In this document: positions 1-55,089 of the stretch, in pieces
Numbering within the stretch: the stretch's first letter is position 1
Layout of the letters: each line of letters begins with the position of its first letter
NCBI GenBank assembly: GCA_025062375.1
Contig: JANXAG010000011.1
Location: forward strand, 1-55,089
Direction: 5' to 3'
Origin: Anaerolineae bacterium
Lineage (GTDB): Bacteria; Chloroflexota; Anaerolineae; SpSt-600
Length of the DNA stretch: 55,089 bases
The notes under the pieces: model-generated
Databases searched by the model: none
Seen by the model: the letters and a program-made list of their open reading frames with translations, nothing else
What the model was told of the DNA's origin: nothing
Translations under genes and position numbers: made by a program

Positions 1-184
1 GTTTGGGGGATGTGCCCCCAGAAACCTCAAAAAGGGAGCGATCACCAACCTCTTGCATTCTACCCACGAGTGGGATCCAGAACCGTGGCGAACCTAAAGC
101 CCACGAGGGTGGGAAAAATTCGGGGGGTGGAGGGGGGCGAAGCCCCCATCTCGGGGGACTTCGGGGGTGCCCCCCAAGACCTTA
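1..184 (-). repeat. Dispersed GC-rich repeat, copy A (inverted relative to copy B at 46.4 kb)
   Basis: Read on the minus strand, this stretch closely matches 46386-46557 on the plus strand. Shared blocks include GCCACGGTTCTGG, CCCACTCGTGGG and CTGGGGGCACATCCCCC. Two short hairpins are conserved: a G5-C/G-C5 stem near 136-150 (loop TTC here, TTT in copy B), and a G5/C5 stem with loop CACAT at about 6-21. The copy may extend past the left edge. Small reading frames across it are treated as spurious because the similarity is at DNA level and runs through hairpins. The function is unknown. Confidence 0.8.
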
Positions 185-267
185 AAAGAATATTGCCCTC
201 ATGAGCCCGACTAAATAAACAAACGTAAACCCTGAACCTGCGGGGATAAAACCTGAAGAGCTTATCC

Positions 268-2244
268 CTATTCTTCAAACAAAAAATGGGAGCTCGCTTC
301 AGGGAGCTCAAAAAGTTGGTAAGCCCCCCCAAAATCTTTCACTTTTCGGCAAAACCTCAGCACCTCACCCAGCACCTCAAGCTCCCCGGGCCCGATGGGA
401 TCAAATCCTTCTTCTACAATATAATTGAGCCCTGCCCGGTGAAGGAGCAAATGGGTCACCCCTTCTCTCCGCCAGGCTGAGATCAGAGCCTCAGCATCAT
501 AACCGTGGAGATAAAGGGAATGGGAAAAGCGATCCAAAATGGAATCAGGAAGGCAATCCCGCTGGCAGTGATAACTTCTGGGTTCCCAAAGGAAAAGAAC
601 CCTGGCCCCCGGGGGCAAATCCTGGTTAATGAACTCTATAGCCTTGATATACCATCCAAGACGGCGAGCGAGAAAATCTTCCTCCCTTTCAAAGCCCACA
701 ATAACTCTCAAGGGAGAAACTTCAATAGTGCCCAGAGAAAATTCTACCAGGTTGAAAACCAGCACTAAAACAATAGCGGCCCGGAAGACCCACCCCAAAT
801 TCACGGGCCTAGGTGGCAGCGCCTCCAGTGCTCTGACCCCGACTGAAAGGGCTATGGCCAGAACGCCAAAGGCCGGAAGCAGAAGGCGCCCCTGAACTAG
901 CAATTGACTCCAGGCCAGCCCCAAAAGCCAGAAAGCGTAGAGGATGGAAAAGAAAATAAGAGCATCGCGCACTATCAAACGTTCCCGCTGGGATACAAGC
1001 TTCCAGCCGGCCAGGAGAGGAAAAAGCCCGAGGAACAAAGGCCCGAGGGAAGCCTGATAACCTTTGAGGCCCTCAACTCCCCAGATGGTGGCATCCCAAA
1101 GAGCGGTGACCAATTTAAAAGGAGCAGTGGTGGCGAAACCCGTCCACGGCCTTCCGAACCACCATCTCCGGTATTCATCCCAGTAAACCCCCTTGAGGAA
1201 AAACGGATAGAAAGGGTTGCCTGTAAGAGCCAGGTTTTTGATGAGCCAGGGAGAGAAAAGAAGGAATGCTATCAGAGGGAAAAGGAGGCACTCCCTCCTC
1301 CGGTTCACAATGAAGAGGAGGAAAGAAGCAGCCACCAGGACGGCCACGGCCGTATACTTGACCGAAAGGGCAAAGCCTGCCATCGCCCCGGCCAGGACGA
1401 GCCACCTCAAAGAACGCCTTTCGCGGTAGAATTCCAGGGCCTGGAAGGTCAAAGTTACATAAACCAGCAAAGCTATATCAACGTAGGGCCAGCTGGTTAG
1501 GATAAAAACCGTTGGAGCAGAGAGGACAAGCGCTCCCACCAGATAAGGGCTTTCTGAAAACCCAAGGCCTATGAAAGCTGCCAGGAGGCCGTAGGACCAG
1601 TGGATTACAGCGGCAGTTCTTTCGCCCGCAAGAGCCATAGCCCAGGTGAAAAGCATCTCCGTAAGCTGCGGGAACCCAAGGTAAGGTAAATCCAAGGGGT
1701 GAGAAATTTTCCCCTCTTTCAAGTAGAACTTTGGACCTGTAAGATGGTAAACGAGGGAATCCCAGGCAGAAGGCGGGGTTAAAGCCTGAAGGAGGGAGAG
1801 CCCCAGGGAAAGGAATATGTAAAAAGCGAGGAAACGCTCAAAGCGATTCTGAGGTTCTGGGAACTTAAACTTCCTCAAAGCCCGGACGAGCTCTGGCCCC
1901 GTCGCTGCAAGACCGAGCAAAGTCAATGGCCACACTACCGTGGGCCTCAGTAAGCCTACTGCTCCCAGAGCCATACTGCCTGAAGAGAGCAGCCCCATGC
2001 CCAGCGCTGCGGACCAGACCATCCTTTGGGCAGGTTCAAAGGGAAAAAATTTCGTGGTCAGAAGTCCTAACCCCGTTCCCAGAGCCAGCGTTGCCAGTCC
2101 TCCGGCCAGGGCCGAAAGGGCCTTCCCCAGTGCCTTAAGGTTGGAGGGAGAAAAAGGCTTATGGGGTACATAGTAAAGGGCTACAACCAGGAAAAGCCAT
2201 ACCAGAGCCATAAACAAAGCAAAGTAGAGCCTGCGGGAAGCCAT
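268..2244 (-). CDS. Multi-pass membrane glycosyltransferase, GT-C/GT39-like
   Basis: The protein has 658 residues with about 12 hydrophobic segments over residues 1-520 and a soluble C-terminal domain of about 140 residues. The loop after the fourth or fifth segment carries PPSAWDSLVYHL (Asp at about 162), followed by a Pro/Leu-rich loop. This layout is typical of polyprenyl-phosphate-sugar-dependent GT-C enzymes that glycosylate lipids or proteins at the outer face of the membrane. The ATG at 2244 has a GAAGGGG ribosome site and a good promoter (2279-2307). The gene stands alone between the repeat and a divergent operon. The exact substrate cannot be read from sequence. The family call is by topology and motif only. 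Confidence 0.65.
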   Translation of the reverse strand: MASRRLYFALFMALVWLFLVVALYYVPHKPFSPSNLKALGKALSALAGGLATLALGTGLGLLTTKFFPFEPAQRMVWSAALGMGLLSSGSMALGAVGLLRPTVVWPLTLLGLAATGPELVRALRKFKFPEPQNRFERFLAFYIFLSLGLSLLQALTPPSAWDSLVYHLTGPKFYLKEGKISHPLDLPYLGFPQLTEMLFTWAMALAGERTAAVIHWSYGLLAAFIGLGFSESPYLVGALVLSAPTVFILTSWPYVDIALLVYVTLTFQALEFYRERRSLRWLVLAGAMAGFALSVKYTAVAVLVAASFLLFIVNRRRECLLFPLIAFLLFSPWLIKNLALTGNPFYPFFLKGVYWDEYRRWWFGRPWTGFATTAPFKLVTALWDATIWGVEGLKGYQASLGPLFLGLFPLLAGWKLVSQRERLIVRDALIFFSILYAFWLLGLAWSQLLVQGRLLLPAFGVLAIALSVGVRALEALPPRPVNLGWVFRAAIVLVLVFNLVEFSLGTIEVSPLRVIVGFEREEDFLARRLGWYIKAIEFINQDLPPGARVLFLWEPRSYHCQRDCLPDSILDRFSHSLYLHGYDAEALISAWRREGVTHLLLHRAGLNYIVEEGFDPIGPGELEVLGEVLRFCRKVKDFGGAYQLFELPEASSHFLFEE

Positions 2245-2278
2245 CCGTTTTATCCCCTTCAGGCAAACTTATGGCACG

Positions 2279-2307
2279 ATTCTAACCCTCTTGAAAGGTC
2301 CTGTCAA
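2279..2307 (-). promoter_or_regulatory. Sigma70-type promoter for the glycosyltransferase
   Basis: On the minus strand, -35 TTGACA (2302-2307), a 17-bp spacer and -10 TAGAAT (2279-2284) lie about 35 bp before the ATG at 2244. Confidence 0.7.
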
Positions 2308-2423
2308 GCCGATGAGCCCATAGTCTGGCGAGAAAAACCCTCAGAGGGTGCGTGTCCAAACCGGGGTTATCCCTGCTTCTGCATTAAACCGTTGAAAAGC
2401 TCGCCCACAGGCCCTCAACCAAA

Positions 2424-2452
2424 TTGACAATCTCCCGGGGAACAATTAAAAT
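2424..2452 (+). promoter_or_regulatory. Sigma70-type promoter for the SCP2/adh/rodZ/dgt operon
   Basis: TTGACA (2424-2429), a 17-bp spacer and TAAAAT (2447-2452) lie about 30 bp upstream of the start at 2483. The 238-bp divergent gap (2245-2482) contains this promoter and the opposing one; nothing else was recognised in it. Confidence 0.75.
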
Positions 2453-2482
2453 GTTGGTGATTTCACAAAAAGGAGGTGTCCC

Positions 2483-2893
2483 ATGGCTTACAAGTTTCCC
2501 TCTGATGAATGGGTAAAAGCCCTCTGCAAAACCCTTAACGAAAGCGAAACCTATGCCGAAGCCGCCAAAAACTGGGAAGGCGATTTTTACTTCGTCATTG
2601 AACCCGAGGGCGATTTCAAAGAAACCGTTTACTTCTATATGGACCTCTGGCATGGAAAATGCCGTGAAGCTTTTATGACCCACGACCCCTCCGTTAAAGA
2701 CCCTGAGTTCAAAATTTGGGCCCCCTTCGGCACCTGGAAGAAAGTTATTCTGGGTCAGCTGGACCCCATCCAGGGCCTTGTTACCCGGCAGCTCAGACTC
2801 AAAGGAGACATGATAAAAATAATGCGCAACGTTAAAGCCGCAAACGAACTGGTAAAGTGTTGTTCCAGGATTGAAACGGAGTTCGTGGCTTAA
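2483..2893 (+). CDS. SCP2 sterol-binding-domain-like protein
   Basis: This is a small soluble protein of 136 residues, the size of a single SCP2 (sterol carrier protein 2-like) domain. The alternating pattern of FYFVIEPEGDFKETVYFYMDL followed by a helix and a late methionine-rich helix (KGDMIKIMRNVKAANELV) fits an SCP2 fold, which binds hydrophobic ligands such as fatty acyl groups. No catalytic residues are expected. The start has a strong AAAAAGGAGGTG ribosome site. It is the first gene of a plus-strand operon, 15 bp before an iron alcohol dehydrogenase. Such pairing may suggest handling of lipid-like aldehydes or alcohols, but that is inference. Confidence 0.6.
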   Translation: MAYKFPSDEWVKALCKTLNESETYAEAAKNWEGDFYFVIEPEGDFKETVYFYMDLWHGKCREAFMTHDPSVKDPEFKIWAPFGTWKKVILGQLDPIQGLVTRQLRLKGDMIKIMRNVKAANELVKCCSRIETEFVA

Positions 2894-2908
2894 CCTCTGG
2901 AGGCAAAC

Positions 2909-4075
2909 ATGTGGTTTTTCCAATCCCCTTACATCGTTTATGGGGATGATGCCCTCTTCCACCTTTCCCAACTCCGGGGCCGAAGAGCCCTTATAATTAC
3001 CGACGAAAACATTTTGCGCCTGGGATTTGTCCAGAAAGTTGAAAAATACCTGAGGGATGCAGGCATTGAAACCAGCATATTCTCCGAAGTAGAACCGGAG
3101 CCCTCTCTGGAAACAGTTCTGAAAGGAAAAGATCTTGCCGAAACCCTTAACCCTGATTGGATAGTAGGAATAGGTGGAGGGTCGTGCCTGGATGCGGCCA
3201 AGGCTATCTGGCTCCTTTACGAAAACCCTCACCTTGATCCGAGAGCTATAAACCCCTTCGAAGAATTAAAACTTCGCCAGAAAGCCCGGATGGTAGCCAT
3301 CCCTACCACAAGCGGAACAGGAGCCGAGGTTACCTGGGCAGTGGTTCTTACAGACAAAGCTGAACAACGCAAGCTTTCCCTCGGTGCCCCCATCAGCACT
3401 CCGGATATCGCCATCATAGACCCAGACCTTGTAATGGAATTGCCCCCAGGTTTAACAGCCTCCACGGGTATGGATGCCCTCTGCCACGCTGTAGAAGGCT
3501 TTACCAACATATGGCATAACGACTTTGCCGATGGCCTATGCCTCCAGGCCATTAAACTTATCTTTGAATTCCTCCCTCGGGCCTACGAAAAGGGCAAAGA
3601 AGATCGAGAAGCTCGCACTAAAATGCACTATGCGGCCACTCTGGCTGGTCTTGGTTTCATTAACTCTATGGCTGCCCTGGCGCATGCTCTGGGCCACTCT
3701 TTAGGAGCCCTTTTCAAGATCCATCACGGCCGAGCAGTGGGGCTTTTCCTCCCTTACACCATTGAATATTGCGCTAACGCTGGCGGAACCCGTTACGGTG
3801 AAATCCTCCACTTTCTGAGAATCCCTTTCCAAGATGAAAAAGAGGCCGCTTTCCTTCTTGCCAGAAAAATCCGGGAACTGGCGCATACGATCCATGAACC
3901 CTTAACCTTAGCTGAAGCAGGGATAGAAAAGGAAGAATTTGAAAAAGCCCTGCGCAGGCTCGTAGAAAACGCCAACATGGATGCATGCATTAATGCCGGA
4001 ACCCGCATTCCTTCAGAAAAAGAGACCGAAATGCTTTTCCTCTATGCTTATGAAGGGAAAAGCGTAGACTTCTAA
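2909..4075 (+). CDS. Iron-containing alcohol dehydrogenase
   Basis: The 388-residue length is normal for group III Fe-dependent alcohol dehydrogenases, which reduce aldehydes or oxidise alcohols with NAD(P)H. The nucleotide-binding glycine motif GIGGGSCLDAAKA sits at about 87-99, and the family motif IPTTSGTGAEVT at about 131-142. The four metal ligands are all present: Asp189 and His193 (GMDALCHAVEG), His263 (ALGHSLG) and His273 (HHGRAVG). It is the second gene of the operon, 15 bp after the SCP2-like gene and 13 bp before the HTH protein. The substrate is not predictable from sequence. Confidence 0.92.
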   Translation: MWFFQSPYIVYGDDALFHLSQLRGRRALIITDENILRLGFVQKVEKYLRDAGIETSIFSEVEPEPSLETVLKGKDLAETLNPDWIVGIGGGSCLDAAKAIWLLYENPHLDPRAINPFEELKLRQKARMVAIPTTSGTGAEVTWAVVLTDKAEQRKLSLGAPISTPDIAIIDPDLVMELPPGLTASTGMDALCHAVEGFTNIWHNDFADGLCLQAIKLIFEFLPRAYEKGKEDREARTKMHYAATLAGLGFINSMAALAHALGHSLGALFKIHHGRAVGLFLPYTIEYCANAGGTRYGEILHFLRIPFQDEKEAAFLLARKIRELAHTIHEPLTLAEAGIEKEEFEKALRRLVENANMDACINAGTRIPSEKETEMLFLYAYEGKSVDF

Positions 4076-4088
4076 AGCCGGGGGGCAC

Positions 4089-4892
4089 ATGGGCGAACTT
4101 GGTCAGAGGCTAAGAGAAAGAAGAGAGGCTCTTGGCCTTACCATTGAGGAGGTAGCTAAAGAAACGCGCATAAAACCCAAATTTATAGAGGCCCTGGAAG
4201 AAGGTGATTACAACTCGCTTCCCGGCGAAATCTTCGCCAGAGGGTTCATCCGTAACTATGCTCTATTCCTCGGCCTTAACCCCGAGGAAATGCTTAAAAT
4301 CTACCAGGCAGAAAGAGGCGGCATCCCCCCTCAAGAAACAGCTCTCCCTAAAACTGAATTTCCTCTGGAAAGGCCTTCCCCGTGGCCTTTCAAAAACCTG
4401 GGAGGATTTTTACTCCCCCTCCTGATAATTGCGGTGATTGTAGCCCTGGGCTGGTTTGCCTACATCAACTATCACCCCACTCTTTCGCTCCCTATGAAGC
4501 CTACTCCTTCCCCAACTCCCACCACAGCTCCAACTGCAACTCCTTCACCTACCCCTACGTGGACTCCGTCCCCTTCTCCCACTCCTACTCCCCATCTGCT
4601 TAATTTGACCCTCGCAGGAGTTGGGAGAAGCTGGCTTGAAGTTAGAGTGGACCAGGTTCTGGTGTTCGCCGGTTTCCTGAACCCCGGAGAAACCCTGTCC
4701 TGGAATGGAGAGACCATCTATGTAAAATGTGGGAACGCCGGAGGGGTGAAAGCAATAGTCAACGGTGAAGACATAGGAGTGTTGGGAGGGGAAGGGGAAG
4801 TCCTGAACCTGGAATGGAAGGCCGGACACACAAGGCCCTTCCTCCTTACCCCGGTGCCCTCCCCAACCCCTACTGCAACCCCCGGAGCCTGA
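4089..4892 (+). CDS. RodZ-like membrane-anchored HTH protein with Pro/Thr linker and DUF4115-like domain
   Basis: The 267-residue protein has three parts. An N-terminal HTH_25 helix-turn-helix (about 1-70) has the signature RERREALGLTIEEVAKETRI. One transmembrane helix lies at about 100-120. The outer part has a Pro/Thr/Ser linker (about 135-165) and a beta-rich DUF4115-like domain. This is the layout of RodZ, which ties the MreB cytoskeleton to the cell envelope, although RodZ-like HTH proteins also occur in cells without a rod-shape system and mreB is not in this window. The start at 4089 follows a GGGGG-rich site. The dgt gene follows after only 4 bp, so the two are probably co-translated. 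Confidence 0.82.
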   Translation: MGELGQRLRERREALGLTIEEVAKETRIKPKFIEALEEGDYNSLPGEIFARGFIRNYALFLGLNPEEMLKIYQAERGGIPPQETALPKTEFPLERPSPWPFKNLGGFLLPLLIIAVIVALGWFAYINYHPTLSLPMKPTPSPTPTTAPTATPSPTPTWTPSPSPTPTPHLLNLTLAGVGRSWLEVRVDQVLVFAGFLNPGETLSWNGETIYVKCGNAGGVKAIVNGEDIGVLGGEGEVLNLEWKAGHTRPFLLTPVPSPTPTATPGA

Positions 4893-4896
4893 GAGG

Positions 4897-6045
4897 ATGC
4901 GCCAAAGAGAACAACTTGAAGAGATTGAGCTCCTGACCTTAGCCCCCTATGCAGTGAAAAGCCGGGAAAGCCGGGGAAGAGAATATCCAGAGAAAGAGCA
5001 CCCGTATCGCACCGCCTTCCAGAGAGACAGGGACCGTATAATCCATACCACCGCTTTTCGGCGTCTGGAATACAAAACCCAGGTCTTCGTTTACTATGAA
5101 GGAGATTACTACCGTACCCGGCTCACCCACACCTTAGAAGTAGCTCAGCTTGGGCGGACTATAGCCAGAGCCTTGGGAGCGAATGAAGACCTGGTGGAAG
5201 CCATAGCCCTGGCTCACGACCTGGGTCACACCCCCTTTGGCCACTCAGGAGAAGAAGCTCTCCACGAGCTCATGGCCAATTACGGAGGATTTGACCACAA
5301 CCGCCAGAGCCTTAGGATCGTTACCCTGCTGGAAAGGCGCTACCCTGACTTCCCTGGCCTGAACCTAACCTGGGAAGTAAGGGAAGGGCTCGCCAAACAC
5401 ACCACCGAATACGACAGAGGAACTGGCGAAGGCTACGAGCCTCACAAACTCCCGTCCCTTGAAGCTCAAATTGTAAACATTGCAGATGAAATCGCCTACT
5501 CTTCCCACGACCTGGACGATGGTCTAAGGGCCGGTATCCTCAACCCCTCTTCCCTCCTGGACATCTCTATCGGCCGGGAGCTCGTTAAAGAGCTCAGAAT
5601 AAACGTAAACGCTTTTGATGACCTGGCCCGGCATCGTCTCATTCGGAAGCTGATTGACTGGAGCGTTTCCGACACTCTGGAAGAAACCACGAGACGTCTG
5701 GAGAGGGCATCGCCCAGATCTGCAGAGGAAGTGAGAAAATGCGGACAATCCCTGGTGAGCTTCTCTGAGGAAATGACCAGCCTCTATCGGGAGCTAAAGA
5801 CTTACCTCATGGAAAACTTTTACCGCCACTACCGCGTAGTGAGAATGATGACCAAAGCCAAGCGCTTGATTGCGGATCTATTCCACGCTTATATGTCAGA
5901 ACCTCGCCAGCTCCCCGAAGGCGTGAGAGCTCGCCTGGCGGAGGAAGAACTCCCACGAATAATTTGCGATTACATCGCTGGTATGACCGACCGCTTCGCC
6001 CTCCAGGAGCACAGAAAGCTCTTTGATCCCTTTGAAAGGGCCTAA
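4897..6045 (+). CDS. dgt: Deoxyguanosinetriphosphate triphosphohydrolase-like protein (dGTPase)
   Basis: The 382-residue HD-superfamily enzyme would hydrolyse dNTPs, classically dGTP to deoxyguanosine and triphosphate, and so adjust nucleotide pools. Family signatures are FQRDRDRIIHTTAFRRLEYK near the N-terminus, RLTHTLEVAQLGRTIAR, and the metal-binding HD pair in ALAHDLGHTPFGHSGEEAL, followed by DEIAYSSHDLDDG with the distal Asp. The length fits the shorter (type 2) dGTPases. It is the last gene of the operon starting at 2483. Its 3' end overlaps the convergent HD-domain gene by 4 bp. Confidence 0.93.
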   Translation: MRQREQLEEIELLTLAPYAVKSRESRGREYPEKEHPYRTAFQRDRDRIIHTTAFRRLEYKTQVFVYYEGDYYRTRLTHTLEVAQLGRTIARALGANEDLVEAIALAHDLGHTPFGHSGEEALHELMANYGGFDHNRQSLRIVTLLERRYPDFPGLNLTWEVREGLAKHTTEYDRGTGEGYEPHKLPSLEAQIVNIADEIAYSSHDLDDGLRAGILNPSSLLDISIGRELVKELRINVNAFDDLARHRLIRKLIDWSVSDTLEETTRRLERASPRSAEEVRKCGQSLVSFSEEMTSLYRELKTYLMENFYRHYRVVRMMTKAKRLIADLFHAYMSEPRQLPEGVRARLAEEELPRIICDYIAGMTDRFALQEHRKLFDPFERA

Positions 6046-6815
6046 AGCCTGTAAACCTCCATAATTCTCCTCTCGGCAACTCCCTCTATCTTCGCCACTA
6101 CTTCCACATAGGGATAAATGGAAGAGTTCTGCAATTTGCGCTTAAGGAGCTCGTCCACCTGGAAGATGCCTGCCGAATTATTCATAATGATTTCTATCCT
6201 TACAGGCCTTTCGTCCCCTCTCTCAATTTTCACCGCATCAACCGCCAGGGCCGAGACCGAATAGATATTCACTTTGCCCGCCTCAAAGGGTATTCTGGAG
6301 CGGCCACCTGTCATATCCAGGGCATCGGCCACTTTAACGACCCCAGCCTCAATGGTCAGACAGGGCATATCCCAGCGGTGGGCAATAACGGCGTGGAGAA
6401 TTTCGCAGGCCATTATGGTGATGGTTGGTTCAGTGTATATGCCTTCCAGGAGCTGGCGAGCTTTGGGATAACCTAAAGCCACACTGAAAAGCTCATGCTC
6501 CCTCCGGTGAATAGCCATCCCCACATCGTGGAGACAGGCTCCGAGGAGAGTGATAACCTCTGCGTCCTCTCCTGTAAGGCCATGATTGAGCTCTGCACTC
6601 GGCTTTATTCCTGCCTCCATAAGAAGCCTCAGGATCTTGAGAGCAGCATTGGCCACTATCCTTATGTGGACTTCCCCGTGATCGCTCATCCCCTGGCGGT
6701 CAATAGCATTTATGTTGGCGCTTTTCCACCACTGTCTGAGCTCCTGGTCCTGATTAACCCTTTCCAGTACTTTTCTCAGCTTCTCATTTTGCTTTACAGG
6801 CACATCAAAGGCCAT
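6042..6815 (-). CDS. HD-domain phosphohydrolase of unknown substrate
   Basis: The protein has 257 residues. A complete set of HD metal ligands is visible: His in SDHGEVHIR, the HD pair in GACLHDVGMAIHR, a later His in HAVIAHRWD, and Asp in KVADALDM. A C-terminal alpha/beta region (about 170-257) would bind ligand or dimerise. The pattern resembles archaeal-type predicted HD hydrolases rather than dGTPases or RelA-like enzymes. It starts 4 bp after the stop of the upstream MscS-like gene, so the two form an operon. Finding an HD hydrolase with a small mechanosensitive channel hints at osmotic or nucleotide signalling, but that is inference. Confidence 0.75.
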   Translation of the reverse strand: MAFDVPVKQNEKLRKVLERVNQDQELRQWWKSANINAIDRQGMSDHGEVHIRIVANAALKILRLLMEAGIKPSAELNHGLTGEDAEVITLLGACLHDVGMAIHRREHELFSVALGYPKARQLLEGIYTEPTITIMACEILHAVIAHRWDMPCLTIEAGVVKVADALDMTGGRSRIPFEAGKVNIYSVSALAVDAVKIERGDERPVRIEIIMNNSAGIFQVDELLKRKLQNSSIYPYVEVVAKIEGVAERRIMEVYRL

Positions 6816-6819
6816 CTCA

Positions 6820-7338
6820 TTACGCCCTTTCTTCTACCACCCAAGTAGCCGATTCTACAGCTCTGTTGGGGATCACATACAGCTTGCCGTCCTCGCCCTC
6901 TATTCGGGTTTTGCGCAAGTCAAGAGACTTTATCACCCCCGTTATCCCCGCTGCCGTCACTTTGTAACCGACCTTAAAATCGGGGTCAGTGGCCAAGAAA
7001 ATACCAGCCAGGATGTCAGAAGTAGTGCCGGATATACCCGTTGCGAGGCCTAAAGCGACGGCTGCTATGGAGCCTGATATTGCTAAAGCCAGTTCATTTA
7101 GACCCAGCGCTCTCAAAGTCCCGGCCAGGATTAAGATCCAGCCGGCTACACTGAGCAAAGCTCTGAACAGGGAAGCAATGGTAGGTTCAGTCTTAGCGGC
7201 CTGCATTGCTTTGTTAACAATGAAAAGAACCACCTTTAGAGCTATCCAGCCGCCAATGAAGAAAGCTATGGCACCCGGAAGCCTGGTCATAATGAACCTA
7301 ACCCAGTTTTCCAGGACGGACAACAAAATGGGCTGCAT
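6820..7338 (-). CDS. Small MscS-family mechanosensitive channel
   Basis: At 172 residues this is much shorter than E. coli MscS (286). There are three hydrophobic segments (about 15-40, 58-80 and 85-108), then the small-residue pore helix and start of the beta domain (ALGLATGISGTTSDILAGIF), and the beta-domain motif DGKLYVIPNRAVES near the C-terminus. The large C-terminal alpha/beta cage domain is absent. Such channels release solutes under membrane tension. The ATG at 7338 has a GAGGAGGA ribosome site. The gene leads a two-gene minus operon with the HD hydrolase. Confidence 0.8.
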   Translation of the reverse strand: MQPILLSVLENWVRFIMTRLPGAIAFFIGGWIALKVVLFIVNKAMQAAKTEPTIASLFRALLSVAGWILILAGTLRALGLNELALAISGSIAAVALGLATGISGTTSDILAGIFLATDPDFKVGYKVTAAGITGVIKSLDLRKTRIEGEDGKLYVIPNRAVESATWVVEERA

Positions 7339-7493
7339 AGACTATCCTCCTCGCAAAATTTTAATTATGATATCACGATTTCAGCATAAACCAAAATCCG
7401 ACGTTGGAGGGGACCACTTCCGAAGCGGTGTGTTGAAGCCCCCCCAAATTGTCCGGAGCCAAGCGGCAACTTATTTCGCCCCCAAACTCCAAT

Positions 7494-7522
7494 TTGCGCT
7501 TGGGGAAGAAGGATGGTATAAT
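7494..7522 (+). promoter_or_regulatory. glnA promoter
   Basis: TTGCGC (7494-7499), a 17-bp spacer and a consensus TATAAT (7517-7522) predict a transcript starting near 7529. That leaves a leader of about 84 nt before glnA, which contains the terminator-like hairpin at 7552-7595. Confidence 0.8.
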
Positions 7523-7551
7523 TTATCTGGAAATTGAAAACGGGGGCCCTG

Positions 7552-7595
7552 AAGCTCCCAGGCCAGCTTAAGAGGCTTGGGAGCTTTCTATTTTT
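7552..7595 (+). terminator. Intrinsic terminator-like hairpin in the glnA leader (possible attenuator)
   Basis: AAGCTCCCAGGCC (7552-7564) pairs over 13 bp (one G-U) with GGCTTGGGAGCTT (7574-7586) around a 9-nt loop, followed by a T-rich run ending in TTTTT (7591-7595). The glnA ribosome site AAAAAGGAGG comes directly afterwards. No plus-strand gene lies upstream, so the hairpin is in the glnA transcript itself, between promoter and start codon. This suggests transcription attenuation, although no alternative antiterminator pairing was identified. Confidence 0.75.
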
Positions 7596-7612
7596 AAAAA
7601 GGAGGTAATGCC

Positions 7613-8959
7613 ATGACCAGAAACATGACGCCTGAAGAAGTCCTGCGCCAGGTAAAAGAGGAAGACATAAAATTCATCGTCCTGCAATTCACCGATATAA
7701 TGGGTTCGGTAAAAAGCGCTACAATCCCAGCAAAACGCCTTGAAGAAGTTCTTGAACGAGGAATATGGTTTGACGGCTCCTCAGTGGAAGGGTTCGCCCG
7801 CATATACGAAAGCGACATGCTACTTGTGCCCGACCCCTCAACCTTCTGCATTCTACCCTGGGAGCCCGAAAATATGCGCAAAGCACGCCTCCTCTGCGAT
7901 GTCTACACCCCTGATTACAAACCTTTTGAAGGAGACCCGCGCTATATCCTCAAAAGGGCGCTCCAGAAGGCAAAAGATATGGGCTACACCTACAACGTAG
8001 GAGCCGAAATTGAATTTTTCCTCTTCAAAATGAACGATTTCCCCAAACCTCAACCCGTCCCCCACGACGTCGGAGGCTATTTTGACTTCTCCCCAAGGGA
8101 CCAGGCCGCAGTAGTTCGGTCTGAAATAATCTCTATGCTCCACATTATGGGAATTGACATGGAAATGGATCACCACGAAGTATCCCCCGGCCAGCACGAA
8201 GTGGACATCCGCTACTCCGATGCCCTCACGGCCGCTGATAACGTAATAACCACCAAATACGTGATAAGGGCCGTAGCCCAGGCCCACAACCTCCACGCTT
8301 CCTTCATGCCTAAACCTATCTTTGGGATAAATGGCTCCGGAATGCACACACACCAGAGCCTCTTCACCCTGGATGGACGCAATGCCTTCCACGACTCAGA
8401 CGATAAATATAAGCTTTCAAAGCTGGCTTACCACTTCATAGCAGGGCAGCTGGAGAACGCCAGAGCTCTATCTGCAGTTGTGGCCCCCACCGTTAACTCA
8501 TATAAGCGCCTCGTCCCCGGATATGAAGCCCCTGTTTACATATGCTGGGGCAGGATAAACCGCTCGGCTCTCATCAGGGTCCCCGCCTTTCCTCAGGGCA
8601 AAGAAAACTCCACACGGATAGAACTGCGGTGCCCAGACCCCAGCTGCAACCCTTACTTAGCTTTCGCAGTAATGCTTCACGCCGGTCTTGAAGGCATTGA
8701 GAAAGGATTATGGCCACCAGATCCTGTGGAGGAAGATGTTTACCACTTTGACGACTCCCGTCTTAAAGAGCGATACATCCGAACCCTTCCCGGCTCCCTC
8801 GCCGAAGCCCTGGATGAAATGGAGAAAAGCGAGCTTGTGAAAAAGGCCCTCGGAGAACACACCTTCAAGCGCTTCCTGGAAGCCAAGCGGAAAGAATGGG
8901 ATGACTACCGGATAAGAGTGACTGATTGGGAGCTGCACAGATATTTCTTTATCCTCTAA
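7613..8959 (+). CDS. glnA: Glutamine synthetase, type I
   Basis: The 448-residue enzyme makes glutamine from glutamate, ammonia and ATP and is the main route of ammonium assimilation. The N-terminal beta-grasp domain contains FDGSSVEGFARI. The catalytic domain contains EIEFFLF, the metal ligands around EVSPGQHEVDIRY, NGSGMHTHQSLF, the ATP/glutamate-binding NSYKRLVPGYEAP and RIELRCPDPSCNPYLA. The length and the lack of an obvious adenylylation-type tyrosine loop place it near the shorter GSI-alpha group, which is controlled by feedback rather than by GlnE. An AAAAGGAGGT ribosome site precedes the ATG. Regulation may occur at the leader hairpin. Confidence 0.97.
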   Translation: MTRNMTPEEVLRQVKEEDIKFIVLQFTDIMGSVKSATIPAKRLEEVLERGIWFDGSSVEGFARIYESDMLLVPDPSTFCILPWEPENMRKARLLCDVYTPDYKPFEGDPRYILKRALQKAKDMGYTYNVGAEIEFFLFKMNDFPKPQPVPHDVGGYFDFSPRDQAAVVRSEIISMLHIMGIDMEMDHHEVSPGQHEVDIRYSDALTAADNVITTKYVIRAVAQAHNLHASFMPKPIFGINGSGMHTHQSLFTLDGRNAFHDSDDKYKLSKLAYHFIAGQLENARALSAVVAPTVNSYKRLVPGYEAPVYICWGRINRSALIRVPAFPQGKENSTRIELRCPDPSCNPYLAFAVMLHAGLEGIEKGLWPPDPVEEDVYHFDDSRLKERYIRTLPGSLAEALDEMEKSELVKKALGEHTFKRFLEAKRKEWDDYRIRVTDWELHRYFFIL

Positions 8960-8983
8960 ACCGCAAACCCCCGGAGGGGAAAA

Positions 8984-9397
8984 ATGAAAGCTTACACCAA
9001 GTACTTAACCTTTAACACTACCCACAGGACGCAGCTGGTTCACATAACTCCTCAGGTTGAGGAAGCAGTCAGAGAAAGCGGAATAAAGGAGGGTTTTGTA
9101 CTGGTCTCCGCCATGCATATCACCGCCGGCGTTATAGTTAACGATGATGAGGAAGGATTCTTCAGAGATTTCTGGGAGCTAATGGATAAGCTTGCCCCTT
9201 ACCGTTCCGATTACCATCACAATGCCACCGGGGAGGACAATGGCGACGCCCACCTCCGCTCTGTTCTGGTGCATCACCAAGTCATAGTGCCCGTCACTAA
9301 CGGCAGGCTGGATTTGGGGCCATGGCAGCGCATCTTCTACGCCGAGTTTGACGGCAGACGTCCCAAAAGGCTTATCATCAAAGTCCTGGGAGAATAG
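8984..9397 (+). CDS. YjbQ/UPF0047 family protein (secondary thiamine-phosphate synthase family)
   Basis: The 137-residue length is typical of the family. Conserved signatures are [33 protein letters not shown] and the C-terminal [20 protein letters not shown]. coli YjbQ shows weak thiamine-phosphate synthase activity, hence the family name; the true role is not settled. It lies 24 bp after glnA in the same direction, with a CGGAGGGG ribosome site, so the two are probably co-transcribed. A link to nitrogen assimilation is only positional. Confidence 0.9.
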
Positions 9398-9406
9398 GGA
9401 GAACCT

Positions 9407-9637
9407 TTAACGCCTCAACCTCAGGATGAGGTTCAGTATTATAGTCAGTAAAAGGCTGAGAAGGATAGAAGTGGCCAGCGGGATGTAACAGCCGAAATTT
9501 TCTCGTCTGATAATTATATCGCCTGGCAGATGGCCAAAGTGAGGCAAACGCCCTGCTAGAATGAGGAATAACCCCATGAGAATTACCAGAAAACCCATGA
9601 GCAGGAGAAGCTTGCCCATCTCCTCAAAACCCTGCAT
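9407..9637 (-). CDS. DUF2905 family small membrane protein
   Basis: The 76-residue protein has two transmembrane helices (about 7-30 and 49-72). They are separated by the family signature GRLPHFGHLPGDIIIRREN, a polar loop with a conserved PGDI motif. DUF2905 proteins are widespread in bacteria and have no known function. The gene is on the minus strand, 70 bp downstream of the DUF116-like gene and convergent with the YjbQ gene (9-bp gap). It could be the last gene of the STAND operon or a separate unit. Confidence 0.88.
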   Translation of the reverse strand: MQGFEEMGKLLLLMGFLVILMGLFLILAGRLPHFGHLPGDIIIRRENFGCYIPLATSILLSLLLTIILNLILRLRR

Positions 9638-9707
9638 ACCCCCTCCCGCTACTACTGCAGTTATGCTTCTTTAAAAATACCACAAGCCCACTCCTGAGGC
9701 AAAACCC

Positions 9708-10397
9708 TCAGGTTTCAAGAGAGAAATTCCTAAGGAATTCTTCCCCTTCACGGCTAACGGCGGTCTGCTCTGGCTTTACACCCTTATCCGCCATCAGCCA
9801 GGCTTCGTAATCGGAACAGGCTCCTTCAGCAAAAGTGAGAATAAATCCCCTAAGGCCACAAATCAAGCAGGCCAAAGCGAAGGGGTGGAGGGAATAGGGG
9901 CAAACGAAGGCCAGAATTCGAGAGGGGCCTTTTCCCTCCAGAGCGGGGAGCAGAAGGTCCTGCCCTATCCTCAGGGCGCTCGTCATCACGTATACTTTGG
10001 CTCCAAGCTTGAGGCCGGCTGAGATGAGATTTTTGATGGAGCAAAACTCAAAGCAGGACTGGGGAAGGAGGCAAGAAGGGCTGAAACGTCCCGCCGGGCA
10101 GTTAAAAGGCTTCTGACAGTACCCCGGAGCTATTATCAGGTTCTTCTGATCCCTGAAAAAATCTTCCGGACTATCGGACCCGAGGAAATTGACGGCCCTG
10201 TCCAGCAAGTTTCTCTTCACAAGTTTTCGGTACTTAAGGAGGCCTCTCAAAGTGGCTAAAGGATGACGTAAGACCACATGCTTCAAAAACCAGAGGCCAT
10301 AAGGGCGAGATAAGCTTCGGAAAGAAAATTCCCAAACCTTAAAGCCCAGGAAAGCACGCCTGTCAAGCTGGCGGAAGAAACTCAATGGAACCCCCAT
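9708..10397 (-). CDS. Cysteine-rich DUF116-like protein
   Basis: The 229-residue protein has a central cluster of cysteines: PGYCQKPFNCPAG, then PSCLLPQSCFEFCSIKNL, a Cys in AFVCP and further Cys at ALACLICG. The order (Cys-Cys-Pro-Ala, a Cys cluster, then an alpha/beta stretch with a late ACP-like Cys) resembles DUF116 proteins, which look like Fe-S or zinc proteins of unknown role, but the match is divergent. The start lies 6 bp after the stop of the giant cyclase gene with no clear ribosome site. This implies translational coupling and places it in the same operon as the two STAND genes. Confidence 0.55.
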   Translation of the reverse strand: MGVPLSFFRQLDRRAFLGFKVWEFSFRSLSRPYGLWFLKHVVLRHPLATLRGLLKYRKLVKRNLLDRAVNFLGSDSPEDFFRDQKNLIIAPGYCQKPFNCPAGRFSPSCLLPQSCFEFCSIKNLISAGLKLGAKVYVMTSALRIGQDLLLPALEGKGPSRILAFVCPYSLHPFALACLICGLRGFILTFAEGACSDYEAWLMADKGVKPEQTAVSREGEEFLRNFSLET

Positions 10398-10403
10398 TTT
10401 ACA

Positions 10404-13400
10404 TCAGCGAGAAGGGCTTTCCTCAGTTTCAACGGCTAACTTGTAGACTTTAAGAGGAGTTTCAAAGCCCTTTATGATAAGGGGGGTTGGCATAGGCTGA
10501 AGGGGAAACTGCCCCTTGACACGCTGGGCAGTAGCTTCATCCATCAAGATTTCCCCCAAAGGCTTGCTTCGGGCCGAAAGGCGAGAAGCCAATATTACAG
10601 GAGTGCCAGCTATAATGCTTTCGGACCACACAGTATCAAACATTACAGGCCCCGTGCTTATCCCTATTCCAAGCCTGTGTTCGCGTAGCTCTGGGTATTT
10701 ATCAAGCCAGCGTTCCACAAGGCGAGAGAAAGCTGCCTGCATTTTGGGGGCCACCCTCAGGGCTTCTTCTGGTTCCTTGAAGACCACCAAAATCTGATCT
10801 CCGGTATACTGCTTTATAACCCCCCTGGCTCCCACTGCCTCTGTCATTTCCAGGTAAAATTCCCTTATGAACCTCAGGGTAGCCTTGGGGCCCAGAAGCA
10901 TGGCCAGCTGGGTGGAAGCCTGGACATCAGCTATGAGAATGGTTAAAATCTGCTCCAGCTCGGCTGAGGGTTTCCCTTCAGGTGAGGATACCATCCTGAT
11001 AAGAGGAGAATGAGCTGCCTGCTCCTCCAGTATCCTGCTTATATCTCTCTGCAAGCGCTCGTTCCTGGTCTGAACCAATCTCTCCATTGCGGAAGGAAGC
11101 GAGGCCATGACTTCGTTAAAATCTTCCCTGTTCAAAACCCAGCCTTTCACAGGGGTAAGAGCCACCACTGAAGCCGTTCGGATAGGAGTTTCCTCTAAGA
11201 GGGCAATTTCCCCAAAATAACTCCCGGGGCCGAGGATGCCAAGGGTTACCTTTCGCCCCTCCAGGCCGTAGATGTAAACCTCAACCTTGCCTTCAGCAAT
11301 AAAATAAAAAGTGGAACCCAGTTCCCCCTGCCTGATTATTACCTCACCGCTCTTGAAATTTACAGGTTTGAGGCGCTCGGCCAGGAGAAGCAATTTTTCC
11401 AGAGGGACATCCCGGAGGAAATAGACTTGCCTCAAGAAAGAGAGAACAGGGGTAGCAAGGGCTTTATCCATCATTTCCAGTTGGACTCTGGCTTCCTCGT
11501 AGTCAGGTTTGAGGGTGAAGGCCCGCCTGAAAGCCCCGAAGGCTCTTTCATATTCTCCCAGGGCTTTGTAGGCAAGACCCAGGTTGTAATGATGGTGGGG
11601 ATTACCCGGTTCCAGGGAAGTGGTTTGGAGGAAGTTAGTGATGGCCTTGGTGTAATCCCCGTTTTCGTAGTAGATAATGCCCAGAAGGTTGTAAGCATCC
11701 ACCAGACCGGGGTAAAGTTCTATGGCTTTTCTTAGAGCTTCTATGGCCAGATCTCTCTGCCCCAAAGCCCGGCGTATCCAGCCCACTTCGTAATAGGCAT
11801 AGTAGAGGTCGGGATTCAGGCGCAGGGATTCCAGCAGATGTTCTATCGCTCCCATAAAATCGCCCGCAAGCTCGCAAGCCATCCCCCACACCAGGTGGAA
11901 TAGAGCTTTATCCCCTTCCTGCCGGACAACTTCGCTTTCAAGCTTTTCTATATCCCCCTCCGAAAGGATACTGGAAAGACAAGAAGCTGCCAGCCAGAGA
12001 CGATTGGGGTCAGAGCCATCCTGAATTATCTCCCTGTAGGTGGAAGCTCTGTAGGGGGTAAGGCCAAACAGGCAAATGGCCACTCCAGACCAGTACGCTA
12101 TGTCTTCAGGGCTTGCAAGATACCAGGATATGGGTTCTCCCCGCTTGAGGAGGCCAAGGGCAGCAAAGTATTCCCGCACTGAGTGATGCATGAACTCCAC
12201 CATGTCTCTGTCCCTGGAAAGGCGCAGGAGGCCGCTGTAAAGAAGCCCTTCCAGGATCTCCTGAGCTGAAGCTTTCACATTCATCCCGAAGGTGGTTTCC
12301 CTTATGAGCCAGTAAACCCTTTCCCGGTGAATGGACTCGGCTTTTTCCCTCTGCATTGTGAGGCCAAGGTAGGCGAGGACCTCCCAGCTCACCTCTACCG
12401 CTACTTTACCTCTTGTTCTGCCCAGTATAATCCACCACTCTGTTTCAGTCCGACGCAGGAGGTTTTCAGCGAATTTCTGAAACAGAAGCCCTCTGTTGCG
12501 GGGAAACATTTCGTCAGTGAAGGATATCCTGGTAAGCATGGAAAGGGCCAGCGGGTTGGAGGATAACTCCCTGAGAGCGGGATCAGTCTTTATGATTTGT
12601 GCGAGTTTTCGCCCCCTTTCCTCTCCCAGATATGTAGTAACGTAAAGGTCAATGTCTTCTTCTCTCAGGCCCTGGAGCAGGAAAGAGGGGAAGCGGCCTG
12701 CCAGGGCTTCGTCGTAGAACCGGCTTGTAAGGATAAAGCGGTGGTCCCGGTAGCGGTGAAGGAACTGGTCCAGAGCTGGCCTGGACTCCGGAGGCATCTC
12801 GTTTAATCCATCGAGGATGAAAAGAAAACGAGCCCTTTTCCGGTCCATTAACTCTAAGGCTTCGGGGCTCTGGCGGAGAAGTTCTTCCAGGTCTTTCAAA
12901 TCCTTTATCTCTTTAAGGCCATAGGTTTGGAACTGGCTCAGGACGAGCTCTTCTAGCTGGTGGGTTCGGCGGAGCAGATGAAGGCGGATGAAGACCGGGA
13001 TTAGCAATGGTCGGCGGGTTTCTTCATCGTGGCGTTCCCAGGCTTTACGGGCCAGAAGCCAAGTAAGATGCTTTACTACAGTGGTCTTTCCGGCCCCTGG
13101 TTCCCCCAGGAGAATAGCGGATTCCCCCTTTTCCAGGATAGAGATAACGTCCTGACTTTCTCCAGCTGGTCCACGGCGTAGAAAGGCGTGGAAACGGACT
13201 TTGGCTTCTGCTAAGGGAATAGCTCTGAGGGGAATGTAGAGCTCGTTCCAGATGGAAAAATCAGGATCTTCCAGAAGGCTCTGGAGGTAGCGTTTCAGAG
13301 GCGGGAGTTTAGCCCTCTTAATAGCCCCGGTGGGGAGACTTTCAAATCGAAAAAGCATTCCCTTCCAGGTCCAGAAATCGGGGGCTTCCCGGGCCATTTT

Positions 13401-13841
13401 GTCCACAAAATCGCTCGTAGCCCAGAGGATTATGGGCTGACGGATAATAGTGGTGGCATCGCGGAACAAGTTTAACCAGAGGAGGAATTTTTCCTGGTCC
13501 TCTTCCGCGAGTTTTTCCAGCCCATACACAAAGAACACTATGTTCTCGTATTTTCCTGAAAGCTCCAGTTCCTTAAAGCCAGACCTATCCGTCAGGTTCC
13601 TGAGGACCCGAACCAGGTTCAAGTCCTCCTCAGTTATTTCCACGGGGTAAAGGTATATGTTCATTTCCCGGAAGCGCTTTTCAAAGTAGCGGAAGAGGCG
13701 TTCCCTCAGTTCCAGGTCATCGCATTCAGCAGTGGCGATGCCTCCAAGCCTGCTCATGCGAACCATGGATAGAAGAAGTTTTATCTGCTCCGGGTAGCGT
13801 TTTTCAATGGGATCACTGAAGCTTTCCTTCACCGGGCTCAT
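10404..13841 (-). CDS. NACHT (STAND) ATPase with TPRs, cyclic-nucleotide-binding domain and class III nucleotidyl cyclase-like domain
   Basis: The protein has 1145 residues. The N-terminal module (1 to about 175) looks like a P-loop-less ATPase relative and ends in the motif APDFWTWKG. The NACHT domain spans about 235-560, with Walker A GEPGAGKTT (246-254) and Walker B FLFILDGLNE (Asp344). About four TPRs lie at 645-795 and a cNMP-binding domain at about 810-915 (GELGSTFYF, PGSYFGEIALLEE). A short helical linker leads to a class III cyclase domain (about 966-1110) with both metal Asp residues (Asp972 and Asp1015). The usual purine-selecting Lys reads Gln1011, and the transition-state Asn reads Ile1083 while Arg1087 is kept. 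The domain may therefore have altered specificity or be a sensor. The gene overlaps the upstream ATPase gene by 4 bp. No transmembrane helix is seen, so it is cytosolic. Confidence 0.88.
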   Translation of the reverse strand: MSPVKESFSDPIEKRYPEQIKLLLSMVRMSRLGGIATAECDDLELRERLFRYFEKRFREMNIYLYPVEITEEDLNLVRVLRNLTDRSGFKELELSGKYENIVFFVYGLEKLAEEDQEKFLLWLNLFRDATTIIRQPIILWATSDFVDKMAREAPDFWTWKGMLFRFESLPTGAIKRAKLPPLKRYLQSLLEDPDFSIWNELYIPLRAIPLAEAKVRFHAFLRRGPAGESQDVISILEKGESAILLGEPGAGKTTVVKHLTWLLARKAWERHDEETRRPLLIPVFIRLHLLRRTHQLEELVLSQFQTYGLKEIKDLKDLEELLRQSPEALELMDRKRARFLFILDGLNEMPPESRPALDQFLHRYRDHRFILTSRFYDEALAGRFPSFLLQGLREEDIDLYVTTYLGEERGRKLAQIIKTDPALRELSSNPLALSMLTRISFTDEMFPRNRGLLFQKFAENLLRRTETEWWIILGRTRGKVAVEVSWEVLAYLGLTMQREKAESIHRERVYWLIRETTFGMNVKASAQEILEGLLYSGLLRLSRDRDMVEFMHHSVREYFAALGLLKRGEPISWYLASPEDIAYWSGVAICLFGLTPYRASTYREIIQDGSDPNRLWLAASCLSSILSEGDIEKLESEVVRQEGDKALFHLVWGMACELAGDFMGAIEHLLESLRLNPDLYYAYYEVGWIRRALGQRDLAIEALRKAIELYPGLVDAYNLLGIIYYENGDYTKAITNFLQTTSLEPGNPHHHYNLGLAYKALGEYERAFGAFRRAFTLKPDYEEARVQLEMMDKALATPVLSFLRQVYFLRDVPLEKLLLLAERLKPVNFKSGEVIIRQGELGSTFYFIAEGKVEVYIYGLEGRKVTLGILGPGSYFGEIALLEETPIRTASVVALTPVKGWVLNREDFNEVMASLPSAMERLVQTRNERLQRDISRILEEQAAHSPLIRMVSSPEGKPSAELEQILTILIADVQASTQLAMLLGPKATLRFIREFYLEMTEAVGARGVIKQYTGDQILVVFKEPEEALRVAPKMQAAFSRLVERWLDKYPELREHRLGIGISTGPVMFDTVWSESIIAGTPVILASRLSARSKPLGEILMDEATAQRVKGQFPLQPMPTPLIIKGFETPLKVYKLAVETEESPSR

Positions 13842-15142
13842 ATTAACCCCTTTTCCTCAAGTAAAAGTTCCACCACCGGGTGGACATCATACCAGTAGTT
13901 TCCATTGGAATACTCCAGAACACATAGGGACTGAAGGTATTCCCAGGCGTTTTCCAGGCTGGGGCATTCTTTAAGCTCGTAGACCCTTTTGAGGTTGAGG
14001 TAATCTTCGTGAGAGAGGCGCCGGGAGTAATCTTTCTTGAACTCGTTTATAACCCAGTCCACGACTTCGTGGCTTATCCTGGGGAGATTGAAGGTGGCAC
14101 AATAGAGGCAACTATCCTGCACCATTTTCACCAGGTGGCGAGCAACCCCTCCACTGGCCAGGGCCAAGCGTCGGACCACCCCATCCTCAAAAAGCTGTGG
14201 GTGGACTCTCCTGTAGACCATTTCTTCAAGCTTGGCCACACCTTCTTCGTTGACCTGGCGGTTTTCTTTCTTGAAGACGCTGAACATTGGTACCGGATAG
14301 GTTTTATAGGGTTCAAGAGCGGGCGAATCTCCCAGTTCATACATCAGGGAAACAGGAGCGGTGTAAATAGCCATACACTCCAGAAGGGTGAGGAACGGCC
14401 CTTCCTCGCGGAACACCTGAAGGGCTTCCATTCGCGGCAACTTGTCCAGATCATCAATTACCACCAGGATGTTCTTCCCGGTTATCTCTTTAACCCTCCT
14501 GACGATACCATTGACCAGGTCGCGCAACTCGGAAGCCCTCTTCCGAACGCGGAAACGGGTTTCTTCAACCTTTTCTCCCCGGCCCCTTACGCTTATTCCG
14601 ATGAGGGACATGAGGCTTAAAAGCCTCCCCAGACCCTCATTCGTGCCTACGTCCACTTCAGCCTGAAGAGTCCGGCGGGTAAAGGTTTCCACTTCTTTGT
14701 TTATCCAATCCGAAACCTTGTGGGCTTCTTCCGGAGAAAGGGCTATATCCAGTGCTTGAAGCTTGTTGTAAAGGGCCACTACTATGGAGAAAGCGATATC
14801 AGTGTAATCAATCCCTTGGAGGTCCAGGATTTCGTTTATGGAGTAAGAAACCACCAGCAACTGGTGAGAAGCGGTTTCATCCCGCTCCAGATCTCTGGTC
14901 AGGCGGTTAAGTTCAGTGGATTTTCCACACCCTACATGGCCTGAAAGGATGAACTTAGTGGAGAGACCCTTTTCGGCACCCCATATTATCTCCTTCTTGA
15001 GCAGCTCAAGCCGTGAACCCTCCTTCTCCCTGGGAACGTAAAAGCGGTCCAACTGCTGAGCCTGGAGAGGCATCCTGTAATCTGTGTTGGAATAAGCATC
15101 CAGAAAATTGCGGGCGGCAAAAGGGTAAAGGTTTTCCCCCAT
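13838..15142 (-). CDS. P-loop AAA/STAND-like ATPase
   Basis: The protein has 434 residues from the ATG at 15142, chosen because AAAGGAGG sits 5-6 bp upstream; the frame could extend 6 codons to a TTG but that would lie inside the ribosome site. Walker A is SGHVGCGKST (about 67-76) and Walker B is NILVVIDDLDKL (about 224-235). The C-terminal part has a winged-helix-like region with ASGGVARHLVKM (about 329-340), a sensor-2-like motif of ORC/STAND-type AAA proteins. No effector domain is fused. The stop overlaps the start of the 1145-residue NACHT/cyclase gene by 4 bp, so equimolar synthesis and a complex are plausible. The family is not recognised more precisely. Confidence 0.8.
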   Translation of the reverse strand: MGENLYPFAARNFLDAYSNTDYRMPLQAQQLDRFYVPREKEGSRLELLKKEIIWGAEKGLSTKFILSGHVGCGKSTELNRLTRDLERDETASHQLLVVSYSINEILDLQGIDYTDIAFSIVVALYNKLQALDIALSPEEAHKVSDWINKEVETFTRRTLQAEVDVGTNEGLGRLLSLMSLIGISVRGRGEKVEETRFRVRKRASELRDLVNGIVRRVKEITGKNILVVIDDLDKLPRMEALQVFREEGPFLTLLECMAIYTAPVSLMYELGDSPALEPYKTYPVPMFSVFKKENRQVNEEGVAKLEEMVYRRVHPQLFEDGVVRRLALASGGVARHLVKMVQDSCLYCATFNLPRISHEVVDWVINEFKKDYSRRLSHEDYLNLKRVYELKECPSLENAWEYLQSLCVLEYSNGNYWYDVHPVVELLLEEKGLI

Positions 15143-15172
15143 AATTTGCCTCCTTTGCAAATCGTTGAGGAA

Positions 15173-15181
15173 ATTATAGCA
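15173..15181 (-). promoter_or_regulatory. Extended -10 promoter for the STAND operon
   Basis: On the minus strand TGC-TATAAT (-10 at 15173-15178, TG motif at 15179-15181) lies about 30 bp before the start at 15142. The -35 region is weak (TTTTAT), so recognition would rely on the extended -10. Confidence 0.6.
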
Positions 15182-15276
15182 TGATTTTGCGGAAAATAAA
15201 AGCCTGCTGGAAACTGACGTTTGAGGAGCGCAAGTTCTGCCCGGGCAGTTTTTTAGGGATTACAGATAGTTTGAGT

Positions 15277-15305
15277 TTGCCTTTTAGCCTGGATTTATCT
15301 ATAAT
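15277..15305 (+). promoter_or_regulatory. Promoter for rpsA-clpC
   Basis: TTGCCT (15277-15282), a 17-bp spacer and TATAAT (15300-15305) predict transcription from about 15312, giving a leader of about 26 nt before the ATG at 15338. Confidence 0.75.
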
Positions 15306-15337
15306 ACTTCTTGAACCGAAAGAGGCCGGGAGGGCTT

Positions 15338-16474
15338 ATGGAAAAGTCGGAATTCTTCCACGAACTTCTGGAAATACCTCACATAGCCCCCGGAAGTATC
15401 GTCAAAGGGGTCCTTGTGAAAATATCCCCCAATGAGGTATTGGTGAACATTGGCACAAAAACTGAAGCAGTCCTTCACCACAAAGAGCTCTCAGGACCAG
15501 CCCGGGAGATACTTAAAAATTACAAAGAGGGCGATGAAATCCCTGTTTGCATTGTAAGGCCCGAGACAGACACGAGTCAGGCCGTTGTCTCCATCCTCAG
15601 GGCCAGGCTCGAGGCCGATTGGGATTACGTAGAGGAGCTCAAGCGCACAAGAGCCACCTTTGAGGCCGAAGTAGTGGATTACAACAAGGGGGGATTGCTG
15701 GTAAAGATAGGAGTCCTGAGGGGTTTCGTCCCTGTATCCCAGGTGGATCCGCTCCGGTACCGCAATCACAGGGGAAGCAACAGGACAAAAGTCCTTTCCG
15801 AATTGGTGGGGCAGAAGATAAAATTGAAAGTAATGGATGCTCAAAGAGACCAGGGCCGCCTGATCCTTTCAGAGAAATTGGCTATGGAAGAATGGCGTGA
15901 AGAGCAGAAGAACCGCCTCCTGCGAGAGCTACAGGAAGGAGATATATACACCGGAGTCGTTACGGGTATATGCGAATTCGGGGCTTTTGTGGATATCGGA
16001 GGAATTGAAGGCTTGATCCACCTATCAGAACTCTCCTGGACAAAGGTTTCCCATCCGAGTGAGGTGGTGAAAGTAGGGGATAAGGTGGAAGTTTACGTCC
16101 TGGAAGTAGATCGGGAACGAGGTAAAGTAAGCTTGAGCCTGAAGCGCATCCACCCTGAGCCCTGGAGCATGGTGGAAGAAAAATACCGGGTCGGGCAGTT
16201 TGTGGAAGGGACTGTGACAAAACTGGCTCCCTTTGGCGCTTTCGTCCAGATAGAAGATGGGATTGAAGGTCTCATCCACATATCCGAACTTTCCTTCCAG
16301 CGCATAAACCACCCTAAAGAAGTGGTAAAGGTGGGGGATGTACTGCGCTTGCAAATTATAAGCCTTGACCCCGTTCACCGCCGGATGGGCTTAAGCTTGA
16401 AGAGGGTGGCCGAGCATAATAGATCCAGCGAGGATTGGCGCAAAGATTATGAAGAGTTTTCACGGAGGGATTAA
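15338..16474 (+). CDS. rpsA: 30S ribosomal protein S1 (four S1 domains)
   Basis: The protein has 378 residues from the ATG at 15338, which has GGGAGGG upstream; an in-frame TTG at 15311 lies on the predicted transcription start and is unlikely. Four OB-fold S1 repeats are visible at about 16-85, 100-170, 185-255 and 270-345. The last two are canonical (VTGICEFGAFVDIGGIEGLIHLSELSW-type and TKLAPFGAFVQIEDGIEG). Four repeats match the shorter S1 proteins of Gram-positive and deep-branching bacteria rather than the six-repeat E. coli form. S1 helps recruit mRNA to the ribosome. The stop overlaps the clpC start (TAATG). Confidence 0.9.
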   Translation: MEKSEFFHELLEIPHIAPGSIVKGVLVKISPNEVLVNIGTKTEAVLHHKELSGPAREILKNYKEGDEIPVCIVRPETDTSQAVVSILRARLEADWDYVEELKRTRATFEAEVVDYNKGGLLVKIGVLRGFVPVSQVDPLRYRNHRGSNRTKVLSELVGQKIKLKVMDAQRDQGRLILSEKLAMEEWREEQKNRLLRELQEGDIYTGVVTGICEFGAFVDIGGIEGLIHLSELSWTKVSHPSEVVKVGDKVEVYVLEVDRERGKVSLSLKRIHPEPWSMVEEKYRVGQFVEGTVTKLAPFGAFVQIEDGIEGLIHISELSFQRINHPKEVVKVGDVLRLQIISLDPVHRRMGLSLKRVAEHNRSSEDWRKDYEEFSRRD

Positions 16475-18945
16475 TGGGGGATAAGCTGGAAAAATTTACC
16501 AAACAGGCCCGAAAAGTCCTCAAACTGGCTCAGGAAGAGGCCATAAGGTTCAACCACAGTTACATTGGGACTGAACATCTCCTTCTGGGCCTCCTTCACG
16601 ACAAGGACAGCGTAGCGGTTAAAGTCCTGGAAGAGCTCGGGATAAACCCTTCTCACGTTCGCCGTAGTCTGGAAAGGCTCATAAAGCCCGGAAGGCATGC
16701 TCCAACCCAGCTTACCCTCACCCCCAGAACCAAGAGGGTTCTAGCTTTAGCTATGGACGAAGCCCGCAGGTTGGGCCACAATTATGTGGGAACCGAACAC
16801 CTGCTCTTAGCCCTGGCTAAGGAGGAAGAAGGGCTGGCCATAGAAGTCCTCAGAAACTTGGGAGTGGACCTGGAAGCTATCCGGCGCCAAACTACAAAGC
16901 TCCTCATTGAAAGCAAGCCTCAGCCTTCCACTCGCCCCCCCGAAAGCACAACCCCCTTGCTGGACCAGCTTTCGGTAGACCTCACAGCCTTGGCTGCGGA
17001 GGGGAAGCTTGATCCGGTAATAGGCCGGGAGAAGGAAATAGAAAGGGTGATGCAGATTTTAGCCCGGCGCACTAAAAACAACCCTGCCCTTATAGGAGAG
17101 CCAGGGGTTGGAAAAACGGCCATCGTGGAAGGGCTTGCCCAGCGCATAGTGGCAGGAGAAGTGCCAGAGCCCCTTCTGGAGAAGAGAGTGGTCATGCTGG
17201 ATGTGGGAGCGCTGGTGGCTGGAACCATCTATAGAGGACAATTTGAGGAACGCCTTAAGAAGGTCATTGAAGAAATACGCCGCTCCCCTGTAATCCTTTT
17301 CATAGATGAAATGCACATGTTGGTGGGCGCAGGAGCCGCAGGCTCAGCTGTTGATGCTGCCAATATCCTTAAGCCAGCGTTAGCCCGTGGCGAATTGCAG
17401 TGCATAGGGGCCACCACTCCTGACGACTATAGAAAATATGTGGAGAAAGATGCCGCCTTAGAGCGCCGCTTCCAGCCTGTATATGTTTCAGAGCCCACCC
17501 CCCAGGAAACCATTGAGATCCTCAAAGGGATAAGGAGCCGGTACGAAGCTCACCACAAAGTTAGGATAACTGATGAAGCTATATTGAGTGCCGTTCGCCT
17601 GTCCATCCGCTATATCACGGATCGGTACCTTCCGGATAAAGCTATTGACCTCATTGATGAAGCTGCTGCCAGAGTAAGGATGTACAAATCGCCTCATGCT
17701 CGTGAACTTCTAGAAATATTCCGCAATTTAAGGCGTATACGTCAGAGAAAAGAGGAAATTCTGGAATTCGGCAATTACGAAGAGGCGGTTGCTTTGCGCC
17801 TCAAAGAAGTGGAATTGGAAAAACAGCTTTCATCCCTCAGGGAGGAGTGGGACCTCTCTGAAGACCTCCCCATGGTGACCCCCGAAGATATTGCTGAAGT
17901 GGTCTCCATGTGGACGGGCATACCGGTGACCTCTTTGGCGGAAGAGGAGACCAAACGCCTCCTCAGGATGGAGGAGGAACTTCACAAGCGCATTGTAAGC
18001 CAGGATGAAGCTATTGAAACCATAGCCAAAGCTGTCCGAAGGGCAAGGGCCGGGCTTAAAGATCCACGCCGCCCTATTGGAACTTTCATCTTCATGGGGC
18101 CTACAGGGGTAGGGAAAACGGAGCTGGCCAAAGCTCTGGCAGAGTTTATGTTCGGAACAGAGGAGGCCCTGATTCAAATAGACATGTCCGAATTTATGGA
18201 ACGCCACACAGTTTCTCGCCTCATTGGAGCTCCTCCGGGTTATGTGGGGTATGAAGAAGGAGGACAACTCACTGAAGCCGTTCGCCATCGCCCCTACAGC
18301 GTGATCCTTCTGGATGAGATAGAAAAAGCCCACCCCGAAGTCTTCAACATCCTCCTCCAGATAATGGAAGAAGGCCACCTCACCGATGGTCGCGGCCGCA
18401 GAGTTGATTTCCGGAACTGCATAATTATAATGACCTCCAACATTGGAGTGGAAAGGCTCAACAGGGCAGCAGCCCTTGGTTTTAAAGCCACTAGGGATGA
18501 AGTTAAAGACCTTCAGACCCGCTATGAGGCTATGAAAGAGCAAGTTATGGCTGAACTCAAACGCACTTTCCGCCCCGAGTTCCTGAACCGTGTAGACGCA
18601 GTGGTGGTCTTCAAACCTTTAACCAAGGAAGACATCAAAAAGATTGTGGATCTGGAAATTGGCAAGCTGGCCAAAAGGCTTGAGGAGCAAAAGCTTGCCA
18701 TAGAAATAACAGAAGAAGCCCGGGAATTCCTGGCCGAGAAAGGCTATGACCCCAACTTTGGCGCTCGCCCTCTTAAGAGAGCGATCCAACGCTACGTGGA
18801 AGAGCCTCTTTCTGAAGCCATCCTGGAAGGACGCTTTAAACTCGGAGACACCGTGGTGGTAAACTTAAGGGAAGGGGGGATCTCCCTGGACCCTAAGGGG
18901 GCCCTTCAAAAAGAAACCAGCCCTCTGAGGGAAGCCTTAAACTAG
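16474..18945 (+). CDS. clpC: ATP-dependent Clp protease ATP-binding subunit ClpC
   Basis: The 823-residue protein has two Clp_N repeats (about 1-145). The first AAA+ domain has Walker A GEPGVGKT (208-215). A UVR-like segment ([19 protein letters not shown]) lies in the middle region. The second AAA+ domain has Walker A GPTGVGKT and the motif [21 protein letters not shown] ClpB-small-type C-terminal domain has [17 protein letters not shown]. The UVR segment and short middle domain indicate ClpC rather than ClpB or ClpA. It unfolds substrates for ClpP. Its start codon overlaps the rpsA stop, so translation is coupled; clpP is not in the window. Confidence 0.95.
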
Positions 18946-19054
18946 ACCCACGGAAGTGGGAAAAGATGCGGAAAGGGCATCATGGAAGCAATCTGCCCAC
19001 AAATGGGGCCAAAAAACCACCCGAACTTCTGGCTCAGGGTAGTTTTCAAGATTA

Positions 19055-19083
19055 TTGACAAATTCGCTCAAATTTAGTATATA
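19055..19083 (+). promoter_or_regulatory. Promoter of the rubredoxin-to-encapsulin operon, with a candidate operator
   Basis: TTGACA (19055-19060), a 17-bp spacer and TATATA (19078-19083) lie 38 bp before the rubredoxin ATG. Within the spacer, AAATT (19060-19064) and AATTT (19071-19075) form an inverted repeat around 6 bp, which could be an operator for a redox or iron regulator; no regulator is identified. The rest of the gap after clpC (18946-19054) holds only a weak 5-bp hairpin at 18947-18960. Confidence 0.7.
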
Positions 19084-19120
19084 AGCTTTCAGGGCAAAAA
19101 CTTTAGAAAGGAGGCCTGCC

Positions 19121-19282
19121 ATGAAGCGATATGAATGCACCGTTTGCGGCTACATTTATGACCCCACAAAGGGTGATCCTGACCGTAATGTCCCTGCTGG
19201 CACCCCCTTTGAACAGCTCCCTGATGATTGGGTTTGCCCCGATTGCGGAGCCACTAAGGATATGTTCCAGCCATTGGATTAA
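19121..19282 (+). CDS. Rubredoxin
   Basis: The protein has 53 residues, the standard length. Both iron-binding knuckles are present: CTVCGY near residue 6 and CPDCGA near residue 39, together with the [14 protein letters not shown] loop typical of rubredoxins. A single Fe(Cys)4 site would carry electrons from the rubredoxin reductase encoded two genes downstream to the flavodiiron protein, superoxide reductase and rubrerythrin. The ATG at 19121 is preceded by AGAAAGGAGG. It is the first gene of a long co-directional redox/encapsulin unit. Confidence 0.95.
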
Positions 19283-19299
19283 AGCAAAATAGCGCTGCC

Positions 19300-20502
19300 A
19301 TGCCTCCAATATCCATAGCTCCGGGAATTTTTTGGGTAGGCATAAATGATCGCACTACTGATCTCTTTGAAGGCCTCTGGCCTATAGAGAGGGAAGGGGT
19401 CTCCTATAATTACTACATCATTTTGGACGAAAAAAAGGTCCTCATAGACCTGGCCAAGGGCTTCAAAACTGATGAATTTTTCTCCAACATTGCTGAAGTC
19501 ACCAACCCCGCCGAAATTGACTACGTTGTTATAAACCACATGGAACCAGACCACACAGGAACCCTGTATACTTTCCGGCAGGTTGCCCCTAAGGCTACCA
19601 TAATAGTCACCCCTAAGGGAGCTGAACTTCTAAAGAACTTCTTCGGGATCACGGAAAACGTCAAAGTGGTTGAAGATGGCGAACTCCTTACTTTAGGGCA
19701 GCGAACTCTCCGCTTCCTTCATACTCCATTCGTGCACTGGCCTGAGACTATGATGACCTATGAAACGAATTCTCAGATCCTCTTCTCCTGCGACGCCTTC
19801 GGAGGATACGGCGCCCTGAGAGGGGCAATTTTTGAAGACGAATGCACCGACCTGGATTTCTACAAAAAAGAAGCTCTCCGCTACTACGTAACTGTAGTAG
19901 CTACGTTCAGCGGCCCCGTCCTCAGGGCTATAGAGAAACTCAAGGACCTCAAGATTGATATTATCGCCCCTTCTCACGGACTTCTCTGGCGTAAGAACCC
20001 TTCAGTAATAGTGGAACTATACCGCCTCTGGGCAAGTTATGCCACATCTCCCGGTGAACCGGCTGTCACCCTTATTTACGGCTCCATGTACGGCAATACC
20101 GAAAAATTCATGAACGCGGTAGCTCAGGGTGTGTCCCGGGAAGGGGTTCCTGTAGAGATATTTGATGCCGCCCGAGTTCATCCAGCTTATATCCTCCCAT
20201 ACCTGTGGACACGGCAAGGGGTCATAATAGGCGCTCCTACCTACGAAGGAGGCCTCTTCCCCCCAGTTGCCCATGCCCTGGACATAGCCGCCCTCAAACG
20301 AGTAATGAACAAGAAAGCCGCCTACTTTGGAAGCTACGGCTGGAGCGGAGGAGCCCTGAGAAGGCTTAAGGAAATCCTCGAACGCCTCAAATGGGAACTG
20401 GTAGATACTCTGGTGTTCGCAGGCAGGCCAGAGCCTGAAGAACTCAAGAAGGGGGAAGAATTCGGGGCTAAGTTCGCTCGTCTTATAAAAGAAACTCCAT
20501 GA
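19300..20502 (+). CDS. A-type flavodiiron protein (O2/NO reductase)
   Basis: The protein has 400 residues. The N-terminal metallo-beta-lactamase-like domain (about 1-250) carries the diiron ligands: NHMEPDHTG (H-x-E-x-D-H), a His in TPFVHWPET, Asp in FSCDAFGG and His in PSHGLLW. The C-terminal flavodoxin domain (about 255-395) has the FMN motif IYGSMYGNTEKF. No rubredoxin is fused, so the separate upstream rubredoxin is the probable donor. The enzyme reduces O2 to water or NO to N2O in the cytoplasm of anaerobes. The start lacks a clear Shine-Dalgarno site. Its end overlaps the next gene by 4 bp (ATGA). Confidence 0.95.
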   Translation: MPPISIAPGIFWVGINDRTTDLFEGLWPIEREGVSYNYYIILDEKKVLIDLAKGFKTDEFFSNIAEVTNPAEIDYVVINHMEPDHTGTLYTFRQVAPKATIIVTPKGAELLKNFFGITENVKVVEDGELLTLGQRTLRFLHTPFVHWPETMMTYETNSQILFSCDAFGGYGALRGAIFEDECTDLDFYKKEALRYYVTVVATFSGPVLRAIEKLKDLKIDIIAPSHGLLWRKNPSVIVELYRLWASYATSPGEPAVTLIYGSMYGNTEKFMNAVAQGVSREGVPVEIFDAARVHPAYILPYLWTRQGVIIGAPTYEGGLFPPVAHALDIAALKRVMNKKAAYFGSYGWSGGALRRLKEILERLKWELVDTLVFAGRPEPEELKKGEEFGAKFARLIKETP

Positions 20503-21701
20503 AACCCTTACCTCTTAACCTAGTCATCATAGGCAATGGGGTGGCAGGTATAACTGCTGCTTTGGAACTTGCCCGGCGCAAAACGGGAGAGATTGATGTT
20601 TTTACAAAGGAGCCATACCACTATTACTATCGCCCGCGCCTTCCATCTTTTATCGCTGGGGAATTGTCGGAAAAAGAGCTTTTCCCTCATGAGCCATCAT
20701 GGTATGAAAATGCAGGGATAAAAATTCACCTTAGCACTCCCGTAGTTCGCTTGTTCCCCGAGCGTAAAGCTATAGTCACTGCCGATGGGCGGGAATATTC
20801 CTACAGGAAACTTCTCCTGGCAACAGGAAGCCTCCCCTTGCTTCCACCTTTAGAGGGAATAGACAGGGAAGGGGTTTTCACGCTCCGCACCTTGGACGAC
20901 GCCCGGGCTATAAAAAGTTACTCTGAGCAATGTGAGAGAGCAGTAATACTGGGAGGGGGCCTTCTGGGGCTGGAAGCGGCAAGGGCTTTGAGAGTTCGCG
21001 GCCTATCAGTTGTAGTCCTGGAACGAGCTTCCTACCTTTTACCCCGCCAGCTGGATGAAGAAGGAGCACGCGTGTTACAGAAGCTTGTGGAAAACATGGG
21101 TATAAGGGTAGAAGTTTCTGCAGAAGCCAGGGCCATTCTGGGAAATGGGAAAGTGGAAGGCGTGGTGCTGAGTGATGGCCGAAAATTTCAGGCCCAACTG
21201 GTCCTCATAACCATTGGGGTCAAGTGCAATGCCGGGCTGGCCAGGGAAGCCGGCCTTATGGTAGAGGGGGGGATTTTGGTGGACGAGAGGATGGCCACAT
21301 CAGCTCCGGATATATACGCTGCCGGGGATGTGGCTTATTTCCGGGGCCGCTCCTGGGGGATAATCCCTGTGGCCCTGGCCCAGGCTCAGGTAGCTGCTGC
21401 CTCTATGGCCGGTGAGGAAGCTACCTACAGAGAGGTTGTCCCTTCCAATTCCCTGAAGATAATGGATATAGAAGTTACCTCAGCAGGTGAAGTGAACCTT
21501 CCGGAAAATCAAGGGATTCACCTGCGTTTTTCCAGACCTGAGGCTGGAATTTACAGGAAAATCGTCCTGCGCGACGGAACAGCCGTAGGCTGTGTCTCTA
21601 TAGGTGACAGGAAATGGGGGGCCATGGTGGAAAAGCTGATAAAGGATAAAACCACCATGGCCTTTGAAGAAGCCTTAAAACTCTTAGAAGGAGGTGCATA
21701 A
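20499..21701 (+). CDS. NAD(P)H:rubredoxin reductase-type FAD oxidoreductase
   Basis: The 400-residue protein is a two-dinucleotide-binding flavoprotein. The N-terminal FAD motif is IIGNGVAGITAALELARR (residues 9-26). The second glycine motif, for NAD(P)H, is VILGGGLLGLEAARALR. The late FAD motif APDIYAAGDVAYF binds the ribityl chain. There is no redox CxxC, so it belongs to the rubredoxin/NADH oxidase-like class rather than thioredoxin reductases. Its position between the flavodiiron protein (4-bp overlap) and superoxide reductase (TAATG overlap) makes rubredoxin the likely acceptor. Confidence 0.9.
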   Translation: MKPLPLNLVIIGNGVAGITAALELARRKTGEIDVFTKEPYHYYYRPRLPSFIAGELSEKELFPHEPSWYENAGIKIHLSTPVVRLFPERKAIVTADGREYSYRKLLLATGSLPLLPPLEGIDREGVFTLRTLDDARAIKSYSEQCERAVILGGGLLGLEAARALRVRGLSVVVLERASYLLPRQLDEEGARVLQKLVENMGIRVEVSAEARAILGNGKVEGVVLSDGRKFQAQLVLITIGVKCNAGLAREAGLMVEGGILVDERMATSAPDIYAAGDVAYFRGRSWGIIPVALAQAQVAAASMAGEEATYREVVPSNSLKIMDIEVTSAGEVNLPENQGIHLRFSRPEAGIYRKIVLRDGTAVGCVSIGDRKWGAMVEKLIKDKTTMAFEEALKLLEGGA

Positions 21702-22093
21702 TGATAGGGGAACTCTATCAGAAAGCTGACTGGAAAACTGAAAAGCACGTTCCAGTCATTGAAGCTCCCTCGGAGGTCAAGGCGGGTGAGCTCTTCCAGG
21801 TAAAAGTCAGTATAGGCAAAGAAATAGCCCATCCCAACACCACCGAACATCATATCCGTTGGATAAACGTCTATTTCCACCCTGAAGGGGACAAGTATGC
21901 TTACGATGTAGGCTACTTCGCCTTTAACGCCCATGGTGAATCGGTGCAGGGGCCCAATACAGGTCCCGTTTACACCCACCACGAAGTGGTCTTCTGGATG
22001 AAAGTCCAGAAATCGGGCACTCTATATGCGACTTCTTACTGCAACATTCACGGCCTCTGGGAGTATGTTCACCCCATCAAAGTGGTGGAATAA
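21701..22093 (+). CDS. Superoxide reductase (1Fe, neelaredoxin type)
   Basis: The protein has 130 residues and lacks the N-terminal desulforedoxin domain, so it is the one-iron class. The iron-site ligands are visible: KHVPVIE near residue 16, the HH pair in NTTEHHIRW, Cys and His in SYCNIHGLW, and the Glu/Lys-containing EKHVP loop. The enzyme reduces superoxide to hydrogen peroxide without releasing O2, using electrons from rubredoxin. The start overlaps the reductase stop. The product peroxide could be handled by the rubrerythrin three genes downstream, counting this gene's own position as the first. Confidence 0.94.
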   Translation: MIGELYQKADWKTEKHVPVIEAPSEVKAGELFQVKVSIGKEIAHPNTTEHHIRWINVYFHPEGDKYAYDVGYFAFNAHGESVQGPNTGPVYTHHEVVFWMKVQKSGTLYATSYCNIHGLWEYVHPIKVVE

Positions 22094-22103
22094 ACTCAAA
22101 GCA

Positions 22104-22134
22104 GGGGCCCGGGGATACGTATACCCTGGGCCCC
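22104..22134 (+). terminator. Strong intergenic hairpin after the superoxide reductase gene
   Basis: GGGGCCC (22104-22110) pairs with GGGCCCC (22128-22134), extended by a G-U pair, GGG/CCC and the palindrome ATACGTAT (one bulged A). Only ATTATA follows, so it lacks a U-tract. It may be a partial terminator or an mRNA-processing or stability element separating the two halves of the redox operon. The next ribosome site begins 6 bp later. Confidence 0.6.
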
Positions 22135-22150
22135 ATTATAGGAGGAATTT

Positions 22151-22708
22151 ATGTTGGGGGAAACCCTTTCCATATTGGCGTTAGCTGTGAAGAATGAGAA
22201 AATGGGCAAGGATTTCTATTCCGAAGCCTCCAGACGTAGCCTTGATGACCGAGGACGCAGGACTTTTGCCTACTTAGCCCAGATGGAAGAGGAACATCTT
22301 CGCATATTGTTAGCCGAATATGAAGCAATCCGTCAAGGAAAGTCCTGGCTTAGCCGGCAGGAAGCTCTGGAGGAAGGCAAGAAATTGGACATTTCTCAGC
22401 TGCCGGAGCCTGAAGAAGCTCCTGAGGGTTTCTTTCTGCCACCTTTCATATTCCCACCACCAGAAGAGGCCCCGGGCCTCAAGGGAGATGTGGCTGCTCT
22501 GGAGTATGCCCTAAAGTTGGAGGAGCGTAGCTATGCGCTTTACAAAGAAGCCAGAGATAAAACTTCTGCTCCTGCGGGTAAAGAAGTTTACAGTTTGCTC
22601 ATGGAGGAAGAAAACAGACACTACAAAGTTCTCCGGGAGGCTCTGGAGTACCTCGTAGCCAATCAAACCTGGTGGGACGACTGGGAAAAGCCCTTCTTTG
22701 AAGGATAG
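22151..22708 (+). CDS. Ferritin-like (rubrerythrin-domain) diiron protein
   Basis: The 185-residue protein has two helix pairs separated by a Pro/Glu-rich linker (about 80-115). The first pair has a Glu in KNEKMGKDFY and ExxH in MEEEHLRIL. The second pair has a Glu in LEERSYALY and ExxH in EEENRHYKV. This is the complete carboxylate/histidine set for a ferritin-like diiron site. There is no rubredoxin domain and no encapsulin targeting peptide (the C-terminus reads DDWEKPFFEG). The likely role is peroxide reduction or iron oxidation. A GGAGGAATTT site precedes the ATG. The rubrerythrin gene follows after 3 bp. Confidence 0.85.
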   Translation: MLGETLSILALAVKNEKMGKDFYSEASRRSLDDRGRRTFAYLAQMEEEHLRILLAEYEAIRQGKSWLSRQEALEEGKKLDISQLPEPEEAPEGFFLPPFIFPPPEEAPGLKGDVAALEYALKLEERSYALYKEARDKTSAPAGKEVYSLLMEEENRHYKVLREALEYLVANQTWWDDWEKPFFEG

Positions 22709-22711
22709 AAG

Positions 22712-23215
22712 ATGGGTGAAAGGACGAGGCAGAACCTCTATACAGCCTTTGTAGGAGAGGCCAAAGCCTACTTCCGACTTCTTGCCTACGCTGAAAAGGC
22801 AGAGGAAGAGGGCTACCCTCAAATAGCGGCTCTTTTCAGAGCGGTAGCCGAGGCCGAACGGGTTCACGCCACCCGCAATTTAAAGCTTCTGGGCGAAGTA
22901 GTAATAAAAGATACCGAAACAAACCTAAAAGCCTCTTTTGAAAGGGAAGAAAGGGCAAGCGGGGTATTTTACCCCCAATTCATAAAAGAGGCCGAAGAGG
23001 AGGGTGATCGCCAGGCGGCTTTATCCTTCAGCCATGCACGGGATGTGGAGGAAGAGCACGCTTCCCTTTACAAAAGAGCCCTTCAGCATCTTGTAGCAGA
23101 AACAGCTCCTAGATATTATGTTTGCCAGATCTGCGGCTATATAGCTGAAAACGAATTACCGGAGCGTTGCCCCGTATGCAATGCTTCCGCAGATAAATTC
23201 AAAGAAATCCTCTGA
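22712..23215 (+). CDS. Rubrerythrin
   Basis: The 167-residue protein has a four-helix ferritin-like domain (about 1-128) with ExxH motifs (AEAERVHATRN and VEEEHASLYK). A C-terminal rubredoxin-like domain (about 132-167) has CQICGY and CPVCNA. The enzyme reduces hydrogen peroxide to water in anaerobes, taking electrons via rubredoxin. The protein is shorter than classical rubrerythrins (about 190 residues) but complete. No encapsulin targeting tail is present. It lies 3 bp after the ferritin-like gene and 12 bp before the half-ferritin gene. Confidence 0.94.
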   Translation: MGERTRQNLYTAFVGEAKAYFRLLAYAEKAEEEGYPQIAALFRAVAEAERVHATRNLKLLGEVVIKDTETNLKASFEREERASGVFYPQFIKEAEEEGDRQAALSFSHARDVEEEHASLYKRALQHLVAETAPRYYVCQICGYIAENELPERCPVCNASADKFKEIL

Positions 23216-23227
23216 AGGAGGTCAAAA

Positions 23228-23428
23228 ATGGACTGGCTCAATTTCCTTAAAGTGATGATGATTGAAGAAATGGCGGCTCGTGACAAATATCAGCTGGCAA
23301 TGGAACTTGCGGATGACCCTCAGATAAAGGCCATCTTTGAAAAGCTGCGGGACGAAGAAGCTTTCCATGCCAATTTCTTAGAGGGGGAATACAACCGCCT
23401 GCAGCAGATTTTGAAGAAGGGGGAGTAA
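23228..23428 (+). CDS. 66-residue two-helix ferritin-like (half-ferritin) protein
   Basis: The protein is only 66 residues, one helical hairpin. Helix 1 carries Glu residues in MMIEEMAARDKYQ, and helix 2 carries ExxH in RDEEAFHANFLE. That is half the ligand set of a diiron ferritin domain, so two copies would have to pair to form a site, as known for encapsulated ferritin (EncFtn). It is shorter than EncFtn and has no targeting peptide (C-terminus LQQILKKGE). It has a GAAGGAGG ribosome site and lies 3 bp before the encapsulin cargo gene. The coding call rests on motif, spacing and context. Confidence 0.8.
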   Translation: MDWLNFLKVMMIEEMAARDKYQLAMELADDPQIKAIFEKLRDEEAFHANFLEGEYNRLQQILKKGE

Positions 23429-23431
23429 ATT

Positions 23432-24334
23432 ATGGCTAATTTAGTAGAAATGCTTAAAGCTGCCGCAAGGGATGAGCATGCTGCCATTATTCAGTACCTC
23501 CTGCATGCTTACGCCATGGGCGAAGGGGAGGAAGCCTGCGAAATCGAAGGCATCGCAAGAGAGGAAATGCGCCATTTCTGGATACTTTCTCGCTGGATCG
23601 TCAAACTTCAGGGCATACCAACCATAGAGCGGGGCTTCACGGATCTGGGGGGAGAAACCAAAGCTGAATGGATGGATCGGGATGTCCAGGCGGAAGACCG
23701 CGCCATAGCCATGTATCGGTCTTACATTGCCGTCATAGAGGATCCCGCCCTTCGTTCTGATCTGGAGAGGATCCTGGCAGATGAAGAGCGCCATCGCGAG
23801 ATGTTCTTGGAGTTCGGGGAGAAATTCCGGCGAGAACAGGCATTAGCTCCCGAGGAGGCCCCCGCGCCCTCTGTCCCTTCGCCTTTCATTCTGGAAGCAC
23901 TGGACTGGGGAATACGCCACGAGTACGCCGCCATCCTGCAATATCTTTTCCATTCCTTTTTGACCAAAGACGAAGAGGTCTCCCGCCAGCTGGAGCTTCA
24001 AGCCATCAATGAGATGCAACATTTAGGATGGCTTGCGGAAAAGCTCGCCGCCTTAGGCAAACCGATACCGATCGAACATCATCCTGTGGACCTCTCCCGG
24101 GAAGTTCGGCAAATGCTGGAGGCTGATATAGACTTGGAAGCGGGAACAGCCCACAAGTACGAGATTTTCCTGGAGAAAGTGGAGGACCCCTCGGTCAAGG
24201 AACTCCTGAAAACTTTAAGGACCCACGAATTATACCATGAAAACCTTTTCAAGAGGCTTCTGGAAAGGATAAGGCATTTAAGCCCTTCCGGGTGGACTGT
24301 AGGAAGCCTTATAAAATCTGAGAAGGAGGGTTAA
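23432..24334 (+). CDS. Tandem two-domain ferritin-like encapsulin cargo protein
   Basis: The 300-residue protein contains two complete ferritin-like domains. Domain 1 (about 1-135) has Glu15, E45xxH48, Glu88 and E118xxH121. Domain 2 (about 152-285) has Glu164, E194xxH197, Glu236 and E266xxH269. A Pro/Ala/Glu-rich linker (about 138-151) joins them. The C-terminus carries TVGSLIK (289-295) after a flexible Ser/Pro/Gly segment, matching the known encapsulin cargo-loading peptide type (LTVGSL/LGIGSL). The encapsulin shell gene starts 2 bp after the stop. The protein is therefore predicted to sit inside the shell, oxidising and mineralising iron or consuming peroxide. Confidence 0.9.
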   Translation: MANLVEMLKAAARDEHAAIIQYLLHAYAMGEGEEACEIEGIAREEMRHFWILSRWIVKLQGIPTIERGFTDLGGETKAEWMDRDVQAEDRAIAMYRSYIAVIEDPALRSDLERILADEERHREMFLEFGEKFRREQALAPEEAPAPSVPSPFILEALDWGIRHEYAAILQYLFHSFLTKDEEVSRQLELQAINEMQHLGWLAEKLAALGKPIPIEHHPVDLSREVRQMLEADIDLEAGTAHKYEIFLEKVEDPSVKELLKTLRTHELYHENLFKRLLERIRHLSPSGWTVGSLIKSEKEG

Positions 24335-24336
24335 AG

Positions 24337-25140
24337 ATGGAACACATCCTGATGCGAAGTGCAGCACCTCTGAGCCCGGCCCAGTGGGAAATAATTGACA
24401 ACACCGTTAAAGAAATAGCCAGCCAGATTCTGGTGGGAAGGCGTTTCCTTAAGCTTTGTGGTCCCCTTGGGTTCGGGGTTTACACTGTACCCCTTTACAG
24501 CTATAAGGAGGAAGAGAAAACTATAAGAGCCGAATGCGTAAGGGCTCTTCCCCTGACGGAGCTTTCCTGGGATTTCGTCATTACAGCTCGGGACTTGGAC
24601 GCTTTTGAGAGAGGGCTTCCCTTTGACGTGGGGCCTGTGGCAGGGGCGGCTGCTATCTGCGCCATGAAGGAAGATGAGCTTATCTTCAAAGGGTGTGAGG
24701 AAGCAGGTCTTGAAGGCCTTCTGAACGCTTCTGGCCGCCAGATTCTACCATTGGGCGATTGGGAAAAGGAAGGGCAAGCCCTGGCTGATATTTCCAAAGC
24801 AGTGGCCAAACTGACTTCCTCTGGATTCTATGGTCCCTACGCAGCGGTAATCAACCCATCTTCTTACACTCTGCTCCAGAGGGTGGTGGGGAAGCAAGGC
24901 ATTTTAGAGGTGGAATTGGTGAAGAAAGTGGTTGAAGCAGGCCTTTTCTACACGCCCGCTGTTCCAGAAAATAGGGTGGTAGTCCTTTCTCCCAGGCCCA
25001 TCTACGTGGACCTGGCTGTTGGACAGGATATGGTAACAGCATATCTGGAAAGCTCCAACATGGAACACAAGTTCCGGGTCTTTGAGACCATCGCTTTAAG
25101 GATAAAGCAAGCTGGTGCTATCTGCGTTCTGGAGTCTTAA
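24337..25140 (+). CDS. Family 1 encapsulin shell protein (HK97 fold)
   Basis: The 267-residue length matches known encapsulins of about 265. Recognisable family positions are the N-terminal LMRSAAPLSPAQWEIIDNTV, GRRFLKLCGPLGFGVYTVPL, DAFERGLPFDVGPV, the conserved DELIFKGCEEAGLEGLLN, and GPYAAVINPSSYTLL with GQDMVTAYLE near the C-terminus. Such proteins self-assemble into icosahedral protein compartments. At the place of the flavin-binding Trp of the Thermotoga shell (ITARDLDAFERG here) there is an Arg, so flavin may not bind. It is preceded directly by its ferritin-like cargo gene. There are no phage genes nearby, so it is not a prophage capsid. Confidence 0.93.
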   Translation: MEHILMRSAAPLSPAQWEIIDNTVKEIASQILVGRRFLKLCGPLGFGVYTVPLYSYKEEEKTIRAECVRALPLTELSWDFVITARDLDAFERGLPFDVGPVAGAAAICAMKEDELIFKGCEEAGLEGLLNASGRQILPLGDWEKEGQALADISKAVAKLTSSGFYGPYAAVINPSSYTLLQRVVGKQGILEVELVKKVVEAGLFYTPAVPENRVVVLSPRPIYVDLAVGQDMVTAYLESSNMEHKFRVFETIALRIKQAGAICVLES

Positions 25141-25152
25141 AAAATCTTAAAG

Positions 25153-25226
25153 TCGGGGCGGCCGGATTTGAACCGGCGACCACTTGAACCCCATTCAAGT
25201 GCGCTCCCAGGCTGCGCCACGCCCCG
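25153..25226 (-). tRNA. tRNA-Pro (anticodon GGG)
   Basis: The 74-nt cloverleaf reads on the minus strand. The acceptor stem is CGGGGCG (from 25226) with CGCCCCG and discriminator A. The D-arm region is GGCGCAGCCTGGGAGCGC. The anticodon stem CTTGA/TCAAG encloses loop ATGGGGT (anticodon GGG). The T-arm is GCCGGTTCAAATCCGGC. CCA is not encoded. A T-run follows (GATTTTTT, 25140-25147). It is convergent with the encapsulin gene, with 12 bp between. Confidence 0.95.
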
Positions 25227-25238
25227 ACTTTCGTTATA

Positions 25239-25267
25239 ATTATACACAAAAGAACCTTCCTTGGCAA
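25239..25267 (-). promoter_or_regulatory. Promoter of tRNA-Pro
   Basis: On the minus strand TTGCCA (25262-25267), a 17-bp spacer and TATAAT (25239-25244), preceded by TGTG, lie about 13 bp before the mature tRNA 5' end. Confidence 0.75.
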
Positions 25268-25317
25268 ATTACCACCCAAGGGTGCCGGGAAAGGGCTTTA
25301 TCTTCTGAGGAGGGGCC

Positions 25318-25872
25318 ATGCTGGAGAACGATATTGCGGAAATCCTCATTGACGAGAGAACCCTTCAGGCCAGGATTCGAGAACTGGGGGAGCAGATATC
25401 TCGGGATTACCAGGGCAAGAAACCCGTGCTGGTAGGAGTGCTCAAAGGCGCCTTTATGTTCATGGCTGACTTGACCCGCCATATTTCCATCCCCCATGAA
25501 ATAGATTTCATGGCCACCTCCAGCTACGGCGCAGCTACCGAAACCAGCGGTGTTGTCCGCATCCTCAAAGATCTGGATACCCCCATATCGGGAAGGCATG
25601 TCCTTATCGTGGAGGATATAATTGATACGGGCCTCACTCTTGACTACCTTACCAAAATCCTCAAGGCTCGCAATCCCGCTTCTCTCCGCATTTGCACCCT
25701 TTTGGATAAAAAGGAGCGGCGCCGTATTCCGATCCCCCTGGACTATGTGGGCTTTGAGATCCCCAACAAGTTTGTTGTGGGATATGGGTTGGATTTTGGG
25801 GAAATTTACCGGAACCTCCCTTTCATAGCGGTTCTCAAGCCCGAGATTTATAAAGGGCCAAATTCCGCATAA
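25318..25872 (+). CDS. hpt: Hypoxanthine phosphoribosyltransferase
   Basis: The 184-residue enzyme salvages hypoxanthine (and guanine) with PRPP to give IMP or GMP. The PRPP-binding motif VLIVEDIIDTGLTL is clear at about 99-112. The N-terminal GVLKGAFMFMADL and the C-terminal base-contacting DYVGFEIPNKFVVGYGLDF are family-typical. The ATG has a strong GAGGAGGGG ribosome site. The gene appears monocistronic and lies between the tRNA and the ABC permease operon. Confidence 0.95.
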   Translation: MLENDIAEILIDERTLQARIRELGEQISRDYQGKKPVLVGVLKGAFMFMADLTRHISIPHEIDFMATSSYGAATETSGVVRILKDLDTPISGRHVLIVEDIIDTGLTLDYLTKILKARNPASLRICTLLDKKERRRIPIPLDYVGFEIPNKFVVGYGLDFGEIYRNLPFIAVLKPEIYKGPNSA

Positions 25873-25884
25873 CGGTGCCTCTCC

Positions 25885-25918
25885 TCAGCCCCCAACGCTC
25901 TTGTAACTCAGGGGCTGA
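25885..25918 (+). terminator. Possible terminator hairpin after hpt
   Basis: TCAGCCCC (25885-25892) pairs with GGGGCTGA (25911-25918) 13 bp after the hpt stop. No U-run follows, so termination strength is doubtful. The remaining 25919-26050 shows no gene. Confidence 0.4.
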
Positions 25919-26050
25919 AATGAGCTCCTGCAACCGTTCCTAAGCTTTTGCTTTCTTAAAAGTTGCGGGAAAAAGACTCCTGGCTCTGCATAGTGTTGAG
26001 GGAAAGAACAGGGTAATGCTGCTTGGGAGTTCGTTGCCTCTCTGAAGAAT

Positions 26051-26080
26051 TTGTGTTACCACCGCAAAAGGAGTTAAAAT
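26051..26080 (+). promoter_or_regulatory. Possible promoter for the permease operon
   Basis: TTGTGT (26051-26056), an 18-bp spacer and TAAAAT (26075-26080) lie 37 bp upstream of the GTG at 26118. The -35 is weak. Confidence 0.45.
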
Positions 26081-26117
26081 AACCGCGGGTGACGTTATTG
26101 CCAGAAAAGGGGGCTGA

Positions 26118-27272
26118 GTGGTCCGCTACCTTTTTTACCGTCTTATTCGGGCTTTTATAGCTCTCGTTCTCTTCCAAACTGTCCTCTTCCTTCTGATTCA
26201 TGCTCTCCCTGGAGATTTCGTAAGCATGGTTTTTGGCTTTCCCCCTATATGGAAAAAAGCTCTCAGAGCCTACCTTGGCCTCAATTTGCCCCTTTGGCAG
26301 CAGTATCTGCTGTGGATGAAGGGTTTTTTCACAGGCAATCTCGGGAAAAGTTTCCTCTATCCGCGCTTTTCCGTAGTGGAGCTTCTCCTCATGGCTCTCC
26401 CCAAAACGCTGCTCCTTTTGGTGCCTGCCACTATTTCGGCCTGGATTTTAGGGTTGTGGCTGGGCAAAAGATTGGCCTGGCCACCCAGGAATTCCTCCCT
26501 CATTAGCGCCCCTATCACAGCCTTAGCGGTCGTAAGTTATTCTTCATTCCTCCCCTGGGTTATATTCATGTTGATTCAAATTTTTGCCATAAGGCTGAGA
26601 TGGTTCCCTACTCAGAGCGAGGTAAGCATTGAGCTCTGGGCTGATGTAACCATATCCTCCAGCGAAGTGATGGTCTGGATGCTGCTCACCTTTATGGTCA
26701 GCACTATCGGGTGGTGGGCCACAGGCCGGATAGCTTACGGGCATAAGAAAATCTTAAAAGTTACCTTGAAAGTTTTTTTGTTCGCAGCTATAGCCTTAGC
26801 GTGGGCCTTTTCCGGATGGGCTCGCTTTGCTCTGGACATTCTCTGGCACCTGGCCCTTCCCTTCACAGCCCTTTTGTTAACGACTTTCGGGGAAATAATG
26901 CTCCTTATGCGGACCAGCATGAGCATCCTACGAAATGAGGACTTTGTCCTCCTGGCCAAGGCCAAAGGCTTGCCAGACAGCAAGATAAGAGACGTCCACT
27001 TGAGTCAGATCGCTGTTTTGCCTCTGCTGAGCCGATTCTTGCTTCAATTCCCATTCCTCCTTCTGGGAAGCTTTATAGTGGAGAAGATGTTTTTCTGGCC
27101 TGGGGTTGGAGTGCTCCTTTTCTTCGCCATTGACTATCAGGACGTGCCTCTCCTCATGGGTGTTCTCTCTCTAACGGGCATCCTGCTTCTCATCTCCCAC
27201 GTTGCCTTAGATATCGCCCAGGCCTGGATAGACCCAAGATTGAGGGGTAAAATCCATGGGCGAATGGTTTAA
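26118..27272 (+). CDS. DppB-type ABC transporter permease
   Basis: The 384-residue protein starts at GTG 26118 behind AAAAGGGGG. The N-terminus (YRLIRAFIALVLFQTVLFLLIHALPGDF) and the EAA-loop region (LLAKAKGLPDSKIRDVHLSQI) identify a BPD_transp_1 permease of the oligopeptide/nickel type. It is longer than the usual 310-340 residues: the region of about 165-235 between the central segments holds an extra hydrophobic stretch. The next gene, a DppC-type permease, overlaps by 17 bp. No substrate-binding protein or ATPase gene is adjacent, so the imported or exported substrate is unknown. Confidence 0.85.
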   Translation: MVRYLFYRLIRAFIALVLFQTVLFLLIHALPGDFVSMVFGFPPIWKKALRAYLGLNLPLWQQYLLWMKGFFTGNLGKSFLYPRFSVVELLLMALPKTLLLLVPATISAWILGLWLGKRLAWPPRNSSLISAPITALAVVSYSSFLPWVIFMLIQIFAIRLRWFPTQSEVSIELWADVTISSSEVMVWMLLTFMVSTIGWWATGRIAYGHKKILKVTLKVFLFAAIALAWAFSGWARFALDILWHLALPFTALLLTTFGEIMLLMRTSMSILRNEDFVLLAKAKGLPDSKIRDVHLSQIAVLPLLSRFLLQFPFLLLGSFIVEKMFFWPGVGVLLFFAIDYQDVPLLMGVLSLTGILLLISHVALDIAQAWIDPRLRGKIHGRMV

Positions 27273-28158
27273 AACGGCGGCTCTCAAAAATCCAAAGGGC
27301 TTAACGGGAATTGTCATTTTGACCCTGTTTGCTCTCATGGCTTTATCTCACCCCGTTCTTATGGCGCTGGTTTGGAACCGGGGAATATACCACCCCATGG
27401 TAGGGTTTGACCCGGATATTGCCCCTCATCCAACTTTGCCTTCCCTCAAGCACCCCCTGGGTACAGATTCTTTCGGGAGGGATATCTTGAGTCAGCTTTT
27501 GTACGGGGCTGGCACTTCCCTGGGAGTGGGAATCACGTCCGGTTTGGTGGCCTCAATCCTAGCAGTGAGTGTCGGGGTGGCTTCGGCTTATTTCGGAAAA
27601 AGGGTGGAAACTTTGTTAATGGGCCTCTGCGATGTTTTGATCCTCCTGCCACCGCCCATAATCCTGCTGATAATAGGCCTTTTGGTGGATATGCGCTGGC
27701 CCACTTTAGCCCTTTTGTACGGAATCCTCGCTGGCCTTGGGGCACCCGCTGTTATCTTAAAGACCTGGGCCCAGAGCATAACGGTGAGAGGCTTCGTGGA
27801 AACAGCCAGGCTTTCCGGAGGAAGCGATTTTTACATCATTCGCAGGCATATTCTCCCCTACGTTCTCCCCGCCGGTTTCCTCTTTATGATGTTCACAGCT
27901 TCAGGCTCGGTCCTGACTGAAGCCTTCCTTTCATTTTTTGGCCGGACGAGGATAAGGATGAGCTGGGGGTCCATGATTTGGTTCACGCAATTGACCTTTT
28001 ACTGGTCTCCCGAAGGCCCCCAGTGGCATGCCCTGTTTCCCCCAGCCCTGGCTATAATTCTGTTTTGCAGTGCTTTTTACCTCTTGGGCAAAGCCGTGGA
28101 AGAATATTACGACCCCTTCGTCAGGAGGTTCACGTGGGAAGCAAGGCCCCGTTTTTAA
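27256..28158 (+). CDS. DppC-type ABC transporter permease
   Basis: The 300-residue protein has an N-terminal helix and then the diagnostic HPLGTDSFGRDILSQLLYG (about 74-92) shared by DppC/OppC permeases. The EAA loop is FVETARLSGGSDFYIIRRHI. Six membrane segments are expected. The reading frame overlaps the dppB-like gene by 17 bp and the following membrane-protein gene by 25 bp, so the three are one tightly packed operon. The cognate ATPases (DppD/F) and binding protein (DppA) are missing here and must be elsewhere if the transporter is functional. Confidence 0.88.
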   Translation: MGEWFKTAALKNPKGLTGIVILTLFALMALSHPVLMALVWNRGIYHPMVGFDPDIAPHPTLPSLKHPLGTDSFGRDILSQLLYGAGTSLGVGITSGLVASILAVSVGVASAYFGKRVETLLMGLCDVLILLPPPIILLIIGLLVDMRWPTLALLYGILAGLGAPAVILKTWAQSITVRGFVETARLSGGSDFYIIRRHILPYVLPAGFLFMMFTASGSVLTEAFLSFFGRTRIRMSWGSMIWFTQLTFYWSPEGPQWHALFPPALAIILFCSAFYLLGKAVEEYYDPFVRRFTWEARPRF

Positions 28159-29567
28159 CAGTGGTAGTTGCTTTTCTGGTCCTGGGTACCCTCTATGCCC
28201 TGTACACGCCCCCCTGGCAGGCTCCAGATGAGCCCGCCCATTACAATTACATTGCCTTCCTGGTGCGTGAGGGCCGTTTACCCGTTCTGGAGATGGGAGA
28301 TTATCCCCACCTTTACCTTGAGGAGATAAAAAGCCGCCGCTTTCCTCCCGAAATGTCCATTGAACCGATCCGCTATGAGTTCCATCAGCCCCCTCTCTAT
28401 TACCTGTTGGCCTCGCCTGTATATGCCTTGACGGGAGGAAATCTCATAGCCCTGAGGCTTCTTTCGATGGCGATCGGTGCTGGGGTGGTAACCGTGGCCT
28501 TTCTCATCGTCAGGGAGCTTTTACCGGAAAAGCCCGAGTTGGCAGTGGGAGCAGCTGCCTTTGCCGCTTTTGTACCCATGCACATCGCTATAAGTGCTTC
28601 GGTCAATAACGATGCCCTGGCAGAGCTCTTCATCGGACTATTTCTCCTGGAAACGGTGCGGCTTATAAAAGAGGGGTTCCCGGAAAAAGCTCTATGGAGA
28701 CCATCGCTTTTCATAGCCCTCGGTTTTTTGACCAAGACCACGGCTTATATCTCCTTTGTCCTTTACCCTGTAATCTTTGCCGTATACGCTTATCGCCGCA
28801 TTTCCTGGAGCAGGGGAGTGCGCTCTTTTGTGTTGAGTCTCTGGCCCCTTCTTTTTACACTACCCTGGTTTGTCCGAAACATGGCTGTTTATGGTCCCTC
28901 TGACCCCTTCGGCCTTTCCCGGCACGACGCTGTAGTAGTGGGACAGCCTCGCACCATGGAATGGGTTGAATCGATGGGAATCTGGAGCGTTCTCAGGGCT
29001 TTTCTCCTGACTTCTTTCCGGAGTTTCTGGGGACAGTTCGGCTGGATGGCTGTTCCTATGGATGAGCGAATCTATGCTCTATTATTTCTGGCCTCTTTCC
29101 TCGCCCTCTGGGGATTGCTCCTCTGGTTGCCACGGGGGTGGCGGGAGCTTAAGGAGTTCCAGCACCTTGGTTTTATCCTTCTGGCTTTATCCTTTGCCTT
29201 CACGGCTCTTTCCTTCATCTGGTATAACCTCAAATTTGTCCAGCACCAGGGCCGATACCTCTTCCCGGCCCTGATACCCATAGGCTTTGGGTTTTCCTTG
29301 GGCCTGAGAGAAGGTTTAAAGAGAAGAGCTATGGCGGGAGCGGGGCTCATCTTTATCCTCCTGGCCTTTGCTCTGGTCCTTAAGGGCTTCCTCACCAGCG
29401 ATTGGAATCGTTTTACTCTGGCCATAGCCCTTTTGGGGGCAGTGGGTTGTGGTATAAAGGCCCTGCTCCCGGAACGATGGGATCATTTCTTCTTCGGTTT
29501 ATTCTTTGCTGGATTAGCCGCTTTAAGTGCCCTGTGCCCGTTTATTTACATAAAGCCTTATCTTTAA
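28134..29567 (+). CDS. DUF2142/GT39-like multi-pass membrane protein
   Basis: The protein has 477 residues from GTG 28134, chosen for AGGAGG 5 bp upstream; an upstream in-frame start at 27978 would lie deep inside the DppC gene. The first extracytoplasmic loop has PPWQAPDEPAHYNYI, the DEPAH-type motif seen in DUF2142 and GT-C glycosyltransferases. About 11 further hydrophobic segments follow. It would use a lipid-linked sugar at the outer membrane face, but the donor and acceptor are unknown. It ends the permease operon. Confidence 0.7.
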   Translation: MGSKAPFLTVVVAFLVLGTLYALYTPPWQAPDEPAHYNYIAFLVREGRLPVLEMGDYPHLYLEEIKSRRFPPEMSIEPIRYEFHQPPLYYLLASPVYALTGGNLIALRLLSMAIGAGVVTVAFLIVRELLPEKPELAVGAAAFAAFVPMHIAISASVNNDALAELFIGLFLLETVRLIKEGFPEKALWRPSLFIALGFLTKTTAYISFVLYPVIFAVYAYRRISWSRGVRSFVLSLWPLLFTLPWFVRNMAVYGPSDPFGLSRHDAVVVGQPRTMEWVESMGIWSVLRAFLLTSFRSFWGQFGWMAVPMDERIYALLFLASFLALWGLLLWLPRGWRELKEFQHLGFILLALSFAFTALSFIWYNLKFVQHQGRYLFPALIPIGFGFSLGLREGLKRRAMAGAGLIFILLAFALVLKGFLTSDWNRFTLAIALLGAVGCGIKALLPERWDHFFFGLFFAGLAALSALCPFIYIKPYL

Positions 29568-29580
29568 ACCCGGAAGCTCA

Positions 29581-29646
29581 CCCAGAGCATCTCGGGCAAT
29601 TCTCTTCGCTGCAGGACTGATGGGCCGGCAAGCATCTCTGGGCCCA
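29581..29646 (+). other. Structured intergenic segment of unknown role
   Basis: CCCAGAG (29581-29587) can pair with CTCTGGG (29636-29642), and alternatively TGGGCC (29621-29626) with GGCCCA (29641-29646). There is no U-run. It lies between the membrane-protein stop and the iorA promoter. It may be a 3'-end structure of the upstream operon. Confidence 0.3.
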
Positions 29647-29723
29647 CCGGCTAAAACCTGGCACTTCGGAAGGTGAAGGGGCGTTCTCTGGCCGTTCAAG
29701 TCTTTAAATTGACCATCAAACCA

Positions 29724-29752
29724 TTGACCCCTTACTTTAAGCATGTTATAAT
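29724..29752 (+). promoter_or_regulatory. Promoter of the iorA-mvk operon
   Basis: TTGACC (29724-29729), a 17-bp spacer and TATAAT (29747-29752) with a TG one base upstream predict initiation near 29759, about 29 nt before the ATG at 29788. Confidence 0.8.
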
Positions 29753-29787
29753 TAGCTGCAAATTCACCCGCCCACGGAGGATGCAAC

Positions 29788-31578
29788 ATGGAAAAGGAGT
29801 TAATGCTGGGGAACGAAGCTATAGCCAGGGGCGCGTGGGAAGCAGGCATTGAAGTGGCTGCAGCTTACCCTGGCACCCCTTCTACTGAAATTTTAGAAGC
29901 CTTCGCCCGTTACCCGGGAGTATACGCTGAGTGGTCTACCAATGAAAAGGTGGCACTGGATGTGGCTGCTGGAGCTGCATATGCCGGCATAAGAGCCATG
30001 GCCGCGATGAAACACGTCGGCCTTAATGTGGCGGCCGATTCCCTTTTTTATGCCTCTATGACTGGAGCCGAAGCGGCTTTAATCGTGATCTCTGCCGATG
30101 ACCCTGCAATGCATTCTTCCCAGAACGAGCAGGACAATCGCCGCTATGCTAAGTTCGCCAGGGTCCCCTGTCTTGAGCCCTCCGACAGCCAGGAAGCCAA
30201 AGATATGATGAAAGTGGCTGTGGAAATAAGCGAACTTTTTGATACTCCGGTTCTCTATCGGATTACCACCAGGATTGCCCACTCGGCGGGGGCTGTAACC
30301 CTTGGTGAGAGGGTAACTCGCTCCCAAAGGCCTTCCCAATTTCCCCGCAACGTTCCTAAGTACGTTATGCTTCCAGCCTACGCTCGCCTTCGCCACCCTG
30401 TAATTGAGGAAAGGATAAGACGGCTTGAAGAGTTTGCCGAATCTTTCCCCTATAACCGCATAGAAATGGGTGACCCCTCCCTGGGCATAGTCACCTGCGG
30501 GGTGGCCTATCAGTACGCCCGCGAAGTCTTTCCGGAAGCTTCTTTCCTTAGACTGGGGATGACCTATCCTATCCCCAAGCGGATGGTGAGAGAGTTTGCC
30601 TCCAGGGTTAAGAGGCTCATAGTCATAGAAGAGCTGGATCCTTTCCTGGAGGAGGAAATTCGCCTGATGGGGATACCGGTTGAAGGCAAGAGCGTTTTCC
30701 CCATCTGTGGTGAATTTGATCCCACAGTATTAAGGGAGGCTGCTATAAAGGCCGGCCTTCTTCCCCCCGAGGCCGGAGTTGAAAGGCCAAAAGTGGAAGT
30801 TGGGGAGCTACCCCCGAGGCCTCCGGTTCTTTGTCCAGGGTGCCCTCACCGCGGAGTTTTCTACATAATGAGCAAACTCAAGCTGGCAGTGACCGGAGAC
30901 ATAGGCTGTTACACCCTGGGAGCTCTTCCCCCTCTTTCCACTATCCACACCTGTGGTTGCATGGGAGCGGGCATAGGTCAGGCCCACGGTGCCGATAAAT
31001 CCGGTCTTGAGGAAAGAATCGTAGCCGTAATTGGGGACTCCACCTTTTTCCACACGGGAATGCCGGCGCTCCTCAATATAGCTTACAATAAGGGAAAGGC
31101 CATAACAGTAGTCATGGATAACCGCAGCACCGCCATGACTGGTCATCAGGGTCATCCCGGAACGGGCCAGACCCTTCAGGGCGAGAAATCAGCGGAAGTT
31201 CTCATAGAAGACGTGGCCAGAGCCTTCGGAATAAAGCATGTTTACACTGTGGATGCTTACGACCTTAAGGGGGTTGAAAAGGCCTTTAAGGAAGCCCTGG
31301 CAGTGGACGAAGCGGCTGTAATTGTAACAAGGAGGGAGTGCGCCCTCCTGCCGGAAGTGCGCAGGACTTACAAACCCCTGAGGGTTGACCCTGAAAAGTG
31401 TAACGGTTGCGGCCTCTGTTTCCGGGCGGGCTGTCCTGCAACCCTCAGGAGCGAGGAAATAGACCCTAAAACCAAAAAGCCAAAGATGAAAATAGACCCG
31501 CTCCTGTGCACTGGCTGCGAGGTGTGTGCTCAAATTTGTCCCAGAGGGGCAATCCTGTTCAGAGCTCAGCTGGATTGA
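29788..31578 (+). CDS. iorA: Indolepyruvate:ferredoxin oxidoreductase, alpha subunit
   Basis: The 596-residue protein combines an N-terminal pyruvate:ferredoxin oxidoreductase-like domain (AAAYPGTPSTEILEA, STNEKVALDVAAGAAYAG) and a TPP-binding domain (GDIGCYTLG, VIGDSTFFHTG, MDNRSTAMTGHQGHPGTG). Two C-terminal 4Fe-4S motifs follow: CNGCGLCFRAGCP and CTGCEVCAQICP. It decarboxylates aryl pyruvates from aromatic amino acids to aryl-CoA and reduces ferredoxin, an oxygen-sensitive reaction of anaerobes. The small subunit IorB, usually adjacent, is not beside it; mevalonate kinase follows with a 1-bp overlap. The ATG is preceded by GGAGG. Confidence 0.94.
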   Translation: MEKELMLGNEAIARGAWEAGIEVAAAYPGTPSTEILEAFARYPGVYAEWSTNEKVALDVAAGAAYAGIRAMAAMKHVGLNVAADSLFYASMTGAEAALIVISADDPAMHSSQNEQDNRRYAKFARVPCLEPSDSQEAKDMMKVAVEISELFDTPVLYRITTRIAHSAGAVTLGERVTRSQRPSQFPRNVPKYVMLPAYARLRHPVIEERIRRLEEFAESFPYNRIEMGDPSLGIVTCGVAYQYAREVFPEASFLRLGMTYPIPKRMVREFASRVKRLIVIEELDPFLEEEIRLMGIPVEGKSVFPICGEFDPTVLREAAIKAGLLPPEAGVERPKVEVGELPPRPPVLCPGCPHRGVFYIMSKLKLAVTGDIGCYTLGALPPLSTIHTCGCMGAGIGQAHGADKSGLEERIVAVIGDSTFFHTGMPALLNIAYNKGKAITVVMDNRSTAMTGHQGHPGTGQTLQGEKSAEVLIEDVARAFGIKHVYTVDAYDLKGVEKAFKEALAVDEAAVIVTRRECALLPEVRRTYKPLRVDPEKCNGCGLCFRAGCPATLRSEEIDPKTKKPKMKIDPLLCTGCEVCAQICPRGAILFRAQLD

Positions 31579-32504
31579 TGGAAGCCAGAGCTTCAGCTTC
31601 GGGAAAAATCATCCTTTTGGGGGAACATGCAGTAGTCTACGGCAGGCCCGCCATTGCCGCACCGGTAACTGGGGTAAAGGCCTGGGCTACAGTGGAAGAT
31701 TCCCCCGGTGAAATCTTCATCCGGGCCCCTGATATCGGGAAGGAGTTCTACCTGGAAGAGGCTTCTCCCGATGATCCGCTTCGTCTCGTGGTAGAGTTAA
31801 CTCTAAAACGCCTGGAACTGGGAAAGGCTTATGGTTTCACAATAACGATCCACTCCGAAATCCCCATAGCCCGCGGCCTTGGAAGCGGAGCAGCTGTCTC
31901 TACGGCCATCGTAAGGGCTTTGTCCCTTTACTTTCAGCGAAAACTTACCCCCGATGAAATCTCGGCCATAGTTTACGAAACGGAAAAAATTTACCACGGC
32001 ACCCCCAGCGGCATAGATAATACTGTAATCGCCTACGAAATGCCGGTGTTTTTCGTTAAAGGACAACCCCCGGTGCCCTTCAAAGCGGGGCGAACTTTAA
32101 CCTTCATCATAGGGGATACGGGGATTCCAAGCCCCACCAGGGATGTGGTGTTATGGGTAAGAAAGAGGTGGGAAGAAGATAGGGCCAGGTGTGAAAGGCT
32201 CTTTGATCAGATAGGAAGTATAGTGCTGGAGGGGAAGGAAGCCATAGAAAGGGGTGAGCTCCGAAGGATTGGTGAACTTATGGATGAGAACCACCGTCTC
32301 TTGGCAGAGTTGGGGGTTTCCTCTCCCGAGCTGGATCGCCTGGTGGATGCAGCCCGGGAGGCCGGGGCCCTGGGAGCAAAACTTTCGGGGGCTGGATGGG
32401 GTGGAAACATGATAGCCTTGGTGGAGGACTGGACTGTTCCCATAGTTTCCGGAGCTCTGAAAAAAGCAGGCGCCGTTTCGCTTCTGACAGGTCAGGTATC
32501 CTGA
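31578..32504 (+). CDS. mvk: Mevalonate kinase
   Basis: The protein has 308 residues from the ATG at 31578, which overlaps the iorA stop (TGATG). The N-terminal SGKIILLGEHAVVYGRPAIA is the mevalonate kinase signature. The GHMP ATP loop is PIARGLGSGAAVS (about 94-106). GTPSGIDNTV and the C-terminal AKLSGAGWGGNMIAL complete the family pattern. It phosphorylates mevalonate in isoprenoid synthesis, a route found in only some bacteria including several Chloroflexota. No other mevalonate-pathway gene is in the window, although a UbiA-type prenyltransferase lies 5 kb downstream. Confidence 0.93.
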   Translation: MEARASASGKIILLGEHAVVYGRPAIAAPVTGVKAWATVEDSPGEIFIRAPDIGKEFYLEEASPDDPLRLVVELTLKRLELGKAYGFTITIHSEIPIARGLGSGAAVSTAIVRALSLYFQRKLTPDEISAIVYETEKIYHGTPSGIDNTVIAYEMPVFFVKGQPPVPFKAGRTLTFIIGDTGIPSPTRDVVLWVRKRWEEDRARCERLFDQIGSIVLEGKEAIERGELRRIGELMDENHRLLAELGVSSPELDRLVDAAREAGALGAKLSGAGWGGNMIALVEDWTVPIVSGALKKAGAVSLLTGQVS

Positions 32505-32516
32505 AGGAGGGCTGGA

Positions 32517-33380
32517 ATGTTTTCAACTTTCTCAATTGTGGCCTTTGACCCTGCTACGGGCGATCTGGGTGTTGCTGTCCAATCCAAATTTCTCGCGGTC
32601 GGGGCGGTGGTTCCGTGGGCCAAGGCCCGAACGGGCGCCATTGCCACCCAATCCTGGGCTAATACATCCTACGGACCGAGAGGCCTTGAGCTTCTGAGCC
32701 TGGGCCTTTCAGCTCCAGAGGTGGTGGAAATCCTCTTAGCTGAAGATGAAGGCCGGGACCTGCGTCAGGTTGGGATAGTGGATTTCCGGGGTGGAGCTGC
32801 GGCTTACACGGGTAGGGGGTGCTTTGAATGGGCCGGGCATGTGGTGGGCTCTGGATATGCCTGCCAGGGCAACATACTTGCAGGCCCCAGGGTAGTGGAA
32901 GCCATGGCTGAAGCTTTTGAAAAGGGCGAAGGAGAGCTGGCCCACAGGCTCTTAGCGGCCCTGGAAGCTGGACAGGCTGCCGGTGGTGACAGACGAGGCC
33001 AGCAATCAGCAGCGCTTCTGGTGGTAAGAGAGAAGGGCGGATATGGCGGCTTCAACGACCGCTATATAGACCTCAGGGTTGATGACCACCCCGAGCCTAT
33101 AAAAGAGCTCAGGAGGCTGTTGAACCTTTACGAACTTTATTTCTTCAAGCCCAGACCTGAAGATCTGGTGGAAATAAAGGGGGAAATCGCCTTAGAAATC
33201 CAGCGCATCCTCCTTAAGACCGGGGATTACAGAGGCCCCCTCTCAGGCCAGTACGACGAAGTCACGAAGGAAGCCTTCAAAAACCTCTGCCTGAGGGAAA
33301 ACCTGGAGGAACGGTGGCAGGAAGAATCCCTGGTGGATTTGACAGTCCTGAATTTCCTGAGGGAACGCTTCGGGAGATGA
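32517..33380 (+). CDS. DUF1028 family protein with C-terminal peptidoglycan-binding-like segment
   Basis: The protein has 287 residues. The N-terminal 200 residues show the DUF1028 pattern: FSIVAFDPATGDLGVAVQSKF, GAIATQSWANTSYGP, GIVDFRGGAAAYTG and AAGGDRRGQQSAALLV. DUF1028 looks like an Ntn-hydrolase fold, but its substrate is unknown. The last 70 residues (ALEIQRILLKTGDYRGPLSG) resemble a peptidoglycan-binding helix bundle often attached to this domain. No signal peptide is seen. The gene overlaps the VanZ-like gene by 4 bp. Confidence 0.88.
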   Translation: MFSTFSIVAFDPATGDLGVAVQSKFLAVGAVVPWAKARTGAIATQSWANTSYGPRGLELLSLGLSAPEVVEILLAEDEGRDLRQVGIVDFRGGAAAYTGRGCFEWAGHVVGSGYACQGNILAGPRVVEAMAEAFEKGEGELAHRLLAALEAGQAAGGDRRGQQSAALLVVREKGGYGGFNDRYIDLRVDDHPEPIKELRRLLNLYELYFFKPRPEDLVEIKGEIALEIQRILLKTGDYRGPLSGQYDEVTKEAFKNLCLRENLEERWQEESLVDLTVLNFLRERFGR

Positions 33381-33709
33381 GGTCTTTCCTTTTCAGGTGG
33401 GGTCCTGCCATCTTTTGGATGGGGATTATATTCTCCCTATCCTCCATCCCCGGTTCTTTCTTGCCCGAAGTGGGGGGAGAGCCGCGGAACATCCTTTTCC
33501 ACCTTGTTGAGTATACCATCCTGGCTCTGCTCCTGTTGAGAGCTACGGCGGGGAAATGGTTTCCTGCAGGGGCAATCTCTCTGGGGTGGGCCGCGCTGGA
33601 TGAGTGGTATCAGAGCTTTGTTCCGGGCCGAGCCAGTTCCTTTCAGGATTTTTTCGTGGACATGCTTGGGATTAGCCTAGGGTTGATTCTGGGGAAGGGG
33701 AGGAGATAA
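33377..33709 (+). CDS. VanZ-like membrane protein
   Basis: The protein has 110 residues from the ATG at 33377, which overlaps the previous stop (ATGA). It has about four hydrophobic segments. The early motif PAIFWMGIIFSLSSIPGS and the later ALDEWYQSFVPGRASSFQDFF carry the Glu-x-x-Gln and Arg/Asp positions typical of VanZ-like proteins. Their general role is unknown, though VanZ itself contributes to teicoplanin resistance. It is part of the iorA operon, and the next gene starts immediately after its stop. Confidence 0.88.
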   Translation: MRSFLFRWGPAIFWMGIIFSLSSIPGSFLPEVGGEPRNILFHLVEYTILALLLLRATAGKWFPAGAISLGWAALDEWYQSFVPGRASSFQDFFVDMLGISLGLILGKGRR

Positions 33710-33710
33710 G

Positions 33711-34703
33711 ATCAGGAAAAGAGCTTTTAACCTTCTCGGGTTCCTGATAACCCTTTTCTTCATTGCCCTGGCGGTAAAGAAAATAGACTGGGGGAAGACG
33801 TGGCAATCCCTGCAGGGGGCTGATTATCGCTTTGTGGCTTTGGCCTTTATTTCTACGTCCCTTTCTTACTTTCTCAGGACCACTCGCTGGAAATGGATCT
33901 TGGAGCCTGCGGGGAATTTTTCCTTCCCGGTGCTTTTCCCTTCATTAATGGTAGGCTTTGCAATAAACAACTTGCTTCCTGGAAGGCTTGGGGAATTTGC
34001 TAGAGCTTACCTTGTAAGCCGGAAAACCAAAGTTTCTGTGAGTCTTTCCTTTGCTACCGTAGTGGTGGAAAGAGTTCTGGATGGCCTGACAATTGTGGGT
34101 GCCATGGGGGCAGTGGGCCTGTTCTATCCCCTTCCGGATTGGGGCAAGAAGGTGGCTTTGCTCTCGGCCTTCCTCTTCCTTTCAACTCTTATGGTCCTGC
34201 TTTCGCTGCTTTTCTTGCGGGCACAAACTATGAAAATCCTGGGCTTTCTGGCCAATCCTTTGCCCCAGCAATGGGAGAGAAAACTTTTGGGAATGATCTC
34301 CTCTTTTACCGAAGGCCTGGAAATCCTGCGCTCCGGACCCGTTTTCCTTCGCTCCCTCACCTTTTCCGTGGTAATATGGGGGGTGGAAACAGTCACCTAT
34401 TACCTTGGGATGAGAGCCCTCCACATTCCTCTCGCTGGCTGGAATGGAGTCTGGCAGGCTCTGTTTTTCATGTCCGCAGTAAACCTGGGGATAATGATAC
34501 CGGCAGCGCCAGGAGGGCTGGGACCGTACCAAGCCTCTGCCATCTTAGCTCTGGCCGTCTTCGGGGTGCCGAAGGAGGTTGCCCTGAGTGCTTCGCTTTT
34601 GACCCATGCTGTCCAGTATTTCTACGTTGTAGCCCTTGGCCTCTACTTTATGGGGAAGGAAGGTTTATCCCTTACAGAGATAATGGAAGAGAGGGCAAGA
34701 TGA
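33711..34703 (+). CDS. UPF0104/lysylphosphatidylglycerol synthase-type membrane protein, apparent AUC start
   Basis: About 330 residues and 8 hydrophobic segments fit the UPF0104 (LPG synthase TM region) family. Signatures are FLRTTRWKWIL, GFAINNLLPGRLGEFARAYL, ERVLDGLTI and AAPGGLGPYQA. The first membrane helix (IRKRAFNLLGFLITLFFIAL) is encoded upstream of the first GTG (33834). No ATG, GTG, TTG or CTG lies between the in-frame stop at 33684 and that helix. GGGAGGAG sits 6 bp before an ATC at 33711, so this may be a rare AUC start or a base error. These proteins act in flipping or modifying lipids or glycolipids; the substrate is unknown. Confidence 0.8.
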   Translation: MRKRAFNLLGFLITLFFIALAVKKIDWGKTWQSLQGADYRFVALAFISTSLSYFLRTTRWKWILEPAGNFSFPVLFPSLMVGFAINNLLPGRLGEFARAYLVSRKTKVSVSLSFATVVVERVLDGLTIVGAMGAVGLFYPLPDWGKKVALLSAFLFLSTLMVLLSLLFLRAQTMKILGFLANPLPQQWERKLLGMISSFTEGLEILRSGPVFLRSLTFSVVIWGVETVTYYLGMRALHIPLAGWNGVWQALFFMSAVNLGIMIPAAPGGLGPYQASAILALAVFGVPKEVALSASLLTHAVQYFYVVALGLYFMGKEGLSLTEIMEERAR

Positions 34704-35041
34704 AAGGCGGGAATATAGACCGTCTGGCTTTTACTATTGTGCATAGTTCTTACGTGCAAAAGCTCCTCAAGGCCCTCTACAGGGAAAGCTTTCAGGCCAC
34801 GGTTATAGAAGTCAAGGGAGGCTTTTTGGAAGAGCCTATGGTAACTCTGCTGGTGGGGATGAATCATCGGAAGCTTCCTCTTTTCCTGGAAGTAGTCAAG
34901 GCCCACTGTCCAGCCCGGTTCCGCTATATTCCAGCAGGGGTTATCGCTCCCTGGCCTCCTTCTTTTCCACGGATGGTAGAAGTCAGCACGGGCGGAGCAA
35001 TAGTCCTGGTGGTTCCAGTAGAAAAATTTTACCAGCTATAA
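34700..35041 (+). CDS. PII-like cyclic-di-AMP receptor paralogue, divergent
   Basis: The protein has 113 residues from the ATG at 34700 (ATGA overlap with the previous gene). It aligns by eye with the PstA/DarA family. VKGGFLEEPMVTLLVGM replaces the usual TGGFL...NTT..IG segment, and the C-terminal GGAIVLVVPVEKFYQL matches the family's ending. The N-terminus is less conserved (AFTIVHSSYVQKLLKAL). It probably forms a PII-like trimer; whether it still binds c-di-AMP is unclear because the Thr of the TGGFL loop is Lys. The second copy follows 13 bp later. Confidence 0.75.
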   Translation: MKGGNIDRLAFTIVHSSYVQKLLKALYRESFQATVIEVKGGFLEEPMVTLLVGMNHRKLPLFLEVVKAHCPARFRYIPAGVIAPWPPSFPRMVEVSTGGAIVLVVPVEKFYQL

Positions 35042-35054
35042 GGGAGGGCACCCC

Positions 35055-35324
35055 GTGAAGAAACTGGTTCTGGCCATAATAAAAGATGATGACGCACCTT
35101 CAGTTATGGAAGCACTTATTAGCCGAAATTTCAGGGTAACCAAGATAGCCAGTACCGGCGGATTCCTGCGGCGCGGGAACGTCACCCTCCTCATTGGCAC
35201 GGAAGAAGAGCGGGTGGAAGAACTCCTCAAAGCTGTTACCAGGGCCTGCGCTGAGCCGCCGCCTGGTCAGCACAGAGCTATTATTTTTGTCATCCCTATG
35301 GAGCAATTCATCCAGGTAGGATAA
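35055..35324 (+). CDS. Cyclic-di-AMP receptor, PII-like (PstA/DarA family)
   Basis: The 89-residue protein carries the family signature RNFRVTKIASTGGFLRRGN (about 24-42), followed by TLLIGTEEERVEELL and the C-terminal AIIFVIPMEQFIQV. In Gram-positive bacteria, PstA binds the second messenger c-di-AMP in a trimeric PII-like fold. This copy is shorter, with a reduced loop between residues 68 and 75. It has a GTG start at 35055 behind AGGGAGGG. It is the tandem paralogue of the preceding gene. No diadenylate cyclase gene is in the window. Confidence 0.88.
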   Translation: MKKLVLAIIKDDDAPSVMEALISRNFRVTKIASTGGFLRRGNVTLLIGTEEERVEELLKAVTRACAEPPPGQHRAIIFVIPMEQFIQVG

Positions 35325-35328
35325 GCCC

Positions 35329-36582
35329 GTGCTCAAACGTCTCATCGCCCTTGTGGAAGACGACTGGGGGCCTCACGTCGGATCTCTGCTCAGGCGTTCC
35401 CTCCGGTGGTTCCTGGCCGACGGAGTATTCGGAGGGGCAAGCGATGCTATAGTGAACGCCTTTCAGGCTCTTTACTTTTTGGCCCTTGGAGCCACCAGGC
35501 CCCAGATAGGCCTCCTGGCTTCCCTTTCCAACCTTACTATGCCTCTGGCTATGTTCCCGGGGGCTGCCCTGGCCGAAAGAAGTGTTGAATACAAAAGGTT
35601 CATCCTGAAAGCCCTTATCTTCAGCAAATCAACCCTCTTCCTCCTGGCCCTCCTGCCTTTCATCCCCTTTAGTGGGTACGCGATATCTTTCGGGATAGGC
35701 ATCGCTACTCTGCGGGTCTTTGCCAGCCACTTTGCCAACCCTGCCTGGACAGCCCTCGTAGGGAAGCTTGTGCCTCTGCAGTGGCGGGGAAGATATTTTG
35801 CCTCCCGCAATATACTCATCGGCCTGGCCAGCGTTCTGGTCACCCTGTTAGCGGGCGGTTTGATAGACCTGCTGGGCAGCCCAGGTGGTTATCAGGTCGT
35901 TTTCGGCCTGGCCGGCATCCTGGGGCTCCTTTCGGCTTACTCTTTCGCCCGGATAGAGGAGCCTCTCATGGCCCAGAGAAGAACCCAAAATCTTTCTACG
36001 AAAGCAGTGTTAAAATTTACCGGAAGAATCCCTGGTTTTTTGCCTTTCTGCATTTTATCTGGCCTGTGGAACTTTTCCGTCCACTTAGCCGCACCTTTTT
36101 TCCCTGTCTACATGGTTGAGGGCTTCAAAGCAGGAGGAACTCTCATCGGGCTTACTTCCTCGCTGGCCATCCTGGCCTCCATTCCCGGACAACGGATTTT
36201 CGGCCGCCAGGCTGATGAGCGCGGAGCATTGTGGGTTCAGAGGCTAACTTCGCTTGTTATCCCCTTTATCCCTTGGCTTTGGGCTTTGGCCCCCGGGGTA
36301 TGGTTCATAATACCCGTTGAGCTTTTCAGTGGCTTTATCTGGGCCGGATTTAACCTCGCTGTCTTTAACCTCCTTTTGGAGCTCACGCCCGAGGAAGGAA
36401 GACCCGTCCATGTGGCTTTATATCAGGTAATATCAGGACTTGGGATGACGATCGGGCCAGTGATAGGAGGCTTGCTGGCAAACGCGCTCGGTTACAAAGC
36501 CCTGTTCTGGATTTCTGGTGCTCTGCGGGTTCTTATCGCAATACTTTTCATCCACTTTCTCCGAGAAGGAAGCCGCCCTTAA
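35329..36582 (+). CDS. Major facilitator superfamily transporter
   Basis: The 417-residue protein (GTG start 35329, 4 bp after the previous stop) has about 11-12 hydrophobic segments. The central motifs are MFS-like: WTALVGKLVPLQWRGRYFASRN in the first half and GLGMTIGPVIGGLLANALGYKAL near the end. A mid-protein break (about 200-230) separates two bundles. The N-terminus has a soluble stretch of about 20 residues (LVEDDWGPHVGSLLRRS). The substrate is unknown. It is the last gene of the operon starting at iorA and is followed by two hairpins. Confidence 0.82.
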   Translation: MLKRLIALVEDDWGPHVGSLLRRSLRWFLADGVFGGASDAIVNAFQALYFLALGATRPQIGLLASLSNLTMPLAMFPGAALAERSVEYKRFILKALIFSKSTLFLLALLPFIPFSGYAISFGIGIATLRVFASHFANPAWTALVGKLVPLQWRGRYFASRNILIGLASVLVTLLAGGLIDLLGSPGGYQVVFGLAGILGLLSAYSFARIEEPLMAQRRTQNLSTKAVLKFTGRIPGFLPFCILSGLWNFSVHLAAPFFPVYMVEGFKAGGTLIGLTSSLAILASIPGQRIFGRQADERGALWVQRLTSLVIPFIPWLWALAPGVWFIIPVELFSGFIWAGFNLAVFNLLLELTPEEGRPVHVALYQVISGLGMTIGPVIGGLLANALGYKALFWISGALRVLIAILFIHFLREGSRP

Positions 36583-36600
36583 ACCAGGAACCCCCTTGGA

Positions 36601-36637
36601 ATCGCCTCTGGCGATCCCCTGCCTACAACAGCAGGGG
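36601..36637 (+). terminator. Two adjacent hairpins after the MFS gene
   Basis: ATCGCC-TCT-GGCGAT (36601-36615) is a perfect 6-bp stem. CCCCTGC (36616-36622) pairs with GCAGGGG (36631-36637) around 8 nt. No U-run follows. Both lie upstream of the next promoter, so they belong to the 3' end of the iorA-MFS transcript, possibly as a processing or Rho-linked end. Confidence 0.45.
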
Positions 36638-36672
36638 AGCAGACCATCGGAGGGATTAACCTCGGCCATTGT

Positions 36673-36701
36673 TTGACTATTTCAATCCTTTGCGCTATTA
36701 T
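36673..36701 (+). promoter_or_regulatory. Promoter of the UbiA-rlmD operon
   Basis: TTGACT (36673-36678), a 17-bp spacer and TATTAT (36696-36701) give a predicted leader of about 29 nt before the ATG at 36737. Confidence 0.75.
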
Positions 36702-36736
36702 CTTTCCGTCATCCTCTCCCGGGGAGAAGCGTAAGA

Positions 36737-37606
36737 ATGGTTATAGCCCTTTTAAAAGCGATGAGGCCCAAGCAGTGGGCCAAAAATGTTTTTGTCTTTG
36801 CCGCTCTTGTCTTTGATGAAAAACTCTTCAAACTGGTTCCTCTTTCCAAGACTGTACTGGGCTTTCTCATTTTCTGCCTCCTATCCGGCGCAGTCTACCT
36901 GGTGAACGATGTGGTGGATGCCGAGAAAGACCGCCTTCACCCTACCAAGAGAAAGAGGCCAATTGCCTCTGGCCAGCTGAGCCCTAAGCTCGCCTTGGCT
37001 ACAGCTTCAGCTCTCGGGATAACTTTAATCCCTGTCTCTTTCCTCCTGGATTTCTACTTCGGCCTTGTGGCCCTTGCTTACCTTATTTCCATGGTAGCTT
37101 ATTCCTTCTGGCTCAAGAATGTAGCCTTGATGGACGTTTTCACAGTCTCAGCGGGGTTCGTCCTTAGAGTGGCCGCCGGGGTTATCCTGGTAAAGGCCGA
37201 AAGATTTTCTCCCTGGCTCTATATCTGCACCACTTTGCTGGCCCTCTTTATAAGCATAAGCCGCCGCCGCCACGAACTTCTCCTTCTCAATGAGAACGCC
37301 TCAAACCACAGAACCATTCTTGAGGAATATAACCTGCGCCTTCTGGACGAAATGATAGTCATAGTAACTTCCAGCACCATCGTCGCTTACTCCCTTTACA
37401 CTTTCTCTGCTCCCAACCTCCCTCCGAATCACACCATGATGTTAACCATCCCGTTGGTCCTCTACTGCCTTTTCCGTTACCTTTACCTCATCCACGTGAA
37501 AGGGGAGGGTGGAGCTCCCGAAGATCTCATCTTTACCGACAAGCCACTGCTGGCAGGCCTCCTCCTCTGGGGCTTAGCCGTAATCGCTATACTTTATCTC
37601 CAATGA
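36737..37606 (+). CDS. UbiA-family prenyltransferase (decaprenyl-phosphate phosphoribosyltransferase-like)
   Basis: The 289-residue protein has about eight membrane helices. The first Asp-rich motif is NDVVDAEKDRLHPTKRKRPIASG (Asp residues at about 57-64), and a second acidic motif is in LMDVFTVSAGFVLR. The start MRPKQWAKN-type sequence and the HPTKRKRPIA stretch resemble decaprenyl-phosphate 5-phosphoribosyltransferases that make the pentose donor for cell-envelope polysaccharides. Other UbiA functions are possible. The stop overlaps the start of the methyltransferase gene by 4 bp. Confidence 0.82.
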   Translation: MVIALLKAMRPKQWAKNVFVFAALVFDEKLFKLVPLSKTVLGFLIFCLLSGAVYLVNDVVDAEKDRLHPTKRKRPIASGQLSPKLALATASALGITLIPVSFLLDFYFGLVALAYLISMVAYSFWLKNVALMDVFTVSAGFVLRVAAGVILVKAERFSPWLYICTTLLALFISISRRRHELLLLNENASNHRTILEEYNLRLLDEMIVIVTSSTIVAYSLYTFSAPNLPPNHTMMLTIPLVLYCLFRYLYLIHVKGEGGAPEDLIFTDKPLLAGLLLWGLAVIAILYLQ

Positions 37607-38835
37607 GGAAAATGGAAATTCGTCTGGAGAAAATGGCCCACGGAGGTGAAGCCCTCGGTTTTTACGAGGGCAAAGCCATCTTCGTGGCCGGAGGAATAGC
37701 TGGAGAAAGGGTTCAGGTTGAGATTGAGGAGGACCACCGGAGCTGGGCAAGGGCCAGGCTTTTGGAAGTTCTGACCCCTTCCCCTTACAGGGTTGAACCC
37801 CCGTGTCCGTATTTTGGCCGGTGCGGGGGATGCCAGTGGCAGCACATTGACTACAAGGCCCAGCTTCAGTTCAAGCGGGAAATCCTAGCCGAGCAACTCG
37901 CTCGCATTGGAGGCCTTGAGGCTGAAATCTTTCCTGTTGTTCCAAGTCCGTGGCCCTGGCACTACCGCAACTCTGTACGCTTTCGGGTTACTCCAGAGGG
38001 AATGCTCGCTTTCCAGGCCCTGCGCAGCACCGAACTTGTGGTCATTGAGGAGTGCTACATCCTTCACCCCCTTGTAGAGGAAGTCCTTGAAGCCGTAGAG
38101 ATGGAACTTCCCCCCTTGCTCTCCTTGAAGGTCAAAGTCGGGGTAAGGACAGGCCATCAGCTCCTTGTTCTGGAGACGGCACACAAAGAGACCCTTGAGC
38201 TTTCCACTGAACTTCCTGTTTCATGTGTCCTTATTCCCCCTTCAGGCCCTCCGGTGGTGATGGCTGGTAGCGATTTTATCCAGGAGGAAGTAGCGGGGAG
38301 GCTTTACCGAATTTCGGCCATGAGCTTTTTCCAGGCCAACACTCCCCAGGCCGAGAAGTTGGTGGAAATAGTGGAGGAATTTTTAACGCCAGAAGGAAAA
38401 GAGACCCTGCTGGATGGTTACTGCGGGGTTGGATTGTTCGGATTAGCCCTGGCAGATAAAGTGGCCAGGGTCATAGGAGTGGAAGAGAACCCCTTCGCCG
38501 TGAACGATGCCCTCCTCAATGCAGAGATGCAAGGGGCAGGAAATGCCCTCTTCATCCAGGGACGAATGGAAGAAGTTTCAGGGCAACTGGAGGAGAAGAT
38601 TGACCTTGCCGTGGTAGACCCACCGCGCACGGGTATGGAAAAGGAAGCCCTTGAAGGTCTCGTGCGCCTTAAGCCCCAAAAGATCGCCTACGTTTCGTGC
38701 GATCCAGCTACTCTGGCCAGGGATCTCGCCTTTCTGGTAAAAAACGGCTATGTCCTGGAGAAAGTGCAACCAGTGGACATGTTCCCCCAGACCTTTCACA
38801 TTGAAAGCATTTCCCTGCTCAGGCTCAGATCCTGA
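37603..38835 (+). CDS. rlmD: RlmD/RumA-type 23S rRNA uracil-C5 methyltransferase
   Basis: The 410-residue protein has a TRAM-like N-terminal domain (about 1-58). Fe-S cluster cysteines follow in CPYFGRCGGCQWQH (about 67-80), with a further Cys in EECYILHP. The SAM-binding core includes FFQANTPQAEKLV, DGYCGVGLFGLALAD, DPPRTGMEKEAL and the catalytic Cys in AYVSCDPATLARDL. The enzyme methylates uridines in rRNA (or tRNA for TrmA-like members; the target is not certain). Its 3' end overlaps the convergent YqeC-MocA gene by 40 bp. Confidence 0.9.
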   Translation: MRKMEIRLEKMAHGGEALGFYEGKAIFVAGGIAGERVQVEIEEDHRSWARARLLEVLTPSPYRVEPPCPYFGRCGGCQWQHIDYKAQLQFKREILAEQLARIGGLEAEIFPVVPSPWPWHYRNSVRFRVTPEGMLAFQALRSTELVVIEECYILHPLVEEVLEAVEMELPPLLSLKVKVGVRTGHQLLVLETAHKETLELSTELPVSCVLIPPSGPPVVMAGSDFIQEEVAGRLYRISAMSFFQANTPQAEKLVEIVEEFLTPEGKETLLDGYCGVGLFGLALADKVARVIGVEENPFAVNDALLNAEMQGAGNALFIQGRMEEVSGQLEEKIDLAVVDPPRTGMEKEALEGLVRLKPQKIAYVSCDPATLARDLAFLVKNGYVLEKVQPVDMFPQTFHIESISLLRLRS

Positions 38836-40184
38836 GGAGTATCAATATCAATCCTTATCCCGGGATCAGCTACCTCTACGATTTCCACCCAATCGGGATG
38901 TGCCTCTATAAGGGAACGGCCCCCTTTATCGCCCTTTATGGATGCCAGTTCAAGGAAAGTAGAGCGGTCAAAGAGCACAGGGTTTCCCCTGACTCCTCTA
39001 AAGGCTGGGGCCACTATGGGCCTGCGAGTCCTGTAATAGTGTCGAACTATCGCCGCTACTGTTTCCGGCCTTACGAAAGGCTGGTCAGCCAGGAAAAACA
39101 CCAGAGCTTCTGTCTCGGACCCTGCCACCAGGAGGCTGGCCCTTATGGAAGAGGCTATCCCTTCCCGCCAGTCCTTGTTTACCAGAAATTGAACCGGCTT
39201 TCCCTTAAGGATGGGGATGAGTTCTTCAGCATAAGCCCCAAGGATTACTACAATGCTTTCCAGGGGCGAGGCCAGGGCTATCTCCACAACCCTTTCCAGC
39301 ATTGGGACGCCTTCTACTGGAAAGAGCTGTTTCGGGCAGCCGAAGCGCTCGGATTCGCCAGCAGCCAGGATAATGCCTTTCACCCTTCCCACAATATCTC
39401 TCACTGGCTTCTCACCCCACAAAGCTGTCACCAGTACTTTCCGGACTTCCGGAGAGCGGAGGAGAAAGCGAGCAATTTTGTAGGCCTTCTGGGGAGGTGC
39501 TTCCTCACGGGTGTTCACCACCGGGATAAACCTGGCCGAAGGGGGTTTCCCTTTCATGCCGCCTTCGGGGTGCAGAAAGAGAGAAGCGATGGCGGCTTCG
39601 TCCAGCACGGAGCCCTCGGGGCAGTTCAGAAGCCTTGTAATTTCGCGGGGCCTGTGGAAAAACTCTTCGGTGAGGGGTTTGCCTGAGGCATCGGCATGGG
39701 CCATGGCCACGTAGAGCGAGGTGGAAGAGGGGACAATGGGCTCGTGAGGCGCCGGTGCTTTGAGAAGGCGTCCCCTGGCTCCATCGGCTTCAACGATTAT
39801 AACTGCATCGCCTGCAGCTTCGTGGATTCTATCAATCGTTTCCGGAGAAAGACCCTGAAGCTTGCGGGGGAGTACGGGGAAGGGATAGCGAGGGTGGATT
39901 GAAGCCTTCTCTCTGAGCCGCCGGCGGGCCAGGATGATGGCCTCGTGGTTCCGGAAAGCCTCCAGAACCCGCTCAGGGATTAAGAGTTCGTTCTCCTCCA
40001 GGATGAGAGCCTCACCGGGGCCAGGAACTGGCTCCAGGACCCTGGTGGTAGTGGTGAAAATAACCCTGAATCCTTCCCCTTTAAGTTCAGCCATAAGGCG
40101 TAGAGCCAGGGAAGTCTTCCCCCCTGCCCCCGTCAGAGAAATGACCTCTCCAGCTTTAACGCCGAGAGCTTCTCTTAAGAGCAT
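38796..40184 (-). CDS. Fusion of YqeC (selenium-dependent hydroxylase accessory) and MocA-type nucleotidyltransferase
   Basis: The protein has 462 residues. The N-terminal half (about 1-265) is YqeC-like, with a P-loop at ISLTGAGGKTSLALRL, then TTTTRV and VEADGARGRLLKAPAPHEP. The C-terminal half (about 268-462) is a MobA/MocA-type NTP transferase: KGIILAAGESERFGCPKQLF, FFLADQPFVRPE, RGVRGNPVLFDRS and GIRIDIDTPQDL. Both families serve molybdenum hydroxylase maturation: MocA adds CMP to the molybdopterin cofactor, and YqeC is linked to selenium-dependent Mo hydroxylases. No hydroxylase gene is in the window. It lies 32 bp after the GH114-GH5 gene on the same strand. Confidence 0.9.
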   Translation of the reverse strand: MLLREALGVKAGEVISLTGAGGKTSLALRLMAELKGEGFRVIFTTTTRVLEPVPGPGEALILEENELLIPERVLEAFRNHEAIILARRRLREKASIHPRYPFPVLPRKLQGLSPETIDRIHEAAGDAVIIVEADGARGRLLKAPAPHEPIVPSSTSLYVAMAHADASGKPLTEEFFHRPREITRLLNCPEGSVLDEAAIASLFLHPEGGMKGKPPSARFIPVVNTREEAPPQKAYKIARFLLRSPEVRKVLVTALWGEKPVRDIVGRVKGIILAAGESERFGCPKQLFPVEGVPMLERVVEIALASPLESIVVILGAYAEELIPILKGKPVQFLVNKDWREGIASSIRASLLVAGSETEALVFFLADQPFVRPETVAAIVRHYYRTRRPIVAPAFRGVRGNPVLFDRSTFLELASIKGDKGGRSLIEAHPDWVEIVEVADPGIRIDIDTPQDLSLSREMLSM

Positions 40185-40216
40185 ATCCTACCCTTTTCCG
40201 GGAACTTTCGCCTGCA

Positions 40217-42127
40217 TTACTTATGCATGAGGCGACGGAGTAGGGTAAGCTTGCCCTCGTGAACAGTTCGCCAGTCATCCAAAAGAAGGCCGCCGGTGTC
40301 TCCAGAGTTGGGGTTTAGAGCCCAGTAGAAAAAGATGTGGATTTTCTTAGCCAGAAGGTAGTCCACAAAGGCATCTTGCCAGATTTTATCCTTCCCTTCG
40401 TAGCGCCCTCCGAATTCCCCGATACCAAGGGGGAACTTGCCAGCCATCCGGCCAAAGTGAATTTCCCAAATGTCTGGAAGATTGTGGGGAAAATCAGGGT
40501 CATCAAAATATGGTTGATGGGCTACATCGGGTCCATAAACGTGGGGCAGATACAGAATACGGCCCAAAAGGGAGGGGGTCACCGTCCTACTGGGGAGCCC
40601 AGAGCTTCCGCCAGCCCTCGATACCAGAGGGAGAAACACGTGCCACTCCTTGATGATGGGATCTTCATAGGCTTCGGTGAGATTTTCACCCCAGAAAGCA
40701 GGCCAGCCACCGTTGTCGGACATGTTCCCGACTCCCTCAACGATTGCCAGGATGAAGGGATTGGCCTGGAGGATAGTTTCCGCTCCTTCTTTTGCCAGCG
40801 CCTTCCATTCAGCCCAGGTCAGGGCATAGGGCTCGTTGCACAGGTCAATGCCCATTACATTCGGGAAACTGAGGGCAATTTCTGCCATGCGACGTAGGTC
40901 AGCCAGCCAGTTCTCTTTCGTATAACCGTTGCCGAAAGGCCGGCCGGGAAGGCTTGCTCCCAGGCGATTCGGGTCATAAGTGTGGAAGTCCAGGAGGACA
41001 TAAAGGCCTTCTTTGCGAGCCTCTTCAAGAAAATAGAGCAAGCCAGCATAAGCATCGCTGGGATAACCGCCAGGATTTTGAGCCCAGGAAGCGGTATCAT
41101 AACCTGGCCAGAGGACTTGAGGGGAAAGGGGCAAACGCAGGGCAGTGAACCCCAGTTCCCGAATCTGCTTCAGGAATTCCGGCACTTTCCTGCCTGTCCA
41201 GAGGCCGTGGGGGGCGCGATCGCGGGTCTCCATGCCAAACCAGTTCAGGCCATAAAGGTTTATCATTTCAGAACCCCGCAGGACGCCTTGGGGTGTGGCC
41301 CGGTATGAGGGGGGCAGAGGAACTTCATCGCAGAAAATGCCCCCTTCGTGCAGGTACACGTGGAAAGCTACATACCCCGTAAAGCCCAGGAGTCGGGCCC
41401 TCTCACAAGCCTTCCAGGCCAGATGAGGTCGGTCGGGTGGGGCATAGTCAAGGGCCAGAAGGATTAACCGATCCCGATAGGTCAGAGCCGGCGTTGGGTC
41501 CTGTTCGTGGTAGAGATAATGGCCGGTAGAGAAATCATAGCCCGCGCTCAGGTCCTCATGCATAATGCCATCTATATAGTTGACCACTTCGTCCAGAACG
41601 CTGAAGCCGCGATTCTGGACGATGATTCCGCCTATCTCCTGGCGCAGACGGCGGATCAACTCCACGAATCCGGGAGATGTCTGGGGATAGAGTTCAGCCG
41701 TATCCACAGTATCCAGGAAAAGGCCAGAATACCCTTTCTCCCGGAGAGAACGGGCCCGTTCCAGGACAAAATCTTGCCACTCTGAGCAACGGGCATCCAT
41801 ATACCACGAACCCCAGTTGGGATTTTGACCCAGGATGCAGCTGGAGAGATTAGGGAGGGCTGGGTCGTCAGGCTCCGCCTCGCCGATGGAAATATAAGCC
41901 AAGACTTCTGTTCCGCCTTCCCTTAAGAGGCGTATTTCTTGGGGCGAAAGGACGGGCTGGACAATAGCCAGCTCAGCCTGCGAAAGATGCTCCAGGTTCG
42001 GCTTGGCCCCGTAATCTACGGCATAACGAGCTGGCCGAAAATTTGTAAAATTTTTTGCCTCCATGCTTCCGCGACAACCTGCGACGCAAACCAGAGAGAT
42101 GTAAAGCAATACTTTCACCCACCTCAT
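40217..42127 (-). CDS. Lipoprotein with GH114-like and GH5-like glycosidase domains
   Basis: The protein has 636 residues. The N-terminus is a lipoprotein signal (VLLYISLVCVAGC, lipidated Cys18). Residues 30-270 resemble GH114 endo-alpha-1,4-polygalactosaminidase, with EVLAYISIGEAE, GYSGLFLDTVD (Asp139) and GGIIVQNRG. Residues 280-630 form a GH5-like (beta/alpha)8 domain with acid/base Glu432 in GIDLCNEPY and probable nucleophile Glu571 in GIGEFGGRY. A short insertion (about 490-520, VFLPLVSRAGG) interrupts the GH5 part. It would act on the cell surface on polysaccharide. An in-frame GTG at 42118 with GAGGTGG upstream is an alternative start. Confidence 0.85.
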   Translation of the reverse strand: MRWVKVLLYISLVCVAGCRGSMEAKNFTNFRPARYAVDYGAKPNLEHLSQAELAIVQPVLSPQEIRLLREGGTEVLAYISIGEAEPDDPALPNLSSCILGQNPNWGSWYMDARCSEWQDFVLERARSLREKGYSGLFLDTVDTAELYPQTSPGFVELIRRLRQEIGGIIVQNRGFSVLDEVVNYIDGIMHEDLSAGYDFSTGHYLYHEQDPTPALTYRDRLILLALDYAPPDRPHLAWKACERARLLGFTGYVAFHVYLHEGGIFCDEVPLPPSYRATPQGVLRGSEMINLYGLNWFGMETRDRAPHGLWTGRKVPEFLKQIRELGFTALRLPLSPQVLWPGYDTASWAQNPGGYPSDAYAGLLYFLEEARKEGLYVLLDFHTYDPNRLGASLPGRPFGNGYTKENWLADLRRMAEIALSFPNVMGIDLCNEPYALTWAEWKALAKEGAETILQANPFILAIVEGVGNMSDNGGWPAFWGENLTEAYEDPIIKEWHVFLPLVSRAGGSSGLPSRTVTPSLLGRILYLPHVYGPDVAHQPYFDDPDFPHNLPDIWEIHFGRMAGKFPLGIGEFGGRYEGKDKIWQDAFVDYLLAKKIHIFFYWALNPNSGDTGGLLLDDWRTVHEGKLTLLRRLMHK

Positions 42128-42192
42128 TTATTTATCCACACCTCTGGCCAGATTTAAAAAAGGGGCCCTCCGCTCGGGCTTTGTTTTCCAGA

Positions 42193-42222
42193 ATTATAGC
42201 CATGAAAATGCCGCGAGGTCAA
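42193..42222 (-). promoter_or_regulatory. Promoter of the GH114-GH5/YqeC-MocA operon
   Basis: On the minus strand TTGACC (42217-42222), an 18-bp spacer and TATAAT (42193-42198). The leader of about 59 nt contains a weak GCCC/GGGC hairpin (42165-42179) followed by CCC and six T residues (42156-42161), perhaps a weak attenuator. Confidence 0.65.
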
Positions 42223-42330
42223 ACCTTTCAAGGAAAAGGTGGAAGTGGCGTTCCGACTGGGCAAAGGGAGGACCTGTGGACTTCTTCCGCACCAACTTGG
42301 TGAGTGATGGTCGCCCTCCAGGCTGTCTTA

Positions 42331-42360
42331 TTGGCTTATTCAAAAATTTTATGGTATCAT
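42331..42360 (+). promoter_or_regulatory. Promoter of the plsC-GH36-uxs operon
   Basis: TTGGCT (42331-42336), an 18-bp spacer and TATCAT (42355-42360) with TG one base upstream lie 32 bp before the ATG at 42393. Confidence 0.65.
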
Positions 42361-42392
42361 TCTGGCAAACTTTTGACCGGAGGGGGAGGGAT

Positions 42393-43058
42393 ATGAGGGC
42401 GCGATCCATCCTGAACTATATCCTGAGAATTCTCTTTCGCATTTTCCTCCGCTACAGAATAGAGGGCTGGGAAAATTTCCCCCGAAAAGGGCGTGTTATC
42501 CTCATGATAAACCACATAAACTTTCTGGACCCTGTTCTTGTGGGGGGGCTTGCTCCGAGAGAAGTGACCATAATGGCCAAGAGGGAAGTGTTGGATTACC
42601 CGTTCCTGGGGTTTTTCATTCGCCTTTATGGTGTAGTGCCTATCAGGAGAGGGGAGATTGATCGGCAAGCCCTTAAGGGCGCTCTGGAAACCCTGGCCCA
42701 GGAACAGCCCCTCCTCATGGCCCCCGAAGGCACCAGAAGCCACCATGGCCGATTGCAAAAGGCTAAAGATGGAATTGCCTATATCGCTCTAAAAACCGAC
42801 TCCCCCATTGTTCCAATAGCCATATGGGGGCAGGAAAAGTTCTTCCAGAACTTGAAGAAGCTTCGCCCCACCGAAGTTCACATTCGGATAGGCCGCCCTT
42901 TTAAGTTCATCCCTCCTCCCATAATTGAAAGGGGTGATCTGACCAAAATGACCACGGAAGCCATGTATATTCTGGCCTCTTTATTGCCCCCGGAATACCG
43001 GGGCGTTTACGCAGATCCCGAAAAGGTTAATTTCAATTACGTGAAATTTCTGGAATAA
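42393..43058 (+). CDS. plsC: 1-acyl-sn-glycerol-3-phosphate acyltransferase (PlsC family)
   Basis: The protein has 221 residues from the ATG at 42393, chosen because GGAGGGGGAGGG precedes it; an in-frame upstream start at 42276 would put the promoter inside the gene. The H(x4)D catalytic motif is NHINFLD (about 38-44), and the second block is MAPEGTRSHHGRL. One N-terminal hydrophobic segment (about 5-22) anchors it to the membrane. It acylates lysophosphatidic acid in phospholipid synthesis. The GH36 gene follows after 15 bp. Confidence 0.9.
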   Translation: MRARSILNYILRILFRIFLRYRIEGWENFPRKGRVILMINHINFLDPVLVGGLAPREVTIMAKREVLDYPFLGFFIRLYGVVPIRRGEIDRQALKGALETLAQEQPLLMAPEGTRSHHGRLQKAKDGIAYIALKTDSPIVPIAIWGQEKFFQNLKKLRPTEVHIRIGRPFKFIPPPIIERGDLTKMTTEAMYILASLLPPEYRGVYADPEKVNFNYVKFLE

Positions 43059-43073
43059 AGGACGAGGTGGAAA

Positions 43074-45284
43074 ATGATTCACCCCCTTGAACCCGAAGGG
43101 AACGATTTCAGCCCCCTCCTGCAGGGTACAATTTCCCGCGTTGAATACGAGGTAGAAGGAAAAACCCATTGCCTCCGCCTGCAGGCTCCCGAGGGGGAAG
43201 ACGAGTTCATCGCGGTCAAGAGGTTTATCTCCCGAGAACTTTTTACCTCGGTAAAGCTTGAAGTCTTCAACAAGAGCGGCAACCCCCTTTCCATAAAGAG
43301 GCTCATAGTCCTTGAGGTGGAAAAGGAGGGGTTAAAGTTAGAAGGCCCCACTTCTTCTTGGCGTTTTTACCAGAACGGATGGCAATCCTGGTCCCCATCT
43401 TTTGCCAGATTGATAAGCGATGGCCTCTATGTAGATCCTGCCACCGATGCCTACCGGAGGATGCACCAGCCCCATTTTGATCTGGCTGGCGCCAGAAAAC
43501 TGAGCAGCGAATGGTTTACAGTAGTTGCTCCACCTGAAGGCTTATCCCTCCTTCTGGGATTCGTCACTTCGTCCAGGCAACTCGGAGAAATATCCTTAAC
43601 CCTTACTAACTCCAAAGGTATATCCGAACTTTCGGCTTGCTGTTACGCTGATGGCTTCCCCCTTTCTCCCGGGGAGAAATTCCTCTCGGAAGAACTTGTC
43701 CTGGCCTGTGGTGATAACCCATGCGAACTTCTGGAAGCTTACGGATCCCTCTGGGGCGAAAGGATGCAAGCCAAACAGTCTCGCTCTTTCACCGGGTGGT
43801 GCACCTGGTATTACTTTTACGGTGAAAACACCGAGGAAGAAGTCCTCAAATGTGTCCGTAAGGCCAGGGAGCTGGCTCTACCCTTTGAGTACATCATTGT
43901 AGATGACGGCTACCAGCGCGCTATCGGAGATTGGCTTGAAGTAAACAGAGATAAATTCCCCTCCGGCTTGAAGTTTCTGGCAGAGGAGATAAAAAGAGCA
44001 GGCTTCCGTCCAGCTTTGTGGGTCGCCCCCTTTGCCGTTGGCGAAGATTCCCGCCTCATGGCCGAACATCCCGATTGGGTCCTGAGAAGTGAAGAAGGGG
44101 AACCTGTTCTGGCATGGGAGCACTGGGGAGTTCCCTGCTACGGTCTGGATCTATCCGTCCAGGAAGTCCAGAGCTGGCTCAAAGAACTCTTCCACATTCT
44201 CCGCAGAGATTTGGGATTTGAGTTCTTCAAATTGGATTTCCTCTTTGCCGGAGCGATGCCCGGGCGAAGGCGTAACCCCCGTATAACCAGAGCGCAAGCC
44301 GTTAGGCAGGGGCTTGAAGCGATAAGGGAAGGTGCTGGAGATGATGTTTACCTCCTCGGGTGCGGGGCTCCCCTGGGCCCTTCCATTGGGCTAGTGGACG
44401 CCATGAGGATTGGGCCAGATGTTCACCCCGATTGGAGTCCTTTCTGGCGGGATTTATCGTCCCCATCAGCCGAAAACTCCATCCGTAACACCATGACCCG
44501 TTATTTCTTCCACCGCCGTTTGTGGGCCAACGACCCCGATTGCGTCCTGGTCCGCACGCGCGACGACCAATCAAACCTGGTCCTGAACGAAGTCCGGTCC
44601 TTGGTGAGCATAGTGGGTTTAAGTGGAGGAGCAGTGGTGGATAGCGATAACCTCCTCTCCCTGAGGAGAGGCAGGTCCAACTACCTGCGCCGGATATTAC
44701 CTCCTTCTCCCGAAAGCGCTACAACCGTGGACCTTTTCCGACACGAACAGCCATCCATCATGGTGATGAAAATTAAAAGGCCATGGGGTGAATGGTGGGT
44801 GGCAGGAGTTCTTAACTGGAGCAACCGCACCGTAACTACCAATCTGACCCTAGAGGAATTGGGCATACCACCAGGACGCTACCACGTCTACAATTACTGG
44901 CGCGGGCGCTATCTGGGCGTGACCGATGGCACCATTATCCTGAAAAGACATCAGCCCCATGAAACTGTCCTTCTGGGCATAAGGCCCTCTCTTTCTGAAC
45001 CCCAACTTCTTTCTTCCACCTTCCATATAACCCAAGGAGGGGTTGAGATTCAGGAAGTTAAACGCTTAGTCGCGGGTAAAGAACTCAGGCTGTGGTTTCA
45101 CCTCAAGAAGCCTGGTATCCAGTTTGGCAAACTCCTCTTTGTTCTTCCGGAAGGGTGGAAGGAAGGCTGGGCTCGGGTCGATGACCGTAAGCAAGCCCTC
45201 CTGAAGATAGCGAAAGGGGTGGTGGGCTTAGGCTTTACCCTGGAAAAAGAAGCATTGGTGGAGGTAAGCTTCTTCAAAGAGTAA
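43074..45284 (+). CDS. GH36 alpha-galactosidase
   Basis: The protein has 736 residues. An N-terminal beta-sandwich (about 1-230) has [10 protein letters not shown]. The catalytic barrel begins at [13 protein letters not shown] (about 238). The predicted nucleophile is Asp388 (FFKLDFLF) and the acid/base is Asp449 ([10 protein letters not shown]), both in the positions expected of clan GH-D. A C-terminal beta domain follows from about 580. No signal peptide is present, so it is cytosolic and would cleave alpha-galactosyl groups from imported oligosaccharides; related alpha-N-acetylgalactosaminidase activity cannot be excluded. Confidence 0.9.
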
Positions 45285-45310
45285 CCTGTGTTTGCAATCC
45301 GGAGGAAAAA

Positions 45311-46243
45311 ATGCGCATCCTTATAACCGGGGCTGCTGGGTTTATAGGTTCTCACCTCTGCGACAGGTTTATAAGGGAAGGGCATGAAGTCATCGGGATG
45401 GATAACTTCATTACAGGCACACCCGACAACATAGCTCACCTTTTTGGGAACAAGCGTTTTCTATTTATAGAGCACGATGTCACCAATTTCATTTACGTTC
45501 CTGGGCCTCTTGACGCAGTTTTGCACTTTGCCTCGCCGGCTAGCCCTGTGGATTACATGAAATACCCCATTCAAACCCTCAAGGTGGGAGCACTAGGGAC
45601 CCACAAAGCCCTGGGGCTTGCCAAAGCCAAAGGAGCTCGCTTCCTTCTGGCTTCCACCTCCGAAGTTTACGGCGACCCTCTGGTCCATCCCCAGCCTGAA
45701 AGCTACTGGGGCAATGTTAACCCCATAGGCCCCCGGGGAGTATACGATGAAGCCAAGCGTTTCGCCGAAGCCCTTACTATGGCCTACCACCGCCACCACG
45801 GGCTGGAAACGCGAATCGCCAGGATTTTTAACACCTATGGGCCCAGGATGCGTCTTGATGACGGTAGAGTTATCCCCAATTTTATTGGACAGGCTTTACG
45901 AGGCGAGCCTCTAACTGTCTATGGGGATGGTCAACAGACCCGAAGCTTCTGCTACATAGAGGATATGGTGGAAGGTATATACCGGCTTCTTTTTTCCGAC
46001 GAAGTGGAACCTGTTAACCTGGGCAACCCTGAGGAGATGCGGATATTAGATCTTGCTTACTTGATCAATGAAATTGTGGGCAACCGGTCTGGAATAGAGT
46101 TTAAACCTTCTCCTCCGGATGACCCGCGGCTTCGCCGGCCAGATATAACTAAAGCCAGGAAAATTCTGGGGTGGGAGCCAAAAGTCCCTTTAGAGGAGGG
46201 TTTGCGGCTCACTATAGAGTGGTTCAGGGAGAAGCTGAAGTAA
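45311..46243 (+). CDS. UDP-glucuronate decarboxylase (UDP-xylose synthase)
   Basis: The 310-residue extended SDR protein has the NAD motif [14 protein letters not shown] (about 3-16), [21 protein letters not shown] with the catalytic Ser/Glu region, and [11 protein letters not shown] with the catalytic Tyr-x-x-x-Lys. [19 protein letters not shown] and [17 protein letters not shown] are characteristic of UDP-xylose synthases rather than dTDP-glucose dehydratases. It converts UDP-glucuronate to UDP-xylose for surface glycans. It has a CGGAGGAAA site and lies 26 bp after the GH36 gene. It ends the operon, and the repeat block follows. Confidence 0.87.
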
Positions 46244-46385
46244 AAGTTTGGCCCTGGACCTCAGGGAGAAACGGTTGCGGTAATTACTTGTTTGCGCTTA
46301 AGGGCGATCCTTCTCAATCTTCAGAGTGCGGGGGTGAGGCCGCTTCACCATGGATGGGATCTTCCCGCCCCCGTGGGCAAAGGTT

Positions 46386-46557
46386 TCTGGGGGCCCCCCA
46401 AGACCCCTGTGATGGGGGCTTTGCCCCCCTCCATCCCCGATTTTTCTCCGCCCTCATGGGCTTTAAGTTTGCCACGGTTCTGGGTCCCACTCGTGGGCGG
46501 GGTGCAAGGGGTGGGTGATGGCTCCCTTTTGGGGTTTTCTGGGGGCACATCCCCCAG
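46386..46557 (+). repeat. Dispersed GC-rich repeat, copy B (full)
   Basis: This copy matches positions 1-184 in inverted orientation, by eye about 80 percent or more over the 150-bp core. It is bounded by G5/C5 hairpins: TCTGGGGGCCCCCCAAGA at the left and CTGGGGG-CACAT-CCCCCAG at 46539-46557. An internal GGGGGC-TTT-GCCCCC hairpin lies at 46414-46428. The preceding 46244-46385 shows no gene. No transposase is near. Confidence 0.85.
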
Positions 46558-46565
46558 GCCCCCTG

Positions 46566-46675
46566 GACCCCCCGAATTTTTTTCCACCCTCGTGGGCCTG
46601 ATGGTTCGCCGTGGTTATGGGTCCCACTTGCGGGGCGAGTTGCGAAGGGCGGTTGACCGCTCTTTTGAGAGAAAG
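46566..46675 (+). repeat. Partial tandem copy of the dispersed repeat (copy B')
   Basis: CCCCCCGAATTTTTTTCCACCCTCGTGGGCC-type sequence followed by GGTTCGCCGTGGTTATGGGTCCCACT restates the middle of copies A and B in the same direction as B, then decays. It is closer in places to copy A (CCACCCTCGTGGG) than to B. The stop codon of the next gene (46681) directly abuts it. Confidence 0.7.
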
Positions 46676-46680
46676 TCTTT

Positions 46681-48243
46681 TTAATTTGTCTCAGAACGAT
46701 GCATCATGAAAGCTATAAGCTTTAAGGGGAGAAAGAGCCCCATCCCCACAAAAGGCAACGGTAAAGCCAGAAGACCGCTCAAAAATAACTGTTGCAAACC
46801 CATGAACTCGGCTGCATAAAAGCCGAGGGAAGGGAAAAAGTAAACCGGAACAGCCCCAATCATTAAAAAGCTCAAGGCTACAGGGAGAGAGGTAAAATAC
46901 AAAGTCCACAGCCCGTAACGAGCCAGGGTTTCTCCGGCTTCTATTGCATCTTCCTCCATCTCCAGAAGGAGCCAGAGCAGGGGTAACAGGGCTGGAACAT
47001 AGAGGGAAAGAAAAGTCCGTTTAATAGCCGAAAGGGATAAGTCTGAGCGAAGCAAAGCCTCCCAGGAAAAAGAGTGCCATTCCTGACGGAAAAGCCATGC
47101 ATTCATGGTGAAAGAAAGTAGACCAGCCATGATTAAAAGCCAGGCCGAAGGCTTACGCCTTAAGGTCAGCAACAGAGGCGGCACCAGAGCCCAGAGAAGG
47201 AAGAGGGGAAGCCTTCTCCACTTTCCAGCAATTATGGTGCTAGCTCTGGCTCTAACTATAGCCTCATTGGCCTCTTCTAATGTAAGTTTGGCCAGCTCCA
47301 AAACTGCATAGATGTTTCCCAATTCAAGCGAATTCAAAATTAAAGCAGCATCGCTTTTTATTCCCTCATCAAGGCTTCTACCAATTAATTTTTTTAGATA
47401 AAAATCGGCTAATTGGACACGCTGATGGGCCACCGAGGCAAGTTTCAAAGCTTTGAGTTCGTCGGAAAGGAGAAAAGCATGAAGGAGGGGAATACCTTTC
47501 GCTGCCGGAACCGGAGAACCACTCAAAACCCCGAGGGTAGAAGCGATGTCCAGAAAAGAGATCGGCCCATAATTGCCCGGTATTACCCCATTGCCTGCCA
47601 CAATGAAAGAGGAAGGGGTCAGGACAACCAGAATATCCTGAGAGGCATCAAAGCCCAAAGCTTCAGGATTCCCTTCAAGAGCATCTCCCCCGGAGGGTAT
47701 GTGGAGGAAGAGAAAGTCCGGTGAAAAAAGGGAGGCAAAACGTTTACCTTCAGAAAATATCTCAGGGTAACGGTCAGGGAGAGCGAAGAAACTCGCATAT
47801 AGATCTTTCACAGAAGGCCCCAGAAGCTCTTTCCACCAGTAAGGTCCGGAGAAAGCAACCCGCAGGCCAGAACGTGCCATCTCTTCCAGCAGATTGTTGG
47901 CCTTTATCGGGCGGGGTTCAAAATAAACCCCCACAAGCTCAGGCGGGGCACCAGTTATAAGCATAACATAGTGGGTGTAATACCCGGGAACTTCAGGCCA
48001 TACCACCTGGAAATAGGCTCCGTTTCCTGAAAAAGAAATCTCCTCCTCAAAGAGAATGAAGAAAACTTGCTTAGCGATTGGTTTGTCATTTTCGGCGCGA
48101 ATTGAGGGCAGTTTGCTGGAAATAATGGGTGAGAAGTTTGCTGGAAAACCTTCCAGTACCGAAAGCCACAGGTGGGCGATGTAGGCAATCAAAGCAAAAA
48201 GAAAAGCGCTGAAAGCCAGTAGCAAACCTTTTCGCATCCTCAC
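46681..48243 (-). CDS. Membrane protein with degenerate alkaline-phosphatase-like extracytoplasmic domain
   Basis: The protein has 520 residues. One N-terminal transmembrane helix (about 7-28) is followed by an extracytoplasmic domain (about 40-310) and about five helices in the C-terminal 190 residues. The segment DILVVLTPSSFIVAGNG, then YGPISFLDIASTLGVLSG and PVPAAKGIPLL, copies the C-terminal order of phosphatase/sulfatase folds. The metal-binding Asp-His of the usual SDHG is TPSS, and no catalytic Ser/Thr metal site was found near the N-terminus. It is probably a binding or structural pseudoenzyme. The start at 48243 lies 1 bp after the lipid kinase stop. It is the last gene of a minus operon. 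Confidence 0.7.
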   Translation of the reverse strand: MRMRKGLLLAFSAFLFALIAYIAHLWLSVLEGFPANFSPIISSKLPSIRAENDKPIAKQVFFILFEEEISFSGNGAYFQVVWPEVPGYYTHYVMLITGAPPELVGVYFEPRPIKANNLLEEMARSGLRVAFSGPYWWKELLGPSVKDLYASFFALPDRYPEIFSEGKRFASLFSPDFLFLHIPSGGDALEGNPEALGFDASQDILVVLTPSSFIVAGNGVIPGNYGPISFLDIASTLGVLSGSPVPAAKGIPLLHAFLLSDELKALKLASVAHQRVQLADFYLKKLIGRSLDEGIKSDAALILNSLELGNIYAVLELAKLTLEEANEAIVRARASTIIAGKWRRLPLFLLWALVPPLLLTLRRKPSAWLLIMAGLLSFTMNAWLFRQEWHSFSWEALLRSDLSLSAIKRTFLSLYVPALLPLLWLLLEMEEDAIEAGETLARYGLWTLYFTSLPVALSFLMIGAVPVYFFPSLGFYAAEFMGLQQLFLSGLLALPLPFVGMGLFLPLKLIAFMMHRSETN

Positions 48244-48244
48244 C

Positions 48245-49153
48245 TCAGCAGAGGAAATTCACCGCGCGAGGGTGAACCTTAAAGGTGGCCGGGGCCACTC
48301 CTACAACTTCCCCCTCAGCTTCTATGTAAAGGGTAACTTCAGAGCTAACTTTTACAGTCTGGGCTTCGTAGACTTTTACTTTGGGATGAGCAATGTGGGT
48401 ACCCTTGTAAACGCTGGGCACAAGGGAAAGGAACTCAAACCGGCTCATATCTTCTCCTATGGCCACATAGAATTTGCCATCGTCCAATACCGCTTCAGGC
48501 GCTATGAACATCCCTCCACCGAAATACTTCCCGTTAGCCACCACTACAAGGTAGGCTTTAAGCTCAAGGGTCTGGGAATCAATGTTTATTTTAAAGGGAA
48601 GGCTTTTATAAGTCAAAAGGGTAACTAAGAGGCTGAAGAGGTAAGGGAGCGTTCCACCCATAAATTTAGGCAACCTGTTAGTTCTCTCAGCCACCACAGC
48701 ATCAAAGCCCAATCCTGCCACATTGATGAAATAGCGCCTTTCAGGCCTGCCCTCTTTGAAGCACTCTATTTCCCCAAGGTCAACCCGAGTGGTTTCCCCT
48801 TCCAGTATTTTCTCAAAAGCCTTGATGGGGTCTCGCGGGAGTCCAAGGGAACGGGTAAAATCCGAGCCAGTGCCCCCTGGAATAGCCCCAAGGGTGATTT
48901 CGGAAGAAATCCCATGTCGGAAAACCCCGTTCACCATTTCGTTCAAAGTCCCATCTCCTCCAAAGGCTACGATAGTTTTGAACCCTCTTTCCACCGCTTC
49001 AGCGGCTAAAGCTATAGCGTGGGCGGGGTATTGAGTAAGGGCAAAAGAAAATGGGATCCCTCTTTTCTCCAAAAACTCCTTGACGGAAGGCCATTTCCTT
49101 CCCACCTTACCATTGGCTGCTATCGGGTTCACTATTACCATAATCCTCTCCAT
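48245..49153 (-). CDS. YegS/diacylglycerol kinase-family lipid kinase
   Basis: The protein has 302 residues from the ATG at 49153, 8 bp after AAAGGAGAG; an ATG at 49159 is too close to that site. Signatures are RIMVIVNPIAANGKVG near the N-terminus, the nucleotide motif VAFGGDGTLNEMVNG (about 63-77) and LGAIPGGTGSDFTRSLGLP. A C-terminal beta-sandwich contains the late motif IEAEGEVVGVAPA. The family phosphorylates lipids such as diacylglycerol, undecaprenol or sphingoid bases; the substrate is unknown. It lies between pth and the pseudo-phosphatase membrane protein in one operon. Confidence 0.92.
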   Translation of the reverse strand: MERIMVIVNPIAANGKVGRKWPSVKEFLEKRGIPFSFALTQYPAHAIALAAEAVERGFKTIVAFGGDGTLNEMVNGVFRHGISSEITLGAIPGGTGSDFTRSLGLPRDPIKAFEKILEGETTRVDLGEIECFKEGRPERRYFINVAGLGFDAVVAERTNRLPKFMGGTLPYLFSLLVTLLTYKSLPFKINIDSQTLELKAYLVVVANGKYFGGGMFIAPEAVLDDGKFYVAIGEDMSRFEFLSLVPSVYKGTHIAHPKVKVYEAQTVKVSSEVTLYIEAEGEVVGVAPATFKVHPRAVNFLC

Positions 49154-49191
49154 GCTCATCTCTCCTTTTTTTACAAATCTTAACACCTCTT

Positions 49192-49773
49192 CTACCCTTC
49201 AGTAACTGTCAGGAGCGAAAACCTCCGCAAAGCTTCTTCCAGCCCCTTCTCCACCCATCCCTCCACTACATCCACAGCCTTTTCAAAGGCCAAAGCTATA
49301 GCCGCTTTTTCCTCTTCAGAGAACTCCCCCAGCACGTAATCCACAGGGTCCCCTCTAATTGGACGGCCAATGCCAAAGCGGAGTCTTGGAAAGTCCTGAT
49401 GGCCCAGCGCTTCAATAATGGAGCGCATACCCCGATGCCCTCCGGCTCCTCCTTTCGGTCTGAACCTTATAGCACCGACCGGAAGGTCCATATCATCGTA
49501 AACCACCAGAAGGTCGTGGAGAGGAACAGCCAGAGATTTAACCAGAGGCTTAACAGCTTGCCCGCTCAGGTTCATGAAAGTCAGGGGTTTGACCAGTATA
49601 ACTTCCTGGCCTTTTATCGTTCCAAGAGCCAGGTGAGCATTAAAACGGAACTCGGAAAAGGTTATATTGTGTTTCCTGGCCAGGTAATCCACAAATTGAA
49701 AGCCCACATTATGGCGAGTTTCGGCATATTGAGGTCCAGGGTTCCCGAGCCCTACGATAACCTTGCCAGCCAT
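49192..49773 (-). CDS. pth: Peptidyl-tRNA hydrolase
   Basis: The 193-residue protein begins VIVGLGNPGPQYAETRHNVGF, with the catalytic His in TRHNVGF (about 21). KPLTFMNLSGQAV carries the conserved Asn, VVYDDMDLPVG the conserved Asp, and GGAGGHRGMRSI the second signature. It releases peptides from stalled peptidyl-tRNAs. The start is 6 bp after the stop of the Pro/Thr-rich membrane protein gene, and the lipid kinase follows 38 bp later. Confidence 0.96.
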   Translation of the reverse strand: MAGKVIVGLGNPGPQYAETRHNVGFQFVDYLARKHNITFSEFRFNAHLALGTIKGQEVILVKPLTFMNLSGQAVKPLVKSLAVPLHDLLVVYDDMDLPVGAIRFRPKGGAGGHRGMRSIIEALGHQDFPRLRFGIGRPIRGDPVDYVLGEFSEEEKAAIALAFEKAVDVVEGWVEKGLEEALRRFSLLTVTEG

Positions 49774-49779
49774 AAACCT

Positions 49780-50442
49780 TTAGGGCCTCCGCATCAAGTG
49801 TATGAGAGCTCGCATAAGGAAGAGAAAGCCGAAGAAAGCAAAAAAGAGTCCAGCCGCCCCCATGCCATAGCAAAAGGGGGAAAACAATTTACCAGGGTCA
49901 AAAATGTAATCCTCGGTTCGGGTAGGTGTGAGCTTCGGTGGGATGGTGGGGGAAGGAAAAGGTGTGGGGGTTGCTGGAAGCTCAATGATTACCGTAGGGG
50001 TCGGCGGTAAGGGTGTTGGGGAGGGCTCTGGGGTTGCAGGTGTGGGGGTTGGGGTTTGGATCGGCGTTCGGTTGGCTACCACAAGGCCCCGGACGAAAAC
50101 TTCCACGTAGTTGCCATCGCGCCTGGCGACCCTGAGCCTCAGAACATAGGAGCCATCTGGCACTTTAGTAGTATCCCAAAAGCCGAGGAGACCATCCACC
50201 ACCGGGGTTTCCACAACGCCTCCGATGGGCATCCAGTTTTCGCCCGTTAAAAGTTGAGGTGAGTAATGAAGCTCATATTTCCAGAAATCGGGGATACTGG
50301 CAGTTCCCAGGATGGCCACTTGCCCCTGAATTGTTTCTCCATCCCGTGGGCTAGATATGTAAGCTCCGGGCAACTGGGGTTTAAAAGCCAGCACGAAAAC
50401 GCTTACAGCCAGAAACCACAAAATAAAGGCGTTTTTCCTCAT
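49780..50442 (-). CDS. Secreted, C-terminally anchored protein with Pro/Thr linker
   Basis: The protein has 220 residues from the ATG at 50442; an in-frame GTG at 50469 would add nine charged residues before the signal. The signal peptide or first helix (about 1-20) is RKNAFILWFLAVSVFVLAF. A small beta domain (about 25-120) has ISSPRDGETIQGQVAILGTA, an immunoglobulin-like surface-protein pattern. A Pro/Thr/Ser linker spans about 130-170, and a C-terminal transmembrane helix (about 188-212) is followed by basic residues. It would be exposed outside the cell. The function is unknown. It leads a four-gene operon with pth. Confidence 0.8.
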   Translation of the reverse strand: MRKNAFILWFLAVSVFVLAFKPQLPGAYISSPRDGETIQGQVAILGTASIPDFWKYELHYSPQLLTGENWMPIGGVVETPVVDGLLGFWDTTKVPDGSYVLRLRVARRDGNYVEVFVRGLVVANRTPIQTPTPTPATPEPSPTPLPPTPTVIIELPATPTPFPSPTIPPKLTPTRTEDYIFDPGKLFSPFCYGMGAAGLFFAFFGFLFLMRALIHLMRRP

Positions 50443-50480
50443 CTTCCGAACCTTTATCCGGGCTGACACCTGTAAACTGG

Positions 50481-50509
50481 ATGATAAGCCATTAAAATTA
50501 TTCTGTCAA
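50481..50509 (-). promoter_or_regulatory. Promoter of the Pro/Thr protein-pth-lipid kinase operon
   Basis: On the minus strand TTGACA (50504-50509), a 17-bp spacer and TATCAT (50481-50486). Confidence 0.75.
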
Positions 50510-50602
50510 GATTCAGCGTCCTTTCACTAAGCATTGCGGGGAAAAGCCCTCTGGTCACCTATTACCCCCATGCTGAGGAGTTTTCATAACCTGTTGGTTT
50601 CC

Positions 50603-50631
50603 TTGACAACTCTCTTCTTATCCGTTATGCT
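50603..50631 (+). promoter_or_regulatory. Promoter of obgE-nadD
   Basis: TTGACA (50603-50608), a 17-bp spacer and TATGCT (50626-50631) lie 26 bp before the ATG at 50658, giving a very short leader. Confidence 0.75.
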
Positions 50632-50657
50632 TTTAGCAGCCGGGCCTGGGAGGGAAT

Positions 50658-51917
50658 ATGTTTTTTGATGAAGCCAGGATTTACGTAAAAGCTGGGAACG
50701 GTGGTAACGGTTGTGTTAGTTTCCGGAGGGAAAAGTTTGTCCCCTTCGGTGGCCCCGATGGAGGCGATGGTGGGAAAGGAGGGGATGTTTATCTTGTTGT
50801 GGACCCTCACATCAATACGCTGATTCATTTTAAGAAGCGCTCGCATTTCAAAGCTCAATCTGGACAGCACGGTCGGGGGAAGAAGCAGGCTGGGAAAAGC
50901 GGCGAAGACCTCTACATCCCGGTTCCTCCCGGGACAGTGGTTAGGGATGCAAATACAGGGGAATTCATAGCTGACCTTGTAGAGCCAGGTCAGAAGGTTT
51001 TAGTGGCTAAGGGTGGCAGGGGGGGCAGGGGAAATGCTGCTTTCGCGACCCCTGTGAACCAGGCTCCCAGGTTTGCTGAAAAGGGTGAACCTGGCGAGGA
51101 GCGCTGGCTTTACCTTGAACTCAAACTTATAGCTGATGCGGGGATAGTCGGTGTCCCCAACGCTGGCAAATCCACCTTGCTGGCCGCAGTAAGCGCCGCA
51201 CGCCCCAAAATAGCCCCGTATCCTTTCACCACTCTGGAACCCAACCTCGGAGTGGTAACAGTGGGGGATTACGATTTCGTTCTGGCTGATATCCCTGGCC
51301 TTATAGAAGGAGCCCACAGGGGAGCGGGACTCGGCCACAAATTCCTGCGCCACATAGAGCGCACAAGGGTTATAATCCATTTATTGGATGGCCTGAGCCC
51401 GGATCCCATGAAAGACTTTGAGGCTATAAACCGGGAGCTAGCTCTTTTCAGTGACCGTCTGGCCGCCAAACCTCAAATCGTAGCCTTTAACAAAATGGAC
51501 ATCCCTGAAGTGAGGGAGAAATGGCCTCAAATAAGGGATTCCTTCGCAAAAGCAGGCTGTGGGGTTTACCCCATATCGGCCGCCACAGGAGAGGGGGTTT
51601 GGGAACTCATGAGAGCTGTGGCTGCTCTCCTGCAGGAAATGCCGAAGGAAATGCCAGCCCTTGTAGAAGAAGAGGTCACCCCCGCGATGAAAAAAGAACC
51701 GCTGTTTACAATATCCCGGGATGGAGGAGTGTGGAGAATAAGGGGGCAGGAGATTGAGAGGATTGCTGCCACTATAAACTGGGAACAGGAAGAGGCCATT
51801 TCTCTATTTCACAGAAAACTGGAAAAGCTTGGTGTGATAAAAGCCCTGCGCCGGATGGGAATCCAGGATGGCGATACGGTTGTTATAGGGGATATGGAGC
51901 TGGAGTGGAAAGAGTGA
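50658..51917 (+). CDS. obgE: GTPase ObgE/CgtA
   Basis: The protein has 419 residues. The glycine-rich Obg fold (about 1-158) has [20 protein letters not shown] and [15 protein letters not shown]. The G domain (about 160-330) has Walker [10 protein letters not shown], the G3 region [20 protein letters not shown] and the G4 NKMD. A C-terminal OCT domain (about 345-415) contains [22 protein letters not shown]. The OCT domain is found in Gram-positive and some other lineages. The protein supports late 50S ribosome assembly and stress responses. The nadD start overlaps its stop (GTGA). Confidence 0.96.
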
Positions 51918-52531
51918 AAATAGGCATTATTGGGGGAACTTTTGACCCCATCCACTACGGCCATCTTATAATAGCTGAGGAGGCGAGGGTTAGAGTAGGC
52001 CTGGCTAAAGTTATTTTCATTCCAGCCGGACACCCTCCCCACAAGTTGAGGAGGCCTTATTCGCCGGCCCACCATCGCTACAGAATGGTGGAGCTGGCCA
52101 TTTCTTCCAACCCTTACTTTGAAGTCTCCCCAATTGAAGTGAACAGACCAGGGCCCTCTTATTCGGTAGACACTGTAGCCATGCTGCGAAAGGAGATGGG
52201 GTCCGATTCAGAATTGTATTTCATCATGGGGGTGGATTCGTTGGCCGGCATCCTCACCTGGCACAGGCCTGACGAGCTCATAAAACTCTGCAAGATAATA
52301 GCTGTGAACCGCCCAGGATACGGTGTGGACATAGAGGCTCTGGATAGCGTCATACCCGGGATAAAGAAGCAGGTGATATTCATAAAAGCCCCGGAGATAG
52401 GCATCTCTTCCACCGAGATCCAGGAAAGAGTGCGGGAGGGCCTGCCCATAAGATACCTGGTCCCGCCGGAGGTTGAACGATACATTTACGAGCACAATTT
52501 ATATAAGGATTACCGGGATGAGAAATCGTGA
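51914..52531 (+). CDS. nadD: Nicotinate-nucleotide adenylyltransferase
   Basis: The protein has 205 residues from GTG 51914, which overlaps the obgE stop; a second in-frame GTG at 51905 is possible but would give a non-standard extension. The nucleotidyltransferase motif is [15 protein letters not shown] (HxGH), and the C-terminal [13 protein letters not shown] is the ISSTxxR signature. PAGHPPHK and the [20 protein letters not shown] block are NadD-typical. It adenylylates nicotinate mononucleotide in NAD synthesis. The following gene overlaps by 14 bp. Confidence 0.95.
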
Positions 52532-53150
52532 ATATGTGCTGGCTTTCTTTATCATTTTGATTATGCTTCTCATCATGGCCTGCGCGGGTGTGTTTATGCT
52601 CTGGAATTTATCCTGGATGATCCGTTCCAGAACAGAAGTGGTCCAGTTTTTTACCCCAACCTTCACTCCTTCGCCAGTTCCCCCTTTGCCTTCTCCTACC
52701 CCTGCCTTGAGTCCAACACCATCTCCAACCCCTTCTCCTACCCCTATTTTCTGGCCAAAACCCACCCCTACTCCTACTTTCACTCCCGTTCCATCTCCTA
52801 CCCCCACACCTATCCTTTTCCCCTTCACCCTTGCAGGTCCTGTGAGACCAGCTCCTGAGAGAGGATGTTTTATAGGAAGCATTTTTGGTTTTATAAGAGA
52901 TGCGTCGGGAAATCCACTGGCTGGGGTTAGGGTTAAGGTTTTCAATCCCTGGGGTTATGAAGCGGTATCGGTCTCAAAGGGTGGGCCGGACCTGGGCTAT
53001 TACGATATCATTCTCAGCACCCAACCATCTATATGGTATGTGGTAGTCATAAGTGAAGATGGCAGAGATTTAAGCCCCAGGATTACAGTGGAACATAAGG
53101 AAAATTCCCCCGCTTGTCACTACCAGGTGGATTGGGTCAAGGTGCGGTGA
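52518..53150 (+). CDS. Membrane-anchored protein with Pro/Thr linker and carboxypeptidase-regulatory-like domain
   Basis: The protein has 210 residues from the ATG at 52518. An N-terminal transmembrane helix (about 6-32, [19 protein letters not shown]) is followed by a long Pro/Thr/Ser linker (about 45-105). A C-terminal beta domain reads [21 protein letters not shown] and [11 protein letters not shown], the pattern of carboxypeptidase-regulatory-like (CarboxypepD_reg) folds. It is anchored at the cell surface; the function is unknown. It overlaps nadD by 14 bp and the convergent inositol monophosphatase gene by 14 bp. Confidence 0.8.
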
Positions 53151-53919
53151 AATTTCCTAGAATTTTGAGGAATTCCTGGTGAAGGAGGCCGTTGGAAGCT
53201 AAGAGGGCTTTTGCTTCAACATTCCACGGTTTGCCATTCACCTGAGTGATTTTTCCGCCTGCCTCCTCTACTATCAGAGCACCGGCAGCCAGGTCCCAGG
53301 GATTCAGGGCGAGGTGAAGGTAAGCCTCAAGCCAGCCGGCAGCTACAAAGCAAAACCCCAGCACGGCCGAGCCCATAGCTCTTATGGTGAAAACCCTTTC
53401 TACCAATTTAGGCAGAAAAGAGCTAAAACCCTTCCTGAGGGCCTGGGGACGTGGCAAATCCAAGCCCATCAAACTCTCCTCAAGGGAAGAAATGGAACTT
53501 ACTCTCAGAGGTTTGCCGTTTAGATAGGCTCCATGGCCCTTCTGGGCCCAGAAGAGGCGATTGTTTAAAGGTTCATAAACCACGCCCAGAATTACTTCCT
53601 CCCTCTCCGCCAGAGCCACAGAAGTGCAGAAAACGGGGAAACGATGGGAATAATTGGTAGTTCCGTCCAGCGGGTCAATATACCAAGTGTAGGGGGAATT
53701 GCTCTGACGAAAGGGTTTTTCTTCAGAACAGATGGAGTGTTCCGGGAACCAGGAAGTTATAATTTCAATTATGGCCCTTTCAGCAGCAAAATCGGCGTCA
53801 GTAACGATATCTTTTGGCCCTTTGGAGTGAATTTCTCGGGGCTTTTCCAACATTGAAACGATTATATTCCCAGCCCTGATAGCTGCCTCAAAAGCTACCT
53901 TTCTGAACAGTTCTTCCAT
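53137..53919 (-). CDS. suhB: Inositol monophosphatase family protein
   Basis: The 260-residue protein has the metal-site motifs of the IMPase family: [20 protein letters not shown] (Glu), [17 protein letters not shown] (the DPLDGTTN signature, about 82-98), and the late [15 protein letters not shown]. It would dephosphorylate inositol-1-phosphate or related sugar phosphates; some members instead act on fructose bisphosphate or PAP. The ATG at 53919 is preceded by GGGGGGAGGA. It is a single-gene unit with its own promoter. Confidence 0.9.
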
Positions 53920-53961
53920 GCTCCTCCCCCCTTCTTTCCCCTTTAGCTTTTATACGATTGC

Positions 53962-53990
53962 ATCTTACTCCTGTTGGCGGTTTTGGTCAA
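53962..53990 (-). promoter_or_regulatory. Promoter of the inositol monophosphatase gene
   Basis: On the minus strand TTGACC (53985-53990), a 17-bp spacer and TAAGAT (53962-53967) lie 43 bp before the start at 53919. Confidence 0.7.
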
Positions 53991-54617
53991 AAATGCAGGT
54001 TCCCTGACGCATTAATGGGTGAGAGCAGAAAGAAAGTATGTTGGGGTATTTGCACGGTCCTGAAAGACGCCCTTCTCAGGAGGAACAATCCCTCCACCAA
54101 ATAGGCCAGGAAGGCATCCCACATCGCTATGCAAATTTTCTTTGGGCTGCCCCATCTTGGTCCATCTGGTAGCGAGGTCCACCATCTAAACGAAAAAAAG
54201 CCATTTATCGGCTTATCTCGCTGTCGGAGGATGGCATCTACAGGAGAGCATGGGATGGAGCATGGCTTGCCCCGGGCAAAATGAACCAGCATTGTTTATC
54301 AATCAAAGAAAACGGGCCCTTTGGGCCCGCCTGTTTGTCCGCACTTACCCTGCCTGTAGCTTTTGTTCGTCATGCGAAGCTTGAACTGCTCTTCGCCCAT
54401 TTCTGAACATCTCGCTTCCCAGAGATATGGGATAAGGGAAAATCGCCATAGCCACCGGTCACTTCCCCTATAACCCCAGGCGCTTGATTTTCGTTATCTG
54501 ACTTACCATACTTCACGCCCCAAAAGCACTTGAGGCAAAAACTTTTTGCCCATGCGGGGGTTGAAACCGGCCTCCGAAGCTTTGTCCAGAAAGTCCAGGG
54601 TCAGCTACGGGGTAAAA
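53991..54617. other. Long intergenic stretch without a recognisable gene
   Basis: No reading frame here shows a known family. A 101-codon minus frame (53987-54292) lacks motifs and a ribosome site, and it overlaps the promoter region of the inositol monophosphatase gene. The only clear element is the hairpin at 54306-54329. The minus-strand sequence between 54330 and 54617 would be a long 3' untranslated region of the AI-2E transporter gene, or it could encode an unrecognised small RNA. No tmRNA, RNase P, 6S or SRP signature was seen. Confidence 0.5.
54306..54329 (-). terminator. Intrinsic terminator for the AI-2E transporter transcript
   Basis: On the minus strand CGGGCCC-AAA-GGGCCCG (54313-54329) is followed by TTTTCTTT (54305-54312). 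The terminator lies about 290 bp after the stop at 54618, leaving an unusually long 3' region. Confidence 0.75.
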
Positions 54618-55089
54618 TTAACGCCTGTATTTCCTGAGGATGTAAAAACCTATGGCGTAGAGCATCCCAGCCAGAGGGATGGCGAGAATGAATCCTAAAA
54701 ACCCCATCGCTTTTACCCCGATCAGAATGCTTAAAATTACCAGGATGGCCGGCATTCCGGTTGCTTCACTTATTATTTTAGGCAGAAGGATACGAACCAG
54801 AATTTGCTGATAAATTACCAGGGGAAGAAAAACCCAGAGGGTAACTTCAGGCCGTTGAAAAAGGGCCAGCACGGCCGGGAAGAACATCGCTATCGGCTCG
54901 CCTATGTACGGAACTAAGGTCATAAATCCACAGATAAACCCCACAGGCAGGGCAAAACTCAAACCAGCTACTTCCATCAGTAAGACCACTCCGAGGCCGT
55001 AAAGCAAGGCCACCAACCCTTCTCCTCGCACGTAAGCCCCGAAGGTCTTCTGCAGTGCCTCAGAAATAAGGCTCAATTCATCATGGAAA
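54618..55089 (-). CDS. AI-2E family transporter (5' part outside the window)
   Basis: Only the C-terminal 156 or so codons are inside the window; the frame stays open to 55089, so the start is beyond the edge. The visible part has four or five hydrophobic segments and the family motif FICGFMTLVPYIGEPIAMFFPA followed by YQQILVRILLPKIISEATGMPAILVILSILIG. AI-2E family members (PF01594) export autoinducer-2 or act as sodium/proton antiporters or peptide exporters; the substrate is unknown. The C-terminus ends in basic residues (YILRKYRR). Confidence 0.88.
   Translation of the reverse strand, partial: FHDELSLISEALQKTFGAYVRGEGLVALLYGLGVVLLMEVAGLSFALPVGFICGFMTLVPYIGEPIAMFFPAVLALFQRPEVTLWVFLPLVIYQQILVRILLPKIISEATGMPAILVILSILIGVKAMGFLGFILAIPLAGMLYAIGFYILRKYRR

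Follow-up and report, generated by a model that had tools for sequence, protein, structure and literature searches.

An encapsulin-like shell gene directly downstream of a gene for a 300-residue ferritin-like protein raises two questions about this Anaerolineae locus: whether the ferritin is packaged as cargo of the shell, and why a protein that may itself store iron should be packaged at all. The locus was analysed within the whole 55,089-nucleotide stretch of DNA (the window). An encapsulin with a tandem two-domain ferritin cargo had been proposed by a sequence-only reading, and the two open reading frames (300 and 267 amino acids, 2 bp between the cargo stop and the shell start) were found where that reading had placed them. 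The identity of both partners is supported by profile matches, by fold and by a strict linkage of targeting peptide and shell among relatives. The features are collected in Table 1.

Table 1. Operon genes and cargo features, in window positions.
Feature	Position	Strand	Basis or detail
Flavodiiron protein, FprA-type O2/NO reductase	19300..20502	+	PF19583 ODP, PF00258 flavodoxin
NADH:rubredoxin-type flavoprotein reductase	20499..21701	+	PF07992, PF18267
Superoxide reductase, desulfoferrodoxin iron-binding domain alone	21701..22093	+	PF01880 127 bits, TIGR00332 114 bits
Double ferritin-like/rubrerythrin-type protein, 185 aa	22151..22708	+	PF02915, PF13668
Rubrerythrin, rubredoxin-like domain at C-terminus	22712..23215	+	PF02915, PF21349
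Half-ferritin, 66 aa, EncFtn-like, without targeting peptide	23228..23428	+	ORF; TIGR04535 and EncB_fam below cut-off
Cargo, tandem bacterioferritin-like protein with C-terminal targeting peptide, 300 aa	23432..24334	+	
N-terminal four-helix bundle of cargo, residues 2–138	23435..23845	+	helices 2–29, 33–58, 77–101, 105–138; site E15/E45/H48/E88/E118/H121; possible haem Met46
C-terminal four-helix bundle of cargo, residues 151–282	23882..24277	+	helices 151–177, 181–207, 225–249, 253–282; site E164/E194/H197/E236/E266/H269; possible haem Met195
Targeting peptide WTVGSLIK, residues 288–295	24293..24316	+	cf. M. xanthus PLTVGSLRRGG
Family 1 encapsulin shell protein, 267 aa	24337..25140	+	NF041155, PF04454, EncA likeness

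The shell gene product is a family 1 encapsulin of the HK97-type fold. It matches the NCBIfam profile encap_f1 (NF041155) at 250 bits (cut-off 100) and PF04454 at 227 bits (cut-off 24.3), and the nearest characterized shell by both sequence (about 40% identity) and fold (TM 0.88–0.91) is Myxococcus xanthus EncA. Four related shells carry a cysteine-rich insertion near the E-loop (L160:4412-5299, PACLHSSAGDCCGGKDDECCDKEGECCNEGDECCGGDCDA; L163:5254-6126, minus strand; L042:3934-4743; L079:5976-6800) that could serve in metal binding or disulfide formation; the window shell has no such insertion.

Cargo and shell close a run of eight same-strand genes that begins with the flavodiiron protein gene, with spacings from a 4 bp overlap to 57 bp, and this run is an O2-defence operon. 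Scans for promoters and terminators gave results near chance level. The shell gene is followed directly by a tRNA-Pro (GGG) gene in the opposite orientation (25152–25226, −). Among relatives of the cargo, and with truncated contigs counted as absences, a superoxide reductase gene is found nearby in 12 of 21 shell loci versus 15 of 72 shell-less loci, and a flavodiiron protein gene in five of 21 versus 29 of 72. Both genes thus occur in both groups, and the oxygen-defence setting accompanies the tandem ferritin, shell or no shell.

When the two halves of the cargo were scanned separately, as the sequence-only reading had advised, each matched Pfam Ferritin (PF00210) at 30.9 and 40.5 bits, respectively (cut-off 24.5), and Foldseek structure searches matched single bundles to bacterioferritins and to the Candidatus Methanoperedens mini-bacterioferritin (PDB entry 9qq4) with TM scores of about 0.75–0.87 by target length. 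Over 132 residues the halves align with each other at 28% identity (E = 3e-14), so that the protein is an internal duplication or fusion. The classical bacterioferritin profile TIGR00754 gave 38.8 bits, below its cut-off of 125.55. A model of the cargo was calculated with AlphaFold2 from 57 aligned sequences (pLDDT 93, pTM 0.87); its tail is flexible (pLDDT about 60), and neither half has a fifth (E) helix in this model. By sequence, the closest solved relative, and the sole full-length one, is PDB entry 9viw ('Bacterioferritin', 306 aa; E = 1e-36), followed by bacterioferritins and 9qq4. The C-terminus of 9viw was read by searching with its matched part joined to TVGSLKKE, the alignment running through NRFTIGGLRE; with this targeting-peptide-like, TIGGL-type tail, 9viw also looks like an encapsulin cargo. 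A literature search found no paper behind the entry.

All of the diiron ligands that had been assigned to two complete domains are present at the residue numbers given, and they are nearly invariant among the relatives (92–93 of 93 proteins for the first site and 91–93 of 93 for the second). Glu194 is missing in 9viw, where a serine leaves the second site incomplete, and in L115. The class to which the cargo belongs is already in print. Two-bundle 'bacterioferritin' cargos with targeting peptides were described by Andreas & Giessen in 2021, with Chloroflexi among the hosts (PMC8346489), and were named Bfr-like FLP (formerly Flp + Flp) in a 2024 review (PMC11202242). The novelty initially suggested for a duplicated full-domain cargo was therefore overstated. 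The window cargo resembles this class in its two four-helix bundles, its C-terminal peptide and the adjoining family 1 shell, and its first-bundle ferroxidase site is complete; the second site, which is variable in the class, is complete as well. According to the review, generally only the first diiron site of such cargos is conserved (PMC11202242), whereas the Chloroflexota members, as judged from their aligned ligands, keep both sites nearly throughout.

Methionines 46 and 195 fall in the alignment column of Met50, in helix B of the Methanoperedens protein (Mper-mBfr), and are invariant (93 of 93). Met50 is the ligand of a coprohaem located between the subunits of the dimer (PMC13168243), and one chain of the two-bundle class resembles a bacterioferritin dimer (PMC11202242), so that a haem held within the chain between Met46 and Met195 is a natural prediction. 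The methionines were rejected as proof of haem because 31 of 33 single-domain relatives share a methionine in this column. Escherichia coli FtnA has an E-M-x-H motif and is not known to bind haem. Other features of the mini-bacterioferritin recur in part. Its A–B loop glycine (Gly34 in alignment numbering) corresponds to G32 of the cargo (85 of 93), in the N-terminal half only. The column of its dimer-cation His29 (alignment numbering) holds Ala26 (90 of 93), with an invariant H25 one residue earlier, and its dimer-cation residues are not conserved (W50 and R54 in the window cargo). With the methionine and glycine present and the dimer histidine absent, the cargo is like a fused mini-bacterioferritin rather than being one. 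The Methanoperedens protein (9qq4; PMC13168243) also lacks the E-helix, but it is a single-domain, unencapsulated 12-mer, and its dimer His/Glu pair has no counterpart in the same columns of the cargo.

The loading peptide recognized in the cargo is present, as WTVGSLIK, but does not end the protein as had been stated: five residues, SEKEG, follow it. The M. xanthus targeting peptide is PLTVGSLRRGG, with a VxxxxR motif (PMC7925596), and WTVGSLIK likewise places a valine and a basic residue five apart. Peptide and shell thus agree, both being of the M. xanthus type, although the M. xanthus cargos EncB/C are half-ferritins (EncFtn). The spacer between His269 and the peptide is unusually short, at 19 residues compared with 23–44 in relatives. 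The genome of the window was searched at the DNA level with a degenerate pattern coding for Thr-[Val/Ile/Met]-Gly-[Ser/Thr-like]-[Leu/Phe], which gave 44 matches. The one in the cargo is more than chance: no other ends a recognizable cargo-type protein, and of the rest just one falls within 20 residues of where a long gene-like frame stops, in a sequence that resembles a membrane helix. None of the other genes of the operon has a recognizable targeting peptide.

Relatives were collected by a scan of species genomes that gave 80 loci, nearly all from Chloroflexota with a few labelled Deltaproteobacteria, and by adding further genomes of the phylum and of nearer relatives; 93 distinct two-domain proteins were left after removal of duplicates. 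A shell gene is present in the locus of 21 of these. In every one of the 21 the C-terminus bears a peptide: TVGSL, TIGSL, TVGTL, TIGTL, SVGKL, PIGSL or, in L163, the variant SVGNL, which the search pattern does not cover and which was recognized by eye. The 72 relatives without a nearby shell gene all lack such a peptide. Loss of the peptide beside an encapsulin, which would have counted against the proposal, was thus seen in no relative. After the last histidine there are 7–28 residues in the shell-less relatives and 31–51 in the shell group. The closest relatives by identity, L002 (65%) and L166/G401 (62–63%), have neither peptide nor shell. The joint state of peptide and shell changed at least three times by well supported branches and six times on the best tree, a quick one in which some long branches are unsure and gain is not told apart from loss. 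A sign test on independent pairs did not reach significance, the pairs being too few. Cargo and shell distances are correlated (Mantel r = 0.86, p = 0.0001), as is expected from the sequences of a pair inherited together.

Genome-wide searches with NF041155 found a shell in every tailed genome tested and in none of eight tail-less genomes (G401, G405, G440, G011, G210, G048, G020 and G007). Three of the latter (G048, G020 and G007) are single contigs at least 99% complete, and the idea that shells had been overlooked through short contigs was rejected. Locus L088, with a peptide and no shell within 1.5 kb, was likewise rejected as an exception, since a longer stretch of it, L112, has the shell downstream; there (L112:8387-14396) about 4.2 kb containing a flavodiiron-type gene parts the shell from a cargo that keeps its peptide. 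A second, partial tandem ferritin without the peptide stands at the start of contig 43 (L167) of G401, a genome of the same family. Of 400 genomes drawn evenly across the phylum, 15 encode a family 1 shell, five of them together with the tandem cargo (G000, G019, G136, G137 and G382).

The half-ferritin remarked on beside the cargo is a real open reading frame and probably shares its transcript. It carries E14, E44 and H47, with EncFtn-like spacing, and scores 32.4 bits with TIGR04535 (cut-off 125) and 28 bits with EncB_fam, both below cut-off. Four other genomes in the class encode relatives of it with 65–77% identity. It was rejected as a co-cargo, and its membership of the compartment is unsupported, because its reading frame has no targeting peptide and it stands beside the shell in only one of the 21 shell loci. 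The tandem cargo was also rejected as the sole ferritin of its genome, which has a further candidate for iron storage: a second, single-domain ferritin-like protein (146 aa, with a lysine in the haem-methionine column) is encoded on contig 18 (29144–29548; L117:1480-1920). That gene adjoins a cysteine desulfurase-like gene and one for a putative ferredoxin:thioredoxin reductase–rubredoxin fusion.

The reading that we prefer, and hold to be very probable, is a family 1 encapsulin with a dedicated tandem bacterioferritin-like cargo, both sites of which would oxidize Fe(II) for storage. In each chain a short linker would connect two four-helix bundles, both with a complete ferroxidase site, so that one chain would correspond to one bacterioferritin dimer. 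WTVGSLIK would dock into the interior pocket of the shell, the cargo being loaded as the shell assembles. Iron that enters as Fe(II) would be oxidized at both sites by O2 or H2O2 and, if homology is a guide, kept as mineral within the small cage of the cargo itself, in the shell lumen or in both, removing Fenton iron and oxidant together. As partners the cargo would have the O2 reductase, the superoxide reductase and rubrerythrin, whose genes lie immediately upstream.

The E-helix found in 24-mers is lacking from both halves, which favours a small assembly like that of mini-bacterioferritin, presumably a cage of 12 bundles (six chains). Appreciable weight, short of an even chance, is also given to fused chains that form no cage and act as small oligomers feeding iron to the shell lumen, like EncFtn and IMEF. 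Those proteins are likewise ferroxidase cargos of family 1 shells, in the form of open oligomers (PMC8346489), with a half-ferritin or other architecture rather than tandem full domains. The 9viw entry contains four chains, the contacts needed for a cage could be obstructed by the fused chain and its C-terminal tail, and the missing dimer-cation residues point the same way; against this, most relatives have no shell and would have no other container, and the fold may hold mineral itself. A bacterioferritin cage of 24 bundles (12 chains) inside the shell is unlikely. It is favoured by the general likeness to bacterioferritins and by the review, in which a related model was superposed on the cage of the E. 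coli protein (PMC11202242), but the E-helix that builds the fourfold axis of 24-mers is lacking, the A–B loop glycine is typical of 12-mers and the nearest single-domain structure is a 12-mer. Peroxidase or catalase-like roles of the cargo are possible, and suit an operon of enzymes acting on O2, superoxide and peroxide; that it is mainly a peroxide-consuming diiron or dimanganese enzyme with little storage is improbable, since its weak profile and fold likeness to manganese catalase (the weak fold matches include KatB) stands against much stronger Ferritin profile matches and, in each half, the bacterioferritin pattern E/ExxH/E/ExxH. Very improbably, the tandem ferritin stands alone and the adjoining shell has another true cargo, such as the half-ferritin or rubrerythrin, a reading favoured by a fold that works without a shell in most relatives and by several ferritin-like genes in the operon, but opposed by the perfect peptide–shell association and by the lack of any other recognizable peptide in the operon or, in the genome-wide motif search, of another cargo-type C-terminus.

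More broadly, and less probably than not, the dedicated cargo may belong to a Chloroflexota family of tandem mini-bacterioferritins: self-contained dimers with one haem or coprohaem between the halves and two working ferroxidase sites, which repeatedly passed between free-standing and packaged forms by joint gain or loss of the encapsulin gene and the peptide. The packaged form would then be small haem-ferritin spheres within a larger shell. A search (thin on subscription journals) found no paper combining encapsulin, Chloroflexota and ferritin, and the papers on the class (PMC8346489, PMC11202242) are silent on a large shell-less, peptide-less sister group. What is new here is this free-standing group, a strict pairing of peptide with shell that has switched repeatedly, the intact second site, which qualifies the generalization that the second diiron site is degenerate, and the predictions for haem and assembly.

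Both class papers leave open the reason for caging an iron-storing ferritin. The Chloroflexota set provides a natural comparison, tandem ferritins of about 45–65% identity with and without shell and peptide, and the coupling of the two across the 93 relatives makes the purpose of packaging testable: in such nearly equivalent proteins, one could measure how encapsulation affects the loading and release of iron and the handling of peroxide.
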